A DNA stretch of 64,000 nt from Microvirga sp. TS319. GTDB lineage: Bacteria; Pseudomonadota; Alphaproteobacteria; Rhizobiales; Beijerinckiaceae. The stretch spans positions 727,501 to 791,500 of the forward strand of contig NZ_JBGGGT010000001.1 in the NCBI RefSeq assembly GCF_041276405.1. The letters are read 5' to 3'. A program made the position numbers and the translations under genes. Shown here piece by piece: positions 1 through 64,000 of the stretch. Position 1 is the first letter of the stretch; each line of letters begins with the position of its first letter. The notes under the pieces are model-generated. The model made no database searches. It saw only the letters and a program-made list of their open reading frames with translations, and had not been told where the DNA came from.

Positions 1-15
1 CGGCATAACCTTATA

Positions 16-33
16 CTGAAAGGGAACTTTCAG
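16..33. repeat. Short hairpin at the window edge
   Basis: Seven-base arms CTGAAAG and CTTTCAG enclose a GGAA loop. The hairpin lies about 120 bases ahead of the ETF-QO start. It could be a terminator for a gene outside the window or an operator; no T-run follows it. Confidence 0.4.
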
Positions 34-155
34 CGCAGGGCCGATGAAGTTAGGAACAGTCCCTAACAAAGACAGGACTTGAGAAGGCGGGCGGACGGTT
101 CATATGTAAACCGCCGGAAGCGCTCGGCTTTGAAGTCGCGTACAGGAGAACACTC

Positions 156-1820
156 ATGTCCGATCTGCCCGCCCGTGAAGCGATGGAGTTCGACGTCGTC
201 ATTGTCGGCGCCGGTCCTGCGGGATTGGCGGCCGCGATCCGGCTCAAGCAGCAGGCGGTGGAACAGGGCCAGGACATCTCCGTAGTCGTGGTGGAGAAGG
301 GATCCGAGGTCGGCGCGCACATTCTCTCCGGCGCGGTGATCGACCCGATCGGCCTCGACGCCCTGCTGCCGGACTGGCGCAATGATCCCGACCGCCCGCT
401 CCACACGCAGGTGACGGCCGACGAGTTCATGTATCTCGGCCACGCGGGCGGCGTGCGGCTGCCCAACCTGTTCATGCCCAAGCTCATGAACAACCACGGC
501 AACTTCGTCGGCTCCCTCGGCAACGTCGCGCGCTATCTCGGCCGCAAGGCGGAAGAGCTCGGGGTCGAGATCTATCCGGGCTTTCCGGCGTCCGAGGTGC
601 TGATCGAGGACGGCAAGGTGGTGGGCGTCGCCACGGGCGACATGGGGATCGGCCGCGGCGGCGAGCCCAACGCCAATTTCACCCGCGGCATGGAACTGCG
701 CGCCAAGTACACGATCTTCGGCGAGGGCGCGCGCGGCTCGCTCACCAAGCAGATGGTCGAGCGCTTCGGCCTGAACCACGGCCGTGACCACCAGAAATAC
801 GGCCTCGGCATCAAAGAGCTCTGGCACGTGAGGCCGGAGAAGTTCCAGGCCGGGCTGGTGCGCCATTCGATGGGCTGGCCCTTGCCGAACAACGCGGGCG
901 GCGGCTCCTGGCTCTACCATTTCGACGACCATCTCGTGTCGGTCGGCTTCGTGGTGCACCTCAACTACAAGAACCCGACGCTCTCGCCCTTCGACGAGTT
1001 CCAGCGCTTCAAGACCCATCCGATGGTGCGCGACGTGTTCGAGGGCGGAAAGCGCATCGGCTACGGCGCGCGGGCCATCATGGAGGGTGGCTGGCAGTCG
1101 GTGCCGCGGCTGTCCTTCCCGGGCGGCTGCCTCGTGGGCGACAGTGCCGGCTTCGTGAACGTGCCGCGCATCAAGGGCAGCCACAACGCCGTGCTCTCGG
1201 GCATGCAATGCGCCGACCATGTCTTCGCGGCCCTGCAGGCGGGCCGGGCCCACGACGAGGTTTCGTCCTACGAAGAGGGCTGGCGCTCCTCGCCCATCGG
1301 GGCGGACCTGAAGCGGGTGCGCAACGTCAAGCCGCTGTGGTCGCGCTACGGTACGGCGGCCGGCGTGGCGTTGGGCGGTCTCGACATGTGGATGACGGAG
1401 CTGTTCGGCTGGTCGCCGTTCGGCACGATGAAGCATGGCAAGCCGGACCACGAGTGCCTGCTGCCGGTCAGCCAGGTGACGCCGATCCGCTACGAGCGGC
1501 CGGACGGGGTGCTGACCTTCGACAAGCTCTCGTCGGTATTCTTATCCAACACCAACCATGAGGAGGACCAGCCGGTCCACCTGAAGGTGAAGGACATGGG
1601 CCTGCAGAAGGCCTCCGAGCACGACGTCTATGGCGGCCCCTCGCAGCGCTACTGTCCGGCCGGGGTCTATGAATGGGTGGAAGGCGAGGGCGGGGTGCGG
1701 TTCCAGATCAACGCGCAGAACTGCGTCCACTGCAAGACCTGCGACATCAAGGATCCGAACCAGAACATCGTCTGGACCACTCCGGAAGGCGGCGGCGGGC
1801 CCAACTACGTGAACATGTGA
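156..1820 (+). CDS. etfD: Electron transfer flavoprotein-ubiquinone oxidoreductase
   Basis: This 554-residue protein passes electrons from reduced electron transfer flavoprotein to ubiquinone at the inner membrane, and so links acyl-CoA and amino-acid dehydrogenases to respiration. The N-terminus (residues 10-20) carries the FAD-binding Rossmann motif VGAGPAGLAA. The C-terminus has the 4Fe-4S ferredoxin-like ligands, with C in YCPAGVYEW and the CVHCKTC cluster near residue 530, and ends with the family-typical GGGGPNYVNM. Length matches the family (about 550). The ATG start follows an AGGAG-like sequence. An acyl-CoA dehydrogenase at 26.7 kb is a possible upstream donor through ETF, but ETF itself is not in the window. 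It appears to be monocistronic, with a hairpin behind it. Confidence 0.96.
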   Translation: MSDLPAREAMEFDVVIVGAGPAGLAAAIRLKQQAVEQGQDISVVVVEKGSEVGAHILSGAVIDPIGLDALLPDWRNDPDRPLHTQVTADEFMYLGHAGGVRLPNLFMPKLMNNHGNFVGSLGNVARYLGRKAEELGVEIYPGFPASEVLIEDGKVVGVATGDMGIGRGGEPNANFTRGMELRAKYTIFGEGARGSLTKQMVERFGLNHGRDHQKYGLGIKELWHVRPEKFQAGLVRHSMGWPLPNNAGGGSWLYHFDDHLVSVGFVVHLNYKNPTLSPFDEFQRFKTHPMVRDVFEGGKRIGYGARAIMEGGWQSVPRLSFPGGCLVGDSAGFVNVPRIKGSHNAVLSGMQCADHVFAALQAGRAHDEVSSYEEGWRSSPIGADLKRVRNVKPLWSRYGTAAGVALGGLDMWMTELFGWSPFGTMKHGKPDHECLLPVSQVTPIRYERPDGVLTFDKLSSVFLSNTNHEEDQPVHLKVKDMGLQKASEHDVYGGPSQRYCPAGVYEWVEGEGGVRFQINAQNCVHCKTCDIKDPNQNIVWTTPEGGGGPNYVNM

Positions 1821-1842
1821 GCTGGCCGCCTCCTGCCTCCAT

Positions 1843-1952
1843 GATCCTCTCGCGTCCGGGCCGGGCTCGACCCGGCCGTTCCCGTCCTCACGGACCGCAA
1901 CGGGCCAGGGACATGGATCCCCGGCCGAGGGTCGGGGATAACGAGGTTCTGA
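1843..1952. repeat. Family B palindromic repeat, copy 1
   Basis: Two GC-rich hairpin arms of the form CCGGGC...GCCCGG are separated by a short spacer (second arm at about 1912-1950, with ATGGATCCCCGGC). The same pattern recurs in several other intergenic gaps of this window. Confidence 0.5.
1859..1877 (+). terminator. Hairpin behind etfD
   Basis: GGCCGGG and CCCGGCC pair around a CTCGA loop about 40 bases after the stop codon. It has no strong T-run and is also part of a family B interspersed repeat, so its role as a terminator is inferred. Confidence 0.4.
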
Positions 1953-2129
1953 TCGACCGTTCAGGGTCTGGGCAGCGAACCCGATCGGCTCCTCACGAGG
2001 CTTTTACGCTCCCAGCGGCAATCTCCCCCCTTGCCGCCGCTAAGGGGAAACGCCATTCTCCGGCCTGATTTGGCGCACATCTCCTACCTTCCTTGCCCTG
2101 AGATGTCGCGATGATTGGAGCCGCGCTTC

Positions 2130-3920
2130 GTGCCCACGTTCAAATTGCCTTTGGCCCGCAAGGGTTTACCTGCACTCGTTTTGGTGGCGGCCGGCCTTCT
2201 GGCTTCGCCCGCCTTGGCGGTCAACACAGATCCAAACGAGGCTCTGACACCTGCCCAGAGCCTGGAGGGCAACTTTCTCTCGGCCTATGTGGCCGGTACC
2301 GCCCGCGACACGCAAGCCGCCTCCCTGTATTTCCGCGAGGCCATCCAGGCCGATCCCGGCAATCAGGAACTGCTTGAGCGTGGTTTCGTGGCGTTCCTCG
2401 GCAACGGTTCCATGCAGGAGGCCTATCGGGTCGCCGAGCGTCTCTCCAAGCGCGATTCGTCCAACAATCTCGCGCAGTTCGCCCTCGCGGTCCGCTCGAT
2501 GAAGGCGCAGAAATACGCCGATGCCCGCACTCGTCTCAGCAAGGGAATGCGCGGCCGCCAGGCGGACCTCACCGCAACGCTCCTGACGGCCTGGGCCTAT
2601 GCCGGGGCGAAGGACGGCAAACAGGCGCTGGCGACGGTCGACAAGCTCAAGAGCGAGCGCGCTTTCAACCAGTTCCGCGAATACCACGCGGCTCTGATCG
2701 CCGACGTGGTCGGCAACACGAAGGAGGCCGAGAAGCGCTTCAAGGCCGCCTATGAGGGCGAGAAGAACACCTTGCAGGTGGTCGACGCTTATGGCCGTTT
2801 TCTGGCCAAGCAGGGCAAGAAGGACGAGGCGATCGCCGTCTACAAGGCCTTCGATGAACTCGCTCCGCGCCATCCCATCGTCAGGTCCGCGCTGGCGGCC
2901 CTGCAGGAGGGCAAGCCGCTCACGCCCCTCGTGACGAACGCGCAGGACGGCGCGGCCGAGCTGCTCTACGGCCTTGGCGTGGTGGGCAACACGCAGGGTG
3001 ACGAGCTGACCGCCATCATCTATCTCCAGCTCGGCCTGGACCTGAAGCCGGATCATCCCCTCGCGCTGATCACCCTCGGGGACGTCTATGAGCGCCTCAA
3101 GCAATACGAGCAGGCGAACGCGATCTTCGAACGGGTTCCGAAGGACGCGCCGATCCGCACGAGCGCCGACATCGCCATCGGGCAGAACTATGAGCAGATG
3201 GGACGCGGCGAAGAGTCCATGGCCTATCTCGACAAGCTCATGAAGGAGCGCCCGGACGACGTCGAAGTGGTGATGGCGCTCGGCAACGTGCAGCGTTCGC
3301 GCAAGAAGTTCGCGGAGGCGGCCGAGACCTACGGCCGGGCCATCGAGCTCGTCGGAACGCCGCAGCGCGGCCACTGGATCCTGTTCTTCTATCGCGGCAC
3401 GTCCTATGAGCGGGCGAAGCAGTGGGACAAGGCCGAAGCCGACCTCAAGAAATCGCTGGAGCTGGTGCCCGACAGCCTGCCGGCCGGTAAGGCCCAGGTG
3501 ATGAACTATCTCGCCTATTCCTGGGTCGACCGGAACGAGAACATCGACGATGCCTTCAAGATGCTCACGAAGGCCGTGGAACTCGCCCCCCGCGACGGCA
3601 TGATCATCGATTCTCTCGGCTGGGCCTATTACCGACTCGGACGCTACGAGGATGCGGTGCGGGAGCTGGAAAAGGCCGTCGACCTCAAGGCGGGAGACCC
3701 GACGATCAACGATCACCTGGGCGATGCCTATTGGAAGGTCGGCCGCAAGATCGAAGCGAAGTTCCAATGGGATCACGCCAAGGCGTCGAATCCCGAGCCG
3801 GAGGATCTCGTGAAGATCCTCAAGAAGATCGACAACGGTCTGGAGGAGGATCCGAATCCCGCCGCCGCCGACAGCACGCCCGCTCCGGCTCCGGTGCCTA
3901 TGCCGCAGAGCGGCGGTTAA
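2130..3920 (+). CDS. Exported TPR-repeat protein
   Basis: The protein has about 596 residues. The N-terminus after the start is basic and then hydrophobic (LPALVLVAAGLLASPALA), a clear signal peptide with an AxA-type cleavage site, so the protein should be periplasmic or lipid-anchored outside the membrane. The rest is a long series of tetratricopeptide repeats, for example around residues 440-530 with NYLAYSWVDRNENIDDAF and DSLGWAYYRLGRYEDAVREL. The tail is proline/alanine rich. I prefer the GTG at 2130, because GGAG lies nine bases before it; a TTG at 2115 in the same frame has no such site. TPR proteins of this type scaffold envelope complexes, but the partner cannot be read from sequence. 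It lies ahead of ispE but is separated by repeats. Confidence 0.85.
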   Translation: MPTFKLPLARKGLPALVLVAAGLLASPALAVNTDPNEALTPAQSLEGNFLSAYVAGTARDTQAASLYFREAIQADPGNQELLERGFVAFLGNGSMQEAYRVAERLSKRDSSNNLAQFALAVRSMKAQKYADARTRLSKGMRGRQADLTATLLTAWAYAGAKDGKQALATVDKLKSERAFNQFREYHAALIADVVGNTKEAEKRFKAAYEGEKNTLQVVDAYGRFLAKQGKKDEAIAVYKAFDELAPRHPIVRSALAALQEGKPLTPLVTNAQDGAAELLYGLGVVGNTQGDELTAIIYLQLGLDLKPDHPLALITLGDVYERLKQYEQANAIFERVPKDAPIRTSADIAIGQNYEQMGRGEESMAYLDKLMKERPDDVEVVMALGNVQRSRKKFAEAAETYGRAIELVGTPQRGHWILFFYRGTSYERAKQWDKAEADLKKSLELVPDSLPAGKAQVMNYLAYSWVDRNENIDDAFKMLTKAVELAPRDGMIIDSLGWAYYRLGRYEDAVRELEKAVDLKAGDPTINDHLGDAYWKVGRKIEAKFQWDHAKASNPEPEDLVKILKKIDNGLEEDPNPAAADSTPAPAPVPMPQSGG

Positions 3921-3943
3921 TCCGGATTATCTCTCCGTTCCTC

Positions 3944-3983
3944 GTCATGGCCGGGCTTGTCCCGGCCATCCACATTTTTGTGC
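3944..3983. repeat. Family B palindromic repeat, copy 2
   Basis: CATGGCCGGGCTTGTCCCGG forms a hairpin of GCCGGG with CCCGGC, followed by ATCCACATTT. Only one arm of the element is visible here. Confidence 0.5.
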
Positions 3984-3986
3984 CTG

Positions 3987-4097
3987 GCGCATCGTGCAGG
4001 CCCAGCGAGCCGCGCGAGCGAAAAGTGGACCCGTTTTCACGAACGTGGCCCTTCGGGTCCGCTCAACCGATGCGCTTATCTAAGAAGGGAGCATCGG
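3987..4097. repeat. Family A interspersed repeat, copy 1
   Basis: It begins GCGCATCGTGC, contains AAAAGTGGACCCGTTTTC and the insert CGTGGCCCTTCGGGTCCG, and ends with GATGCGCTTATCTAAGAAGG followed by GAGCATCGG. The same modules in the same order occur near 31.5 kb and 39.3 kb. Confidence 0.75.
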
Positions 4098-4179
4098 AAC
4101 AAGAGGTAGGTGCTCGGCACGGGGCCTGGCATGACGGCATAGGATCCTGCTTCCCATCAGACTTTCCCTCGGGCATGGA

Positions 4180-5058
4180 ATGAGCATGTCCGTGTCCCTT
4201 GCCGACCACGCGCCCGCCAAGATCAACCTGACGCTTCATGTCCTGGGGCGGCGGGCGGACGGCTATCACGAACTCGAAAGTCTCGTGGCCTTCGCGGGGG
4301 TGGGGGACGATCTTCGGCTCGTGCCGGGCCCCCATCTCTCGCTGCGGGTTGGCGGTCCGACGGCCGCATCGGCGGGCACCGCCGCGGACAATCTCGTTCT
4401 GAAGGCCGCGCGCCTCCTGGCCGAACGGATGCCAGGTCTCGAGACCGGCGCTTTCCACCTGATCAAACGCCTGCCCGTCGCCGCGGGAATCGGCGGTGGT
4501 TCATCCGACGCGGCGGCGGCCCTCAGATTGCTGGCGCAGCTCAACGATCTCCCCCTGTCGCATCCGGCGCTGCGCGAGGCGGCGCGGCTTACCGGCGCGG
4601 ATGTGCCGGTCTGCCTCGATCCTCGGGCCCGGATGATGCGCGGGGTCGGAGAGGAACTCGGACCGCCTCTGGCGCTGCCGCCGCTTTTCGCCGTTTTGGT
4701 GAATCCGCGTGTGCCCGTCGAAACGCCTGCCGTGTTCAGGGCACTCGGATTGCAGACGGGGCAATCCTTGGACGGCGCGGCGCATCCTGTTCCGGAAGCG
4801 GGTTCGATTCGGTCCTGGATGGGAAGCCTGGAGGCTGCGCGCAACGATCTCGAACCGCCTGCTCGAACGATTCAGCCGGTGATCGGGGAGGCGCTCGACC
4901 TCGTCGCCCGGACCAGGAACTGCCGTCTCGCGCGCATGTCGGGCTCGGGCGCGACCGTGTTCGGTCTCTATGACGATTCTCGGGGCGCGACGGATGCCGC
5001 TCGCTTCGTTCTTGGCCACAGGCCGGAGTGGTGGGTAGAGGCCACGAGCCTCGGTTGA
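4180..5058 (+). CDS. ispE: 4-diphosphocytidyl-2-C-methyl-D-erythritol kinase
   Basis: This is a cytoplasmic GHMP kinase of 292 residues that phosphorylates the 2-hydroxyl of CDP-methylerythritol in the MEP route to isoprenoids. The N-terminus has the substrate motif [20 protein letters not shown] (residues 11-30). The ATP-binding GHMP loop is [20 protein letters not shown] (about residues 100-120), and the C-terminal motif is [13 protein letters not shown]. Length is normal. A long-chain prenyl diphosphate synthase lies 1.3 kb downstream on the other strand, a later user of the same pathway, but the two are not in one operon. The ATG at 4180 fits the family start. Confidence 0.96.
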
Positions 5059-5124
5059 GCCTTGACCCGATGCTGGCCGCTCAGTCGCCATCCCGGTCCT
5101 TCTCGGGACAGGGGCCTGAGACCT

Positions 5125-5153
5125 GAATGGCCGGCGCAGGGCCGGCCATGACG
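5125..5153. repeat. Family B palindromic repeat, copy 3
   Basis: GGCCGGC and GCCGGCC pair around a short loop, followed by ATGACG. It sits between the convergent ispE and metQ genes and could act as a terminator for both. Confidence 0.45.
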
Positions 5154-5182
5154 TCGATGAAGGCTCGAACCTCTCGAGAATC

Positions 5183-5992
5183 TTACCAAGCCGGGATGAT
5201 GGCGCCCTTGAAGCGCTCTTCCAGGAACTTGGCGACTTCCGGAGACTGGTAGGATTCCACGAAGGTCCTGATCTCCGGACGGTTCTCGTCACCCTGACGG
5301 GCCGCGATGAAGTTCGCGTAGGGATTGCCCTCGCGCTTCTCGACCGCGATCGTGTCCTTGCGGATGTCGAGACCGGCATTGAGCGCATGGTCGGTGTTGA
5401 TGACCGCCGCATCGAGATCGGGCAGGGCGCGAGGCAGCTGCGCGGCATCGAGCTCGGAGAACTGGATGTTCTTCGGGTTCTCGGCGATATCGAGCAGGCT
5501 CGGCGACAGGCCCTTGCCGTCCTTGAGCTTGATCAGGCCTTCCTGAGCCAGGAGGTTCAGCGCACGACCGCCGTTGCTCGGATCGTTCGGAATGCCGATC
5601 TTCGCTCCCTTCGGCAGGTCGGCGACGGACTTCACCTTGGACGAGTAGAGGCCGATCGGCTGCACGAACGTGAAGCCCACGGGCACGATCTTGTAGCCGC
5701 GCGCTGCGATCTGCGCATCGAGATAGGGCTTGTGCTGGAAGGCGTTGGCATCGAGATCCTTGCGTTCCAACGCTTCGTTCACGAGGGCGTAATCGGAGAA
5801 GGGAACGAGCTCGACATTGAGCCCCTTTCCGGCAGCGACCTTCTTGACGACCTGCGCCACCTCTTCCTCGGCGCCGGACATGACGCCGACCTTGATGCTT
5901 TTCTGCTGGGCGGCGGCGGGGAGTGCCACGGCCAGAGCTGCTCCGAGCGCGAAGGTCGCGGACAGGAGCGTGCGGCGGTTGAAAACGGACAT
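5183..5992 (-). CDS. metQ: Methionine ABC transporter substrate-binding protein (NlpA/MetQ family)
   Basis: This 269-residue exported protein should bind methionine in the periplasm for a MetNIQ-type importer. The signal peptide is MSVFNRRTLLSATFALGAAL and onward to a cleavage site after AAA near residue 28. The mature part begins with KSIKVGVMSGAEEE and contains the family motifs YALVNEALERKDLDANAFQH and PNDPSNGGRAL. The ATG has an AAAGG site seven bases upstream. No metN or metI gene is adjacent, so this is an orphan binding protein or the permease genes lie elsewhere. The long leader upstream (5993-6312) carries a SAM-II aptamer, a short Cys-Cys ORF and a hairpin, which agrees with control by sulfur amino acids. 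The exact ligand is inferred from the family. Confidence 0.9.
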   Translation of the reverse strand: MSVFNRRTLLSATFALGAALAVALPAAAQQKSIKVGVMSGAEEEVAQVVKKVAAGKGLNVELVPFSDYALVNEALERKDLDANAFQHKPYLDAQIAARGYKIVPVGFTFVQPIGLYSSKVKSVADLPKGAKIGIPNDPSNGGRALNLLAQEGLIKLKDGKGLSPSLLDIAENPKNIQFSELDAAQLPRALPDLDAAVINTDHALNAGLDIRKDTIAVEKREGNPYANFIAARQGDENRPEIRTFVESYQSPEVAKFLEERFKGAIIPAW

Positions 5993-6015
5993 AAGACTAC
6001 CTTTCGGGCAAGATC

Positions 6016-6043
6016 TGTCCGGACTTCAACACGAGGCCGGACA
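6016..6043 (-). promoter_or_regulatory. Hairpin just upstream of metQ
   Basis: TGTCCGG and CCGGACA pair around a 14-base loop, ending about 24 bases before the metQ start codon. It lies between the short leader ORF and the gene, where an attenuator or translation-control stem would be expected. It has no T-run. Confidence 0.4.
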
Positions 6044-6069
6044 TGTGGTTCGGGGAAGGCGAGGAACGG

Positions 6070-6153
6070 TCAGGACGCGAGACGACAACACCGCTCGGTG
6101 CGGGAATGCCGATGGATCGGTCTCGCTATCGACATGAACGGTGAGTGCGTCAT
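6070..6153 (-). CDS. Possible 27-residue leader peptide with a Cys-Cys pair
   Basis: The reading frame starts at ATG 6153, ends with TGA at 6070-6072, and encodes a basic peptide that finishes RHSRTERCCRLAS. GGGA lies about ten bases before the ATG. It lies between the SAM-II aptamer and metQ. Short cysteine-containing upstream ORFs are known in bacteria as sensors of cysteine supply through ribosome stalling, so this peptide could add a second sulfur signal. That role is inferred; the ORF is short enough to be chance. Confidence 0.4.
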   Translation of the reverse strand: MTHSPFMSIARPIHRHSRTERCCRLAS

Positions 6154-6196
6154 GGCCAGTCGTCCCTCGTGAACCACGAGGCGGAAGCCGCTCGTG

Positions 6197-6249
6197 GCGC
6201 TTTAGCCTTTGATCACGCGGGGCAAGCTGCTCGTCTCAAATCACCGCGG
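6197..6249 (-). promoter_or_regulatory. SAM-II riboswitch aptamer upstream of metQ
   Basis: On the minus strand the segment reads CGCGGTGATTTGA, then GCTTGCCCCGCG, then TGATCAAAGGCTAAA. CGCGG pairs with CCGCG to form the first stem. TTTGA pairs with TCAAA to form the pseudoknot that defines SAM-II. The conserved GATTTG, CTTGC and GCTAAA blocks are all present in order. The class binds S-adenosylmethionine and usually represses methionine genes. The aptamer is about 200 bases from the metQ start, further than usual, and is followed by a CCACGAG/CTCGTGG hairpin at 6180-6198. Confidence 0.8.
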
Positions 6250-6283
6250 GCCCGAAGGGGACAGGCCGCCTCGGGACAGGGAT

Positions 6284-6312
6284 ATTTGTATATCGGCTGA
6301 TTTTTATGTCAA
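6284..6312 (-). promoter_or_regulatory. Candidate metQ promoter
   Basis: A perfect TTGACA (6307-6312 read on the minus strand) is followed at about 16 bases by TACAAA. Together they would start a transcript just upstream of the SAM-II aptamer. The local AT content is high for this window. Confidence 0.5.
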
Positions 6313-6314
6313 TC

Positions 6315-6340
6315 GGATTGTTCTGTAAAAAGAACAATCC
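6315..6340. terminator. Perfect 10-bp inverted repeat behind the prenyl synthase gene
   Basis: GGATTGTTCT and AGAACAATCC flank a six-base GTAAAA loop. It lies nine bases past the stop codon of the minus-strand prenyl synthase and next to the metQ -35 box. A terminator is likely, although no T-run follows; its AT-rich stem would also suit a protein-binding operator for metQ. Confidence 0.45.
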
Positions 6341-6348
6341 TGCCATGC

Positions 6349-7368
6349 TCAATGCGCTCGGGCGATGCAGAAATCGACCGTGTCGAGCAGAGCCTGCTTC
6401 ATGGGGCTCGACGGGAAGAGGGCGAGTGCATCCCGCGCCATCGAGCCGTAATGGCGGGCGCGCTCGATGGTGTCCTCCAGGGCCCTGTGCCGGCGCATGA
6501 TCGCGACGGCCTGCTCGAGGTCGCCGTCCTGGATTTCTCCCTGCTCGAGCACGCGCTTCCAGAAGGTGCGCTCCTCCGCCGAGCCGCGGCGGAAGGACAG
6601 AACGACCGGAAGCGTAATCTTTCCTTCGCGGAAATCGTCGCCCAGGTTCTTGCCCAGCATCGCAGCCTTGCCGCCATAATCGAGGGCGTCGTCCACGAGC
6701 TGGAAGGCAATGCCGAGATTCATGCCATAGGAGCGGCAGGCGGCCTGCTCCGCCTTCGACCGGCTGGCGATCACGGGACCGACCTCGCAGGCGGCGGCGA
6801 AGAGTTCCGCCGTCTTGCCCCGGATCACCGCGAGATATTCGTCTTCGGTGGTTTCGGTGTTCTTGGCGGCGGCAAGCTGCATCACCTCGCCTTCCGCGAT
6901 CACGGTCGCGGCGGCGGAGAGAATGTCGAGGGCGCGCAGCGAGCCCACTTCCACCATCATGCGGAAGGCTTGGCCCAAGAGAAAATCTCCCACGAGCACG
7001 CTCGCCTCGTTGCCCCATTTGATGCGGGCTGCGATCTTGCCGCGACGCATGTCGCTCTCGTCCACCACATCGTCGTGGAGCAGGGTGGCCGTGTGCATGA
7101 ACTCGACGGCGGCCGCGAGCTTCACATGGCCGTCGCCCTCGTATCCGGACAGGCCGGCGGTCGCGAGGGTGAGCATGGGGCGCAGGCGCTTGCCGCCGGA
7201 GGAGATGAGATGGTTGGCCACCTCCGGAATCATGGTGACCTCGGATCCCGTCCGCGACAGGATCATCGCATTGACCCGCTGCATGTCGGCGGCCACAAGG
7301 GAGACGAGCTTCTCGATGCCCGCATTCTTTTCAGGATGCTTATCTTCGAAAGGAACGACGACGCCCAC
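6349..7368 (-). CDS. ispB: Long-chain (octaprenyl/decaprenyl type) polyprenyl diphosphate synthase
   Basis: This 339-residue trans-prenyltransferase adds isopentenyl units to an allylic diphosphate to make the ubiquinone side chain. The first aspartate-rich motif is DDVVDESDMRRG (residues 99-110) and the second is DDALDY (226-231). The substrate-binding GGKRLRP lies at 58-64. The chain-length motif and length fit the class that makes C40-C50 products rather than geranylgeranyl enzymes. It is transcribed away from the DUF2007 gene at 7481. The final product length cannot be read from sequence alone. Confidence 0.92.
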   Translation of the reverse strand: MGVVVPFEDKHPEKNAGIEKLVSLVAADMQRVNAMILSRTGSEVTMIPEVANHLISSGGKRLRPMLTLATAGLSGYEGDGHVKLAAAVEFMHTATLLHDDVVDESDMRRGKIAARIKWGNEASVLVGDFLLGQAFRMMVEVGSLRALDILSAAATVIAEGEVMQLAAAKNTETTEDEYLAVIRGKTAELFAAACEVGPVIASRSKAEQAACRSYGMNLGIAFQLVDDALDYGGKAAMLGKNLGDDFREGKITLPVVLSFRRGSAEERTFWKRVLEQGEIQDGDLEQAVAIMRRHRALEDTIERARHYGSMARDALALFPSSPMKQALLDTVDFCIARAH

Positions 7369-7480
7369 GTCTCAAACCCGGGTTGCCGGCCGGCATGGCC
7401 GGTAGGAATATGATTCACCGTGGCATGGCACTTTCCATGCCGCAATGCAAACGCTTGCCACAGAGGAAAGTTGTCAGCCA

Positions 7481-7705
7481 ATGGTCGAAATCGTCCGCAC
7501 CAACGATCTCGTGTTGGTTGGCTTCCTACAATCCTTATTGGAGAACGCCAATATCTCCGTTCTTGTGGCAGACATGCATATGAGCGCTCTGGAGGGGATG
7601 ATCGGGGCTTTTCCCAGGCGGCTCCTGGTGCCTGACGACGATGCGGATCAGGCCCGGCGGCTGATCCGCGAGGCGGGGCTCGAAGGCGAGCTGCGCCAAG
7701 GATAG
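7481..7705 (+). CDS. DUF2007-type small protein
   Basis: This 74-residue protein begins MVEIVRTNDLVLVGFLQSLL at ATG 7481 and contains LLVPDDDADQARRLIREAGL, both typical of the DUF2007 putative signal-transducing family. It ends five bases before the methyltransferase gene at 7710, so the two are probably cotranscribed. An in-frame ATG at 7445 would add 12 residues that do not look conserved. The function of the family is not established. Confidence 0.75.
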   Translation: MVEIVRTNDLVLVGFLQSLLENANISVLVADMHMSALEGMIGAFPRRLLVPDDDADQARRLIREAGLEGELRQG

Positions 7706-7709
7706 TTGC

Positions 7710-8450
7710 ATGAGTGCGTTCACGGAAGATTGTTTGCTCGGCGGGCGTGTATCCCTGGTCCAGCCCGCCAAAGGGCATCGGGCCGGGACGGATGCCGTGC
7801 TGCTCGCCGTGTCGGCGTTCGTAAAAGCTGGGGACAGCGTGGTCGACGTCGGCGCATCCACCGGGGCCGTGGGCCTGATGGTGGCGGCCCGCGAACGCCA
7901 GGTGAGACTCGCCTTCGTCGAGCGGGACGCGGCTCTCGCCGAGCTGTGCCGCCGGAATTGCCGCGCGAACGGGGTCGAGGCCGAAATTTACGTTACCGAC
8001 GTCCTGGACAAAGCTGCCCGCCGCTCAGCGGGCCTGCATCCCGAAACAGCCGATCTGGTCGTGACCAATCCCCCTTTTCTGGAAGAGGGACAGGCGCGAA
8101 TCTCTCCGGACGAGGGAAGGGCGGTCGCCCATGCGCTGCCAGCGGGTGGGCTGGAAGCCTGGCTCAAGGCATGTCTGGGCCTGCTCAAGCCCAAGGGCCG
8201 TTTCGTCCTGATTCACCGGGCTGACCGGCTGGCCCAGTGCCTTGAAGGGTTGTGCGGTCCGCTGGGGGAGTTGAAGCTGCGCTTCGTGCATCCGAGCGCC
8301 GAGAAACCTGCCATTCGTGTCCTCATCTCCGGCACGAAGGGGAGCCGGGCTCCCTTGACGATCCTGCCGCCTCTCATCCTCAACGGGCACGACGGGCGCT
8401 TCACGCCTCGGGCTCAGGCTCTGCATCTGGGAGAGGCGGATCTCCTCTGA
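7710..8450 (+). CDS. trmN: SAM-dependent methyltransferase, TrmN6 (tRNA1Val adenine-37 N6) type
   Basis: The protein has 246 residues. The N-terminal motif GGRVSLVQPAKGHRAGTDAV is the family signature. The SAM-binding motif VVDVGASTGAVGLMVA lies at about 44-59, with a VTNPPF catalytic motif near residue 113, diagnostic of amino-group methylation of adenine. The enzyme should modify A37 of a valine tRNA in the cytoplasm. The overlap of function with the upstream DUF2007 gene is unknown, but the five-base gap suggests one transcript. A strong hairpin follows. Some relatives methylate other RNAs or protein release factors. Confidence 0.82.
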   Translation: MSAFTEDCLLGGRVSLVQPAKGHRAGTDAVLLAVSAFVKAGDSVVDVGASTGAVGLMVAARERQVRLAFVERDAALAELCRRNCRANGVEAEIYVTDVLDKAARRSAGLHPETADLVVTNPPFLEEGQARISPDEGRAVAHALPAGGLEAWLKACLGLLKPKGRFVLIHRADRLAQCLEGLCGPLGELKLRFVHPSAEKPAIRVLISGTKGSRAPLTILPPLILNGHDGRFTPRAQALHLGEADLL

Positions 8451-8460
8451 CACGATGAAA

Positions 8461-8482
8461 AGGGCGCCTTCGGGCGCCCTTC
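8461..8482. terminator. Bidirectional terminator
   Basis: AGGGCGCC and GGCGCCCT pair around TTCG. The stem is preceded by AAAA and followed by TT. It lies ten bases after the methyltransferase stop codon and just before the end of the convergent small gene at 8489, so it can serve both. Confidence 0.75.
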
Positions 8483-8488
8483 TCGAGA

Positions 8489-8782
8489 TTACCAGCGGTG
8501 GCCGGGCCTGCGGACCGTGCCGCAGACCTCGATGGGACGGTGGACCCAGCGATAGCCGTTCCAGACCCGCCGGGGCTCGACCCAGCAGCGGCGAACCACC
8601 CGGGTCGGCCGATAGCCGTAGCCGTGACCGCGATAATAAGGTCGGCGATAGTCCTGGCGCACCACGTCGGGACCTGGCCGGTATCCGTGGCCGTAATAGG
8701 GCTGAGCCTCTGCCTGGGGGGCGGCCAGGCCGGCGACGCCGAGGGCGGCAAATCCCAGAAGTCCGAAAAGAAGCTTGCGCAT
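8489..8782 (-). CDS. Small exported Tyr/Arg/His-rich protein
   Basis: The protein has 97 residues. The N-terminus MRKLLFGLLGFAALGVAGLA with AEA cleavage near residue 27 is a good signal peptide. The mature part is rich in tyrosine, arginine, histidine and glycine (for example YYRGHGYGYRPTRVVRR) and has two cysteines near CWVEPRR and VCGTVRR that could form a disulfide. Small basic proteins of this kind are common in Hyphomicrobiales and have no known function. It is transcribed alone towards the shared terminator. Confidence 0.75.
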   Translation of the reverse strand: MRKLLFGLLGFAALGVAGLAAPQAEAQPYYGHGYRPGPDVVRQDYRRPYYRGHGYGYRPTRVVRRCWVEPRRVWNGYRWVHRPIEVCGTVRRPGHRW

Positions 8783-8943
8783 AACGTTTCTCCTTGGCCG
8801 TTTCGGGCTCGTATCCGGAGCGGCCGGTGGGTGAATCTCCTCGATGCCCGTTTTCTAGGGAGATTCAACTGAACGAATGCCGAAGGTTTCCCTAACGAGA
8901 GGTTCATCTTGGGAAGCTGTGCTTCATGCCCTACATGTGAGCC

Positions 8944-9828
8944 ATGGCCCAGACATCCCTCTCATCCGTGCTTCCCGCCCGTCTTCAGTTCCTTCTGCCA
9001 AGCCGGTTCCGTAGCTATCGCGACCCCATCGTGCCGATCGTTCGCCTGTCGGGTCCCATCGGGGCGGTCATGCCGCTTCGCTCGGGGCTGACCATGGCGA
9101 ACGTGGCGCAGATGCTGGAACGGGCGTTTTCCGTTCCGGGGGCGAAGGCCGTGGCCGTTGTGGTCAATTCGCCCGGCGGATCGGCCGCTCAGTCGCACCT
9201 GATCTTCAAGCGCATCCGCGCTCTGGCGGACGAGAAGAAGATCCCGGTCCTCGCCTTCGTGGAGGATGCGGCCGCCTCCGGCGGCTACATGATCGCCTGC
9301 GCGGCGGACGAGATTTTCGCGGATCCCGCCTCCATCGTGGGCTCCATCGGCGTGGTCTCGGCGGGCTTCGGTTTCCAGGAGCTGATTGCCCGCATCGGCG
9401 TGGAGCGGCGCGTTCATACGGCCGGCCAGAACAAGGCGATGCTCGACCCGTTCAGACCGGAAAACCCGGAGGACGTCGCCCGTCTCAAAGGCCTTCAGAG
9501 CAAGATCCACGAGGTCTTCGTCGATCTTGTCCGCACCCGCCGGGGCGGGAGGCTCAATGATTCCTACGAGGACCTCTTTTCCGGTGCTTTTTGGGTCGGA
9601 GCGGAGGCTCTGGACCTCGGCCTCGTCGACGGCCTGGGCGATACCCGCTCCGTCCTGCGCGAGCGCTTCGGAGATAAGGTGCAGCTGCGCATGATCGAGC
9701 CCGCCCGCCCGCCTTTGCTGGGCCGTCTCCTTGGACGCCGATCGGTAACCGGGGGAAGCCTGATCGATCCGGGCGAAATCGTCGGGGCCCTGGAGGAACG
9801 GGCGGCCTGGGCGCGGCTTGGATTGTAG
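8944..9828 (+). CDS. sohB: S49 family serine peptidase (SppA/SohB-like)
   Basis: The protein has 294 residues. S49 peptidases use a serine-lysine dyad to cut membrane-associated peptides such as spent signal peptides. The nucleophile is S112 in DAAASGGYM, and the lysine is K164 in GQNKAMLDPF. The substrate groove motif VVVNSPGGS is at 72-80, and the oxyanion region is SIVGSIGVVSAGFGF. Unlike typical SppA, there is no strong N-terminal signal peptide or membrane anchor, so the protein may be cytoplasmic or peripheral. The symbol is given by similarity only. It is a single-domain short form. Confidence 0.85.
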   Translation: MAQTSLSSVLPARLQFLLPSRFRSYRDPIVPIVRLSGPIGAVMPLRSGLTMANVAQMLERAFSVPGAKAVAVVVNSPGGSAAQSHLIFKRIRALADEKKIPVLAFVEDAAASGGYMIACAADEIFADPASIVGSIGVVSAGFGFQELIARIGVERRVHTAGQNKAMLDPFRPENPEDVARLKGLQSKIHEVFVDLVRTRRGGRLNDSYEDLFSGAFWVGAEALDLGLVDGLGDTRSVLRERFGDKVQLRMIEPARPPLLGRLLGRRSVTGGSLIDPGEIVGALEERAAWARLGL

Positions 9829-9871
9829 GGCCGCGGTCTTCTCGGCCTCGTGTGGGGGATACGCTTCGTAT

Positions 9872-9963
9872 CGTCATGCCCGCGCCTGTCGCGGACACCC
9901 ACGCTTTGAGAAACCGTGCAGGAGCAAGACGTGGGTCGCCGGATCAAGTCCTGCCATGACGGT
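9872..9963. repeat. Family B palindromic repeat, copy 4
   Basis: GTCATGCCCGCGCCTGTCGC begins one arm and GGATCAAGTCCTGCCATGAC ends the other, with ACGTGGGTCGCCGG between. The outer GTCATG and CATGAC are inverted. This is one of the few copies with both arms intact. Confidence 0.6.
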
Positions 9964-10042
9964 CAGTGAACCCTGCGCTTGACTTGAGACGCCCACCATC
10001 CCAAGGGTTCGCCAGACATTTTCTTCAGACCGGACGCCATTG

Positions 10043-10984
10043 ATGACGAGCGAACCCGCGCACATGAATCCCGCGCGCTCTTTCCAGGGCCTGATTCTCA
10101 CGCTCCAGCGCTATTGGGCCGAGCAGGGCTGCGTCATTCTCCAGCCCTACGACATGGAGGTCGGCGCAGGCACCTTCCATCCAGCCACGACCTTGAGGGC
10201 CCTGGGTCCCAAGCCCTGGCGCGCGGCCTATGTGCAGCCTTCCCGCCGTCCGAAGGACGGGCGCTATGGCGAGAATCCGAACCGCCTTCAGCATTATTAC
10301 CAGTTCCAGGTGATCCTGAAGCCGAACCCGCCGAACCTGCAGGATCTCTATCTCAGATCCCTGAAGGCGATCGGCATCGACACGGCGGTCCACGATGTCC
10401 GTTTCGTCGAGGACGACTGGGAAAGCCCGACGCTCGGCGCCTGGGGGCTCGGATGGGAGTGCTGGTGCGACGGCATGGAAGTGTCCCAGTTCACCTATTT
10501 CCAGCAGGTCGCGGGCTTCGAGTGCTCGCCGGTTGCCGGCGAACTGACCTACGGGCTAGAGCGCCTCGCCATGTACCTGCAGGGTGTGGAATCGATCTAC
10601 GACCTCAACTTCAACGGCCTTGAGGGCGACCGCAAGGTCACCTACAGGGACGTGTTTCTGCAAGCCGAGCAGGAATACTCGCGCCACAATTTCGAATATG
10701 CCGATACGGAGATGTTGTTCCGTCACTTCCGCGACGCGGAAGCCGCGTGCCGCAAATATCTCGAAGCGGGCGAGCCTCGGTCGGGCACCAACGACAGCCG
10801 TCACCTCATGGCGCTGCCGGCCTATGATCAGTGCATCAAGGCGAGCCACATGTTCAACCTGCTCGACGCACGCGGCGTGATCTCGGTCACCGAGCGCCAG
10901 AGTTACATCCTGCGCGTCCGCGAGCTGGCGAAGGCCTGCGGCGCGGCATGGCTGAAGACCGAGGGCGGGGGTGTGGCTGCGTGA
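10043..10984 (+). CDS. glyQ: Glycyl-tRNA synthetase alpha subunit
   Basis: This 313-residue subunit of the bacterial alpha2beta2 enzyme carries the catalytic core that activates glycine. The class II motifs are visible: [18 protein letters not shown] near the N-terminus, [20 protein letters not shown], and [24 protein letters not shown] sequence at about residues 55-80. Motif 3 is [21 protein letters not shown] 10043 is preferred over the overlapping TTG at 10040. glyS follows after a 520-base gap that contains the DUF559 cassette, so in this strain the usual glyQ-glyS unit is interrupted. Confidence 0.96.
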
Positions 10985-10996
10985 AACACCCTGTTA

Positions 10997-11044
10997 ACCC
11001 TCCCCTCGAGGGGGAGGGTCGGCCGTTAGGCCGGGGTGGGGTGG
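10997..11044. repeat. Left 48-bp arm of inverted repeat around the DUF559 gene
   Basis: It begins ACCCTCCCCTCGAGGGGGAG and ends GGCCGGGGTGGGGTGG. It is the reverse complement of 11445-11492 with one mismatch (GGCCGTTAGG against GGCCGTCAGG). Each arm also folds on itself: CCCTCCCC with GGGGAGGG. Confidence 0.9.
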
Positions 11045-11065
11045 CGCCGCAACAGAAAACCAGTC

Positions 11066-11494
11066 ATGTCGAACATTGGCCGCTTCAGACGCGAAAGTGC
11101 AAAACAGCTTCGCTCGAATACGACCGGGCCTGAGCAGATGCTTTGGCGCGCTCTGAAGAGCATTCCGGTTTACGGGAGCCATTTCAGACGGCAGGTGTCC
11201 ATCGGTCCTTATGTCGCCGATTTCGTCTGTCTGAAAGCACGCCTCATCGTCGAACTCGATGGCGGCCATCACGCTGACGATGCCGTTGCAGTCAAAGACG
11301 AATGCCGGACCCGATGGCTCGAAAGCGAAGGCTATCGTGTCATCCGCTTTTGGAATGTCGAGCTGATCGAGAACATGCCCGGCGTTCTCGACACCATTTA
11401 TGCGGGCCTGTATGGCTCGCCTCAATCCGAAGCCGTTGCGCTTCCCACCCCACCCCGGCCTGACGGCCGACCCTCCCCCTCGAGGGGAGGGTAG
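11066..11494 (+). CDS. DUF559 endonuclease-like protein inside an inverted-repeat cassette
   Basis: The protein has 142 residues from ATG 11066. DUF559 proteins share the restriction-endonuclease fold of Vsr-type repair nucleases. The likely active-site residues are D in YVADFVCL and E and D in [10 protein letters not shown], with conserved [11 protein letters not shown] upstream and YRVIRFWN downstream. The last 16 or so residues ([16 protein letters not shown]) and the TAG stop codon are encoded by the right repeat arm, so the end of the protein belongs to the repeat. It is inserted between glyQ and glyS. The function is not known; a role in moving the cassette is an inference. Confidence 0.82.
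11445..11492. repeat. Right 48-bp arm of inverted repeat around the DUF559 gene
   Basis: It begins CCACCCCACCCCGGCCTGAC and ends CTCGAGGGGAGGGT. It is the inverted copy of 10997-11044. The stop codon of the DUF559 gene straddles its outer edge, and the glyS start codon is only 15 bases further on. I find no clear target-site duplication outside the two arms. Confidence 0.9.
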
Positions 11495-11507
11495 AGAACG
11501 CACCGCC

Positions 11508-13763
11508 ATGCCCGATCTTCTCCTTGAACTCTTTTCCGAAGAAATTCCCGCCCGCATGCAGCGCCGCGCGGCGGAGGATCTGAAGAAGCTCGTCACAGAC
11601 GCGCTGGTGGAGCGCGGCTTCCTTTACGAGGGCGCGCAGGCGTTCTCCACGCCGCGCCGCCTCGCGCTCACCGTCATGGGTCTGCCCGTGAAGGGGCAGG
11701 ACGTGCGCGAGGAGCGCAAAGGTCCGCGCGTCGGCTCGCCCGATGCGGCGATCCAGGGCTTCCTGAAGGGAGCGGGGCTCGCCTCGATCGATCAGGCGAG
11801 GATCGAGAGCGATCCGAAGAAGGGCGAGTTCTACGTCGCGGTGATCGAGAAGCCCGGCCGCGCGACGACGGACGTGCTGGCGGAGATCCTGCCGCAGATC
11901 GTCAAGACGTTCCCCTGGCCGAAATCGATGCGCTGGGGCGCAGCTTCCGCCGAGCCCGGCTCGTTGCGCTGGGTGCGTCCCCTGCAATCGGTTCTCTGCA
12001 CCTTCGGGCCCGAAACGGAGGACCCGGAGGTCGTGCGCTTCGAGGTGGACGGCATCGCCTCCGGCGATGTGACCTACGGGCACCGTTTCCTCGCGCCGGG
12101 CCAGATCCGGGTGAAGCGCTTCGACGATTACGTGCCCGCGCTCGAGCGCGCGAAGGTCGTGCTCGATGCGGATCGCCGCAAGGACATGATTCTGCACGAC
12201 GCGAAGGACCTCGCTTTCGCGCAAGGGCTCGAACTCGTCGAGGACGAGGGCCTGCTGGAGGAGGTCGCCGGGCTGGTCGAATGGCCGGTGGTGCTCATGG
12301 GCTCGTTCGACGAAGCCTTTCTCGACATTCCGCCGGAGGTGATCCGCACCACCATCCGGGCGAATCAGAAATGCTTCGTGCTGCGCGATTCCGCGACCGG
12401 CAAGCTCGCCAACCGTTTTCTCCTGACGTCCAACCTTGCCGCCAGCGACGGCGGCACGACGATCGTCGGCGGCAACGAGCGCGTGGTGCGGGCCCGTCTG
12501 TCCGACGCCAAGTTCTTCTGGGAGACGGACCAGCGCGTGAAGCTGGAAGACCGGCTGGAGAAGCTCAAGGCCATCGTCTTCCACGAAAAGCTCGGTACGC
12601 AATATGAGCGTGTCGAGCGCATCGCGGCGCTTGCTAGGGAGCTTGCTCCCGTCGTCGGAGCGGATCCGTCCTTGGCCGAGCGCGCCGCGCATCTCGCCAA
12701 GGCCGATCTCGTCACCGAGATGGTCGGCGAGTTTCCCGAGTTGCAGGGTCTCATGGGCCGCTACTATGCGGCCCTGCAGGGCGAGAACCCCTCCGTCGCC
12801 GCAGCCATCGAAGAGCACTACAAGCCTCTCGGTCCCTCCGACCGCGTGCCGACCGATCCCGTCTCGGTTGCCGTGGCCCTCGCCGATAAGATCGACACGC
12901 TCGTGGGCTTCTGGGCCATCGACGAGAAGCCGACCGGCTCGAAGGATCCCTATGCCTTGCGCCGCGCCGCTCTGGGCGTCATCAGGCTGGTGCTCGAGAA
13001 CAACATCAAGCTGCAGCTGATCTCCCTGCTGGCGAAGCCGTTCGCCCGGGACGCGAAGGACGTTCTGTTCGAGGAGTTCCTCCAGGCGAAGAAGCTTGTC
13101 GAGGCGATCGAGGACAGCGCCTTCGCTCCGCTCGTTTCGCATCCTGCGCTTCCGGATCTGGAGTCGATCTTCCGCCAGCGGCAGTTGGGGAATGCGGAGA
13201 GCCTGGCGCGCATCATGTACGTGCGTTCGCTCGACCTGCTTTCCTTCTTCGCCGACCGGCTGAAGGTCTATCTCCGCGATCAGGGCGCACGTCACGATCT
13301 CATCGATGCCGTGTTCGCGCTCGAAGGACAGGACGACCTGCTCATGATCGTTCGCCGCGTCGAGGCGCTCGGCCGCTTCCTCGATACCGAGGATGGCGCG
13401 AATCTCCTCGCGGGCTACCGCCGTGCGGCGAACATCCTGCGCATCGAGGAGAAGAAGGACGGACGCTCCTACGACGAGGCTCCCGATCTCCAAATCGTGA
13501 ACGATCACGGTCAGATTGAGGAAAAGGCCCTCGCGGTCGTTCTCCATGGCGCGAAGGAAGAGGCCAGGAAGGCCGTCGAAACGGAGGATTTCGAGGGCGC
13601 GATGCGGGCCTTGTCCCGCCTGCGCCAGCCTGTCGACGCGTTTTTCGACAAGGTAACGGTGAATGCGGATGATCCGGCCCTTCGGGCCAACCGCCTGCGC
13701 CTGCTCAACAGCATCCGCGAGGCGACACGCACGGTGGCGGACTTCTCCCGGATCGAAGGGTAA
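11508..13763 (+). CDS. glyS: Glycyl-tRNA synthetase beta subunit
   Basis: This 751-residue subunit binds tRNA-Gly and is needed for aminoacylation together with GlyQ. It starts [20 protein letters not shown], the family N-terminus. It contains [10 protein letters not shown] and [11 protein letters not shown] in the first third, [20 protein letters not shown] with [17 protein letters not shown] in the middle, and the HD-like region [11 protein letters not shown]. The anticodon-binding C-terminal part has [22 protein letters not shown] sequence. An in-frame extension to 11400 would translate the DUF559 repeat arm and is rejected. The start is 13 bases after the DUF559 stop, so the cassette now sits between glyS and its old partner and may affect its expression. 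Confidence 0.96.
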
Positions 13764-13863
13764 CAAAGTTAAATTCTCGGAAAGGTGTTGCAGGAGGGGC
13801 ACAGCCAAATGCCCCACGGGGCTCTAGGTAGTCGGCAACGCCTTTTCCGGTAGAATCAAACCC

Positions 13864-14514
13864 ATGATCCGACGCCTGATTCTCGGCGCTCTCTTGAGCG
13901 CTTCGCTTTCTGCCTGCCAGACCGCTCAGCAGCCTTCCGTACCCGTGGAGGCGGCGGCGGACGACTATGCGGCTTGGTACATCGGCTCCATGCCCGACAA
14001 GCCGTTCGACGTTCCGCTTGTCGACCGCAGACGGATGGATGCGAAATACGCCAAGCAGACAGTGACCTATGAAGGTCCCGAGAAACCCGGCTCCATCGTG
14101 GTCGATATCGACGAGCGTATGCTCTACCTCGTGCAGCCAGACAGGACGGCGATTCGCTACGGCGTCGGCGTCGGCAAGCAGGGCTTTTCCTGGAAGGGCA
14201 TGGCGTCCGTCGGGCGCAAGGGCGTATGGCCCGCCTGGTCGCCCACCAAGACCATGGTCGGCATCAAGCCCGATCTTCCGCGATTCCGCGAAGCCGGTCT
14301 CGACAATCCGCTCGGCGCCCGCGCCCTCTACCTCTATCAGGATGGCCGGGACATTCTCTTCCGCATCCACGGGACGAACGAGCCCTGGAGCATCGGCGAG
14401 CAGGTCTCCTCCGGCTGCGTACGCATGCTCAACGAGGACATCGTGGATCTTTACGAGCGCGTTCCCGTCGGAGCGACCGTCTATGTCAAGCGCAACGGGC
14501 GCTACCGGGTATGA
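13864..14514 (+). CDS. L,D-transpeptidase (YkuD family) lipoprotein
   Basis: The protein has 216 residues. The N-terminus MIRRLILGALLSASLSAC has a lipobox (LSAC, C18), so the protein should be anchored to a membrane in the periplasm. The YkuD catalytic motif is HGTNEPWSIGEQVSSGCVRM (H169, C185), the active-site histidine and cysteine of L,D-transpeptidases. These enzymes make 3-3 peptidoglycan cross-links or attach proteins to peptidoglycan. Catalytic residues are complete. The gene ends in a strong intrinsic terminator, which supports a single-gene unit. Confidence 0.93.
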   Translation: MIRRLILGALLSASLSACQTAQQPSVPVEAAADDYAAWYIGSMPDKPFDVPLVDRRRMDAKYAKQTVTYEGPEKPGSIVVDIDERMLYLVQPDRTAIRYGVGVGKQGFSWKGMASVGRKGVWPAWSPTKTMVGIKPDLPRFREAGLDNPLGARALYLYQDGRDILFRIHGTNEPWSIGEQVSSGCVRMLNEDIVDLYERVPVGATVYVKRNGRYRV

Positions 14515-14537
14515 CCCAACGATCCTGACGATGTCAC

Positions 14538-14567
14538 GGCCGGGCCTAGCCCGGCCTTTTCTTTTTT
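14538..14567 (+). terminator. Intrinsic terminator of the L,D-transpeptidase gene
   Basis: GGCCGGGC and GCCCGGCC pair around CTA and are followed by TTTTCTTTTTT. It begins 24 bases after the stop codon and is the clearest Rho-independent terminator in the window. Confidence 0.92.
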
Positions 14568-14733
14568 ATGGCCTCATGACCGCAAAATGAGGGCGGACCG
14601 GCCCGCGGGCATCGAAAAGACTACTTCTTTTGCAATAAAGGAACCTTGGCTGTTCAGCTTGCGTTTGGGGACCAGATGCTTCAAGCCAAGCCTGCGCTGC
14701 AGCAGGGCGTTCTAGAAGCCAAGGGGTAAAGCG

Positions 14734-17412
<2,679 letters not shown>

Positions 17413-17413
17413 C

Positions 17414-17677
17414 ATGGCCTTGTCTCGCGCGAGGCTTCTCTATCTGGGGGCGGTGCTGGTATCCGGCATTGCCATCGGTTTTCTCGTCAGGTTCAATCCC
17501 GAATGGCAGCAGCTCGCCGTTCCACCTGCTGCATGGCCCTTCGCAGTGTCGCTTATGGCCGATCTCGTCGTCGGGCAGCTCGCGGCGCAAGGCAGGGCGG
17601 GGCCGCTGACGATGAACGATCGCTTCATTGCCGTCATCGGGGCGGGGCTCATCGTCACGCTCATCACAGCCTTATGA
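17414..17677 (+). CDS. Small membrane protein behind ppdK
   Basis: The ATG at 17414 lies one base past the ppdK stop codon, and the frame gives 87 residues. Hydrophobic segments are LLYLGAVLVSGIAIGFLV (about 7-24), WPFAVSLMADLVVGQL (about 41-56) and FIAVIGAGLIVTLITAL at the C-terminus, so two or three membrane spans are likely. I do not recognise the family. The spacing to ppdK implies cotranscription. The GFA gene follows 18 bases later. Confidence 0.65.
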   Translation: MALSRARLLYLGAVLVSGIAIGFLVRFNPEWQQLAVPPAAWPFAVSLMADLVVGQLAAQGRAGPLTMNDRFIAVIGAGLIVTLITAL

Positions 17678-17695
17678 TTTCCGAGGAGAACAAGA

Positions 17696-18046
17696 ATGGC
17701 GTTGCACACGGGATCGTGCCACTGCGGCAAGGTCGCATTCGAGGTCGAGACGGATCTTCAGCAAGTCATCGAGTGCAACTGCTCGATCTGCCGCAAGAAG
17801 GGCTATCTGCTGGCCTTCGTTCCGCGCGATGCGCTGACTGTGCGCGGTGAGGAGAACTTGTCCACCTACACCTTCAACACGCACACGATCCGGCATCGCT
17901 TCTGTGCCACTTGCGGCACGGCAACCTTCGGCGAAGGCAAGCAGCCGACCGGTGAGGCCATGGCGGCGATCAACGTGCGTTGCCTGGATGCCGTCGAGCT
18001 GTCTGAGATGAAGCCCATTCCGTTCAATGGACGAGACAAGGGCTAG
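17696..18046 (+). CDS. GFA (glutathione-dependent formaldehyde-activating) / CENP-V family protein
   Basis: The protein has 116 residues. It has the zinc-binding cysteine pattern of the family: CHCGKVAFEVE near the N-terminus, CNCSICRKKG at about 28-37, and FCATCGTATFGEG at about 69-81. Members bind two zinc ions. Some add glutathione to formaldehyde, but many have other or unknown substrates, so the name is structural. It is preceded by AGGAG and follows the small membrane gene closely. Its TAG stop codon overlaps the first bases of a family A repeat, so the natural C-terminus may have been changed. Confidence 0.85.
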   Translation: MALHTGSCHCGKVAFEVETDLQQVIECNCSICRKKGYLLAFVPRDALTVRGEENLSTYTFNTHTIRHRFCATCGTATFGEGKQPTGEAMAAINVRCLDAVELSEMKPIPFNGRDKG

Positions 18047-18182
18047 AGTATCGGACGTGAAAAGCGGAAGCCACTTTTGGGATTGAATCCGATGCTCCCT
18101 TCCTGGGAAGAGTGCATCGTTCGAGTGGACCCGAAGAGCCGCGTCAGCGAATACCGGGTCCACTTGTCCGCATGATGCGCTA
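18044..18182. repeat. Family A interspersed repeat, copy 2
   Basis: TAGAGTATCGGACGTGAAAA begins the element, AAAGCGGAAGCCACTTTT forms its dyad, and it ends with GATGCTCCCTTCCTGGGAAG and then a GCATCGTTC...GATGCGCTAG module. It supplies the stop codon of the GFA gene. Confidence 0.8.
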
Positions 18183-18317
18183 GCGCGGCCCGCCGGGCCG
18201 CACGATTCTCTAGCGGTGCAGAACGACGCTGTGCGGGGCGGGTACGCTTCTCCTCAACGCGTCGTTTTGTGGGACCCTCGCCTTCGCTGGGAGCGCGGGT
18301 CTAAGGATGATAGGACG

Positions 18318-18348
18318 CGTGGATGCCCGGCACGATGCCGGGCATGAC
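18318..18348. repeat. Family B palindromic repeat, copy 5
   Basis: GATGCCCGGCACGATGCCGG followed by GCATGACG: GCCCGGCA and TGCCGGGC pair. Single arm. Confidence 0.55.
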
Positions 18349-18380
18349 GAGGATGCGTATCCTTCTACGGCGGACGACGA

Positions 18381-18779
18381 TCAGGCTGCCGCCGCGTTCG
18401 ACCGGCGCAGGCCCATGAACTGAAGCTCCGCGTACATCAGCACCACGAGAGCCTGCGCGATCACGAAGGCGTAGCCCGCGCCGGTGGGAGAGACCCACCC
18501 GCTGACAAGAAGGAGCAGGCTGTCGGCGGCCCAGAGAACGTTGCCGAGGATGACGGCCCAGATGAACGCCCCGTTCGTTCGCTCGCGCAGGCTGAGCCAA
18601 GCGAGGAATGCGACGTAGGGCACGAGGATCGCGCCTGCGACACGCAGGAGCATCTCCGGCAATCCGAGCAGATGGCCCAGCGGACCTGCTGCGAGCAGCA
18701 TCAGCAGGCCGAAGGCGCCGGTTGTCGTGGCATCGGCGAGCAGGGCCTGACGAAGAAGCGGGGAGGGGTAAAGCATCAT
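18381..18779 (-). CDS. Four-helix membrane protein divergent from an XRE regulator
   Basis: From the ATG pair at 18776-18779 the protein has about 132 residues and starts MMLYPSPLLRQALLADATTT. Hydrophobic segments are GAFGLLMLLAAGPLGHLLGL, VAGAILVPYVAFLAWLSL, AFIWAVILGNVLWAADSLLL and AGYAFVIAQALVVLMYAEL, so four spans are likely. A longer frame to 18869 adds an unlikely charged leader that overlaps the divergent gene region. I recognise no functional motif. The divergent arrangement suggests that the XRE protein may regulate it. Confidence 0.7.
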   Translation of the reverse strand: MMLYPSPLLRQALLADATTTGAFGLLMLLAAGPLGHLLGLPEMLLRVAGAILVPYVAFLAWLSLRERTNGAFIWAVILGNVLWAADSLLLLVSGWVSPTGAGYAFVIAQALVVLMYAELQFMGLRRSNAAAA

Positions 18780-18903
18780 GACGTGGTCCTTCTCGATGGG
18801 GGCGGGACATCCCGGCCGCATCGAAGGATCGTTCAGTCGGGGAACCGGGTCGATTACCTCCGAGGTCATGGAGCCGGGCGCTTCCCCGCGCTATGGTTCC
18901 TGC

Positions 18904-19743
18904 ATGAAACTCACAAAGCCCCCCTCTTCCGCCGTCCACCATTTCGGCGACTACTTGCGTGAATGGCGCCAGCGCCGCCGCTTGAGCCAGCTCGATCTCG
19001 CCCTCGAGGCCGAAATCTCCACGCGGCACTTGAGTTTTCTCGAGACGGGCCGCTCGCAGCCGAGCCGCGAGATGGTGCAACTCCTCGCCGAGAAACTCGA
19101 GATGCCGCTGCGCGAGCGTAACGTGATGCTCGCTTCCGCGGGCTTTGCACCGGTCTATTCCGAACGGACCCTCGACGATCCCGCCCTGAAGAGCATGCGC
19201 GACGCCATCGATCTCGTGCTTCGCGGTCATGAGCCGTATCCCGCGCTCGCCGTCGACCGGCACTGGTCGCTCGTCGCCGCCAATAGCGCGCTGCTCTCGC
19301 TCGTCGAGGGCGTCGATCCAGCGCTGCTGAAGCCGCCCGTGAACGTGCTGCGCCTGAGCGTTCATCCGGCAGGCCTTGCGCGGCGCATCGTCAATTTCGT
19401 GGAATGGCGGGAGCATCTCATCGTGCGTCTGCATCATCAGGTGAATGTGACGGGCGACGCGGCGCTATCGAGTTTGAGCGAGGAGCTGCGCGCCTATCCG
19501 ATTCCGGATGCGGCGAGGCGCTCGGCTCAAACCCGCGAGGACCATGCAGGGCTCGTCGTGCCGCTGCAACTGGCGACGGAAGAGGGAGTGCTCACCTTCT
19601 TCAGCACGACGACGATCTTCGGCACCCCCGTCGACGTGACCCTGTCGGAGCTTGCCATCGAAGCCTTCTTCCCGGCCGATCCGGAGACGGCGGACGCCTT
19701 GCGTCGCATGGCCGAGAAGCGTCAGGCCGCCGCAGGTGCGTGA
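18904..19743 (+). CDS. XRE-family regulator with MmyB-like ligand-binding domain
   Basis: The protein has 279 residues. The helix-turn-helix (about 12-66) includes LREWRQRRRLSQLDLALEAE and STRHLSFLETGRSQPSREMV. The C-terminal two thirds match the MmyB-like domain that binds fatty-acid-like ligands, with YPALAVDRHWSLVAANSALL and EEGVLTFFSTTTIFGTPVDV. Regulators of this class often control adjacent transport or redox genes. The divergent membrane protein at 18381-18779 shares its promoter region and is the best candidate target. ATG 18904 gives the family-typical start. Confidence 0.88.
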   Translation: MKLTKPPSSAVHHFGDYLREWRQRRRLSQLDLALEAEISTRHLSFLETGRSQPSREMVQLLAEKLEMPLRERNVMLASAGFAPVYSERTLDDPALKSMRDAIDLVLRGHEPYPALAVDRHWSLVAANSALLSLVEGVDPALLKPPVNVLRLSVHPAGLARRIVNFVEWREHLIVRLHHQVNVTGDAALSSLSEELRAYPIPDAARRSAQTREDHAGLVVPLQLATEEGVLTFFSTTTIFGTPVDVTLSELAIEAFFPADPETADALRRMAEKRQAAAGA

Positions 19744-19837
19744 GGGCAGGAAAGGGTTCCTCTTAACCGCCCATCAACCTTAACCCCGGATAACCATAAG
19801 GAACGGAAGCCTTTCGTCCGATGCTTCCATGGTTTGA

Positions 19838-21079
19838 GTGGGTGTTCGCGTGCGTCTTCGGAATCGTCGCTCTCGGGTGAAATGGATCTGCGCCACGACG
19901 GCGCCCTGGGCGCTCGCGACCGGTCTCCTGATCTCGTTCACGGCCTCCGCCAGCAACGACCCGCAGGCGGGGGTGAGCTTCGCGGCGCGCGGCGCGCTGG
20001 CGCATCTGACCCAGACCACCCTCGTTCCGCCCATCTCCCTGTCGATCGCAGGCGGGAGGCTCGATCTCGAACGGGACGTGCTGCGGTTCGTGCCCCGCTA
20101 CGATCTGCCCGACGACATGGCGAATACGGTTCCGCCCAAGGGCGACCGCAAGGCCAATGCGGGTCCCGATCCAGCGGTCGAACGCTCTGGAAAGGGCGAT
20201 CCCCTCGTCGCGCCGCACGTCACCCTGTCCCTGAGGGCCAGCCAGCTGCGCTCCGACCTCGCGCAGGCCGGCGGCTCCCGTCTTCTCTTCCGGCAGGACG
20301 AGCGGCTTCTGCCGCCCACCGTCCTCATGGAGGGCGAATTGGATGCTCCCGACATGGAGCAGAGCTTCGAGCCCTGGGAAGCGCCGGAATTCACGACGAC
20401 GCGCCAGTCCGTTTCCGTGCAGTCGCCCGCAGCCGCCGCCGCCGGATCGACCGGCGCCGCCGCGAGCCTCACGACGCCGATGGTAAAGCGCGCGGTGACG
20501 CTGTCCTCGACGACGCCGGCCCCGATGGAGGCGACCCCCGTCGAGATCGCCGCCGCCCCGGTGTCCCTGCAGTCGCCGCGCCTCGACAAGGGAGGCTTCG
20601 GCACGAGCTTCATGCCGAAAGCCGACGATACGGCCGCTCCGCGTTATGCGGACCTGATCGATCCGGACAACATGAACAAGGAACAGCGCTGTCTGGCGGA
20701 GGCCGTCTATTTCGAGGCGCGCAGCGAGCCCGAGGAGGGCCAGGCCGCCGTGGCGCAGGTGGTTCTGAACCGCGTGAAGAGTGGTCTCTATCCGTCCTCG
20801 ATCTGCGGCGTCGTCTACCAGAATCGCCACCGCCATCTGGCCTGCCAGTTCACCTTTGCCTGCGAGGGGAAGGCTCTGCGCGTCACCGATCAGGTCTCCT
20901 GGGACCGGGCCAAGCGGGTGGCGAGCGCGGTTCTCGAAGGCAAGACTTATCTCGCCGATGTGGGTGGTGCCACCCACTACCACGCGAACTACGTGCGTCC
21001 CTACTGGGCCCGCCGCCTCAAGAAGATGGACGTGATCGGTCGCCACATCTTCTACAAGCTCAAGCCAGGGCAGACCTGA
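19838..21079 (+). CDS. Exported cell wall hydrolase, SleB family
   Basis: The frame from GTG 19838 has 413 residues; GTGs at 19850 and 19877 are alternatives and no start has a clear ribosome site. After a basic N-terminus, a hydrophobic stretch (WALATGLLISFTASA) acts as signal or anchor. The middle 200 residues are alanine/proline rich and poorly ordered. The C-terminal 140 residues are the hydrolase domain, with MNKEQRCLAEAVYFEARSEP (catalytic-type glutamate in EAVYFEAR), QVVLNRV, CQFTFACEG and ATHYHANYVRPYW. SleB relatives cut peptidoglycan, often as lytic transglycosylases. In a non-sporing organism the role is wall remodelling. Function is by family. Confidence 0.88.
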   Translation: MGVRVRLRNRRSRVKWICATTAPWALATGLLISFTASASNDPQAGVSFAARGALAHLTQTTLVPPISLSIAGGRLDLERDVLRFVPRYDLPDDMANTVPPKGDRKANAGPDPAVERSGKGDPLVAPHVTLSLRASQLRSDLAQAGGSRLLFRQDERLLPPTVLMEGELDAPDMEQSFEPWEAPEFTTTRQSVSVQSPAAAAAGSTGAAASLTTPMVKRAVTLSSTTPAPMEATPVEIAAAPVSLQSPRLDKGGFGTSFMPKADDTAAPRYADLIDPDNMNKEQRCLAEAVYFEARSEPEEGQAAVAQVVLNRVKSGLYPSSICGVVYQNRHRHLACQFTFACEGKALRVTDQVSWDRAKRVASAVLEGKTYLADVGGATHYHANYVRPYWARRLKKMDVIGRHIFYKLKPGQT

Positions 21080-21215
21080 GCCCGAGGGATCGCGTGCCGG
21101 AAACGGCCTGCGATCCATCACGGCTTCTCATACCAAAGCCAATAAACTTTCAATGTCGCCGATCCCGCACTTCGGATAGCATCCGCCCTCCGAATTGCCT
21201 CTGAGGACCGTGCCG

Positions 21216-22454
21216 ATGTCCGCGCCTTCCACGCAAGCCCGGGTCTCCCCGGAACTAATCGTTCTCGCCGGCTGTCTGATCGCGCTGATCACTTTCGGCC
21301 CCCGCGCCTCCGTCGGGCTCTTCCAGATCCCGATGACGACCGAGTTTGGCTGGGGGCGCGACACGTTCAGCCTGGCCATCGCCGTTCAAAACCTTCTCTG
21401 GGGTGTCGGGCAACCCTTCGCGGGCGCCGTGGCGGACCGTTTCGGGGCGTTCCGGGTGCTGTGCGCCGGAGCCGTGCTCTATGCGCTCGGCCTTGTGGTG
21501 ATGGCCAATGCCGCGACGCCCGGTGTTCTTCATCTCGGCGCGGGCGTTCTCATCGGTTTCGGTCTGTCGGGTTGCTCGTTCAATCTCGTCCTCGGCGCCT
21601 TCGGCAAGCTCCTGCCGGAAAAGTGGCGTCCCATGGCCTTCGGGGCAGGCACGGCGGCGGGCTCCTTCGGCCAGTTCCTCTTCCCGCCCATCGGCAACGT
21701 CCTCATCGATTCGTTCGGCTGGCATCAGGCGCTGGTGATCTTCGCCGGTTCCGTCCTGCTGGTGATGCCTCTGGCGCTGGCGCTCGCGACCCGTCCGGGC
21801 GCGGCGGCCCAGGCCAGCGCCGCCAACGTCCCGAACCAGTCCATCAAGCAGGCGCTGACCGAAGCCTTCCGGCATCGCTCCTACGTGCTCCTGGTTCTCG
21901 GCTTCTTCACCTGCGGCTTCCAGCTCGCCTTCATCACAGCGCATCTGCCCGCCTATCTGAGGGATGCCGGGCTCTCGGCTGCCGTCGGCGGCTGGACCCT
22001 GGCCGTGATTGGTCTCGCCAATGCGTTCGGCTCGCTCGGCTCGGGTTGGCTGTCCACACGCATGTCGAAGCGCTGGCTGCTGGCCTGGATCTATTTCGGC
22101 CGATCTCTGGCGATCGCCGCCTTCGTGCTGCTCCCGGCCTCGCCCCTGAGCTCGATCGCCTTCGGCATCGCCATCGGCCTTCTGTGGCTCTCGACCGTGC
22201 CGCCCACATCCTCCCTCGTCATGCTGATGTTCGGCACCCGCTACATGGCCATGCTCTACGGCTTCGCCTTCTTCTCGCACCAGGTCGGCGGCTTCCTGGG
22301 CGTCTGGCTCGGGGGCGAGCTCTACGAGACCTATGGCAATTACACGCTCGTGTGGTGGCTCTCGGTCGCGCTCGGCGTCGCATCGGCCCTGATCAACCTG
22401 CCGATCAAGGAGCGCCCGGTCGAGCGCGGGCCGGTGCTTCAGCCTGCCGAGTGA
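21216..22454 (+). CDS. Major facilitator superfamily transporter
   Basis: The protein has 412 residues from ATG 21216, which has GAGGA eight bases upstream; a TTG at 21195 lacks this. Twelve hydrophobic helices are visible in two halves. The loop between helices 2 and 3 has the MFS motif AGAVADRFGAFRVL, and the second half has the matching GSGWLSTRMSKRW. The ending MYGFAFFSHQVGGFLGVWLG resembles oxalate/formate antiporter-like and monocarboxylate-type permeases. The substrate cannot be assigned. acuI follows 87 bases later on the same strand, so an organic acid is possible. Confidence 0.85.
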   Translation: MSAPSTQARVSPELIVLAGCLIALITFGPRASVGLFQIPMTTEFGWGRDTFSLAIAVQNLLWGVGQPFAGAVADRFGAFRVLCAGAVLYALGLVVMANAATPGVLHLGAGVLIGFGLSGCSFNLVLGAFGKLLPEKWRPMAFGAGTAAGSFGQFLFPPIGNVLIDSFGWHQALVIFAGSVLLVMPLALALATRPGAAAQASAANVPNQSIKQALTEAFRHRSYVLLVLGFFTCGFQLAFITAHLPAYLRDAGLSAAVGGWTLAVIGLANAFGSLGSGWLSTRMSKRWLLAWIYFGRSLAIAAFVLLPASPLSSIAFGIAIGLLWLSTVPPTSSLVMLMFGTRYMAMLYGFAFFSHQVGGFLGVWLGGELYETYGNYTLVWWLSVALGVASALINLPIKERPVERGPVLQPAE

Positions 22455-22541
22455 GGCGTGTCTCGTCCGAAGGGATGAGGTTCGCACGCTTGCCCTGATC
22501 GATTCCCGCGCCAACAATCGTGGCCGGGAGGATGGACCGCG

Positions 22542-23528
22542 ATGGGAACATTCAAGGCACTCGTCATCGACAGGACCGATGCCGGTCAGACCGTGACCTT
22601 TCGTGACGTCGACGAGGCGGATCTCATGGACGGCGACGTCACGGTCCGCGTGTCGCATTCCACGCTCAATTACAAGGACGGCCTCGCGCTGACCGGCAAG
22701 GCGCCGGTGGTGCGGCGTTTCCCGATGATCCCCGGCGTCGATCTCGCCGGCACCGTCGAAGCCTCGTCTCATCCCGAATTCAAGGCGGGCGATGCGGTGC
22801 TCCTGAACGGCTGGGGCCTGGGCGAAACGCATCTGGGAGCCTATGCGCAGAAGGTGCGCGTGAAGGGCGACTGGCTGATCCGGCTGCCTGAAGGCCTCAC
22901 ATCGCATCAGGCCATGGCCATCGGCACGGCGGGATACACCGCGATGCTCTGCCTGATGGCGCTTGAGAAGCACGGGCTTGCCCCCGAGCGCGGCCCGGCC
23001 ATCGTTACCGGCGCCGTGGGCGGCGTCGGTTCGGTCGCCGTCGCCCTGCTCGCCCGGACGGGCTGGCACGTGATGGCCGCAACGGGGAGGCCCGGGGAGG
23101 CCGGTTATCTGAAGAGCCTCGGCGCGGCCGAGATCCTGGAGCGGAGCGAGCTCACCGGGCCCGTGCGCCCGCTCGGCAAGGAGCGCTGGGCGGCGGGCAT
23201 CGACACCGTCGGCTCGATCCCCCTCGCGAACGTGATATCCATGACGAAATACGGCGGCGCCATCGCGGCCTGCGGCCTTGCGGCCGGCATGGATCTGCCC
23301 TCGACCGTTGCGCCGTTCATTCTGCGCAACGTGTCGCTGCTCGGCGTCGATTCCGTGATGGCGCCCAAGCCGCTGCGCATCGAGGCATGGGACAGGCTGG
23401 CCCATGAACTCGACCACGCCAAGCTCGCCACGATGACGTCCACGATTCCGCTGGACGAGGTGGTGGAGGCGGGCAAGCGGATCGTCGCCGGCCAGGTCAA
23501 GGGGCGGGTGGTGGTGGAGATCCGCTAG
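22542..23528 (+). CDS. acuI: Acrylyl-CoA reductase-type MDR oxidoreductase
   Basis: The protein has 328 residues and belongs to the YhdH/AcuI group of medium-chain reductases. These enzymes reduce acryloyl-CoA to propionyl-CoA with NADPH and so detoxify acrylate from DMSP or 3-hydroxypropionate metabolism. The N-terminus has VSHSTLNYKDGLALTGKAPV and PGVDLAGTVE. The NADPH-binding motif is VTGAVGGVGSVAVALLA at about 156-172, and the C-terminus has NVSLLGVDSVMAP. No zinc ligands are present, as expected. Its TAG stop codon coincides with the start of a family A repeat, so the last residues may have been shaped by the repeat. Confidence 0.9.
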   Translation: MGTFKALVIDRTDAGQTVTFRDVDEADLMDGDVTVRVSHSTLNYKDGLALTGKAPVVRRFPMIPGVDLAGTVEASSHPEFKAGDAVLLNGWGLGETHLGAYAQKVRVKGDWLIRLPEGLTSHQAMAIGTAGYTAMLCLMALEKHGLAPERGPAIVTGAVGGVGSVAVALLARTGWHVMAATGRPGEAGYLKSLGAAEILERSELTGPVRPLGKERWAAGIDTVGSIPLANVISMTKYGGAIAACGLAAGMDLPSTVAPFILRNVSLLGVDSVMAPKPLRIEAWDRLAHELDHAKLATMTSTIPLDEVVEAGKRIVAGQVKGRVVVEIR

Positions 23529-23591
23529 CGCATCGTGCGGACAAGTGGACCCGGTTTTTCGCGCGATGCGCTGTTCTCTCGTGGAAGCATC
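23526..23591. repeat. Family A interspersed repeat, copy 3
   Basis: TAGCGCATCGTGCGGACAAG starts it, followed by TGGACCCGGTTTTTCGCGCG and ATGCGCTGTTCTC. The first three bases are the acuI stop codon. A half copy follows at 23698-23736 (AGCATCGGACAT to GATGCTCTAATC). Confidence 0.75.
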
Positions 23592-23597
23592 GCTCTC

Positions 23598-23686
23598 GTC
23601 ATGCTCGGCCCTGAGCCGGGCATCCACGTCTTCCTGGCGCGGTGCATGAAGACGTGAATGGCCGTAAACCAAGTGCGGCCATGACG
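23598..23686. repeat. Family B palindromic repeat, copy 6
   Basis: GTCATGCTCGGCCCTGAGCC and GGGCATCCACGTCTTC form one arm; the second arm ends GCGGCCATGACG. Outer GTCATG and CATGAC are inverted, as in copy 4. Confidence 0.6.
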
Positions 23687-23734
23687 ATGAGTGGTGACAG
23701 CATCGGACATGGGTTCGATTTCACGTTGGATGCT

Positions 23735-24667
23735 CTAATCGGCGGGCTTCCTGCCATGCCCCTCGATCCAGCGCCGCTGCTTCCCGATTTCGGCGGCCAT
23801 GAAATCCATGAAGGCGCGCACGCGGGCCGATTGGCGAAGATCAGGATGGGTGAGCAGCCATAGGCCTGCGGAGAAATCCGGGTTCACGTCGGAAAGGCGT
23901 ACCAGGCTGCGCTTCGCATCCGCGATGAAGCAGGGAAGGGGCCCGATGCCGATCCCGGCCTCCACGGCTTCCGCAAGGCCCAGGACCGTGTTCACCTTGT
24001 AGACAATGTTCTCCGGCTCCACGCGGTCGCGCACGAAGCGAGCCGCCTTGAGGGTCGCGAGATTGTCGCCGAGCGCAACCCAGGGCCGATCATAGAGCGC
24101 AGGCGAGCTCAGATCCGCCGGCTTCTGATGATCCGGAAAATCTTCCAGACGGCCGTAGATGGCCCAGGCGATCGTCGCGACGCGTCGCCCGACGAGGGTC
24201 TCCGGCGGGTCATCCGTGGCCCGAATCGCCACGTCCGCATCGCGTTTCGAAAGGTTGAGCGCCTGGTTCGCGAGCACCACGTCGAGCCGCATTTCGGGGC
24301 AGGCCTTCACGAAACGCGAGAAGATATGCGTGAGCATGTGAACCAGCAGGGTGTCGTTCGTCGTGACCCGTAGTTCCCCTGCCGGCGCGACGGCCTGGCC
24401 AGCGAGCTTGCGCGTGAAGGAGGTGACGTTCTCCTCCATCTGCTCGGCGAGCGCCGACATCTCTTCGCCGGCAGGCGTGAGCACATAGCCGGTCCTGTGC
24501 CGCTCGAAGAGCTTGACGCCGAGATTCTCCTCCATTTGGCCAAGCCTGCGAAAGACCGTCGAATGATTGACGCCCAGGCGCTCCGCCGCACCCGCGAGGC
24601 CGCTTGCCTCCGCGATGATTTTGACGAGCCTGAAATCGTCCCAGTCGAGCTGATGTTGCTTGGCCAT
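23735..24667 (-). CDS. LysR-family transcriptional regulator
   Basis: The protein has 310 residues from ATG 24667. The helix-turn-helix is at residues 10-60, with [20 protein letters not shown] and [20 protein letters not shown], followed by the type 2 periplasmic-like effector domain with [18 protein letters not shown] and [16 protein letters not shown]. It is divergent from the wrbA-type quinone reductase, with 143 bases between the start codons, the classical LysR layout in which the regulator controls itself and its neighbour. A TTGCA-CGAT-TGCAA dyad at 24674-24687 overlaps the region just upstream of its start. The effector is unknown; a quinone or redox signal is likely from the target. 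Confidence 0.9.
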
Positions 24668-24673
24668 ATCAAC

Positions 24674-24687
24674 TTGCACGATTGCAA
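24674..24687. promoter_or_regulatory. Dyad in the LysR-wrbA intergenic region
   Basis: TTGCA and TGCAA flank CGAT. A related TGCAT...ATGCA pair lies at about 24705-24722. LysR regulators bind short dyads in such shared promoters, so these are candidate operator sites. Confidence 0.4.
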
Positions 24688-24810
24688 TGGAAACCCTGCA
24701 TATCTACCACTGGTTTTGCATGTTGGAAAGGTTATCCTTACGTCATCATCCAGCGGCAGAGCGGTCCGGCATTCGGCCCCTGCGCAATCCTCTTTGATAA
24801 CGGAGATCAC

Positions 24811-25413
24811 ATGGCCAAGGTTCTTGTGCTGTATTATTCGTCTTGGGGTCATATCGAGCAGATGGCTTATGCGGCCGCCGAAGGGGCCCGCGAGGCCGGT
24901 GCCGAGGTGGTGGTGAAGCGTGTGCCCGAGCTGGTGCCGGCCGAGATCGCCCAGGCAGCCTATTACAAGACCGATCAGAAGGCTCCCATCGCCACCGTCG
25001 AGGAGCTGCCGGAATACGACGCGATCATCTTCGGCACGCCGACCCGCTACGGCACCATGACGGCGCAGATGAAGAATTTCCTCGATCAGACCGGCGGCCT
25101 CTGGGCTCAAGGCAAGCTCATCGGCAAGGTCGGCTCGGTCTTCACCTCGACGGCGACCCAGCACGGCGGCCAGGAAGCCACCATTCTCACCACGCTGCCG
25201 GTGCTGATGCATCACGGCATGGTCATCGTCGGTCTGCCTTACAGCTTCGCAGGTCAGTCTGGCGTCGAAGAGGTGAAGGGCGGCTCGCCTTATGGCGCAT
25301 CGACCATCGCGGCCGCCGATGGCTCGCGTCAGCCGAGCAAACCCGAACTCGACGGCGCCCGCTTCCAGGGCAGGCACGTGGCCGAGATCGCCGCGAAGCT
25401 CGCGGCGAAGTAA
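24811..25413 (+). CDS. wrbA: NAD(P)H:quinone oxidoreductase, WrbA type
   Basis: The flavodoxin-like protein has 200 residues and reduces quinones by two electrons using NAD(P)H, avoiding radical semiquinones. The FMN-binding loop is [20 protein letters not shown] at about 7-26. Other WrbA marks are [20 protein letters not shown] (about 77-96), [14 protein letters not shown] and the late [14 protein letters not shown] 24811 is preceded by GGAGA. It is divergent from a LysR regulator that probably controls it. Confidence 0.93.
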
Positions 25414-25439
25414 GCATCTTCGCATCATTGCCTCTACCG

Positions 25440-25544
25440 TCTGGGCCATCTCCGGACTTGATCCGGGGATCTGTCCCGGCCATTCACGTCCTCACGAGCC
25501 GGGCCAAAGACGTGGATCCCCGGCACAAAAGGCCGGGATGACGG
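25440..25544. repeat. Family B palindromic repeat, copy 7
   Basis: CCGGACTTGATCCGGGGATC, TGTCCCGGCCATTCACGTC, then ACGTGGATCCCCGGCACAAA and GGCCGGGATGACGG. The two arms are mirror images around CCTCACGAGCCGGG. It lies between convergent wrbA and the Sua5 gene and may terminate both. Confidence 0.65.
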
Positions 25545-25568
25545 AGAGGAGGCAGGCGCGAAGCGGGA

Positions 25569-26540
25569 TCACCGCTCCGCGGCGGCGCGCCTGAGGCGGT
25601 CATTGATGGCTTCGCCCAGGCCGGTCTCCGGGACGGGCGCGACCGCGATGGTCTTAACGCCCGATGCGTCGAGCTGCCGGAGGTATGAGAACAGATGAGC
25701 GGCGGCCTCCTTGAGGTCGCCGTTTTCGCTCAAGTTGAGCTGTGCCTTCGCCTGTCCGCTGTCCTGCAGCGGCGTAGCGCCGAACAGCAGGGCGGCCTCG
25801 CCGGGCCGGACCTCCGTCGCGTTCAGACGAACCTGCGCGCGCGGGGCGTAATGCGAGGCGAGCATTCCCGGCGCGACCGGGTTTTTCCCTGCCTCCGAGC
25901 CACTTTCGAGGCGTCGCCCCAGGAGAGCCTCGATGGCTTCGCTCGGCACGCCGCCGGGGCGGAGCAGGCGCGGCGTGCCGCCGAGGCAAGCGACGATGGT
26001 TGATTCGACGCCGACATCCGTCGCGCCTCCATCGAGCACCGCATCGATGCGTCCCTCGAGGTCTCCGAGAACATGATCGGCATCCGTCGGGCTCACGCGG
26101 CCCGAGCGGTTGGCCGAAGGGGCGGCGACAGGGCGGCCGGTCGCTTTCAGAAGGGCATGGGCCAGGGGATGCGAGGGCACGCGCAGGCCTACGGAATCGA
26201 GGCCGGCGCGGGCGAGATCGGAAACCGTGCAGGTGGAGGCGACGGGCACGACGAGAGTGAGCGGGCCGGGCCAGAAGGCCTCGGCAAGCTTCCAGGCCGT
26301 CTCGTCGAAGACGCCGTGGACCCTCGCCGCATCGAAACTGTCGACATGGGAGATCAGCGGATTGAAGCTCGGGCGCTCCTTGGCGGCATAGATGCCCGCT
26401 ACCGCCTCCGCATTCGTGGCGTCTGCGCCCAGTCCGTAGACCGTCTCCGTCGGGAAGGCCACGAGGTCGCCGCGCCTCAGAATGGCTGCCGCTTCCATCA
26501 GGCCGTCGTCGTCAGCCGCAAGACGTGCCGTCCGTCGCAT
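25569..26540 (-). CDS. tsaC: L-threonylcarbamoyladenylate synthase, Sua5 type
   Basis: The protein has 323 residues from ATG 26540; an in-frame GTG at 26558 is possible. The YrdC domain fills the first 200 residues, with DLVAFPTETVYGLGADA, YAAKERPSFNPLI, PVAAPSANRSGRVSPT and the VGVESTIV loop. It makes threonylcarbamoyl-AMP, the first step of t6A37 on ANN-decoding tRNAs. A linker (NPVAPGMLASHYAPRAQVRL) and a C-terminal Sua5 domain make it the long form, in contrast to short TsaC. It acts in the cytoplasm with TsaB/D/E, none of which is in this window. It is divergent from the acyl-CoA dehydrogenase gene. Confidence 0.94.
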   Translation of the reverse strand: MRRTARLAADDDGLMEAAAILRRGDLVAFPTETVYGLGADATNAEAVAGIYAAKERPSFNPLISHVDSFDAARVHGVFDETAWKLAEAFWPGPLTLVVPVASTCTVSDLARAGLDSVGLRVPSHPLAHALLKATGRPVAAPSANRSGRVSPTDADHVLGDLEGRIDAVLDGGATDVGVESTIVACLGGTPRLLRPGGVPSEAIEALLGRRLESGSEAGKNPVAPGMLASHYAPRAQVRLNATEVRPGEAALLFGATPLQDSGQAKAQLNLSENGDLKEAAAHLFSYLRQLDASGVKTIAVAPVPETGLGEAINDRLRRAAAER

Positions 26541-26659
26541 TGACCCATGATCGTTCACGTCTAAACTACCTTTTGTCCGAGGAGCGGTATATCTTCGGCG
26601 GGTTTAATGACGCGAAGGAACGCGTCAATATGAAAAGCCGTTGCTCGAAAGGAAATGCC

Positions 26660-28438
26660 ATGGCCTACCGTGCGCCCGTGTCGGACATCCTCTTCACCAT
26701 GCGCTATGTGGCGGGGTTCGACCGCGCGGTCGCCGATGGTCTTTACGGCGACCTTTCCGTCGACCTTGCCCGGACCATCCTGGAGGAGGCCGGGCGCTTT
26801 GCCAATGACGTCATCGCGCCGCTCAACCGCGAGGGGGACGAGCACGGCGCGACCATCGCGGACGGCGCCGTTACCACTGCTCCCGGCTGGAAGGAGGCCT
26901 ACCGGGCCTGGACCGAGGCCGGATGGAACGCGCTTCCCGGCCCCGCCGAATATGGCGGGCAGGGCCTGCCGACGCTCTTGAACTCGGCCTGCGTGGAGAT
27001 GTGGAACTCCGCCTCGATGGCCTTCGGCATCGGCCCGGTGCTGACCCATGGCGCGATCGAGGCAATGGCCGTGCATGCCTCGGAGGCGCTGAAGAGCCGC
27101 TATCTCGAAAAGCTCGTCTCGGGCGAATGGACGGCGACGATGAATCTCACGGAGCCGCAGGCGGGATCCGATCTGGCGGCTTTGCGCACCCGCGCCGAGC
27201 CCGTCGGCGACGGCGCCTACCGGATCACGGGCCAGAAGATCTTCATCACCTACGGCGAGCACGACCTCACCGACAACATCGTCCATCTCGTGCTGGCGCG
27301 CCTGCCCGATGCGCCGAAAGGCACGCGCGGCATCTCGCTCTTCCTGGTGCCGAAGATCCTCCCGGACGGCACGCGCAACGATCTGCGCTGCCACAGTCTG
27401 GAGCACAAGCTCGGCATTCACGGTTCTCCCACCTGCACGATGATCTTCGGCGATAACGGCGGCGCCGTCGGCTGGCTCGTGGGCGAGGAGAACCGGGGCC
27501 TCGCCTGCATGTTCACGATGATGAACAATGCGCGCCTCGCGGTCGGCCTTCAGGGTGTCGCCATTGCCGAGCGCGCCTATCAGCAGGCGCTTGGCTACGC
27601 TCGCGAGCGGCGCCAGGGCCGCGCCATCGGGGCCGTGGAGGGCTCGAGTGCCATCGTCGAGCATCCAGACGTGCAGCGTAATCTCCTCACCATGAAGGCG
27701 CTCACCGCCGCCGCGCGCGCCATCTGCTACATGACGGCGGAGGCCATCGACCGCGCGCATCTGGAGCGCGATGCGGTCCGGGCCAAGGCGGCGCATGAGC
27801 GCGCTTCCCTCCTGACGCCGGTCGCAAAGGCGTTCTCGACCGATATCGGCATGGAGGTTGCGTCGCTCGGCGTGCAGATCCACGGCGGCATGGGCTTCAT
27901 CGAGGAAACCGGCGCGGCCCAGCATTACCGGGACGCACGCATCGCGCCGATCTACGAAGGCACCAACGGCATCCAGGCGATCGACCTCGTGACGCGCAAG
28001 CTGCCGCTGTCCGGCGGCGACACGGTGCGCGCGCAGATCGCCTCCATGCGCGCCGTCGTCATGCGCCTCCTGAAGGAAGGAACGCCCGCTTTCGGGGCGA
28101 CCGCCTCACGCTTGCGCGATACAGTCGATAGCCTGGACCGCGCGACGAGCCACATGCTCCGGTCAGTCTCCTCCAATGCGCCCGCCGAGGCCCTGGCGGG
28201 GGCAACGCCCTACCTGCGTCTCTTCGGTCTGGCTCAGGGCGGCGCGGCGTTGGCGCAAAGCGCGCTCGCGGCGAATGCGCTGATGATCGGCGGCGACACG
28301 GATCCCGCCCATGCAGGCCGCATCGCGCTCTGCCGCTTCTTCGCGGAGAGCCTCGCGGTGGGCGCGAAGGGGCTGGAGGACGCGGTGCTCGGCGGCGCGG
28401 GCTTCCTGCAGGACGCCAACCTGGCCCTGGCGGGCTGA
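26660..28438 (+). CDS. Acyl-CoA dehydrogenase (long form, about 590 residues)
   Basis: This 592-residue FAD enzyme starts at ATG 26660 (MAYRAPVSDILFTMRYVAGF); the frame is open to 26525 but that extension is not conserved in style. It contains the acyl-CoA dehydrogenase motifs MNLTEPQAGSDLAALRTRAE and ITGQKIFITYGEHDLTDNIV, the catalytic-region IYEGTNGIQAIDLVTRKL, and a C-terminal helical extension typical of the long class. Electrons go to ETF and then to the ETF-QO encoded at 156-1820. The SDR gene starts four bases after its stop codon, so the two form an operon. The chain length of the substrate is not readable. Confidence 0.92.
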   Translation: MAYRAPVSDILFTMRYVAGFDRAVADGLYGDLSVDLARTILEEAGRFANDVIAPLNREGDEHGATIADGAVTTAPGWKEAYRAWTEAGWNALPGPAEYGGQGLPTLLNSACVEMWNSASMAFGIGPVLTHGAIEAMAVHASEALKSRYLEKLVSGEWTATMNLTEPQAGSDLAALRTRAEPVGDGAYRITGQKIFITYGEHDLTDNIVHLVLARLPDAPKGTRGISLFLVPKILPDGTRNDLRCHSLEHKLGIHGSPTCTMIFGDNGGAVGWLVGEENRGLACMFTMMNNARLAVGLQGVAIAERAYQQALGYARERRQGRAIGAVEGSSAIVEHPDVQRNLLTMKALTAAARAICYMTAEAIDRAHLERDAVRAKAAHERASLLTPVAKAFSTDIGMEVASLGVQIHGGMGFIEETGAAQHYRDARIAPIYEGTNGIQAIDLVTRKLPLSGGDTVRAQIASMRAVVMRLLKEGTPAFGATASRLRDTVDSLDRATSHMLRSVSSNAPAEALAGATPYLRLFGLAQGGAALAQSALAANALMIGGDTDPAHAGRIALCRFFAESLAVGAKGLEDAVLGGAGFLQDANLALAG

Positions 28439-28442
28439 TCCG

Positions 28443-29288
28443 ATGAACCTCAAGGGAAAGACGCTTTTCATCACCGGAGCCTCTCGCGGCATCGGTCTCG
28501 CCATCGGGCTGCGCGCGGCCAGAGACGGCGCGAATATCGTCATCGCGGCCAAGACCGCGGAGCCGCATCCCAGGCTCCCCGGAACCATCTACACGGCTGC
28601 GGAAGAAATCGAGAAGGCGGGCGGCAAGGCGTTGCCGCTCATCGTCGACGTGCGCGACGAGGCGGCGGTGAGCGGCGCCATCGACAAGGCGGCCGAGACC
28701 TTCGGCGGCCTCGATATCGTGGTGAACAACGCCAGCGCCATCAGCCTCACGCCGACTCCGGTGACGGACATGAAGCGGTTCGATCTGATGCACCAGATCA
28801 ACACGCGCGGCACCTACATGGTGTCGAAATATGCAATCCGGCATCTGGAGAAGGCCCAGAACCCGCACATCCTCATGCTGTCGCCGCCTCTCGACATGAA
28901 AGAGAAGTGGTTCGCACCGCATCTGGCCTATTCCCTTGCGAAATACGGAATGAGCCTCTGCGTGCTCGGGCTTGCCGGCGAGCTGCGGGGAAGGGGCATC
29001 GCCGTCAATGCGCTCTGGCCGCGCACCACCATCGCGACGAGCGCCGTGAGGAACCTTTTGGGCGGCGAGGAGATCGTGCAGGCGAGCCGAACACCGGAGA
29101 TCCTGGCCGATGCGGCCTATGCTGTCTTCGGAAAACCCTCGCGGAGCTTCTCCGGCCATTTCCTCATCGACGACGTTTTCCTGAGCGGCGAGGGCGTGAC
29201 CGATTTCGAGAAGTACCACGTCGATCCCGGCAAGACGCTGATGCCGGATTTCTTCGTGCCGGACGATACGCCGCCGCTGTCCCGATGA
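28443..29288 (+). CDS. Short-chain dehydrogenase (HSDL2-like)
   Basis: The protein has 281 residues. The NAD(P)-binding motif is FITGASRGIGLAIGLRAARD (residues 9-28). NNASAI is at about 99-104. The usual catalytic Ser region reads ILMLSPPLDM, with Y and K in AYSLAKYGMSL. A long extra segment near the C-terminus (HVDPGKTLMPDFFVPDD) matches the group that includes SDR domains of hydroxysteroid dehydrogenase-like protein 2 and citronellol-type dehydrogenases. It lies in one operon with the acyl-CoA dehydrogenase, so a role in oxidation of acyl or isoprenoid chains is likely. Substrate unknown. Confidence 0.87.
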   Translation: MNLKGKTLFITGASRGIGLAIGLRAARDGANIVIAAKTAEPHPRLPGTIYTAAEEIEKAGGKALPLIVDVRDEAAVSGAIDKAAETFGGLDIVVNNASAISLTPTPVTDMKRFDLMHQINTRGTYMVSKYAIRHLEKAQNPHILMLSPPLDMKEKWFAPHLAYSLAKYGMSLCVLGLAGELRGRGIAVNALWPRTTIATSAVRNLLGGEEIVQASRTPEILADAAYAVFGKPSRSFSGHFLIDDVFLSGEGVTDFEKYHVDPGKTLMPDFFVPDDTPPLSR

Positions 29289-29309
29289 GACCGCAGGAGC
29301 GATCCACTT

Positions 29310-29385
29310 CCCGCAGGCCCGGACTTGATCCGGGCATCCAGGTCTCTAAACCTGAGGGGCTCCTGAAGGAGATCCAGGGACCGCC
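29310..29385. repeat. Family B palindromic repeat, copy 8
   Basis: CCCGGACTTGATCCGGGCAT followed by CCAGGTCTCTAAACCTG. The first arm is a clear CCCGGA/TCCGGG hairpin. Confidence 0.55.
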
Positions 29386-29414
29386 CGGAGATCGCCAGGC
29401 GAGCGGAGGTGAGT

Positions 29415-30410
29415 ATGATCGTGATCCATAGACCGGCTCAGGCAGCGGCTTCCTCAGGAGAGTCGCTCGTGCGGTCCGTGCTGCCCCCGGGAGAGCCGAT
29501 CCCTGACGACACCCTCTGGGTCGATCTGATCGACCCGATACGGGATGAGGATCGGGTCGTCGAACGCCACCTCAATATCGAGATTCCCACCCGCGAGGAG
29601 ATGGCGGACATCGAGCCGTCCGAGATCCTCTACAGCGAGAACAACGCGCGCTATATGACCGCGCGTGTGCTCTGCAGTTCCGACACGGAGAACCCGAAGC
29701 TCATCGACGTTTCGTTCATCCTGACCGAGGGGGCGCTCGTGACCGTGCGCTATGGCGAGCCGCGCTCCTTCAGCATGTTCACGACCCGCTCCGGCAAGCC
29801 GGGCGGGTGCCGGCATCAGCCGGAGGCTGTCCTCGATGGTCTTATCGAGACCATCATCGACCGTGCCGCCGAAATTCTTGGAGCGATCGGGCAGCGCATC
29901 GACCGCCTGTCGCAATCGATCTTCGAGAACGAGAAGAAGGGCACGCGCCGCACCGCCTCGTTCCGGGTGGCCCTCAAATCCATCGGACGCAAGGCGGACG
30001 TGATCTCGAACGTGCGCGAGAGCATGGTCTCGGTCGAGCGCCTGCTGCTCTTCCTGTCCGCCACCATGCCGAGGCCGCAGAAATCGCGCGGCTACCAGGC
30101 GGAATGGCGCACCGCCCTGCGCGATGTGCAATCCATCGAGGAGCATGCGACCTTCCTGTCCAACAAGGTCCAGTTCCTGCTCGACGCCACGCTCGGTCTC
30201 GTCACCATCGAGCAGAACGATATCATCAAGATCTTCTCGGTGATGTCGGTGATCTTCCTGCCTCCGACCCTGATATCATCGCTCTATGGCATGAACTTCA
30301 AGCTCATGCCGGAGCTCGATTGGGAGTTCGGCTATCCCTGGGCGATCGCCCTCATGATCCTCGCGGCCGTGCTGCCCTATCTCTATTTCCGTTGGAAACG
30401 ATGGCTTTGA
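29415..30410 (+). CDS. corA: CorA family divalent cation transporter
   Basis: The protein has 331 residues from ATG 29415, which has GGAGG five bases upstream; the GTG at 29409 is too close to that site. A large acidic cytoplasmic N-terminal domain is followed by a long helix (RAAEILGAIGQRIDRLSQSI) and two C-terminal membrane helices. The signature YGMNF at the end of the first membrane helix and the MPELDWEF loop define CorA selectivity for magnesium, cobalt or nickel. Both this and an MgtE transporter are present in the window. It appears to be monocistronic. Confidence 0.94.
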   Translation: MIVIHRPAQAAASSGESLVRSVLPPGEPIPDDTLWVDLIDPIRDEDRVVERHLNIEIPTREEMADIEPSEILYSENNARYMTARVLCSSDTENPKLIDVSFILTEGALVTVRYGEPRSFSMFTTRSGKPGGCRHQPEAVLDGLIETIIDRAAEILGAIGQRIDRLSQSIFENEKKGTRRTASFRVALKSIGRKADVISNVRESMVSVERLLLFLSATMPRPQKSRGYQAEWRTALRDVQSIEEHATFLSNKVQFLLDATLGLVTIEQNDIIKIFSVMSVIFLPPTLISSLYGMNFKLMPELDWEFGYPWAIALMILAAVLPYLYFRWKRWL

Positions 30411-30416
30411 CGCGCG

Positions 30417-30470
30417 CATGTCATCCCCACTGTCGTGTCATCCCGGCGCAGGCGGGGACCCATAACGACT
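30417..30470. repeat. Family B palindromic repeat, copy 9
   Basis: GTCATCCCCACTGTCGTGTC and ATCCCGGCGCAGGCGGGGAC: CCCGGCG and the following CGGGG pair imperfectly. It lies directly behind corA. Confidence 0.45.
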
Positions 30471-30474
30471 CGCG

Positions 30475-30593
30475 CGTCGTGCGAAAAAGGGGACCCGGTT
30501 TTTCGCAGCAAACGATGCGCTGTTCTATAGAGGGAGCATCGGGTGCGATCCCAAAAGTGCAAATGCTCTTCCCGCGTCCGATGCTCTAGAGCC
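30475..30593. repeat. Family A interspersed repeat, copy 4
   Basis: CGTCGTGCGAAAAAGGGGAC, CCGGTTTTTCGCAGC, GATGCGCTGTTCTATAGAGG, GAGCATCGGGTGCGATCCCA and final GTCCGATGCTCTAGAGC. Both modules of the family are present. Confidence 0.75.
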
Positions 30594-30704
30594 ATATCCA
30601 CTTCGCGGAAAAAAGCTCTCATCGGTGAAGGGAAGCGCAGCGGCCGCCGCCGTGTCAGCCCCGGAACGACAAGTGGGTGTATGAGGAGGTAAAGGAGACC
30701 AACC

Positions 30705-31454
30705 ATGTGCGGGCGCTATGCGATCACCCTTCCGCCTGAAACCTACCGGGAGTTCTTCGGCTACCCGGAGCAGCCGAACTTTCCTCCGCGCTACAACGTG
30801 GCCCCTACGCAGCCCGTGCCCATCGTGCTGGAGGATCGTGGTGAGCGGCATTTCATGCTGGTACGCTGGGGCTTCCTGCCGTCCTGGGTCAAGGACCCGA
30901 AGGACTTTCCCCTCGTCATCAATGCACGCGGCGAGACGCTCGAGACGAAGCCGACATTCAAGGCCGCCCTGAAACGGCGGCGCTGCATCTTTCTGGCCGA
31001 CGGCTTCTACGAGTGGCAGCGCCACGGCCGCGAGAAGACGCCGTTCCTGATCCGCCCACGCTCGCGCAAGCCCATGCCGATGGCGGGTTTGTGGGAAACC
31101 TACATGAGTCCGGACGGCGCCGAGATCGATACTGCCGCGATCGTCACCACGGACGCCAACGGCGCGCTCTCCGCCGTGCATGAGCGCATGCCCGTGATCC
31201 TCTCGGAGGAGGAGATCGGCGCGTGGCTCGACGTGCGCGACGAGCGCACCAATGTCATGCGTCTCGTGCGACCGTGCCCCGACGATTGGCTCGAGGTGGT
31301 TCCAGTCTCGAGCCGTGTGAACAAGGTCGAGAACGACGACCCGGGCCTGATGGAGCCCCTGATCGCGCCGGAAACCGCACCGGTGCGCAAGAGCAAGCCA
31401 AAGGCCAAGCAACCGCTTTCGAGCGACGAGGACGAGCAGGGGAGCCTGTTTTAG
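30705..31454 (+). CDS. yedK: SOS response-associated peptidase / abasic-site shield, YedK/HMCES family
   Basis: The protein has 249 residues. Cys2 directly after Met (MCGRYAI) is the residue that forms a thiazolidine link with abasic sites in single-stranded DNA once the methionine is removed. Other family residues are N in RYNVAPTQPVP, NARGETLETKPTF, the catalytic-type FYEWQ and H in HERMPVIL. The protein protects replication forks from strand breaks. A lysine-rich tail (KSKPKAKQ) is unusual but plausible for DNA binding. The start has a strong AAGGAGA site. Confidence 0.95.
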   Translation: MCGRYAITLPPETYREFFGYPEQPNFPPRYNVAPTQPVPIVLEDRGERHFMLVRWGFLPSWVKDPKDFPLVINARGETLETKPTFKAALKRRRCIFLADGFYEWQRHGREKTPFLIRPRSRKPMPMAGLWETYMSPDGAEIDTAAIVTTDANGALSAVHERMPVILSEEEIGAWLDVRDERTNVMRLVRPCPDDWLEVVPVSSRVNKVENDDPGLMEPLIAPETAPVRKSKPKAKQPLSSDEDEQGSLF

Positions 31455-31514
31455 CTCCTCTTTCCGTCATGCTCCCGCTTGTTACGGCCATCTCCATCGT
31501 CCCGACCGCTGTCT

Positions 31515-31637
31515 CTAGCGCATCGTGCGGACCCAGCGGGCCGCGCTCGCGCATCGTGCGAAAAGTGGCCCCGGCTTTCACGAACGTGGCCCTTCGGGTC
31601 CGAATCAAACGATGCGCTCATCTAAGAAGGGGGTATC
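31515..31637. repeat. Family A interspersed repeat, copy 5
   Basis: CTAGCGCATCGTGCGGACCC, CATCGTGCGAAAAGTGGCCC, CGTGGCCCTTCGGGTCCG and GATGCGCTCATCTAAGAAGG in order. Same composite order as copy 1. The gap from 31454 to 31882 otherwise shows no gene that I can support. Confidence 0.75.
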
Positions 31638-31881
31638 GAATCCATTAGGCCAAATCCGCGGATGACGCGAAGCGTTCCAGGGATGAGCGGCTATCGCCGA
31701 ATGGTTACGGCGACTTGCCTGCAGAGCTTGCAGTAAAATGGGAGACTGGTTCCAGGCATAAGGTGCCGCCATGGCATAACAAAATGCTATATCATGGGGC
31801 GGTCGTCCGAGTGATAGGCTGTTGGATCCGCTTCGCGGGAAAGGCGGTCTAGCTTTTAGGCGACGCGACGGGGAGCGACAA

Positions 31882-32097
31882 TTATGCTCGCCGACGACCG
31901 GCTTGGTAGTTCGCCGGAGCCAATCCAGACGCATCTCGGCCGGCTTTCGCGGTTTCAAGAGGACCGCTCCTCCACTGAATCATCGCTGGGGCCAGCAGCT
32001 TTGTGGCAACGCCCACCCCGGAGCCGACAATCAGCCCCACCGCGACGATGCACAGCAGCTGGCGCCAGTGGCGTGCGTCATTGAACACGGTTCTCAT
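31882..32097 (-). CDS. Small membrane protein
   Basis: ATG 32097 has AAGGGG six bases upstream and opens a 71-residue frame beginning MRTVFNDARHWRQLL. One membrane span is clear (LLCIVAVGLIVGSGVGVATK), followed by a charged tail. No family is recognised. It is transcribed alone. A frame open to 32154 lacks a start with a ribosome site. The codon choice fits the neighbouring genes only loosely. Confidence 0.5.
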   Translation of the reverse strand: MRTVFNDARHWRQLLCIVAVGLIVGSGVGVATKLLAPAMIQWRSGPLETAKAGRDASGLAPANYQAGRRRA

Positions 32098-32302
32098 CGT
32101 TGCCCCTTCTAAACCTGCCAGGGTTCCCTTTTCTGTTCGACAAGCACATAGCACTTCTCGATCCCCAATGGCGAGACATCAATGACGCAGCCGAGGCCGG
32201 TTCCGCCTCGTTCTTCAGGAAAGGCGGGGAGGAGAGGCCCCTAAACGATTGATCGCCGACGCTCTTGCCATCTTTTTCGTGGGCGGCTAGGCAGCCGTTG
32301 CC

Positions 32303-33121
32303 ATGCTGCCATTGTCCGTGTTCATCATTGCCAAGAACGAGGCCGACCGGATCGGCGCGACGATCCGCGCCGTGCGCGACCTGACGGACGATATCGTGGT
32401 CATCGACTCGGGCTCGACCGACGGCACCCAGGCGCTGGCCGAGGAGCTGGGCGCACGGGTGCTGTTCAATCCGTGGCCGGGCTACGGCCAGCAGAAGCGC
32501 TTCGGCGAGGAGCAGTGCCGCCACCCCTGGCTGCTCAACCTCGATGCCGACGAGGAGCTCTCGCCGGCCCTGCGCGCGGAGATCCGGGCGCTGTTCGCGC
32601 ACGGCGAGCCGCCACGCCCGGCCTATGGGATCCGCATTGCCGAGACCTATCCCGGCGAGGCCGCGCCGCATCCGCTGGCCTACCGGATCGCCCCGGTGCG
32701 GCTCTACCACCGCGAGGTCGGGCGCTACTCGACCTCGCTGGTGCACGACCGGGTCGAGCTTAAGCCGGGCACGCGGGTCGGCAAGCTCAAGGGCCTGGTC
32801 CATCACCGCTCGATCCGCTCGCTCGGCGACCAGATCGCCAAGCTCAACCTCTACACCGACCAGCTCGCCCTCGACCTCGAGGTGCGCGGCGTCTTGATCC
32901 CGACCTGGCGGCTCTATTGCGAGTTCCCGGCCGCCTTTCTCAAGGCCTATTTCGGGCGGCTGCACTTCCTGCGCGGCACCTACGGCTTTCTCATCGCCAT
33001 GAACTACGCCATCTGGCGTCACCTGCGCCTCGCCAAGCACTACGAGAAAAAACGTCGGAATGCCCTGGAAGCGTATCGAGCCAAGGACGTCCAAGGGTTG
33101 GTGCCCCAGGCCAGGGAGTGA
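32303..33121 (+). CDS. Family 2 glycosyltransferase, WaaE/KdtX-like
   Basis: The protein has 272 residues. It has the GT-A fold marks: LSVFIIAKNEADRIGATIRA at the N-terminus, the first aspartate in VVIDSGSTDGTQALAEEL, and the DxD-type motif LLNLDADEELSP near residue 80. Later, YGQQKRFGEEQC and LYHREVGRYSTSLVHDRVEL match the WaaE/KdtX subgroup, which adds glucose or heptose to lipopolysaccharide core sugars from the cytoplasmic face. The gene stands alone between a repeat-rich gap and the end of the penicillin-binding protein operon. GC content looks higher than its surroundings. No clear ribosome site precedes ATG 32303. Confidence 0.87.
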   Translation: MLPLSVFIIAKNEADRIGATIRAVRDLTDDIVVIDSGSTDGTQALAEELGARVLFNPWPGYGQQKRFGEEQCRHPWLLNLDADEELSPALRAEIRALFAHGEPPRPAYGIRIAETYPGEAAPHPLAYRIAPVRLYHREVGRYSTSLVHDRVELKPGTRVGKLKGLVHHRSIRSLGDQIAKLNLYTDQLALDLEVRGVLIPTWRLYCEFPAAFLKAYFGRLHFLRGTYGFLIAMNYAIWRHLRLAKHYEKKRRNALEAYRAKDVQGLVPQARE

Positions 33122-33189
33122 TGCCCGCGTGCCGCGCGATGCTTCGGATAGTCCGTCGCTCCGCTGTAATCCAAAGTGGCGAGTGCGCC

Positions 33190-33298
33190 GGAAGTGAAAA
33201 GTGGAATCCACGTTTGGGATTTCCTCCGATGCTCCCTTCCTGGAAAGAGCGCATCGTTCTTGCGAAAAACCAGCTCCACTTTCTCGCATGATGCGCTG
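33190..33298. repeat. Family A interspersed repeat, copy 6
   Basis: GAAGTGAAAAGTGGAATCCA, CGTTTGGGATTTCCTCCGAT, GCTCCCTTCCTGGAAAGAGC, GCATCGTTCTTGCG and TTCTCGCATGATGCGCT. It lies between the convergent glycosyltransferase and UPF0126 genes. Confidence 0.75.
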
Positions 33299-33413
33299 GG
33301 GGAAACAGTATCGAACGTGAAACGGTTGGGCTCACATGTCCGAACACGTCGATGGGAATGAGGCATGTCCATCGAGGATGGCTCGGCGATGGATTCGGCG
33401 CCTGACCAGGCCG

Positions 33414-34058
33414 TCAGCGCTTTATCTCGTCCCGTGTCCGACCTGGCCGGGGGCGATAGCGCGGTAGAGACCAATCCCAGCGGAGTGCCGCTGCCCGGAT
33501 CACGAATGCAGTCAGGAATCCGCTGGTCAGTGCGAACTCGCGCGTGGTCCCCGCCAGCGCCAAGGCAACGAAGATCGCCGCTCCGGCCAGGGCGGCGGAT
33601 GCATAGATCTCGCGGCTGAGAATGACCGGGCTTTCGCCACCGAGGACATCCCTGACGACCCCCCCGAAGGTCGCCGTGATCACGCCCATCGCGACGGCGA
33701 CGATAGGGCTGGCCTCGGCGAGCAGCGCCTTCTCGGCGCCGGTTACCGCGAACAGTGCCATGCCGATTGCGTCGAACCAGAGGAGAAGCTTGAGCCGGGA
33801 CTGCGGAATGTGGGCAAGAAAGAACGCGGCGCACGAAACCAGCACGCAGGTCACCAGATAGGCCGGTTCCTTTACCCAGAAGACCGGAAGCGCGTTGATG
33901 AGCGTGTCGCGGATCGTCCCCCCGCCAATTCCGGTCGCCGTGCCGAGCAGCACGAAGCCAACCAGGTCCATTTGCTTGCGTGAGGCGACCAGGGCCCCCG
34001 TGGTTGCAAACACGATGACCCCGAACCAGTCGAGCAAGGCGGCAAAGGTATCGAACAT
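33414..34058 (-). CDS. UPF0126/TRIC-like membrane protein (glycine transporter family)
   Basis: From ATG 34058 the protein has 214 residues (a GTG at 34073 adds five). It is built from two copies of a three-helix unit. First copy: FGVIVFATTGALVASRKQMD and GFVLLGTATGIGGGTIRDTL. Second copy: FDAIGMALFAVTGAEKALLA and GVITATFGGVVRDVLGGESP, with the conserved GGGxxRD and GGVVRD turns. E. coli members YadS and YicG have been linked to glycine transport, and the fold is that of TRIC channels. It is the third gene behind a glycine riboswitch, 28 bases after the class B penicillin-binding protein, so glycine import or export is a well-motivated guess. Direction is unknown. Confidence 0.88.
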   Translation of the reverse strand: MFDTFAALLDWFGVIVFATTGALVASRKQMDLVGFVLLGTATGIGGGTIRDTLINALPVFWVKEPAYLVTCVLVSCAAFFLAHIPQSRLKLLLWFDAIGMALFAVTGAEKALLAEASPIVAVAMGVITATFGGVVRDVLGGESPVILSREIYASAALAGAAIFVALALAGTTREFALTSGFLTAFVIRAAALRWDWSLPRYRPRPGRTRDEIKR

Positions 34059-34086
34059 CTCTCTCGTTTCCACTAGAAGGGGCAGG

Positions 34087-35724
34087 TCATTGGGCGATGA
34101 CCGTCTCGGGACGGATCCCCAGTAACGGCAGGATCTCGCCCATGACCTGCCGTGTCACCGGCACGGCGTTCCACCCGGAGGTTCGGAAGCCGAAGGTTTC
34201 CGGCAGGCCGCGCGGCTCGTCCAGGATCGTCAGGAACAAGTAGCGCGGTGCGTCGATGGGGGCGACGCCGACAAAAAAGGTCATGACCTTATCCTTGGAA
34301 TAGATCCCGCGGACAACCTTTTCGGAAGTTCCCGTCTTGCCGCCGATCCGGATCGGATCGAGGGCAGCACGACGGGCAGATCCGGCTTCGACATTCAGGC
34401 GCATCAGGTCCCGGATGGCTTTGACGGTTGCGGGTTTGATGACGTCCCTGGCGCGAAGGCGGGCCTCAAGGCCATGGTCCGCGAGGAAGGTGGGGGTGAT
34501 CAGATCGCCGCCGTTGACAAGGGCGGCCACGGCCATGGCGCTCTGGAGCGGAGTCACCGCGATGCCGTGCCCGAACGCGACGGTCGCGGTCGTGACGTCG
34601 CTCCATCGCGATGGCACGATGGGCGCGGAGCTCTCGGCGAGTTCCGTCCGGACCTTGTCGAACTGCCCTAGCGTCATCAGGAACGACCGGAGCCTCTTTG
34701 CGCCGATGGTCAGCGCCATGCGGCTCATGGCAATGTTCGATGAGTAGATGAAGCTCTCGGGCAGTGTCAGGACCCGTTTCTTCCCGCGGAAATCGTCGAT
34801 GGCAGCGCCGCCGACGGCAAGCGGCCGGCTGACGTCGAAGGTGGAACCGAGCGTGAACAGCCCGGTCTCCAAGGCCAGTGCGGTCGTCAGGGCCTTGTAG
34901 ATCGATCCCATCTCGTAGCGGCCTACCTGCATTCGGTTGATGCGATCGGATTGCAGCGCCAGACCGGGCTCGTTCGGATCGAAGTCGGGCAGCGACACAA
35001 GGGCGATCACCTCTCCGTTCGTGACGTCGAGGACGAGCCCGGCGGCGGCAATGGCCCCATACGTTTCCACAGCAAGGCGAAGGCGCTCGGCGTAGAGATG
35101 CTGGATCCGGAGGTCGATGCTGAGGCGAACGGGCTGAGCGTCGGGTTCTGCCCCCGCCCGGACGGAGGTCGGTTCATGCATTGCCATCGTGGCATCGATC
35201 CATTTCTCGATGCCCGCAAGGCCCCGGTTGTCGATATCGACCGCCCCAAGGACATGCGCGGCCGCCGCCCCATTGGGATAGACCCGCGTCGGCTCGTGCC
35301 GGAGGTGGATGCCTGCAAGACCGAGGGACCAGACGCGGTCGGCCATCGAGGGCGGAATCGAGCGTTTGATCCAGGCGAAGCCCGACCCCGACGTGAATTT
35401 CCGGCGGAGGTCGTGCGGGTCGAGATCGCCGAACACCTCGACCAATCCCTCGACTGCCTCATCCACATCGATAATCCGCCGGGGTTCCGCGTAGACCGAG
35501 AAGGCCTTCAGCTCCTTGGCGAGCAGGACGCCGTTTCGGTCGACGATGTCGGGCCGTGCCCGCTGGATCAGGTCCGGAGAGGCCGCCCGCGGCTCGGCAG
35601 GGTCTAGGCCGAACGCAACGAGCCTCATCGCAAGTGCGGCGAACAGGCCGATAAACCCGATGGCGGCCAGCCGGATGCGGGCAGGCGTCCGCTCGAATGC
35701 GAGCGTGAACAGAGGCTGTGCCAT
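34087..35724 (-). CDS. FtsI-like class B penicillin-binding protein (D,D-transpeptidase)
   Basis: The protein has 545 residues. One N-terminal membrane helix (LAAIGFIGLFAALAMRLVAF) is followed by the dimerisation domain with RPDIVDRNGVLLAKELKAFS and the transpeptidase. Active-site motifs are SIYK (S274-K277, usually STFK in FtsI), SSN (328-330) and KTGT (463-466), so it should be active. It is similar to alphaproteobacterial FtsI throughout but lies outside any division-gene cluster, so it is probably a second copy. It starts 14 bases after the class A gene and is cotranscribed with it behind the glycine riboswitch. Role proposed: septal or side-wall cross-linking when glycine alters stem peptides. 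Confidence 0.9.
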   Translation of the reverse strand: MAQPLFTLAFERTPARIRLAAIGFIGLFAALAMRLVAFGLDPAEPRAASPDLIQRARPDIVDRNGVLLAKELKAFSVYAEPRRIIDVDEAVEGLVEVFGDLDPHDLRRKFTSGSGFAWIKRSIPPSMADRVWSLGLAGIHLRHEPTRVYPNGAAAAHVLGAVDIDNRGLAGIEKWIDATMAMHEPTSVRAGAEPDAQPVRLSIDLRIQHLYAERLRLAVETYGAIAAAGLVLDVTNGEVIALVSLPDFDPNEPGLALQSDRINRMQVGRYEMGSIYKALTTALALETGLFTLGSTFDVSRPLAVGGAAIDDFRGKKRVLTLPESFIYSSNIAMSRMALTIGAKRLRSFLMTLGQFDKVRTELAESSAPIVPSRWSDVTTATVAFGHGIAVTPLQSAMAVAALVNGGDLITPTFLADHGLEARLRARDVIKPATVKAIRDLMRLNVEAGSARRAALDPIRIGGKTGTSEKVVRGIYSKDKVMTFFVGVAPIDAPRYLFLTILDEPRGLPETFGFRTSGWNAVPVTRQVMGEILPLLGIRPETVIAQ

Positions 35725-35738
35725 CGCGTCGCCCCGTC

Positions 35739-38165
35739 TCAGCGGAAATAGATGGGGCCGGAAGGGGCGTAAGCCTCTCGTGCCGGGAGATCGGCCGGGT
35801 CCCGGTCGGCGACCGGAGGAAGTTCCGCAGTCGGAGGCTCGGTGCCGGGCTTGAACGCCTCCAGGATCGAGCCCTTGTCGGGAGTGCTGCGTTTTCCGGT
35901 GAAGGGATCGACAGCAATCAGCTTGATGCCGGGCGGAACCCGGAAGGCGCTTCGCGGCCTGTCCGCAAGCGCGCGCTTCAGGAAGGCACGGGCGATGGGC
36001 GCGGCATATGCTGCTCCGTAGGCGGACCTGCCCAGAGAGCGCGGACGGTCGTAGCCGAGGTACACGCCGACTGCCAGCTCCGGCGTGGAGCCGACGAACC
36101 AGAGATCCTTGGCATCGTTCGTCGTGCCGGTCTTGCCGGCAAGGGGCCGGCCAAATCCGGAGAACACCCGCGGCAGCGTGCGCTCGACGACACCCTCCAG
36201 CAGGGAGGTCACCTGATAGGCGGTCAACGGATCGATGATCTGCTCTGCCCTATCCGACAGCCTGGGGACATCCTGGTTGCGCCAGGAGGAGGCGGAACAG
36301 GCTGGGCATCTCCTCCGGTCGTGCCGGAAGATCGTCTTTCCGTGTCGGTCCTGGATGTGATCGATCAGGGTCGGCCGGATGTAGCGGCCGCCGTTGACGA
36401 ACATGGCATAGGCGGACGTCATGCGCAGCACCGTCGTCTCGCCGGCTCCGAGCGCCATCGCGAGCAACGGCGGCAGATCGTCCTGGACACCCAGACGCCG
36501 CGCATAATCGGCAACGAGCGGCATCCCGACGTCGCGGGCCAGCCGGACGGTCATCACGTTCTTGGACCGCTCCAGCCCGATGCGGAGGGTGGTTGGGCCG
36601 TCGTAGCGGCCGTTGTGGTTGCTCGGGGACCACGGCGCCTGTCCAGGGCCTTGGGCGATGGACAGCGGGGCGTCGAGAATCAGGCTGGAGGGCGTGTAGC
36701 CGCTGTCCAGCGCGGCCGCATAGACGACCGCCTTGAAGGTCGAGCCGGGCTGGCGCCAAGCCTGCGTGACCCGGTTGAACTCGTTCTGGCTGAACGAGAA
36801 GCCCCCGACCATCGCGCGGATCCGGCCGGTGTCCGGCTCCAGCGCGACCAGGGCTCCGGAGATTTCGGGCACCTGCCGCAGCCGGTACTCGTCGGATGCC
36901 TTCCCGATCGGCTCGACATGGACGACGTCGCCGACCCGCAGGATGTCGTTCACGCGGCTCCGGCGCGTCCATCGAATGCCCTGAACCGTGATCCGTCCCG
37001 TGCGGCGGGCAGCTTCCACGGCGCCGCCGGCGTCCCGGTCAGGCCGCAGGCCGATGCGGGCGCTCTTGGCGTCGACCGCGAGCACGACGGCCTGCCGCCA
37101 GGGCCGGATGTCCTCGAACGCGGGCAGTTGGGCGAGCCTCACGCCCCAGTCGCCGTCGATGGCGGCAAGGTGCGTCTCGGCTCCGCGCCAGCCCCGGGTC
37201 TCGTCGAAGCGGGTCAGACCGTCGACGAGGCTCTTGCGGGCCGCGGCCTGCATCTTGGGATCGAGCGTTGTGCGGACCGAAAGGCCGCCCTCGTAGAGCG
37301 TCGCCTCGCCGTAGCGGTTGGCGAGTTCGCGCCGGACCTCCTCGGCAAAGTAACCGGCCTGCGACTCGGGCGGCGAGACCGGACGCGGATTGACGACGAG
37401 CGCCTTCGCCATCGACTCGGCGGCCTCGTGTGCCTCGATGGAGCCGTTGGCGGCCATCCGCTTCAGGACCCAGTTGCGGCGAGCCACCGCCGCCTCGGGC
37501 TGGCGGAAAGGGTGATAGTTGTTCGGCCCCTTGGGCAGAGCAGCGAGATAGGCGGCTTCGGCGAGGTTCAGCTCGTGCACGGACTTGTTGAAGTAGCCCA
37601 ACGCGGCCGCCGCGATGCCGTAATGGCCCATGCCGAAGTAGATCTCGTTGAGATAGAGTTCGAGGATGCGGTTCTTGCCGAACGTCTCCTCGATCCTGAA
37701 GGCGAGGAGAAGCTCCTTGATCTTGCGGATGTAGGTCTGTTCGCGCGACAGGAGCAGGTTCTTGGCGACCTGCTGGGTGATCGTCGAGGCACCCTGCAAG
37801 CGGTCAGAACCGCTGGAAAGATTGGCCAGCACGGCACGGCCGATGCCCCTGGGATCGATGCCGTTGTGATCGTAGAAATTCTGGTCCTCGGCGGCCAGGA
37901 AGGCGGCGGTGATCCGTTGCGGCACCATCGAGAGGGGAAGATACAACCGGTTCTCACGCGCATATTCCGCAATGATGCGCCCGTCGGCGGCATGCAGCCG
38001 CGTCGTCATCGCGGGCTCGTAGCGCGCGAGCTCTGCGTGATCGGGCAGATCGGCGGAGACATGCCAGAGCAGAATTCCCACGGCCAGCGAACCGCTGACC
38101 AGAACAAGGGAAGCCAAGGCCGTTGCAAAGCCGAAGAAGCGAAGAACGAAGCGCATCGCGAGCAT
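35739..38165 (-). CDS. mrcA: Class A penicillin-binding protein, PBP1A type
   Basis: The protein has 808 residues and is bifunctional. A membrane helix at about 10-35 is followed by the GT51 glycosyltransferase domain with catalytic E93 in AAEDQNFYDHNG and QGASTITQQVAKNLLLSREQ. A central OB-like insert contains KSARIGLRPDR and GDVVHVEPIG. The transpeptidase domain has STFK (GSTFKAVVY), SKN (LERSKNVMTV) and KTGTTND. Near residue 620 there is an unusual RRRCPACSASSW segment whose two cysteines might pair. It is the first gene behind the glycine riboswitch. ATG 38165 is used here; ATG 38156 is possible and neither has a strong ribosome site. It may be an auxiliary rather than the sole PBP1A. Confidence 0.92.
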   Translation of the reverse strand: MLAMRFVLRFFGFATALASLVLVSGSLAVGILLWHVSADLPDHAELARYEPAMTTRLHAADGRIIAEYARENRLYLPLSMVPQRITAAFLAAEDQNFYDHNGIDPRGIGRAVLANLSSGSDRLQGASTITQQVAKNLLLSREQTYIRKIKELLLAFRIEETFGKNRILELYLNEIYFGMGHYGIAAAALGYFNKSVHELNLAEAAYLAALPKGPNNYHPFRQPEAAVARRNWVLKRMAANGSIEAHEAAESMAKALVVNPRPVSPPESQAGYFAEEVRRELANRYGEATLYEGGLSVRTTLDPKMQAAARKSLVDGLTRFDETRGWRGAETHLAAIDGDWGVRLAQLPAFEDIRPWRQAVVLAVDAKSARIGLRPDRDAGGAVEAARRTGRITVQGIRWTRRSRVNDILRVGDVVHVEPIGKASDEYRLRQVPEISGALVALEPDTGRIRAMVGGFSFSQNEFNRVTQAWRQPGSTFKAVVYAAALDSGYTPSSLILDAPLSIAQGPGQAPWSPSNHNGRYDGPTTLRIGLERSKNVMTVRLARDVGMPLVADYARRLGVQDDLPPLLAMALGAGETTVLRMTSAYAMFVNGGRYIRPTLIDHIQDRHGKTIFRHDRRRCPACSASSWRNQDVPRLSDRAEQIIDPLTAYQVTSLLEGVVERTLPRVFSGFGRPLAGKTGTTNDAKDLWFVGSTPELAVGVYLGYDRPRSLGRSAYGAAYAAPIARAFLKRALADRPRSAFRVPPGIKLIAVDPFTGKRSTPDKGSILEAFKPGTEPPTAELPPVADRDPADLPAREAYAPSGPIYFR

Positions 38166-38368
38166 CCGAAATTCATGCGGGTGCGTACGCTGACGCGACG
38201 GACCCGTTCACTGGCGGTGAATGACAAAGGGATCGTTTCGCCACATACGGTCATGCGGCGGCTCACTCGAACGGACAGCCGCGCTCATTCCCACGTCACG
38301 CGAGAGGCGAAGCGCGTCGGGGAGGCCGGAGCCGGACGTTCAGGAATGAGACGTGGCGTGTCGGTTGT

Positions 38369-38461
38369 TCAGGGGCGTGGGATCGTGCCGCGTCGGGTTC
38401 TTCCCCGGCGGTCGCGGCGAAGGGAATGCATCACGGCTTGCGGATATTCAGAGAAGGGCAT
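38369..38461 (-). CDS. Possible 30-residue leader ORF behind the glycine riboswitch
   Basis: ATG 38461 opens a frame MPFSEYPQAVMHSLRRDRRG that ends with TGA at 38369-38371. GGAG lies eight bases before the ATG, inside the 3' arm of a stem (GGAGCC with GGCTCC) that begins right after the second aptamer. This is the position where a riboswitch would hide a ribosome site. The peptide is basic and matches no family I know. It may be a leader peptide, or the relic of a lost first gene. Confidence 0.35.
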   Translation of the reverse strand: MPFSEYPQAVMHSLRRDRRGRTRRGTIPRP

Positions 38462-38467
38462 GCGTCA

Positions 38468-38507
38468 GGCTCCATCGATGGCCCGCAGGCGAACCTGCGG
38501 CGGAGCC
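38468..38507 (-). promoter_or_regulatory. Expression-platform stem of the glycine riboswitch
   Basis: The outer GGCTCC and GGAGCC pair, enclosing a perfect CCGCAGG-TTCG-CCTGCGG hairpin. The 3' arm contains the GGAG that precedes the short ORF. No T-run follows, so control of translation is more likely than termination. Confidence 0.5.
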
Positions 38508-38509
38508 CC

Positions 38510-38690
38510 CTCTGTCGTTAGCCTGAGAGTTTCGTCGCGATGCGCAGGGCAGCCGCGACTTTCACCGTGGGCGGGAGCAGCCGCTCCACTTTTCAGAGTG
38601 TCGAGCAACGAAGCGGTCCTGGGTGCCTGAGAGTTTCCGGGGCGGTTGCTCCTTCGGCGGCCAGCAGGCTGGCTCTCTCCCGCTCATTGA
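38510..38690 (-). promoter_or_regulatory. Tandem glycine riboswitch upstream of the PBP operon
   Basis: Read on the minus strand, aptamer 1 (38690-38605) has GAGCGGGAGAG, GCCGAAGGAGCAACC, AAACTCTCAGGC and GGACCGCTT, with GAGCGG closing against CCGCTT. Aptamer 2 (about 38603-38510) has ACTCTGAAAAG, a GGAGC/GCTCC hairpin, GCCCACGGTGAAAG, GAAACTCTCAGGC and GACAGAG, with CTCTG closing against CAGAG. Both have the diagnostic ACTCTCAGGC block. Aptamer 1 fits the consensus fully. Aptamer 2 has lost GAGAG (now AAAAG) and GAA (now CAC) in the core. The next annotated gene downstream is the class A penicillin-binding protein, not gcvT. Confidence 0.88.
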
Positions 38691-38699
38691 TAAGGTCAA

Positions 38700-39026
38700 T
38701 CTAGCTCGGTTTGCGGCAGAATTGTGTTCTCCGGACGTCATCCGGTCAGCCCGTTCGGCAATCCCTCAGAGGTTCTCGCCCTCAGAGATTCTCGGTTCGG
38801 ACAAACCAGGTAAGCAAAAGGCTCTCACGACCATCGCCGCATCCCACCCGGATGCGGAGAAGCTTGGCCAAGTTGCAGGTCGAGTTTTAGGGCATCGCCG
38901 CGAATGGAGGCGCGGTAGGTGACAGGCATCCTGTGCGATCCCGGATGCTATCCTGCGGCGGCCGTAGTATGATCCTCGAACATTGGATTTAACGAAACGC
39001 GTCTTCCAGCCACGGGAGGTTCTGTG
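38700..39026. other. Gap upstream of the glycine riboswitch
   Basis: I see no gene in this stretch. It must hold the promoter of the minus-strand riboswitch transcript (a weak TAGATT and TATCAA lie near 38690-38705 read on the minus strand) and the promoter of the small gene at 39027. No confident -35 box was found. Confidence 0.3.
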
Positions 39027-39158
39027 ATGGCACACCGCGAACAGCATGGGAATCGGGAGGCCAAGAAGCCGAAGAAGGAAAAGGGTGGCGCAAAAGCTCA
39101 ACCTTCGAAATGGTCTGTCAGTGAGGCGGTTGAGGCAAACGCTGGTTCCAAGCACTAG
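39027..39158 (+). CDS. Small basic conserved-type protein
   Basis: The frame encodes 43 residues beginning MAHREQHGNREAKKPKKEKG. GGGAGG lies seven bases before ATG 39027. The lysine-rich REAKKPKKEK pattern is typical of a short protein found widely in Hyphomicrobiales genomes, whose function is not known to me. Its TAG stop codon (39156-39158) is also the beginning of a family A repeat, so the tail may be new. I rate it a real gene because of the ribosome site and the recognisable pattern. Confidence 0.65.
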   Translation: MAHREQHGNREAKKPKKEKGGAKAQPSKWSVSEAVEANAGSKH

Positions 39159-39550
39159 CGCATCGTGCAAGAAAGCGGACCCGGTTTATCGCCAGAACCA
39201 TGCGCTCATCTAAGAAGGGAGCATCGTGCGAGAAAGTGGACCCGGTTCTTCGCAAGAACGATGCGCTTTTCTATAAGAGGAGCATCAAATTGATCCCAAA
39301 AGTGGAGTCCACTTTCGGGTCCGATGCTCTAGCGCATCGTTCGGACCCGGCGGGCCGCGCTCGCGAACAGGGGACCCGGTTTTCACGGACGCGGCCCTTC
39401 GGGGCCGCTCGAACGATGCGCTGCTCTAGTCTATAGCCTTGAGCATCTTTTCACGCAAAACCGGTTCCCACTTTTGCGTTCGAGGCTCTGGGAGGGAGCA
39501 TCGGATTCACTCCCAAAAGTGGACTCCACTTTTCACGTCAGATGCTCTAG
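39155..39550. repeat. Pile-up of family A repeats, copy 7
   Basis: About 400 bases consist of at least four joined modules. CTAGCGCATCGTGC appears at 39155, GGAGCATCGTGCGAG near 39222, CTAGCGCATCGTTCGG near 39330 and CTCTAGTCTATAGCC near 39423, with three copies of the AAAAGTGG/CCACTTTT dyad. The module CGCGGCCCTTCGGGGCCGC matches that of copies 1 and 5. The rest of the gap to 39684 holds no gene. Confidence 0.85.
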
Positions 39551-39683
39551 GCGTCAACGCGACAATACTCTTGCGGCCTCGGTTCCAATCGCAATCGGCG
39601 TGCTACCTGCAACCGCCAATACCCTTCGGAAGAGAAACTACCGCGATGATCCGATGTCCCTCTCATGCTCCGTTTCCAGCGTT

Positions 39684-41633
39684 TCAAGTCGAGTGACCAG
39701 TGGCTTCCTTCACCCGGTTGACCAGACCACCACGAAGCACGGCGTCCACCTGCCGGGATGACATGGAGTGGTGAACACGATAACTCCGGCTTCGTGTCAC
39801 GTTTTCGGCGATAAGCTCATTGCCCATGACCAGGGAACGGTGCAAATCGATCAGGCGCAGTACATCTCCCATCTGGATGTCGTCATAATCGGCGGCGTCA
39901 CCGAAGGTCAGCGGCAACACTCCAAAATTGATCAGGTTCTGCGAATGAATGCGTGCGAAACTCTTGGCAAAGACCGCGCGCAGACCAAGGAATCTCGGCC
40001 CGAGAGCGGCGTGCTCACGGCTTGAGCCTTGGCCATAGTTATCTCCACCCACGATAATGTGGCCCGGCACCTGCTTCGCGCGCGCGACATAGCTCGGATC
40101 AACCCCCTCGAACGAAAACTCTGCTATCTTGGGAATGTTGCTCCTGAACGGCAGGACGCGATTCCCCGCAGGCATGATCTCGTCTGTCGAGATATCGTCT
40201 GCCACTTTGAGCAGAACGGGAACTTCCAATGAATCGGGCAACGACTCGGAAGGAGGCAAGGAGACGATATTGGGTCCTTTGCGCAGGGCAACCCGCAGCG
40301 CAGCTTCAGGCGCCAAGGGTGCGAGGAATGCCTCACGGTTAACGATGGGGTCGTCGGGATCTGCGATCCGTAAGTAAGGAATGCCCAACGTTCGTGGATC
40401 CGTGATCACGCCGGTCAGGGCGGACGCGGTGGCCGTCTCAGGGCTTACCAAACACACCTTGTCTTCCCGAGTGCCGGAACGGCCGGGGAAGTTGCGGGGC
40501 ACCGTTCTCAGAGATAGCTCGTGTGTCGCAGGAGCCTGCCCCATCCCGATGCAGCCGTTACACCCTGCCTGATGCAGTCGCGCTCCCGCATGAATGAGAT
40601 CTGCGACATGGCCGTCGCGCACCAAGGTCTCCAACTGCGCCCGGGACGTGGGATTGACGTCGAACGAAACGCGATCATGAACACGCCGTCCGCGCACCAT
40701 CGTGGCGGAAACGGCAAAGTCGCGGAAACCGGGATTGGCCGAAGAGCCGACATAGGCCTGGTAGATGGGCTGACCCGCGACCTCGCGAACGGGCCGCACG
40801 TTCCCTGGGCTCGATGGCATGGCAATCAAAGGCTCCAGGCTCGAGAGATCGATCTCATCGTGCAAGTCGTATCCCGCTCCCGGATCCGCAGTAAGTTCGA
40901 CCCAATCGTTCTCCCTCTTCCAGGCACGCAGGAAACGACGAACCTCCGGATCGGAAGGGAATACCGTGGTGGTCGCCCCGAGCTCTGCGCCCATGTTGGC
41001 GATGACATGTCGATCCATCGCGCTCAGCGTACCGAGGCCGGATCCATAATACTCGACGATGCGCCCAAGTCCGCCGGCCACGCCATGACGACGCAACATC
41101 TCAAGAATGATATCCTTGGCGCTCACCCATTCCGGCAGCGCGCCTGTGAGCTCAACACCCCAGATTTCCGGCATGCGTGTGAAGAACGGTTCTCCTGCCA
41201 TGGCTAACGCCACTTCGATGCCTCCGGCACCAATGGCCAACATGCCCAGCGCGCCGGCCGCCGGCGTGTGACTGTCGGAACCAAGCAAAGTCTTTCCTGG
41301 CTTGCCGAAGTTCTCCTGATGACAGGGGTGGCTCACCCCGTTTCCAGGCCTGGAATACCACACGCCAAATCGCTGGCATGCGCTCAGAAGAAAAAGATGG
41401 TCATCAGGGTTTTTGTAGTCCGCTTGGATCAGGTTGTGGTCGACGTACTGAACACTGACCTCAGTCTTCACACGATCAAGCCCCAGTGCCTCTAGCTCGA
41501 GCATGACCATTGTGCCAGTGGCGTCCTGGGTCAGAGTTTGATCGATGTGAATTCCTATCTCCTCACCAGGCGTCATCTCGCCAGAGACAAGGTGCGAGTG
41601 AATGAGCTTTTGCGCAACGCTCCAAGGCATCAT
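39684..41633 (-). CDS. Aconitase-family hydratase (short, about 650-residue form)
   Basis: The protein has 649 residues. It has the aconitase N-terminal fold with IHIDQTLTQDATGTMVMLEL, YVDHNLIQ, and TLLGSDSHTPAAGALGMLAI, and the C-terminal swivel domain with VGGDNYGQGSSREHAALGPR, the substrate-binding serine loop. Two iron-sulfur ligands are visible in GCNGCIGMG. The place where aconitases have SCTN reads GSSANPGFRDF, so the third cysteine is absent. It belongs to the short putative aconitase group, and whether it hydrates citrate, isocitrate or another acid is not certain. It is downstream of maoC and phaC on the same strand. Confidence 0.85.
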   Translation of the reverse strand: MMPWSVAQKLIHSHLVSGEMTPGEEIGIHIDQTLTQDATGTMVMLELEALGLDRVKTEVSVQYVDHNLIQADYKNPDDHLFLLSACQRFGVWYSRPGNGVSHPCHQENFGKPGKTLLGSDSHTPAAGALGMLAIGAGGIEVALAMAGEPFFTRMPEIWGVELTGALPEWVSAKDIILEMLRRHGVAGGLGRIVEYYGSGLGTLSAMDRHVIANMGAELGATTTVFPSDPEVRRFLRAWKRENDWVELTADPGAGYDLHDEIDLSSLEPLIAMPSSPGNVRPVREVAGQPIYQAYVGSSANPGFRDFAVSATMVRGRRVHDRVSFDVNPTSRAQLETLVRDGHVADLIHAGARLHQAGCNGCIGMGQAPATHELSLRTVPRNFPGRSGTREDKVCLVSPETATASALTGVITDPRTLGIPYLRIADPDDPIVNREAFLAPLAPEAALRVALRKGPNIVSLPPSESLPDSLEVPVLLKVADDISTDEIMPAGNRVLPFRSNIPKIAEFSFEGVDPSYVARAKQVPGHIIVGGDNYGQGSSREHAALGPRFLGLRAVFAKSFARIHSQNLINFGVLPLTFGDAADYDDIQMGDVLRLIDLHRSLVMGNELIAENVTRSRSYRVHHSMSSRQVDAVLRGGLVNRVKEATGHST

Positions 41634-41881
41634 CGCTCCTCCCTTGTGGAACGGCAGACATTGGCATGCGCCGGTCGGTCACTCGCAGTTTGCAGGCTGA
41701 GTAACGAGACACTTTCAAGGATTTGCCTCCTGCCCTTTGCAGGCCTGCGGAACTATCAACGGATCAGCGCAGCTTCCGTCATTTGCGATCAATTGGGTCC
41801 ATTTCATAAATCCCCCGAACGACGCACCCGACCAGAAATGCGGTTTCTTTTCATAATGACCATGTCTGGTCTTCCCCTGAA

Positions 41882-42379
41882 CTACTCCCGGACGTGATGC
41901 CCCTCCGTGTCAAGTGAAACGGCAGGTAAGATTACCCGTTCCCGCGCCACCTTCTCCACAGGGGCAATGACATCTGCAACGCCCTCGATCACAACCTCTC
42001 CACGCTGGTTGAGGGCCGTGCATTCAAGACTGACGCGATGATCATGGTCGCTCTTCTGCGCCACCTTAACAATCACGCTGACGGTGTCGTCGAGGATGAC
42101 CGGCTTTCGAAAGTAAAGGGTCTGAGCGAGATAGATGGTTCCAGGTCCCGGTAGCTTGGTACCGAGGACAGTCGAGATCAGGGCACCGCCCCACATGCCA
42201 TGGGCAACCACTCTGTGAAACATGTCGCTCTTAGCGAATTCCGGATCGACATGCGCCGGATTGATGTCGCCTGACATGACGGCGAAAAGCTCGATGTCTT
42301 TGAAAGTCAACGTACGGGTGATGCTGGCTGTGTCGCCAATCCGCAGCTCATCGAACGTTCTGTTTTCAATCATGCTCAT
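41882..42379 (-). CDS. MaoC-like (R)-enoyl-CoA hydratase
   Basis: The protein has 165 residues with a hot-dog fold. The hydratase motif is FAVMSGDINPAHVDPEFAKS (catalytic D and H in DINPAHVD, about residues 38-45), followed by HGMWGGALISTVLGTKLPGP. Members of the PhaJ group convert enoyl-CoA to (R)-3-hydroxyacyl-CoA, the direct substrate of PHA synthase. It starts 54 bases after the PHA synthase stop codon, so supply of PHA monomer is the natural role. The following aconitase-like gene is 248 bases further and may have its own promoter. Confidence 0.9.
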   Translation of the reverse strand: MSMIENRTFDELRIGDTASITRTLTFKDIELFAVMSGDINPAHVDPEFAKSDMFHRVVAHGMWGGALISTVLGTKLPGPGTIYLAQTLYFRKPVILDDTVSVIVKVAQKSDHDHRVSLECTALNQRGEVVIEGVADVIAPVEKVARERVILPAVSLDTEGHHVRE

Positions 42380-42433
42380 GAGCGGTTCTCCGAGACAATC
42401 CTCTCCCGGATTCTGCGGCGGGCGTGCCTGTCG

Positions 42434-44365
42434 TCAAGATTCAAAAACGTATCGGCCGGGCGCGTCTTCAAGCGGTGGTCCGCCCTTCTCGGGTATTCCG
42501 AATGGGGGAGGCTGACCATGTCCATGCGATTGTCTATCCAACCAAGAACTCCAGGCCGGCCACCACGATCCATTATGCAACTCGGTTTGCGCATACCAGG
42601 TCTCAGGGTCGACATATTGGGCAGCCGCAGGATGATGAGAGATCCGATAGCGCCTTCCCTGGTGCCCGGGCTCGCTCACAATTCCCGCGTTGTGGCCTCC
42701 GCTGGTCAAGACGAAGGTCACGTCCGTGTCCTCGACCAGATTGATCTTGTAGACGGAACGCCATGGCGCAACATGGTCCCTCTCGGTCGCAACCGAAAAG
42801 ATCGGGAGGCGGATGTCGCCAAGTGCGACCGGGCGCCCGGCCACATCGTAGCGGCCCTCGAACAGATCGTTTCTAAGAAAGAACCGACGCAGATACTCGC
42901 TGTGCATGCGATAAGGCATGCGGGTGCTGTCGGCGTTCCAGGCCATCAAATCGGTCATAGCCGGACGCTGTCCAAGCAGGTATTCCTGCACCACCTGAGA
43001 CCAGATGAGATCGTTGGAGCGCAGAAGCTGAAACGCGCCCGCCATCTGCCGTGTGTCGAGATAACCTTGATCCCACATGATGTCCTCGATGTAGCTGAGT
43101 TGGCTGTCATCGATGAACAGAGATAACTCGCCGGCATCGGTGAAATCGACCTGAGCCGCCAGCAGCGTGATCGAATTCAGGATATTCGTTCGCTTGCGCG
43201 CCAGATATGCCGCGGCGATCGCAAGCAGTGTCCCGCCGAGGCAGTAACCGACGGCGTTGACTTTCGCATCGGGCGCAATTGCCTCGATCACCTTCAGGGC
43301 GTCGAGTATGCCATGCGTGAGATAATCATTGATTTCGAGATCACGATCCTCAATCGTTGGATTGTGCCATGAGATCATGAACACCGTATGCCCGGCTTCG
43401 ACGAGATATCTGACAAGGGAGTTCCCCGGCGACAGATCGAGAATGTAATACTTCATGATCCACGCGGGCACTATGAGGATCGGCTCCTTTCGAACCCGAC
43501 GGGTCATTGGTGCGTACTGAAGGAGTTCGATAAGCCGGTTTCGGTAGATGACTTTGCCTTTTGTCGCTGCGACCTGGTCACCCGGTCGGAAATCCTCAGT
43601 CCCAACGGGCGGCTTTCTGCCAACGATATGCTCCCAGTCCGCCCAAAAATTCATTGCGCCACGGAGAAGGTTCTGGCCGCCTTCGTGGAAGGTCGCCGAG
43701 AGGACATTGGGATTCGTTGCGACGAAGTTGACGGGCGAGACGGCATCAAGCAGCTGGCGCGTCATGAACGAGACAACCTGCTCGTGGTGTGGCGAGACAC
43801 CCGGGATCCCTGTCGTGGCGTCGTGCCACCACCGTTGATTCAACAGAAAGGCTTGAGAGATCAGGTTGAACGGGGGCTGCCGCCAGGCCCCGCTTCGGAA
43901 GCGACGGTCTTGCGGCAGTTGTTCAATACAAAGGGGGCATTCAGTGTTGAAAGTGACGTGGAAGGCGTAATGTAGGAACCGGAAGGTGTCGCTGAAACGC
44001 TTTTCTGCAAGTTGCTGATGCTTGCCCGGCGATACCCACAGATGAATGGCCCAGTCGGCATAGGCGAGGCAGAGTGCTGCGGGCGAGAGCCCAAGGGTAA
44101 AGCGCCCCATGGTGGCGTGAATCAACCGATCGACGCTCGTCGGGGCGCTGACTTCGGTTGGAGCTAAAGGCGGACCGAGTTGTCCCGCCTTGCTTTTCTT
44201 GACATCTGCATTGTCATGCTCCGGCGAAGCATGAGGCGATCCTTGTAACCAAAAGAGGAACGGATTCGATGCTGCTGCGGTAGGCCAACCGAATGGCGCG
44301 CCAATTGACGTCGACGGAGCGCTGGTGGAATTTGCATTGCCGGGTGGAAGAGCTGCGCGAGCCAT
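42434..44365 (-). CDS. phaC: Poly(3-hydroxyalkanoate) synthase
   Basis: The protein has 643 residues from ATG 44365; a GTG at 44371 adds two. The lipase-like box is GYCLGG with the catalytic cysteine at about residue 375. The histidine is in TSGGHNAGIV, and the aspartate is in ERDHVAPW. The conserved core WIMKYYILDLSPGNSLVRYL and FMISWHNP is typical of class I synthases. A disordered, Ser/Pro-rich N-terminal stretch of about 75 residues is longer than usual. It polymerises hydroxyacyl-CoA into storage granules. With the MaoC gene it forms a small PHA unit. No phaA, phaB or phasin is near, so it is probably an additional synthase. Confidence 0.92.
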   Translation of the reverse strand: MARAALPPGNANSTSAPSTSIGAPFGWPTAAASNPFLFWLQGSPHASPEHDNADVKKSKAGQLGPPLAPTEVSAPTSVDRLIHATMGRFTLGLSPAALCLAYADWAIHLWVSPGKHQQLAEKRFSDTFRFLHYAFHVTFNTECPLCIEQLPQDRRFRSGAWRQPPFNLISQAFLLNQRWWHDATTGIPGVSPHHEQVVSFMTRQLLDAVSPVNFVATNPNVLSATFHEGGQNLLRGAMNFWADWEHIVGRKPPVGTEDFRPGDQVAATKGKVIYRNRLIELLQYAPMTRRVRKEPILIVPAWIMKYYILDLSPGNSLVRYLVEAGHTVFMISWHNPTIEDRDLEINDYLTHGILDALKVIEAIAPDAKVNAVGYCLGGTLLAIAAAYLARKRTNILNSITLLAAQVDFTDAGELSLFIDDSQLSYIEDIMWDQGYLDTRQMAGAFQLLRSNDLIWSQVVQEYLLGQRPAMTDLMAWNADSTRMPYRMHSEYLRRFFLRNDLFEGRYDVAGRPVALGDIRLPIFSVATERDHVAPWRSVYKINLVEDTDVTFVLTSGGHNAGIVSEPGHQGRRYRISHHPAAAQYVDPETWYAQTELHNGSWWPAWSSWLDRQSHGHGQPPPFGIPEKGGPPLEDAPGRYVFES

Positions 44366-44522
44366 TGGCACTGCCGACCTATCCAGAGGGCCCTCTTAAC
44401 CTAGAACTGCTTCCATTTGCGGGGAATCATCTCTCTTCATGGGCCCGCCCGCCTTTTTGACGGTGAACCGGATCCGCTTCACCGAAAGTGGCTCTAACGA
44501 AGCAATATCGTCGTTTCGCAGA

Positions 44523-44801
44523 TCAATCGCTCCGCTTTGTCGCGCGAGCTCGAGTCGCAGTGGCCAAGTTCTGCCGTAGAGCGTGCGCGGTGGGAAAGCA
44601 GGCTTCGTATTGATTGCCCTCGCGGTAGGTCTGCATCCGCTCCAGAGCCTTATGAGCATCTGCGGGAGGCATGTTTCGAATGGCGTCGATGAGCCGCTCG
44701 CATCTTGTCTTCGCTGATCCGCTCTCTGCCCGAGCTGGACCCATGGACAGGATCACTGAGCACGTTATCAAGAGGAGGCGCGGCAATGTCTTTGGCGTCA
44801 T
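44523..44801 (-). CDS. Small exported protein
   Basis: The protein has 92 residues. MTPKTLPRLLLITCSVILSM with ARA cleavage near residue 25 is a signal peptide. The mature part is helical and charged, with two cysteines (TRCERLIDAI and YEACFPTA) that could form a disulfide. I recognise no family. The start is followed directly by the signal peptide, which supports ATG 44801. It may be part of the same accessory block as phaC but has its own gap. Confidence 0.6.
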   Translation of the reverse strand: MTPKTLPRLLLITCSVILSMGPARAESGSAKTRCERLIDAIRNMPPADAHKALERMQTYREGNQYEACFPTAHALRQNLATATRARATKRSD

Positions 44802-44953
44802 GTGAAGTCATCCTGACTGCTCGGAGAAAGCTCTCAGGCCGGCGATATTGACGAATAATTCGTCCTCCTGCTCGGCCGTTCCTCAGATCGGTTGCGGCAG
44901 GCCGAAAGATTGTACGCTAGCGAGCCGTGTGGGTATGCGGCTACGCCGGACGG

Positions 44954-44987
44954 AGAGCGTCGTCCCTGGGAGAGCGTCGTCCCTGGG
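44954..44987. repeat. Short tandem repeat
   Basis: Two perfect copies of the 17-base unit AGAGCGTCGTCCCTGGG, plus a partial third (ATAGCGTCG). It lies in the gap between mgtE and the small exported gene and has no apparent function. Confidence 0.85.
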
Positions 44988-45053
44988 ATAGCGTCGGCGG
45001 ATCCCAAGGACCTCGATATGGAGGCTCGTTCAGTCGAAGAAAATGCGCTTCGT

Positions 45054-46424
45054 TCAGAGCAGAGTGCCTCTGAGGATGGCAAGCGCGACCGTGAAGTAGA
45101 TCACCAGTCCCGTCACATCGACCAGCGTGGCCACGAAGGGAGCCGATGCGCTCGCTGGATCAAACCCGGTCCGTTGCAGGATGAAGGGCAGCATCGAGCC
45201 AGCCAGCGAGCCGAAGGTCACGATCCCGACCAAGGCTGCTCCCACCGTGAAGGCGATGAGCACCCAGTGCTCGCCGTAGTCATAGAAGCCAAGCTGCTGC
45301 CACAGGGTAATGCGGACCATGCCGATCAGGCCCAGGATTGCCCCGAGGGTCACCCCCATGGGCAACTCCCGCAGGGCGACACGCCACCAGTCGCGCAGCC
45401 GCACCTCCCGCAAGGCGAGCGCCCGGATCAGCAGCGAGGTCGCCTGCGATCCGGAGTTTCCGCCGGAACTCATGATCAGTGGAATGAACAGAGTCAGCAC
45501 CAGAGCCTTCTCCAGCTCGCCCTCGAAAAACTGCATGGCGCTGGCGGTCAGCATCTCGCTCAGGAACAGGATGCACAGCCACCCGGCGCGCTTGCGGATC
45601 ATCTCGCCGAAGCCGATCTGCATATAGGGCTCCGTCAGGGCCTCCATGCCGCCGAACTTCTGCACGTCCTCGGTGCTCTCCTGGACGATAGCGTCGATCA
45701 CATCGTCCACTGTCACGATGCCGATGACTTGTCCCCTGTCCACGACCGGTACAGCCAACAGGTCGTACTTGGAGATGATGCGCGCGACCTCCTCGCGGTC
45801 AGTGAGCGGCGTGACCGTCACGGGGCGGCGTGGACGCGCGACGGACAGGATCGGGGCCTGTGGCTCGCCCGAGATCAGCCGTCGCAGCGAGACGGTCTGG
45901 ACCAGCTTCCTCGTCCGGGGATCGAGCACGTAGATCGCGTAGACGGTCTCGCGCGTGCGCTCGACCCGGCGGATGTGATCGAGCGTTTGCGCCACCGACC
46001 AGGTGGTCGGTACGCTGGCGAACTCTGTGGTCATCATGCTGCCTGCCGTATTCGGGGGATAGGACAGGAGCCGCAGGACCGCGAGCCTCATATCGTCGTC
46101 GAGGCGATCCAGCAGCGCGGAGCGGCGGGGGTCCTCGATCTCGCGGAAGACCTCGGCGACCCGGTCGGCGGACATGCCGGACAGGAGGTCCGTCGCCCGA
46201 TCCTCCGGCAGGGTCGCGATCACATCGGCGGACGATTCCAGCTCCGGCTGGTCGAGCACCGCGACCGCCTGGTCGAGCGGCAGGCGGGCAAGCACCTCCG
46301 AGGCGATCTCGGTGGGCTGCTCGTTCAGAATCTCGGCGATGTCGGCGACGTGTTCGTTGGCCAGCTCCGCCGCGAGGGCGGAGGGATCGCGAACGACCTC
46401 GGTTGTGTTGGTGTTGTCCTGCAT
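45054..46424 (-). CDS. mgtE: MgtE magnesium transporter
   Basis: The protein has 456 residues. The N-terminal superhelical domain (about 20-140) has repeated LARLPLDQAVAVLDQ- and LPEDRATDLLSGMSADR-type helices. A pair of CBS domains follows (VPVVDRGQVIGIVTVDDVID). The C-terminal five-helix channel has SGGNSGSQATSLLIRALAL and VGIVTFGSLAGSMLPFIL. The cytoplasmic domains close the pore when intracellular magnesium is high. Length and domain order are standard. Together with corA the window encodes two kinds of magnesium channel. Confidence 0.95.
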   Translation of the reverse strand: MQDNTNTTEVVRDPSALAAELANEHVADIAEILNEQPTEIASEVLARLPLDQAVAVLDQPELESSADVIATLPEDRATDLLSGMSADRVAEVFREIEDPRRSALLDRLDDDMRLAVLRLLSYPPNTAGSMMTTEFASVPTTWSVAQTLDHIRRVERTRETVYAIYVLDPRTRKLVQTVSLRRLISGEPQAPILSVARPRRPVTVTPLTDREEVARIISKYDLLAVPVVDRGQVIGIVTVDDVIDAIVQESTEDVQKFGGMEALTEPYMQIGFGEMIRKRAGWLCILFLSEMLTASAMQFFEGELEKALVLTLFIPLIMSSGGNSGSQATSLLIRALALREVRLRDWWRVALRELPMGVTLGAILGLIGMVRITLWQQLGFYDYGEHWVLIAFTVGAALVGIVTFGSLAGSMLPFILQRTGFDPASASAPFVATLVDVTGLVIYFTVALAILRGTLL

Positions 46425-46716
46425 GGCTCACCTCGTTCTCGACCAGCCGTCATGGGCCGGTCGCGGGCGAGCCGATCAAGCGATCAGGTGTCCGCGCGGG
46501 CCGGCGACGGCAGAGGCAATCGACTGTGACTGTCGCTTGGCATTTCGTTCAGGTTCCAGTGGGTCCGCCGTCGGGCCGAAGCGGGACGGCAACGTCATGC
46601 AGGCATGCGCCTCCCCGCAGTGGCTGTCAACCAGGAACATAGCCTTGCGGCCCAAGGCGAACAAAGCGCCTGTTCGGTGCGTCCGCATTGATGACAGGCA
46701 GCCGTGATGCCCTGTG

Positions 46717-47517
46717 CTATTCCCCGGCTGGCCTTCTGGAGTGAGTGCCTCCCGCAGAGCAATCCGCCGGCGTATCGACCAGGGCGCGGCGGACGAACGT
46801 TTCGGGCATCCGCCGGTCGGAGACCTCGCGGACGATCTTGGTCCGGATCGCATCGAGAAACTGATGCCGCTCGCGGATCGGGATCATGAAGGCCCCCGCG
46901 CCACCGATGACGCAGTCGCGGTAGTACAGGTCGAGATCCGGGATGTCCCAAGGGCCTCGGGGCTGTTCCAGCATGATCGGCAGGCCGTTGATCGTGGTCC
47001 CCTGACTGACTGCCTCGTCGCGGGCCGCCGTCACGGAGCGGCCCTGGTTGTTCGGCCCATCGCCGGAGATGTCGACGACCCGGCGGGTCGAATCGAATCC
47101 GCTTTCACGCAGCAGACCGAGGCTGAAATCGATCGCCCCGGAGATGGACGTATACCCTGCCCGGTGAATCGGGATCCGTGCCAGACGCTCGGCGAACCCG
47201 AGCGCATCCGCAGGCTGCTCGATCACGGTCCAGGGGACGAGGATCTGTTGCTCCTCCGCCCCTGACCACTCCACATAGGTCACTGCAATACGTCCCAGCA
47301 GGCCCTGGCGGATCGCGCGCTGCACGTCGGGGGAGCGGAAGGCCTCGACATAGCCCTGCCGCTGCAGATCCTGCTCGTCGGGCTCCATAGACTGGGAAAT
47401 GTCGACCGCCAACACGAGGGCGAGATCGATGCTGGGTTCGCCCTCGGCGCCCCATGCGCCCGAAATCGACAGGGTGGCTGCCAGGGTAAGCATGAGTCCG
47501 CGCATGATGCCGATCAT
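46717..47517 (-). CDS. DUF1194 exported von Willebrand A-like protein
   Basis: The protein has 266 residues. The signal peptide is LMLTLAATLSISGAWG with cleavage near residue 23; ATG 47502 (MRGLMLT) is an alternative start to 47517. The metal-ion adhesion site is DISQS in LALVLAVDISQSMEPDEQDL, followed by VEWSGAEEQQILVPWTVI and VDISGDGPNNQGRSVTAARD, the DUF1194 signatures. These are periplasmic proteins of unknown role. The tail carries a conserved-style DCVIGGAGAFMI. The gene lies behind mgtE on the same strand but is separated by about 290 bases. Confidence 0.85.
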   Translation of the reverse strand: MIGIMRGLMLTLAATLSISGAWGAEGEPSIDLALVLAVDISQSMEPDEQDLQRQGYVEAFRSPDVQRAIRQGLLGRIAVTYVEWSGAEEQQILVPWTVIEQPADALGFAERLARIPIHRAGYTSISGAIDFSLGLLRESGFDSTRRVVDISGDGPNNQGRSVTAARDEAVSQGTTINGLPIMLEQPRGPWDIPDLDLYYRDCVIGGAGAFMIPIRERHQFLDAIRTKIVREVSDRRMPETFVRRALVDTPADCSAGGTHSRRPAGE

Positions 47518-48144
47518 CCTAGGCTCCCGTTCAGGCGTTCGAGGCTACGGTTTTCATAAGGGCAGCAGGGAAATGGGACGATTGTTGGTTGCCCGCCGAG
47601 GCAGGAGAGAGGACGTAGCGACACGGCGCCTCCGATTGGAGGCGTAGCAACCGCGACCGGGACTTGGAAAAGGCGGGTAGGGCGATATGAAGGCGATCTG
47701 AGGCACCCCTCGATACAATCCCGGCGGTGCTTCTGAGGTGATCGCGTCCCTTTATGCCACTCCGAATAGGAATCGTCGCAAACCACCGCCTTCCCCCACC
47801 CCATGATGGTTTTATCCAACGACCCCGTAAAGCTGTCGGCTCATCTCGAGACCACGCTCCACTCCGGGCGCATCTGCGGGGACTGATGGGCACCGGGGGC
47901 GGAATTCCATCTGGCCGACATGGTCCAAACCTCGGACGCATGGCGCAGCTGACAGCGGCCGCGGCTGCCTGGGCGAGACGGCAGGTCACGATCCAGCCAG
48001 CGGAGTTTCTGAATGGCAGCGACCCTCCTTGTCCGCCGACCTGGGATTCTGCGTCGGACCGGCGGGCAGAGGGTTCCCAGCATAGGACTCCTTCCTTGCC
48101 GTCCTGGCGGAGGATTATGTATTCACGGGACGTGGAGGCATCCC
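47518..48144. other. Gap without a supported gene
   Basis: About 630 bases separate the DUF1194 gene and the kinase remnant. Several frames are open, but none has a ribosome site, a hydrophobic or domain pattern, or codon use like that of the neighbours. It may be further remains of the decayed kinase region. Confidence 0.3.
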
Positions 48145-48570
48145 ATGGACGAGACCTTCACCGCGAGCCTTACCTCCGCGTAGCCGGGGGATTGGCCCAC
48201 CGGCACGGGCGAGATGTCCCGGCGCATCCAGAGACACGACTGGGCGGCAACGCCGCTCGGACCGCTGGAGACGTGGCCGCAGAGCCTCAAGAGCGCCGTC
48301 GACCTGATCCTCCCGAACGGCTTCCTCATGATCATCCTCTGGGGGCCCAGCTCATCCAGGTCTACAACGATGGCTATGCCCAAATCATGGGCCTCAAGCA
48401 TCCGGCCGGACTGGGCCAGCCCACCCGCGACTGCTGGCCCGAGGTCTGGCACATCAACGAGCCGATCTACGAGCGTGTCCGGCTCGGCGAGACGGTCGCC
48501 TTCGATGACGCCTAGGGGTATGGCGAGCGCCGTATCCGGACTGATGACTCGAACGAGACGGAGCCCCAAT
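48145..48570 (+). pseudogene. Broken PAS sensor histidine kinase, N-terminal remnant
   Basis: ATG 48145 opens a frame MDETFTASLTSA that meets a TAG at 48181-48183. The same frame resumes with GTGEMSRRIQRHDWAATPLG and PLETWPQSLKSAVDLILPNG, the usual N-terminus of HWE-type PAS kinases. At about 48346 one base is missing, and the match continues in another frame as LIQVYNDGYAQIMGLKHPAG and DCWPEVWHINEPIYERVRLG, ending with TAG at 48513-48515. Traces (YGERRIRTDDSNE) may continue to about 48570. The kinase domain is absent. It is therefore a decayed gene with a stop, a frameshift and a truncation. Confidence 0.75.
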
Positions 48571-48690
48571 CCTCTCCCAGGGACAGCAAGGGCCTGGGCG
48601 GCCAGTTCCGACCGCGCATTTCTATCCTATGGTGTGGAGATGAGGCGTGCCGATTCCCGCCGGCCATTCTGGATTTTGTCGGAGTGCATC

Positions 48691-49872
48691 ATGTCCCGTC
48701 AGAACCGATCCGATCGGATAGCCCCCTGCCTGATGGCGCTGCTGCTCTGTGCACCGCAAGGAGCATGGGCCCAGCACGCGAACGAACCGGCCGCCATTGA
48801 CGTCTGGCCAGGGATGCCGCCTTTAATCGACCCGGATAATCTCTACGGCGAAGCTGCGGCCGGCCAGCTGAGCCCGGCCGCGGCTTCGGCCCTGCCAAGG
48901 GTTTACGTGCCCAACGTGAAGTCCGGCAATGTCGACGTGATCGATCCCGAAACCCTCAAGATCGTGGGCCGTTTCAGGGCGGGGCCAAGCCCGCAGCACG
49001 TGGTACCCTCCTGGGACCTCAGGACATTGTGGGTGACCAACAGCGCGGATCGCCGACACGGGCAAGGCAGCCTCCTGCCGATCGACCCTGTCACGGGCCA
49101 GCCGGGCCGCCCGATCCCGGTACCCGATGCCTACAACATGTACTTCATGCCAGACGGCCGCTCGGCCATCGTTGTCGCCGAAGCCTATCGGCGGCTGGAA
49201 TTCCGCGATCCGAGGACGATGGCGCTGCAGCACAGCCTGCCGGTTCCGCAATGCGCGGGGATTAATCATGCCGATTTCTCCATCGATGGGCGCTACGCCA
49301 TCTTCACCTGCGAGTTTGGCGGCAGCCTCGTCAAGATCGATCTCGTCAAGGGTGCGGTGGACGGCTCCCTGAGGCTCTCGAAGGGGGGCATGCCCCAGGA
49401 CATCCGGATCTCGCCTGACGGAAAGGTCTTCTACGTGGCCGACATGCGGGCCGATGGCGTGTTCCTGGTGGATGGCGGATCCCTCACCGAAACCGGATTT
49501 ATCCCCACGGGCCCCGGCACGCACGGTCTTTACCCGAGCCGGGATGGCACGAAGCTCTACGTGGCAAACCGGGGTTCTCACAGGACCGACGGGCCGCCCC
49601 ATGGGCCAGGCAGCGTTTCGGTGATCGACTTCGCGGCCCGCAGGGTCGAGGCCACTTGGCCGATCCCTGGCGGTGGCAGCCCGGATATGGGCAATGTCAG
49701 TGCGGACGGAACGCGGCTCTGGCTGTCCGGCCGCTACGATGGCGTAGTCTACGCGATCGACACCTCAACTGGCGAGACGAGGACCGTTCGGGTCGGCGAG
49801 AGCCCGCACGGCCTCACCGTCTGGCCGCAGCCCGGGCGCTACTCGCTCGGGCATACGGGAAACATGCGCTAA
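48691..49872 (+). CDS. Exported YVTN-type beta-propeller protein
   Basis: The protein has 393 residues from ATG 48691. The signal peptide is APCLMALLLCAPQGAWAQ (after MSRQNRSDRI). The mature protein is a seven-bladed propeller of the YVTN/cytochrome d1 family, with blades such as RVYVPNVKSGNVDVIDPETL, KVFYVADMRADGVFLV, TKLYVANRGSHRTDG and TRLWLSGRYDGVVYAIDTST. The haem ligands of true cytochrome d1 cannot be recognised, so it is a non-haem relative. Such proteins are periplasmic, often partners in quinoprotein or surface systems; none is nearby. Confidence 0.85.
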   Translation: MSRQNRSDRIAPCLMALLLCAPQGAWAQHANEPAAIDVWPGMPPLIDPDNLYGEAAAGQLSPAAASALPRVYVPNVKSGNVDVIDPETLKIVGRFRAGPSPQHVVPSWDLRTLWVTNSADRRHGQGSLLPIDPVTGQPGRPIPVPDAYNMYFMPDGRSAIVVAEAYRRLEFRDPRTMALQHSLPVPQCAGINHADFSIDGRYAIFTCEFGGSLVKIDLVKGAVDGSLRLSKGGMPQDIRISPDGKVFYVADMRADGVFLVDGGSLTETGFIPTGPGTHGLYPSRDGTKLYVANRGSHRTDGPPHGPGSVSVIDFAARRVEATWPIPGGGSPDMGNVSADGTRLWLSGRYDGVVYAIDTSTGETRTVRVGESPHGLTVWPQPGRYSLGHTGNMR

Positions 49873-50186
49873 GGGGGATCCCAAAAGCGAGAAGTGCTCC
49901 CGGTCCTTGTCAGGAACACCTTCTGTGCCGGGACAAATCAGTGACTCGGGTTGTCCTAATCCGCCCCCAGGGACTGTTGGCGTCGGGCGATTCCATTCTC
50001 GTGACCTCCCCGCTTTTCACGTAGCACGAGATTATCGGTCCGAACGGTATCGCCGCACTCATCGAGGCAGTTGAGAGAGAAGGGGCGGTGTGAGAAGCCA
50101 TCATTCTCGAAGTTTAAGGTTCCTAGCTTCCAAATGAGGGAACAATCCGACCCCTCCTAATTTGCCTTTAAGTCATCCCGCTTACA
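49873..50186. other. Gap without a supported gene
   Basis: No frame here has both a plausible start site and protein-like composition. The sequence is less GC-rich towards the small ORF at 50187. Confidence 0.3.
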
Positions 50187-50453
50187 GTGAAATTCACGGA
50201 GGGGAGCCGAACGGTCCCTCCCGTTACCGCCGCGGTCGTCTTGAGCGCTGTACCAATGGCATATGCGGCCCCGGTTTATGGGAACCATCACGTGATGCGG
50301 CCGGCGATCGACCGTCGCATCGCACCTCTTGAGAGGAGGGTCGATGGCGGACCGGACCCCTGGTCCTCATGTCTCCAAGGTCCGCCTGAGTGTACGGCAG
50401 CCGATTACCCGGATCTGAGCGATGCCAGCAGGATTTACGAGGCTCTATTGTAG
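50187..50453 (+). CDS. Possible small exported protein
   Basis: A GTG at 50187 opens an 88-residue frame, MKFTEGSRTVPPVTAAVVLS, in which VPPVTAAVVLSAVPMAYAAP resembles a signal peptide with AYA cleavage. A GGAGGGG sequence lies downstream rather than upstream of the GTG, which counts against this start. The remainder has two cysteines (SSCLQGPPECTA). No family is recognised and no neighbour depends on it. Confidence 0.3.
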   Translation: MKFTEGSRTVPPVTAAVVLSAVPMAYAAPVYGNHHVMRPAIDRRIAPLERRVDGGPDPWSSCLQGPPECTAADYPDLSDASRIYEALL

Positions 50454-50614
50454 GGCGAATGCCTCGCGAGCGCCGGATGAGCGCGAATATGCGCCCGTTG
50501 AACGCAGTCATCACCGGATGCCCCAGGGCGGCGCTGTCCACGAGCCGCTTTGAGGTCAATGAATGAACCGAGATGCAGGAGGAGGGACCGTCGTCGATGG
50601 ATTGCCTGACCTAC

Positions 50615-50711
50615 AGCATCGGACGTGCAACCGAACCTCCGATGCTGTCAGTCTATGGTCTCGAGCATCCTTTCACGCAGAACCGGTGCCCGCTTCCCGC
50701 GTTCGATGCTC
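50615..50711. repeat. Family A interspersed repeat, copy 8
   Basis: AGCATCGGACGTGCAACCGA, CCTCCGATGCTGTCAGTC, GAGCATCCTTTCACGCAGAA and CCCGCGTTCGATGCT. This variant replaces the AAAAGTGG dyad with a looser one and resembles copy 10. It fills most of the gap in front of the SPW gene. Confidence 0.65.
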
Positions 50712-50776
50712 CAGATCGTGACCTCTTGCCCCTGGAGGGCTGGCCTGCAGCTGCACTTTGGAAGGGAGTTCCACCA

Positions 50777-51139
50777 ATGCTGAAGAATTCGTCTCAACTG
50801 ACGGTCATGAACATCGTCAACGTACTCCTGGCCATTTTTCTCTTTATCTCACCTTGGATCCTTGGCTTTCGCGAGAACCAGGCGGCATCCTGGAATGCTT
50901 GGGTTTGTGGCGTTCTCATTGCTGCATTGGCAGTGGCTGCCCTCGGCGCACTGCAGGAGTGGGAGGAATGGTGCAGCGCCGTTGTCGGGCTGTGGACACT
51001 GATCGCACCGTGGGTTCTCGGATTCACCGACGTGCGCAATGCAATGTGGGTCCATATAGGAGTTGGCATCGTCGTGGCGATCATTTCCATCGTCGAAGCC
51101 TGGCTTTTGCACGGAAATCTGCCGACTCGAGCCGCATAA
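50777..51139 (+). CDS. SPW-repeat membrane protein
   Basis: The protein has 120 residues with four membrane helices in two similar halves. Each half has the hallmark: FISPWILGF (about 23-31) and LIAPWVLGFTD (about 75-85), separated by WNAWVCGVLIAALAVAALGA and MWVHIGVGIVVAIISIVEAW. The function of SPW proteins is unknown. It starts at ATG 50777 and ends ten bases before the Rieske gene, so the two are probably cotranscribed, which is unusual for either family. Confidence 0.85.
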   Translation: MLKNSSQLTVMNIVNVLLAIFLFISPWILGFRENQAASWNAWVCGVLIAALAVAALGALQEWEEWCSAVVGLWTLIAPWVLGFTDVRNAMWVHIGVGIVVAIISIVEAWLLHGNLPTRAA

Positions 51140-51148
51140 GACCGCACC

Positions 51149-51700
51149 ATGTCGGAGACCCGCGTGACATCCGTCGCGACACCCACCCGCCGAGACTTTC
51201 TGTTCGTGGCGACAGGGGCGGCAGCCGCCGTTGGGACAGCGGCAACAATCTGGCCGTTCATCTCGTCATTGGCACCTGACGCCTCGACCATTGCCGCAGG
51301 CGCGCCTGTCGACGTCGATTTGGCACCCATTGCGATCGGGCAGATCGTCAAGGTATTCTGGCGCGGAAAGTTGGTTTTCGTGCGCCATCGCAACGAAAAC
51401 GAAATCGCGGAAGCACGCGCGACGCCTCTGTCGGAACTTATCGATCCACAGACCGATCAGGAACGGGTCAAACCCGGCCATGCGGAATGGCTTATCGTAT
51501 TTGGAAATTGCACGCACCTTGGCTGTGTCCCGCTTGGCCACCAGGGGCCATACGATGGCTGGTTCTGTCCATGCCACGGGTCCTTGTACGACACGTCCGG
51601 TCGCGTCCGACGCGGCCCCGCCCCGCTCAACCTGCCGATCCCGCCCTATGAGTTCGTTTCAGACACCAAGATCCAGATCGGGCAGGACGCGTCAGGTTGA
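51149..51700 (+). CDS. petA: Orphan Rieske iron-sulfur protein (ubiquinol-cytochrome c reductase type)
   Basis: The protein has 183 residues. It has a twin-arginine signal/anchor, [20 protein letters not shown], and then the Rieske domain with ligands C and H in CTHLGC and CPCHGS (about residues 119-142), with GPYDGWF between. The 2Fe-2S cluster accepts electrons from ubiquinol in the bc1 complex. Here no cytochrome b or c1 gene is adjacent; the neighbours are an SPW protein and a DUF1614 protein. It is thus either an extra Rieske copy that can enter the bc1 complex under some conditions or a redox protein of another complex. Confidence 0.9.
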
Positions 51701-51781
51701 GCAGTCCACGATTATCGATATGGCCGCGTCATGGGCTCAGGCGAAGGTCTGATCTCGATATCGGGCATCGCCTGGACATTG

Positions 51782-52516
51782 TCAGGTGGCCGCGCCCGAA
51801 TGCCGCCCATCCGGTCCACGTGCGCCCGTGAGACTGGCTAGCAGAACAGCGATCACACCTGTCACGAAAACTCCGTCGAACGTTCCCGCGCCACCGATCG
51901 ACACGATCGGCGCACCGAGACCTTGAACCTTATCCAGGTTGAGAAGATCCGCGCCGATCAGAGCGCCCAAGCTGCCGCCGATATAGGCAAGTGGAGCCGC
52001 ATGGCGGCGCGACAGCAACAGTGCAATGATCGCGCTGGAAAGCGCTGGCACGAAGACTGGTAGTGCGATCCCCAGTCCGCGAACGGGCTGCGCAAGCGTG
52101 TGACAGACCCCTGCAACACCCACGACGCAAATCGCTGCGAGCAACCAGATCCGATTTCTTGAAGCAAGATAGATAGACGTCAGACTAGGGATCAACGCGC
52201 CGCCGACATTCACGGCAATGATGGTGCCAGGCCAGTCGACCACAATCGGAACAACGTATTTCATGCCAAAGAAGTCGATCACCTGACCGGACACGACCTG
52301 CTGTTCGGGCAGGTGCACGATGGGCACATTGACATAGCTCCCCAGGAGAGAGCCCAGAAGCAATAACCAAGCGGCGCCCGGATGAAGCCCCATCCGGCGG
52401 TACGCGAATTGCAGAGCTCCGATCTGAACGAGAATGAAAACGAGTGACAGAAGCCCAAAGAGAGAGAGAAAGAATGGGCCGGAGAGCGGTAGATAGTTTG
52501 TTTGGCTGATGTGCAT
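51782..52516 (-). CDS. DUF1614 integral membrane protein
   Basis: The protein has 244 residues and about seven membrane helices, beginning with PFFLSLFGLLSLVFILVQIG. Conserved blocks are GSYVNVPIVHLPEQ, GMKYVVPI, NVGGALIPSLTSIYL and the late YIGGSLGALIGADLLNLDKV, GAPIVSIGGAGTFDGVFVTG, all typical of DUF1614. Function is unknown. It is convergent with the Rieske gene and alone on its strand. Start ATG 52516 matches the family beginning. Confidence 0.85.
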   Translation of the reverse strand: MHISQTNYLPLSGPFFLSLFGLLSLVFILVQIGALQFAYRRMGLHPGAAWLLLLGSLLGSYVNVPIVHLPEQQVVSGQVIDFFGMKYVVPIVVDWPGTIIAVNVGGALIPSLTSIYLASRNRIWLLAAICVVGVAGVCHTLAQPVRGLGIALPVFVPALSSAIIALLLSRRHAAPLAYIGGSLGALIGADLLNLDKVQGLGAPIVSIGGAGTFDGVFVTGVIAVLLASLTGARGPDGRHSGAAT

Positions 52517-52867
52517 GCTACAAATCTCGCCATAAGATCTTGTCTTAGATCGTCATAAGGGATGCCAGTATCACTTTGCACCTCATAATATGACCGGTGA
52601 CCTCTGCCGATCGGTCGTTTTACTGAGACTTGAGTGAAGAATGCGGCACATCGTTTGAGATTACTTACATTACGTGAGAGACAGCCAAACGAGTGCCTCG
52701 ATCACATCGTCTCGGCATAACTGGATCTCGTATCATCCGCCCGGCCGATCCGCGCTGGCCGGAGACATAGCGTCGCGATCTACTGTCCCGAGCCCGATTA
52801 TCGAACGCACCGAACGCTTTGCGACAGTAATTCGCAACCTCGCGAAGAGGCGACCGCGTTAACCTGC
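52517..52867. other. Gap between divergent DUF1614 and adenylate cyclase genes
   Basis: About 350 bases with lower GC content at its left end. It should hold the promoters of both divergent genes. No frame is convincing, and I see no clear -35/-10 pair or dyad. Confidence 0.3.
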
Positions 52868-54259
52868 ATGATCGTGACCTCGCCACGAAAATCCCAGGCC
52901 GAAACCGATAGCGCGTCAGCATCGCATGTTCCCACAAGCTACGCTGCTGGATTGGAAGTCAATGACAAGATTGCCAGTCAACTCCTTTTCGAGGCCGAGA
53001 TTCAGGCGGAATGGATGATTGCCTGGCTTCGGCTTACCGTTGCGCTTCTGCTCGCCTCGTTCCTGGTTGCCAGCTATGTCGCTTTGGGGATCGGTGCGGG
53101 CATTCGCACGCTCAGGCCCCCAGTGCCTTCGCTTTTCATGATCGGCGGCTTCTCCCTGACCTCGCTCGCGGCCCTTACGCTGATCCGGATGCGGCGCTAC
53201 CGTCCGACAATGGGCTGGGCTTTTGCCTCCCTGGATGTCGCCATCACGATTGCAGCGATTGCCGAAGGTGTTCTCCGTAACCGGCTCAGCGGCAATAATA
53301 TCTTTCTCTTGGCCTCTGCTTGGGCTGCCCCGCTGGTCCTTGCTTTCAACGCCATGCGTTATCGGCCGGCGATCGTCGCGGGCACGGCCGTATCCTTGGT
53401 TCTGGGGAGCTTGGCGGTCGCGTTTTGGGCTGGGGTTTCACTCCTGGCTCCTCCTTTGCCGCCTGGCTACGCACGTTTCGCGGATCTTCCCGCCAATGCG
53501 GTTCGCGCCAGCATCTTCATTCTTGTCGGGCTCTGCCTCACGCTCGTGGTTCAGAGGGAGCGCCGATTGCTCGTGCGCGCCCTGACAGAGCAGCGCGAGC
53601 GATCGATCCTGACGCGTTTCCTGCCAACCGAAGTTGTTCCGGAGCTCACCCGCCCTGAGTCACGTCTTCGTCGTGGCATAAGTCAGCAATGCACCATCCT
53701 GTTCGTCGATCTGCGGAATTCGACCCATCTGACCGAGCGCATGCTACCGGAGCAGGTCGCGGATTTTTTGACGCGTTTCCGCCGACGCATCACGCGGGGT
53801 GTCCACGAGCATGGCGGTCTCATTGAAAAATTCGCTGGCGATGGGGCCCTGATCGTCTTTGGCGTGCCCGACCCTCAACCGGACGACGCCTGTCGGGCAC
53901 TTGCCTGTGCCAAGAGCCTGGTCAGCGCCATCGCCGAGTGGAACAGGAACCGGCCTCCGGCGGCGCCGTTGACGGTCGCCATGGGGCTCCACACCGGAGA
54001 GTGCTTCTGCGGTGTCGTCGGCGAGGAGGCACGCCTTGAGTTCACCGTGCTCGGGGACGCGGTCAATGTTGCGGCACGGCTCGAAAGCTTCGCCAAGCAC
54101 CGCAACGAGATGCTCATCGCCTCCAAGCGAGTCCTAGCAGAAGCTCATGAGCCTTTGGACCGGCACACATGGCAACATCTTGGAATCGAATGGCTTCGCG
54201 GGCATGAAGCCTCAATCGATGTATACGCATACAGGTACGGGGACACCGGCGGAAAATGA
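52868..54259 (+). CDS. Membrane-bound class III adenylate cyclase
   Basis: The protein has 463 residues. The N-terminal half has five or six membrane helices (MIAWLRLTVALLLASFLVAS onward to ASIFILVGLCLTLVVQ). A short linker, EQRERSILTRFLPTEVVPEL, leads to the catalytic domain. The first metal aspartate is D281 in ILFVDLRNST, and the second is D325 in FAGDGALIVFG. The substrate loop reads ARLEFTVLGDAVNVAARLES with the transition-state N and R. The enzyme should form cyclic AMP on receiving a membrane signal. It is a candidate source of cAMP for Crp-family regulators such as the one at 59.5 kb, though that is not of clear cAMP-binding type. Confidence 0.9.
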   Translation: MIVTSPRKSQAETDSASASHVPTSYAAGLEVNDKIASQLLFEAEIQAEWMIAWLRLTVALLLASFLVASYVALGIGAGIRTLRPPVPSLFMIGGFSLTSLAALTLIRMRRYRPTMGWAFASLDVAITIAAIAEGVLRNRLSGNNIFLLASAWAAPLVLAFNAMRYRPAIVAGTAVSLVLGSLAVAFWAGVSLLAPPLPPGYARFADLPANAVRASIFILVGLCLTLVVQRERRLLVRALTEQRERSILTRFLPTEVVPELTRPESRLRRGISQQCTILFVDLRNSTHLTERMLPEQVADFLTRFRRRITRGVHEHGGLIEKFAGDGALIVFGVPDPQPDDACRALACAKSLVSAIAEWNRNRPPAAPLTVAMGLHTGECFCGVVGEEARLEFTVLGDAVNVAARLESFAKHRNEMLIASKRVLAEAHEPLDRHTWQHLGIEWLRGHEASIDVYAYRYGDTGGK

Positions 54260-54510
54260 CCGAGAATATAACCTATGCCCGAATGCCTATAAGGCTCACT
54301 CAAACGCGCAGAAGTCTGACTCAACTCTGGAACGGGCATCGTAAACCATGAACAGAGATCCCGAGGCCTCGCATGCTGAGAGACCATTTTATCCTTGTAT
54401 CAGCATCCGTAAACGTCTGCTCAACGCTCATATCCCGACTGGTGAAAGGTCTCAGGGGTACCAAGAGGCGCCGTTCAGGCTTGCTTCAGGGTTCTTCTTC
54501 AGTCGACCGT

Positions 54511-54565
54511 TAGAGCATCGGACGTGAAAAGTGGACTCCACTTTTGGGAGTGAATCCGATGCTCC
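54511..54565. repeat. Family A interspersed repeat, copy 9
   Basis: AGCATCGGACGTGAAAAGTG, GACTCCACTTTTGGGAGTG and AATCCGATGCTCC. This is the cleanest short copy: AAAAGTGGA and TCCACTTTT form the inner stem, and GCATCGGA and TCCGATGC the outer. The gap from 54259 to 54726 otherwise shows no gene. Confidence 0.85.
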
Positions 54566-54725
54566 AAGGGGATCAGCAGCCGTTTTCCTGAAGGACCGAT
54601 CCTGAGCCCTGCTTTTACGGCATTCGGTAGCACAAGCCACCAATCTCTAGTAAGTCTTTGAAGGGCATCCTGTTTTCGTGAGTATTTCTGCCGCCCGAAA
54701 GTCATAAACACGTTAGAGGGGGCCT

Positions 54726-55532
54726 ATGCACTCTGGATTGATCGACGAGGTTTCTGCCGTATTGCGACAAGCCTCTGCCGAGGCAGTTCTTCCCCGTTTC
54801 CAGAATCTGCATGCGGGTCAGGTTGAGGAGAAAACACCAGGAGAGGTGGTCACCATCGCGGATCGTGAAGCAGAGCGGATCATCACGCCCCGGTTGATGT
54901 CGCTCCTGCCCGGATCACGGGTGGTCGGGGAAGAAGCGGCCGCAGAAACACCAGCCTTGATGGATGAACTTGATGAAGGCGATGTCTGGCTTGTCGATCC
55001 ACTCGACGGAACGGCGAATTTCGTTGCTGGTTCACCTGAGTTCTCGGTTATGGTTGCTTTGCTGCGCCATGGGCAAATTGTAGCTGGCTGGCTCCTCAAT
55101 CCCGTCAATGACCATCTCGCGGTTGCCTCCCTTGGCTCTGGGGCCTTCATCGACGGGGCTCGCATCCAAACGGAGACGACCTTTCCGAACGCCGCCTCTT
55201 GTCGGGGGGCGGTTCTCACTCGGTTCCTGCCCGAGCAGATGAAAGATCAAGTGACCGCAAACTCTTCGCGGTTCTCTGCCATTCTGCCAGGCGCGAGATG
55301 CGCAGGAGTAGACTACCCTGCCGTTGCAACAGGAAATCAGCACTTCGTGATGTTCTGGCGGCTGCTGCCTTGGGATCACGCCCCTGGCGCGTTGCTCGTG
55401 TCGGAGGCTGGCGGGTGTGTCGCCCGCCTCGACGGCTCCAGATACCGTCCCTCCAATCGCCAGCCTGGCCTCCTCGTGGCGCAGAACGACGAGGTATGGG
55501 ACACCGTAAGCCGGGAACCGCCGTTGCTCTAG
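54726..55532 (+). CDS. Inositol monophosphatase family phosphatase
   Basis: The protein has 268 residues. The metal-binding motifs are complete: EE in VVGEEAAAETP, DPLDGTANF (about 88-96) and WDHAPGALLVSEAGG (about 217-231). The threonine motif is present near TIADREAE. The family hydrolyses inositol 1-phosphate, fructose 1,6-bisphosphate, PAP or histidinol phosphate; sequence alone does not decide which. It is not next to any gene of those pathways. ATG 54726 is preceded by AGAGGGG. Confidence 0.9.
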   Translation: MHSGLIDEVSAVLRQASAEAVLPRFQNLHAGQVEEKTPGEVVTIADREAERIITPRLMSLLPGSRVVGEEAAAETPALMDELDEGDVWLVDPLDGTANFVAGSPEFSVMVALLRHGQIVAGWLLNPVNDHLAVASLGSGAFIDGARIQTETTFPNAASCRGAVLTRFLPEQMKDQVTANSSRFSAILPGARCAGVDYPAVATGNQHFVMFWRLLPWDHAPGALLVSEAGGCVARLDGSRYRPSNRQPGLLVAQNDEVWDTVSREPPLL

Positions 55533-55634
55533 TGTTACAACAAGAGAGGCGCACGTCACCGCGCTTGGCACTTTTCGAGAAGCTACCAGACAGTCTCAAT
55601 CAAGTCTGGCGGCTTTTGCTACCGAATGCCGTGC

Positions 55635-55850
55635 TTTTATCCGTTTTTCCTATCGGGCTTCGCCGTAAGCTACCGTCTCCTGCACAATGGCAAGCGTCAG
55701 GTTATAGCCGTTCACGTCCCCGGCGACTTCGTCGCTCTCCGCCGCTTTTTGGTGAAGAAGATGACCACGCTGTCGTGGCGATTACCTCTGCACGGTCGGC
55801 ATGATCCCCATAGGACGCTGCGCGGGATCTCCGAAACCGCGCTCCCGTAG
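55635..55850 (+). pseudogene. Crp/Fnr regulator fragment with frameshifts
   Basis: The first part reads GFAVSYRLLHNGKRQVIAVH and VPGDFVALRRFLVKKM, the effector-domain core of Fnr-like regulators. The expected next block, DHAVVAITSARSA, is in a different frame, and PHRTLRGISETA returns to the first. So at least two compensating indels are present. The N-terminal 50 or so residues and the whole DNA-binding domain are missing. A full Crp/Fnr gene lies about 4 kb downstream and could be the surviving paralogue. Confidence 0.65.
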
Positions 55851-55933
55851 CCCAGCGCGAAGATGAAGGGGACGCTCAAGCCCCAGAGCACATTCGCGAC
55901 TTGGCAGGCCAGCACACCGATCGCTGAACCTGC

Positions 55934-56314
55934 CTACTTTGATTTCGAAGGTGGGGGAGGACCTCCTTGTGTGCCTGGCTGAGCGGTCACACCCGGTGCT
56001 CCCACTGCAGGGGCAGCCTCTTTGGCCTGCTCACCTGCTGCCGAGGGTTTCGGAGTTAGCGGAGGCGGCCCTCCCTGTGTGCCGGGCTCAGCAGTCACAC
56101 CTGGATCCCCGACCGCAGTCGCCCCCTCTTTGGCCTGCTCTCCGACGGATTGGGTTGGATTTGCAGAATCCTGCTTCTGGGTGGCCGTACTGGGCTCCAC
56201 AGCAGTGCCTACCGCCGGGCCTGAAGTAGTCCCTTGCTGTTGCGCCATCGCAGCCGGCGCTAGAGCAAACACGACCGTCAATACGACTCCTGATATGTAG
56301 AGGCGAGCAATCAT
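55934..56314 (-). CDS. Exported Pro/Gly/Ala-rich repeat protein
   Basis: The protein has 126 residues. MIARLYISGVVLTVVFALAP with AMA cleavage is a signal peptide. The mature part contains two imperfect copies of a 33- to 35-residue unit: GEQAKEGATAVGDPGVTAEP followed by GTQGGPPPLTPKPSA, then GEQAKEAAPAVGAPGVTAQP followed by GTQGGPPPPSKSK. The composition suggests a disordered periplasmic or surface protein. No known family. The duplication appears recent because it is also evident at the DNA level. Confidence 0.7.
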   Translation of the reverse strand: MIARLYISGVVLTVVFALAPAAMAQQQGTTSGPAVGTAVEPSTATQKQDSANPTQSVGEQAKEGATAVGDPGVTAEPGTQGGPPPLTPKPSAAGEQAKEAAPAVGAPGVTAQPGTQGGPPPPSKSK

Positions 56315-56966
56315 CGGTAGCTCCTCTCAGCATGATAGCCGGCGCCTTCTGCTCCGGGCAGGGCTCCAAGTCAGCTCCGAACATGAAAGAATACCATGTA
56401 CAGCGTGCGTGGGATAGCGGCATGGTTCTGGTGCAGCTTTGAGGCTCATGCAACTGAACAGACGGGAGCGCACCAGCGGGTTAAGGGCTCAGTTATTTCC
56501 AGCTTGTCATAACAGAGGCGTCGGAAAGTCGGTCCGGGCTCAAACAGAGCCGAGTGCGGGAGCACTTGAATGTCCGCTCTTCGGCGCCACTGCGGAAATT
56601 CGAATAAGGACAGCCCCGTGCCACTACCGGACCTTCGTGGGTGGCAGCGATTGTGCCCAGAACGTTCGGGTTGGGTCGAGGTCGGCTTTGATCGCGACTG
56701 CGGATTGCTTTCCGCTCGGATGCTAAACCTTGGCTCTGGTTAGCCTCAGTGCCATTTCCGGAGATCTCCATTCCAGGGACGATAATCTTGACGGGCTGTC
56801 GAAATCGACCGAGAACGCCCTATTTGTAGCTGTTCACCACGGGCCTGAGGGCGAGGGTTTCAATGGCCCCTCATCGCGAGTAGGCCTATCATTCTGCCGA
56901 GGCGTCGCGGTGGTTGCCCGGATTGCCTCTGCGAGAGGTGGTTGGCGTAAAGGAAGATGAATCCCG
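56315..56966. other. Gap with a partial hairpin
   Basis: About 650 bases with no gene that I can support. GAATGTCCGC (56568-56577) and GCGGAAATTC (56592-56601) form a ten-base stem with one mismatch. A short frame near 56439, MRLMQLNRRERTSG, resembles the extreme upstream frame of the Crp/Fnr gene at 59.5 kb (MRLIELNRRWKV), possibly another trace of duplication. Confidence 0.35.
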
Positions 56967-59147
56967 ATGATGGTCGCCGCGCTTCCCTCCTGCAATCCTT
57001 TGTCCCGGTCCAGCCTTCACGAGCTCGCCACCGTCAGTCAGGCTATCCTGGATGTCATGCCTACAGCCCTGTATGTCTGCTCGGCGGACGGAACCATCCT
57101 GCGCTACAATCGGCGGGCCGCCGAACTGTGGGGCCGCACGCCACGCCTGGGCGAACCCAACGAACGTTATTGCGGCTCCTTTCGCCTCTACCACCTGGAT
57201 GGACGCGCGCTTGCTCACGCCGACACCCCGATGGCACAGGTCCTGCGCACGGGCGAGCCTGCCCACGGGCTTGAGGTTCTGATCGAGCGGCCGGATGGAA
57301 GCCGCTGCATCGCTCTGGCCCAGATCGAGCCGCTGCTGGACGAGCGAGGCGGCGTTCTCGGGGCAATCAACTGCTTTCAGGACATCTCCGACCGCAAGGC
57401 CATGGAGACCGAGCTACGCCACAGCCGGCAGGATCTCGAGGACTTCTTCGAGAACGGGGCGGTGGGGCTCCACCTGGTGGGCGCGGATGGAACCATCCTG
57501 CGCGCGAACCGGGCTGAGCTTGAACTCCTCGGCTATACGGCGGACGAGTACATCGGACGAAAAATCTCCGAATTCCATGCCGACGCACCCGTGATCGAAG
57601 ACATTCTCCGGCGCCTCTCCCGGGGCGAGAAGCTGGACAAGTATCCGGCCCGCCTGAAGGCAAGGGACGGTTCGATCCGGCATGTCCTGATCACGTCCAA
57701 CGTGCATTTCCGCCATGGCGAGTTCCGCAACACACGCTGTTTTACCGTCGACGTGACCGACCAGCATAGGGCCGACGAGGCCCTGCGGGAGAGCCAGCAG
57801 CGGCTGGCCGTGACCTACGAGAAGGCTCCCATCGGCATCGCCGAGATGGATGCTGCCGGGCGCTTCGTCCGTGTCAACGCCGCACTTTCCGTCATCATTG
57901 GATATGCTCCGGAAGAGCTTCTGGGACGTTCCTTCATTGATCTGACCCACCCTGAGGATCGGGACGACGATACCGAGCGGTACGCGCGCCAGGTGCGCGG
58001 CGAGATTGCCCATTACTCAACGCAGAAGCGCTTTCTGCGCAAGGACGGCCGCATCGTCTTCGTGAATGTTCTCAGCTCATCCGTGCTCGACCAGCACGGG
58101 CGGTTCCGCTATGGCGTGCGCGTGGTTCAGGACGTGACCGAACGGCTCCGCGCAGAGGAGCGGCTGCGCGAGAGCGAGCGCCACGTTCGGGAACTCCTCG
58201 ACGCGCTCCCGGCGGCGATCTACACCACCGATGCCGACGGCCGGATCACCTACTACAACCAGGCCGCCGTCGCTTTCTCCGGAAGGACGCCCACCCTCGG
58301 CAGTGATGAGTGGTGCGTGACCTGGCGCCTCTTCACACCGGACGGGACCCCGCTGCCGCACGATCAATGCCCGATGGCTGTCGCTCTGAAGGAGGGGCGC
58401 CCTATTCGCGGTGAGGAAGCAATCGCTGAGCGCCCGGACGGCACCCGGGTTCCGTTCATTCCCTTCCCCACACCGCTGCGTGATGCTTCGGGCCGAATCA
58501 TCGGTGCGGTCAACATGCTGGTGGACATCACGGAGCGCAAGCAGGCGGAGGAGCATCAGAGGGTGCTGATCGACGAGTTGAACCACCGGGTGAAGAACAC
58601 CCTCGCGACCGTGCAGTCGATTGCAATACAGACCATCCGGACCTCGCCGGACCTGAAGATCTTCTCCGAGAACTTCGAGGCTCGCCTCCTGTCCCTGAGC
58701 AAGGCGCACGAGCTGCTGACACGCCGGGCATGGACGGGCGTCAATCTGCGTGACATCGTCTGTCAGGAACTGGAGCCCTACGACGATGGCTCCGCCACGC
58801 GGGTACGGCTAGACGGCCTGGACCTCACGCTGGAGCCCCGGATCGGCCTTGCCCTCAGCCTGGTCCTGCACGAGCTGACCACCAATGCCGCCAAGTACGG
58901 CGCCCTGTCGACCGGGCAGGGTCTCGTCACCGTGCGGTGGAGCGCTCCTGAATCCGGCCCTCCGGACGTCCTCCGGATCGATTGGATCGAAAGCGGCGGA
59001 CCGACTGTCAAGCCACCTGCCAAGCGCAGTTTCGGCACCCGCCTGATCGAACGCAGCATGACCAAGGATCTTCAGGGCGTGGCCAGGTTCGATTTCGACC
59101 CCGCGGGCCTGCATTGCACCCTCGAACTGCCGCTCCATCAACTCTGA
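56967..59147 (+). CDS. Four-PAS HWE-family sensor histidine kinase
   Basis: The protein has 726 residues and no membrane segment, so it is a cytoplasmic sensor. Four PAS modules follow in order: about 25-140 (MPTALYVCSADGTILRYNRR), 155-275 (LVGADGTILRANRAELELLG), 283-405 (IAEMDAAGRFVRVNAALSVI) and 413-530 (ALPAAIYTTDADGRITYYNQ). PAS 1 and 4 are similar to each other. The kinase domain has the phosphorylated H540 in ELNHRVKNTLATVQSI, then the N-box HELTTNAAKYGALS and a short C-terminal ATP lid. HWE kinases often have no genetically linked regulator; here only a broken response-regulator fragment lies nearby (60.4 kb). A nearly identical start of ATGATG at 56967 follows AAGGAAGA. Confidence 0.93.
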   Translation: MMVAALPSCNPLSRSSLHELATVSQAILDVMPTALYVCSADGTILRYNRRAAELWGRTPRLGEPNERYCGSFRLYHLDGRALAHADTPMAQVLRTGEPAHGLEVLIERPDGSRCIALAQIEPLLDERGGVLGAINCFQDISDRKAMETELRHSRQDLEDFFENGAVGLHLVGADGTILRANRAELELLGYTADEYIGRKISEFHADAPVIEDILRRLSRGEKLDKYPARLKARDGSIRHVLITSNVHFRHGEFRNTRCFTVDVTDQHRADEALRESQQRLAVTYEKAPIGIAEMDAAGRFVRVNAALSVIIGYAPEELLGRSFIDLTHPEDRDDDTERYARQVRGEIAHYSTQKRFLRKDGRIVFVNVLSSSVLDQHGRFRYGVRVVQDVTERLRAEERLRESERHVRELLDALPAAIYTTDADGRITYYNQAAVAFSGRTPTLGSDEWCVTWRLFTPDGTPLPHDQCPMAVALKEGRPIRGEEAIAERPDGTRVPFIPFPTPLRDASGRIIGAVNMLVDITERKQAEEHQRVLIDELNHRVKNTLATVQSIAIQTIRTSPDLKIFSENFEARLLSLSKAHELLTRRAWTGVNLRDIVCQELEPYDDGSATRVRLDGLDLTLEPRIGLALSLVLHELTTNAAKYGALSTGQGLVTVRWSAPESGPPDVLRIDWIESGGPTVKPPAKRSFGTRLIERSMTKDLQGVARFDFDPAGLHCTLELPLHQL

Positions 59148-59464
59148 GCTCATTCACGTCCGTACTGCGTGGATTGCGCCTCCTCCTGGTGGAAGTTGGA
59201 AGCCATGCGGCGGGCTCTGGACCGACCGCGAAGATGGACTTGGGCGCAGGCAGTGAAATTCGCAGACCTTGGGAAACGTCCGTTCACGCGAGGATTACTG
59301 CCCTCTGGCTTACGTCTCACAATTACCACGTGTGGACGGCTCCCGTTTGCAAGGAATCTGTTGAATGCTGCGGCAGGGCTGGCCGGTGCTGTGCGGCGGG
59401 AGCCGTCCACAATAGCAGCAGGGAGGCTATACCGATCATACGTTCACGGATCGTCGTGATATGT
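59148..59464. other. Gap between the kinase and the Crp/Fnr gene
   Basis: The stretch lies between convergent genes. One minus-strand frame of 86 codons is open but has neither a start site nor recognisable features. No terminator with a T-run is seen. Confidence 0.3.
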
Positions 59465-60214
59465 TTATTCTGTCTGCCGGTCTTCTCGATACCAGCCCTC
59501 TTTCAGAGCGTGAGGGAGGATTCGTTTGAACATTTCACCAATCCTCCAGTAGCATTCACACGTTGCCCTTTCGAGGCCAGCCCGATCGGTAACGATAATC
59601 CCGCCCCTGATCTGCCGAATGAGACCCCGCTCTTGGAGCTTTTTCAGGATGGCACTCATCGTGGAGCGTTGAACACCTATTACCTCTGCGAGCCGCTCAT
59701 GCGTTAGCGGAATGGTCTCTTGATCAATCCTGACGCAGGTGCTGAGAATCCACCGGCAGGTGCGAGCTTCCACATCGTGAATGGCATTGCAGGCAACACT
59801 TTGGAGAGTACGCAACGATAGCGCTTCCAAATAGCGCTGAATGATCTGATGAATGGCTGGGCGGGTGATGACGATTTCCTCCAGCTTTCCGATCTCGATC
59901 CGTGACGCTGTACCGTCAAACTGCACAATGTAACGCCCGAAGGATTGGCGGTTTACGAGTGAATTCAGGAGACCCGTTGCGCCCTCGCGACCGTAGACAA
60001 CCATCTCGGCAGAACGACCGTCCTGCATGATGTTACAAAGCGCTATGATCGTATCGTGAGGGAAGTAGGTATAGCGAAGTGGCTCTCCAGCCTCGTAGAG
60101 AACCTGCCCTTGGTGCAGTTCGACAATGCTCAAGAACGGTTCCAAGGACCTGAAATCGTCGGGGTCCAAAGAAGCCAAGAGCCGATTGGCCCGATGATGT
60201 TTAGCCGCTTGCAC
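59465..60214 (-). CDS. Crp/Fnr family transcriptional regulator
   Basis: The protein has about 249 residues starting at GTG 60214, which has GGAGG six bases upstream; a TTG at 60247 has no such site. The cyclic-nucleotide-type beta roll is at about 20-120 (VLYEAGEPLRYTYFPHDTII). It lacks the cluster of N-terminal cysteines found in oxygen-sensing Fnr. The DNA-binding domain has IPLTHERLAEVIGVQRSTMS and KLQERGLIRQIRGGIIVTDR, the Crp/Fnr helix-turn-helix. The effector is unknown, with residues for cAMP binding not obvious. It is next to a PAS kinase and gene fragments of signalling proteins. Confidence 0.9.
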   Translation of the reverse strand: MQAAKHHRANRLLASLDPDDFRSLEPFLSIVELHQGQVLYEAGEPLRYTYFPHDTIIALCNIMQDGRSAEMVVYGREGATGLLNSLVNRQSFGRYIVQFDGTASRIEIGKLEEIVITRPAIHQIIQRYLEALSLRTLQSVACNAIHDVEARTCRWILSTCVRIDQETIPLTHERLAEVIGVQRSTMSAILKKLQERGLIRQIRGGIIVTDRAGLERATCECYWRIGEMFKRILPHALKEGWYREDRQTE

Positions 60215-60399
60215 CTTCCACCTCCGATTCAGCTCGATCAACCTCAATACTTAAGGAACGGCGTGTACCCCTCAGGCTGGACCGGAGGATATGACATACG
60301 TTGATGATTGCGGATGCAAGCTGTTACTGTCGGCATGGACTGTCGACTAAGTGGTCAGCGGAGGCAGCATCAAGCATTGAAGGTGCTGGACAGAGAAGC

Positions 60400-60650
60400 G
60401 CTGGCCCTGGGGAACGAACGACTTCGTGGGGTCTGATGAGCCGACTGGAACTGGCGCAGGCGATCAAGGCCTGTCCGGATTGGCCCAGATCCCAATCATC
60501 CTGATGAGTGGGGCACAAGGGGCAATTGCCTATAGCCGTCGGGACCTGTTCGCGGTCATTTCCGGCAAGCCAACAGGCTCAAGAACATCTTTGCGGCAGT
60601 GGTCGAGACGACAGGGCCGAGAGCAAGTCATCGACCCGACGCAGCGCGTG
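60400..60650 (+). pseudogene. Response-regulator receiver remnant
   Basis: One frame reads LMSRLELAQAIKACPDWPRS before a stop at 60502-60504. A second frame reads IPIILMSGAQGAIAYSRRDL then FAVISGKP. Together they match the second half of a receiver domain, where GxSG-ELAxxIK is followed by PIILMSG (beta 4) and a KP near the end. The frame change lies at about 60485. The phosphorylated aspartate region is not recognisable. Confidence 0.5.
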
Positions 60651-60930
60651 CCGCTCTGAGCCAATGATCGGTCAACGGCTTGGTCACCAGAGTAAACGTC
60701 GGCACTGGGTCAGAAGGAGGCCAAGAGCCGGTCGCCTTGAAGGTCCGCTTTGCCTCAGGAATCCGACGATCGCTCCCCTGATAGGCTGCAATACCTATCG
60801 AGTCAGACTTTGATGTTAAGCGAACCCTCGAGTGACTGCCTTCTCTGAAACTTGGGGTAGATTTTTGGTGTCAGCTCCTCAGAGGAATCGGCTGGCTTTG
60901 AGTCAGACTTTTAGTGTCGGTTACACCTAC

Positions 60931-61030
60931 AGCATCGGACGTGACATCGAATTCCCATTCGATGCTGTCAGTCCATGGTGTTGCGCATCATGTCGCGCAA
61001 AACCGGTCCCCACTTCCCGCATTCGATGCT
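60931..61030. repeat. Family A interspersed repeat, copy 10
   Basis: AGCATCGGACGTGACATCGA, CATTCGATGCTGTCAGTC, GCGCATCATGTCGCGCAAAA, CCGGTCCCCACTTCCCGCAT and TCGATGCT. Same variant as copy 8. The rest of the gap from 60650 to 61087 shows no gene. Confidence 0.65.
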
Positions 61031-61086
61031 GTAACATCTGGACCATGCACAGTTTCGGTCTTTTCGGCGCGCATGTTGGGCGATGC

Positions 61087-63540
61087 TTATCGCGATGGCT
61101 GGGTGGGATTCGTGGGATGTGCCCGTGCATGGCCTCGGGTCGATCGACCCTTGGCTGCGGTGGATCGCTTGGTCGCGGGAGTTCCAGCGCGGCGCTTGCC
61201 AGGATTACCGCTCGGGGCTGCAGCTGAGCGGTTCTTGCGGGCGGTGATCTTACTCGCGTTCTCCGCTTTCGCCGCCGGGCTTGAGGCATGTGCGTCGAGG
61301 AAAGCCCTGCAGGCGGCAAAGTCCGTCATGACATCTGGGGGACACTCCAAACCGTGTTCTTCGATCAGTCCCCGTGCGTAGCGCACCATCGCTTCACTCG
61401 GAGGGCGAGAGCCACTCCGAGGTTGGTGCTCTCCCGCCTCGGATGATCGTGCTGGCGCATGCTGGTCGAGAAAGGCCCGGCAGATCGCACCATTGCTCTT
61501 CAGACCTCGCGGCAGCTTGAGTCCCTTGCGGGCCGCAAGGGACATGGCAAAGTCAACCATCGCCTTGGTTGGCGACTTCCCGGCCGGGGCAGTCCGCGCT
61601 GGGACCGCTCCCGGATCAACGGCGACGGTCTGGGACATCGCGATGGCTTCGATCAGCTCCTGTACGCGGGCGCGCGTCCGCTCCTGATAGGATGCGGCTC
61701 GCCGAAGGGCCTCACCCCGTGTCGCTGCACGCCCAATCTCCGCCAAATCGGCCTCGAACATCGCTCGTCCGACAGGGTCACCGTAGCTGGGAAAAACGCG
61801 GCGAACGGCTGCAATGAATGCAAGTCCGATTTCCGTTACCTGGATCGGAGGATCCTTGCCCTTCAGCAGATCAACATACTGGCTTTTCTGAAGCTTCGGC
61901 AGGATCGTGTCACGCGTTGCCGCTGTTCCGAGCCCCTTGGGCTCGTTCGGGTTTACCGGATTTTCCAGAGCCGTCCTGAGGGCAGGGTCTTCCACCTGGT
62001 CGATGAGGCGGCCCATGACGACCGGCAGTTCGCCACGGGTGATCCGGCGCGGCGGCTCGGTTTTAGCTGTCTCGATCCGGGCACCGGTCGCCCTCCCGGG
62101 CTCGTTGTCGCGGACCGGCGGCAGACGCGCGATGGTAGGCTCCTCGTCGGGCTTGGCCTTGCCAGGAACAGCCTCGGCCTCCTCATGGGCCTCGGCCCCA
62201 TAGACAGCGCGCCAGCCCGGTGACTTGATGACGCTGCCGCTGATCGAAAATCGTTTGGGGCCAAGTGGTGTCGCGATCTGCACAGCGATTGTGGTGCGTG
62301 CATCGATACCGTCAGGCAGGTGAGCTGCCAGGAAGCTCTTGGCCACCAGATCCCAGAGGCGAAGATGATCTCCGCTGATGCTGCCCGACTGGGGTGCCTT
62401 GCGCAACGGCACAATGGCGTGGTGCTCGCCGGGATCCTTGACGTAGTGGCCTTTGTTGCCCTTGCGGAAGACGAGATTGCTTGCGGCTGGCACCAAGCTC
62501 GCAAGCTCGGACAAGACCCCAATGATGCTGTCGATGACCGCGTGGGCATCACCGGTCTGGCTCTCAGGCAGGTGCTCGGATTCGGTGCGGGGATAGGTTA
62601 GATACCCCTGATCGTAGAGGTCCTGGGCGAGTTTGGCCGTATGTTGCGGATCCCAGCCGAACCGCTTGGCGCAACGGCGGGCAAGTGTATCCTTAGAGAA
62701 CAGGCGAGGGGGTGACCGGCGCACATCCTTCTGCTCGACGCCAAGCGGCCCTGACCAGGAGGCGGCTGCCTGCTGGATCGTCTCAGCGACCTGCTTGTCG
62801 AGAATTTTGTCCTTCGGCGCATGCCACAGGGTCATCTCGGCGCCAGTCTCTGTTGTGACGCCCAGAGCGATCTTGAAATAATCCTGTGGGACGAAGTCGC
62901 GGATGCGCTTCTCCAAGTCAGCCAGGATCGCGAGCGTCGGCGTCTGCACGCCGCCAAAGCGCCAAGGCTCTCGGAACGCAGGCGGGCGCAGCCGCAGGGA
63001 GATCGCGCGGGTGCCGTTGAGCCCCAGGTGGTAGTCTTCATACTGGCGGCAGAGGGCCTCAAGGTAGGCGGCATAGTCCCGTTCGCCGGAATCCGGTTCC
63101 TTGGCCATGACCGCAAAGGCTCGCCGGATCGAGACTTCGTCGAGCGCGCCCAGTTTGAGGCGGTCCACGCGGCCTCTATATCCAAGATGCTCAAGCACCT
63201 CCCAGGCGATCATTGAGCCCTCCCGGCCCGGATCGGTGGCAATGATCACCCGCTCGACGCCCTGAAGAGCCTGCTTGATCGCCTCGACATTTGGTTTGTG
63301 CGATTGGCCCGAGCGGCTGGTGCCGTAGGTGACCGGAATGCGCTCGAGCATGATCGGGAGCGTGTCGAAACGCCACGCCTTCCATTCACCCCGCACATTC
63401 CCAGGCTCCTCGGCCGCCAGGAGGTGCCCCTCGGCCGAGACGCAGATCGTGCTGGGCGATTTGAAGAACCGCTGCAGTTGACGCATGGCCGAGGGCTTCT
63501 CGAAGAAGAACAGCGTGCGCGATGCCGAGTGAGCAGTCAT
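61087..63540 (-). CDS. Type IA DNA topoisomerase (topoisomerase III-like) with altered TOPRIM motif
   Basis: The protein has 817 residues. The N-terminal TOPRIM domain has E14 in FEKPSAMRQ, then ATDPGREGSMIAWEVL at 101-116. The usual DPDREG is here DPGREG, so the second metal-binding aspartate (residue 105) is a glycine. The active tyrosine is Y316 in GYLTYPRTES. There are no zinc-finger cysteines. Instead the C-terminus has two similar 39-residue blocks (PTKAMVDFAMSLAARKGLKL and PSEAMVRYARGLIEEHGLEC) and a basic tail rich in Lys, Arg and Ala. The large form with a lysine-rich tail recalls topoisomerases carried by integrative elements. Relaxation activity cannot be assumed. Confidence 0.85.
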   Translation of the reverse strand: MTAHSASRTLFFFEKPSAMRQLQRFFKSPSTICVSAEGHLLAAEEPGNVRGEWKAWRFDTLPIMLERIPVTYGTSRSGQSHKPNVEAIKQALQGVERVIIATDPGREGSMIAWEVLEHLGYRGRVDRLKLGALDEVSIRRAFAVMAKEPDSGERDYAAYLEALCRQYEDYHLGLNGTRAISLRLRPPAFREPWRFGGVQTPTLAILADLEKRIRDFVPQDYFKIALGVTTETGAEMTLWHAPKDKILDKQVAETIQQAAASWSGPLGVEQKDVRRSPPRLFSKDTLARRCAKRFGWDPQHTAKLAQDLYDQGYLTYPRTESEHLPESQTGDAHAVIDSIIGVLSELASLVPAASNLVFRKGNKGHYVKDPGEHHAIVPLRKAPQSGSISGDHLRLWDLVAKSFLAAHLPDGIDARTTIAVQIATPLGPKRFSISGSVIKSPGWRAVYGAEAHEEAEAVPGKAKPDEEPTIARLPPVRDNEPGRATGARIETAKTEPPRRITRGELPVVMGRLIDQVEDPALRTALENPVNPNEPKGLGTAATRDTILPKLQKSQYVDLLKGKDPPIQVTEIGLAFIAAVRRVFPSYGDPVGRAMFEADLAEIGRAATRGEALRRAASYQERTRARVQELIEAIAMSQTVAVDPGAVPARTAPAGKSPTKAMVDFAMSLAARKGLKLPRGLKSNGAICRAFLDQHAPARSSEAGEHQPRSGSRPPSEAMVRYARGLIEEHGLECPPDVMTDFAACRAFLDAHASSPAAKAENASKITARKNRSAAAPSGNPGKRRAGTPATKRSTAAKGRSTRGHARAHPTNPTQPSR

Positions 63541-63838
63541 GAGCCAAGTGGCCTTGATTGGAACGAAGAGAGAACATTATCTTGAGAGCTGGAGCCGGTC
63601 AATGACCGGAGGCGCTGTGGCGAGATGGTCGCGGATCCCTTTCCAGACAGACGCGGATCCGCCATATCAGTGGTCGGGTGGAGCTAGCGACCCACTGTAC
63701 CTTGGGAAACCAAGAGAAAAACTGCTGCCGGGGGCTCTGATCCGCGGTGTTCTAGACTCCACTGCGGATCATCCCTTGATGAAGCCCATTCGGGCACGAT
63801 ACCGAGAGAATCTTCCAGCATTCGACAATCGTCGCTAA
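63539..63838 (+). CDS. Uncertain ORF divergent from the topoisomerase
   Basis: A 99-residue frame runs from 63539, overlapping the topoisomerase start by two bases. Its composition is mixed, with no signal peptide or known motif. It could be a fragment, since the last 160 bases of the window look like decayed sequence. Confidence 0.25.
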   Translation: MSQVALIGTKREHYLESWSRSMTGGAVARWSRIPFQTDADPPYQWSGGASDPLYLGKPREKLLPGALIRGVLDSTADHPLMKPIRARYRENLPAFDNRR

Positions 63839-63864
63839 GGCTGGCTCCATGATTATCTGGAGTG

Positions 63865-63985
63865 AATACGTCAGGATTCTCGATGGATGGCAGCGTGGAG
63901 GACGAAGACGCCGCGTTCAGTCACCATCTCTTGCAACTGTCGAAGGGTCGAGATCGTAAGCCAAATATCAGGAAACGCAGGACGG
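63865..63985 (-). pseudogene. Possible IS6-type transposase remnant
   Basis: On the minus strand the frame reads FPDIWLTISTLRQLQEMVTE then RGVFVLHAAIHRE. The block (M)VTERGVFV..AIHR resembles the VEELLAERGI-V-x-TI-R region at the start of IS6-family transposases. The match is short and degenerate and the window ends here, so it is only a suggestion. Confidence 0.25.
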
Positions 63986-64000
63986 TATCACGGATTGATC

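Follow-up and report, generated by a model that had tools for sequence, protein, structure and literature searches.

We consider it probable that tandem glycine riboswitches of one separate branch head genes for peptidoglycan cross-linking enzymes, often together with a UPF0126 gene, and turn them on as glycine rises. The sequences establish the riboswitches, their gene order and linkage, the common branch and a conserved stretch able to form a masking helix. The case examined here lies in a 64,000-nucleotide stretch of the Microvirga sp. TS319 genome (the window). Described glycine-riboswitch targets serve glycine breakdown and metabolism, transport, and serine metabolism, as given in the available text of the sources (PMC3766115, PMC6944388, PMC12452182). 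PBP1a, the FtsI-type PBP and L,D-transpeptidase fall outside the regulon classes in the available text of PMC3766115, where only UPF0126 could fit, and a search of the open-licence literature found no description of glycine riboswitches heading wall cross-linker genes.

The initial annotation placed a tandem glycine riboswitch at 38510–38690 on the minus strand, and covariance-model matches to RF00504 bear this out with limits of 38502–38692: two adjacent aptamers, each above the gathering score, are accompanied by one predicted expression platform (Table 1). The aptamers overlap by three bases, and cmscan reports the better of overlapping matches; aptamer 2 is absent from the whole-window cmscan listing and appears when the cut region is scanned alone. 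Aptamer 1 shows 91% mean pairwise identity among nine Microvirga leaders. Glycine would be the ligand of the window RNA.

Table 1. Features of the riboswitch-headed operon (window coordinates)
Feature	Position	Strand	Evidence
Glycine riboswitch aptamer 1 (RF00504, consensus core)	38604..38692	-	57.6 bits vs gathering 32
Glycine riboswitch aptamer 2 (RF00504)	38502..38606	-	41.7 bits vs gathering 32
Predicted expression-platform helix, GGCTCC (38507-38502) / GGAGCC (38473-38468), hairpin inside	38468..38507	-	consensus fold, 25 copies
Leader ORF, 30 codons, opened by platform start codon	38369..38461	-	start codon in aligned copies
Accessory class A PBP (PBP1a paralogue)	35739..38165	-	Transgly, PCB_OB and Transpeptidase domains
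Accessory class B PBP	34087..35724	-	PBP_dimer PF03717 and Transpeptidase PF00905
UPF0126 / PF03458 'Gly_transporter' protein	33414..34073	-	160 bits, two PF03458 stretches

Domain matches confirm the class A PBP, FtsI-type class B PBP and UPF0126 genes that had been named downstream of the riboswitch; of the gaps claimed between them, that of 14 bases holds, while the second is 13 or 28 bases depending on which UPF0126 start candidate (GTG 34073 or ATG 34058) is chosen. The class A PBP contains PF00912, PF17092 and PF00905, scores 593 bits against TIGR02074 (cut-off 508.75), carries the motifs STFK (475), SKN (534), KTG (678) and EDxxFxxH, and shares 59% identity with the housekeeping PBP1a encoded elsewhere in its genome; the start conserved among its relatives is 38156. 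The class B PBP, with PF03717 and PF00905, is 50% identical to L108 (FtsI-type), the protein of its class most similar to it in this genome. The label FtsI-type reflects its best match among class B PBPs; it falls below the curated FtsI cut-off (PRK15105, 166 bits against 737), as does the housekeeping L108 (196 bits). The UPF0126 protein, which contains two PF03458 units and is encoded by the only such gene found in this genome, is likely a glycine transporter by analogy at the level of its family (PMC12173739, available text). Thirteen fixed differences separate accessory from housekeeping PBP1a, with most outside sequences resembling the housekeeping form; eight fall in the transpeptidase part, including GT to TL at 663–664, and they are only suggestive. 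Twelve of the 13 accessory sequences entered the PBP1a tree, along with 15 of the 48 housekeeping and 16 of the 17 outside ones; G019 (broken) and L086 were left out.

An accessory PBP1a was present in 13 of the 48 Microvirga genomes searched, and in 12 of these 13 a riboswitch lies upstream of it on the same strand. In the remaining genome (G027, M. lupini) a run of Ns covers the place of the riboswitch, and the block behind it survives. Among the matches listed, none of the 48 housekeeping PBP1a positions lies within 20 kb of a riboswitch; nine weaker Microvirga matches beyond these agree in their number per genome with second aptamers of the listed places. These linkage counts rule out a chance neighbour. 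A further type of linked wall gene, beyond those named in the initial annotation, is an L,D-transpeptidase: ten Microvirga genomes hold 11 copies of one class (77–82% identity, or the query itself), and all 11 stand about 0.2–0.3 kb behind a glycine riboswitch. YkuD domains (PF03734) are found in the proteins L048, L047, L186, L187 and L188, and the motif HGT...SSGC(I/V)R can be read in the riboswitch-linked enzymes. In G007, the riboswitch precedes a Pal-type gene and a PBP1a. Decayed copies occur in G001, G009, G019, G062 and G064, and G001 also has an orphan riboswitch close to transposase-like genes. Because 35 of the 48 genomes lack the extra PBP1a and decayed copies are found in these five, the wall set is dispensable, a point against the main reading.

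Outside Microvirga, the same riboswitch branch precedes wall genes in four other families of the same order, one genome in each. It is followed by an L,D-transpeptidase in G523, by an L,D-transpeptidase and then UPF0126 in G362 and G436 (the UPF0126 proteins being 75% and 68% identical to that of the window), and by a class A PBP with an FtsI-type PBP in G470. The G470 class A PBP is 49% identical to another G000 paralogue, against 33–37% to that of the window, and is therefore non-orthologous: the kind of gene is kept, the gene itself is not. Conservation of the operon throughout the order along with its PBP1a is ruled out, as a riboswitch was found in none of the 17 non-Microvirga PBP1a flanks scanned; the same scans found one in nine of 10 Microvirga records, the tenth having a run of Ns. 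When 199 genomes of the family were searched with model R1, 14 places outside Microvirga scored above 65 bits, and every one of them heads dadA; of the weaker places four were inspected, three heading gcv and one dadA. In the order as a whole (397 genomes, E up to 1e-7), R1 gave 42 places: one own, four wall, 12 dadA and 25 gcv or gcv-like, where L193 was classed as gcv-like from sequence alone (the gene caller gave no gcvT) and L198 from the gcvP behind it. The families of G362 (eight genomes) and G436 (10 genomes) yielded no additional wall copy at E up to 1e-10, and the sole other match (G489) heads dadA. The linkage of riboswitch, PBPs and UPF0126 expected from the initial annotation is thus conserved in part of the genus (the 13 of 48 genomes with the PBP1a), and in four further families wall genes of varied kind stand behind the riboswitch branch.

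Such linkage could also arise if the transporter were the real target, with the riboswitch controlling UPF0126 and the PBPs riding along in the operon. Glycine riboswitches are known to control transporters, the PBP clusters seen end with UPF0126 (G007 excepted), and in G033, where the PBPs are lost, the riboswitch is followed by UPF0126. An accessory UPF0126 is present in nine of 11 genomes lacking a full-length core UPF0126 against six of 37 that have one (Fisher p = 0.0001, phylogeny ignored). Against this, the stretch examined behind the riboswitch holds no UPF0126 at the L,D-transpeptidase loci of G034, G067, G006 (C149) and G523, nor at the PBP pair of G470, and in G007 there is a distant UPF0126 (38%) on the other strand. 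We regard this explanation as unlikely.

The origin of the riboswitch was addressed with trees that included 25 of the 27 Microvirga wall copies; x_G064 and the PBP1a-linked copy of G068 (N-run) were left out of A2 and of both trees, the single-aptamer dao_G000 out of both trees, and L155, L012, L030 and L164 out of the second. The 29 wall-linked riboswitches form one branch (support 95/95), which groups with the dadA-linked riboswitches and is separate from those of gcv. In the genome of the window, gcvT and gcvH retain their own tandem riboswitch at G000:C1:688736 (L008). The fallback offered earlier, a riboswitch left behind by a moved gcv operon, is excluded by this intact gcv riboswitch and by the separate branch of the wall copies; of the earlier main interpretation, the part on linkage is supported. 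The gcv riboswitch shares the aptamer family, the tandem layout and the P1 strand GACAGAG with that of the window, but differs in its tree branch, in the sequence behind its aptamers and in its target, glycine breakdown rather than wall enzymes. The nearest relatives, riboswitches of the D-amino acid dehydrogenase gene dadA (NF009074), likewise have a helix of this kind covering the ribosome site; they differ in heading one oxidising enzyme directly, with neither a leader ORF nor a wall gene. In six of 14 family loci, the platform start codon is precisely where the dadA frame begins. The dadA name was tested with NCBIfam for L009, L139 and L088, and the other copies are 57–68% matches to L009.

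Between riboswitch and PBP1a start lies a leader of 336–345 bases. The GGAG of its predicted platform helix would be the Shine–Dalgarno sequence, and the start codon that follows is present in all 25 aligned copies (24 ATG, one GTG). Conservation of the leader peptide is ruled out, as the peptides differ and shift frame. The consensus fold of 25 copies is nearly invariant at this helix inside Microvirga, which makes covariation there uninformative. In dadA-linked relatives, compensatory changes preserve the helix; 29 of 40 copies reach six of seven helix pairs, with single-sequence shuffle values that are often not small. In the L,D-transpeptidase-type Microvirga leaders the masking helix has just five pairs, and the pairing script favoured another partner in six of 11. 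An ON switch is favoured. Consistent with this direction, three of the four other-family wall copies carry, directly before the Shine–Dalgarno sequence, the word CCUCUG, the complement of CAGAGG in the P1 strand; no CCUCUG was found at the platform in the Microvirga leaders tested (13 of PBP/UPF0126 type, 11 of L,D-transpeptidase type) or in three gcv leaders. The window has UCUCUG 55 bases further on, inside the leader ORF. The scan for intrinsic terminators found none. Rho would probably act in the leader, the one indication being a mild excess of C over G (C/G 1.16–1.40 in nine of nine leaders; background mean 1.02, 95th percentile 1.28).

An RNA inherited from an older dadA-type gene could persist as a relic or hitch-hiker while the wall genes use a promoter in the leader. 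The wall branch adjoins dadA-linked copies, the Microvirga platform start codon opens a short ORF only, aptamer 2 has lost a pair, and G001 has its orphan copy. Beyond the platform the Microvirga leaders are poorly conserved and may therefore contain a promoter of their own; a scan for sigma-70 patterns, which says little in this GC-rich genome, gave no hit either within the leader or ahead of the riboswitch. A relic is, however, hard to reconcile with aptamers and platform that are 85–91% identical while the leader behind drops to 53–63%, with a link kept by two separate gene classes and in four other families, or with the one family in which the platform start codon is apparently that of the L,D-transpeptidase itself. 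We give this explanation slightly less credence than that of the transporter. That the branch senses another small amino acid, such as D-alanine or sarcosine, is very improbable: the aptamer 2 core reads GCCCA rather than the Rfam consensus GCCGA in all 25 aligned Microvirga wall copies, with loss of one pair beside the GCC:GGC helix, and the nearest relatives head a D-amino acid dehydrogenase gene, but the core of aptamer 1 is consensus, all four other-family wall copies retain GCCGA, and the family of the linked transporter is tied to glycine use (PMC12173739, available text).

For control of the wall genes by glycine, we propose a model whereby glycine binding to the aptamers would open the helix over the Shine–Dalgarno sequence and start codon, and the freed ribosome site in the window would start translation of the 30-codon leader ORF. 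Ribosomes on this ORF would allow transcription to continue into the PBP1a, FtsI-type PBP and UPF0126 genes, probably because they protect the RNA from Rho. Glycine that replaces D-alanine in stem peptides would lower cross-linking; the spare cross-linker set, whose enzymes are inferred to tolerate glycine-altered stems, would answer, and UPF0126 would move glycine meanwhile. The order to which Microvirga belongs lacks the Rod complex and depends on these types of PBP and on L,D-transpeptidases. We hold it an even chance that the branch as a whole is a sensor of glycine damage to the wall, which has repeatedly captured unrelated cross-linkers (two kinds of class A PBP, FtsI-type PBPs, L,D-transpeptidases, Pal) and a glycine channel, the spoiling metabolite itself switching in a substitute, glycine-tolerant set, in Microvirga by way of a tiny leader ORF. 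The stem peptides of C. crescentus take up glycine even at sub-millimolar concentrations, which speaks for the main reading; growth on glycine-rich stems shows no obvious defect, which counts against it (PMC3585186).

The available text on polar growth in Agrobacterium describes PBP1a as essential (PMC8546619) and L,D-transpeptidation as seemingly essential (PMC11527210). The PBP1a, PBP3 and L,D-transpeptidases treated there are of the same enzyme classes as those found here; that text mentions no riboswitch for them, and the wall genes of the window, unlike those of Agrobacterium, are extra copies beside a housekeeping set. Riboswitch-controlled transporters, such as the S. pyogenes sodium:alanine symporter (PMC5829553) and the class of PMC6944388, likewise place a transporter under a glycine riboswitch. 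According to the available text of both sources, the transporter gene is there the target, and glycine is reported to reduce uptake; in the window, UPF0126 lies behind cross-linking enzymes.

The wall-synthase branch would link peptidoglycan cross-linking to an RNA that senses a metabolite, and would offer one physiological reason for bacterial glycine sensing, namely the entry of glycine into stem peptides. Two PBP1a copies are paired in one cell, one behind the riboswitch and one not, and the glycine tolerance of wall enzymes is therefore directly testable. As glycine can weaken cross-links, cells with this branch would probably alter the set of enzymes that build their wall as glycine accumulates.

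The initial annotation placed a tandem glycine riboswitch upstream of genes for penicillin-binding proteins (PBPs) of classes A and B and for a UPF0126 protein, an arrangement borne out by Rfam and domain matches on one strand. On the riboswitch's own strand, 336–345 bases of leader separate it from the class A gene, an accessory PBP1a, which is followed by the FtsI-type class B PBP and UPF0126 (PF03458). The Microvirga sp. TS319 genome (G000; two contigs) carries glycine riboswitches at three places: before gcvT and gcvH, before the window operon, and, as one matched aptamer, directly before the D-amino acid dehydrogenase gene dadA (NF009074).

Features discussed; positions without prefix are those of the window, and the Rfam glycine riboswitch gathering score is 32
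Feature	Position	Strand	Basis
Glycine riboswitch aptamer 1	38604-38692	minus	Rfam, 57.6 bits
Glycine riboswitch aptamer 2	38502-38606	minus	Rfam, 41.7 bits
Aconitase-like, MaoC-like and PHA-synthase-like ORFs	39684-44371	minus	names by reading translations
Repeat like GAACCGGGTCCACTTTCT	30484-30501, 33267-33284, 39170-39187, 39231-39248		up to 3 mismatches
YkuD L,D-transpeptidase gene	13864-14514	plus	
Aptamer before dadA (locus L009)	G000:C1:2044791-2044896		
terC RNA, M. massiliensis	L063:4052-4112	plus	RF03067
Separated aptamers, M. subterranea	L062:6185-6572		
Wall locus of genome G523: riboswitch, L,D-transpeptidase			R1 search; Pfam
Wall locus of genome G362: riboswitch, L,D-transpeptidase, UPF0126 (75% to window's)			R1; Pfam
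Wall locus of genome G436: riboswitch, L,D-transpeptidase, UPF0126 (68% to window's)			R1; Pfam
Wall locus of genome G470: riboswitch, class A PBP, FtsI-type PBP			R1; Pfam

Elsewhere in the window, the aconitase-like, MaoC-like and PHA-synthase-like ORFs have a third-position G+C of 0.65–0.66, against 0.76–0.90 in nearly all called neighbours, as if they had originated elsewhere. The four copies of the short repeat (chance expectation 0.05) flank the operon on both sides and look like an intergenic repeat family. The window's YkuD gene has no riboswitch match; its product is 53% identical to a class of L,D-transpeptidase whose gene immediately precedes the riboswitch in G003, G004, G007, G018, G019, G036 and G062.

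The accessory PBP1a occurs in 13 of 48 Microvirga genomes (broken in one, G019), and a same-strand glycine riboswitch lies upstream in 12; in the thirteenth, M. lupini (G027), an N-run covers the site and the block normally behind the riboswitch is still present. For the housekeeping PBP1a, none of 48 positions has a riboswitch within 20 kb among the matches listed. One class of L,D-transpeptidase (YkuD) has its own separate riboswitch before all 11 copies, in 10 genomes. Three genomes (G009, G017, G035) show the order riboswitch, PBP1a, FtsI-type PBP, UPF0126, riboswitch, L,D-transpeptidase, the FtsI-type PBP of G009 being a piece only, and a gene for a Pal-type lipoprotein separates riboswitch from PBP1a in G004, where it exceeds the TIGR02802 cut-off, and in G007. 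Among the matches listed, the 48 genomes hold 80 glycine-riboswitch places. For 49, a gcv link was seen at 26 (25 genomes) and assumed at 23; the other 31 head PBP1a (12), L,D-transpeptidase (11), dadA (4) and, singly, UPF0126 (G033) and a PBP1a remnant (G062), together with an orphan copy in G001, close to transposase-like genes, and a degenerate one in G064. Microvirga sp. VF16 carries its two wall loci, riboswitches heading peptidoglycan cross-linking genes, on a single plasmid (NZ_CP069359.1; G020:C6). In M. massiliensis a terC RNA lies about 1.7 kb upstream of a glycine riboswitch, and in M. subterranea the starts of the two matched aptamers are 281 bases apart; an N-run and a duplicated fragment of aptamer 2 fill the interval, which probably reflects an assembly error.

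R1, a covariance model built from aptamer 2 and the expression platform, found 14 non-Microvirga places above 65 bits in the family (199 genomes), all heading dadA. Across the order (397 genomes) wall copies are rare: four loci at E up to 1e-7, one in each of four other families; a search of the G362 and G436 families found no additional wall copies. The UPF0126 proteins of these two loci are far closer to the window's than are the Microvirga core copies. The class A PBP of G470 is 49% identical to another G000 paralogue and only 33–37% to the window's, which argues that this riboswitch branch joined wall synthases more than once.

In a tree of 64 riboswitch rows, in which many inner forks are weak, the 29 wall-linked riboswitches form one branch (95/95) nested in a larger branch (100/99) with 19 dadA-linked ones, separate from 14 gcv-linked ones; a first tree of 59 rows agrees. 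The dadA-linked riboswitches are not one group, because the copies of G020 and G025 fall with gcv. Links to dadA recur across the order, and riboswitches of this kind are the nearest relatives of the wall-linked ones.

The accessory PBP1a retains the catalytic motifs and shows 13 fixed differences from the housekeeping copies. Its ten nearest named records are all Microvirga (77–84% identity; next at most 58%), and it is 59% identical to the other PBP1a of G000 and 58–62% to 15 Microvirga housekeeping copies. Since 12 accessory rows form a single long-stemmed branch (SH-aLRT 100) beside the 15 housekeeping rows, the pattern suggests an old duplication followed by separate evolution, though the gene may have been acquired from a source beyond the sampled genera. 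For the class B PBP, identity to its closest class B counterpart in G000 is 50%. G000 yielded no UPF0126 gene besides that of the window and lacks the core UPF0126 (47–51% identity to the window's) present in 37 of 48 Microvirga genomes. Accessory UPF0126 (at least 85%) occurs in 9 of the 11 genomes without a full-length core gene versus 6 of the 37 with it (Fisher p = 0.0001, phylogeny ignored), as if it could replace the core protein.

Across nine leaders, the aptamers and next 50 bases are 85–91% identical and the remaining leader 53–63%. In this conserved block a predicted helix, GGCUCC:GGAGCC, can form over GGAG, 5–8 bases before a start codon; the L,D-transpeptidase type has a predicted masking helix of five pairs, and dadA copies carry the variants GGCGUUC:GAACGCC, GGCAUUC:GAAUGCC and GGUGCU:AGCACC. 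The dadA frame opens exactly at the platform start codon in 6 of 14 loci (d = -2), whereas in Microvirga wall loci that codon opens a short ORF, mostly of 25–37 codons, though two have 5 and 10; the encoded peptides show no conservation when compared. Read off the sequence, the frame runs 9, 5 and 4 codons in G470, G523 and G362, and in G436 the platform GTG is in frame with the L,D-transpeptidase. The platform, which opens either an enzyme gene or a short ORF, suggests a switch at the level of translation that would yield the enzyme or a leader ORF. Leader-ORF translation would then act on a gene some 300 bases downstream, perhaps by protecting the transcript from Rho, which would fit the mildly C-rich leaders. 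Three of four other-family wall copies have CCUCUG immediately ahead of the Shine-Dalgarno; this word can base-pair with CAGAGG of the P1 strand, its complement, and does so in the computed ligand-free fold; glycine-stabilised P1 would free this region, giving an ON switch. Microvirga copies lack CCUCUG at that position, and an ON direction there would follow by analogy. Against an ON switch that drives an importer, glycine reportedly lowers the expression of uptake genes that glycine riboswitches control (PMC6944388).

The riboswitch family is known; its novelty here is the kind of target, wall enzymes, and a lineage of its own. One survey sorts the targets into glycine metabolism, glycine transport and serine metabolism (PMC3766115), another into gcv, transport, further glycine metabolism and 'Other' (PMC6944388), and 'penicillin' is absent from the main texts of PMC6944388, PMC3766115 and PMC12452182. 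Among the open-licence papers listed, titles and abstract openings describe no system linking a glycine riboswitch to PBP or wall genes, and that literature yielded nothing joining Microvirga with a riboswitch.

In Caulobacter crescentus, glycine enters position five of stem peptides already from low glycine without obvious harm, and cross-linking drops at high glycine (PMC3585186). A paper citing others reports that UPF0126 members matter for how 11 bacteria use glycine (PMC12173739). The Rod complex is missing from Rhizobiales, and polar growth of Agrobacterium needs PBP1a (PMC8546619); L,D-cross-links are abundant in the order and seem essential in Agrobacterium (PMC11527210). The riboswitch-linked genes are thus extra versions of main cross-linkers of the order, and our guess is that these accessory enzymes tolerate glycine-altered stems.
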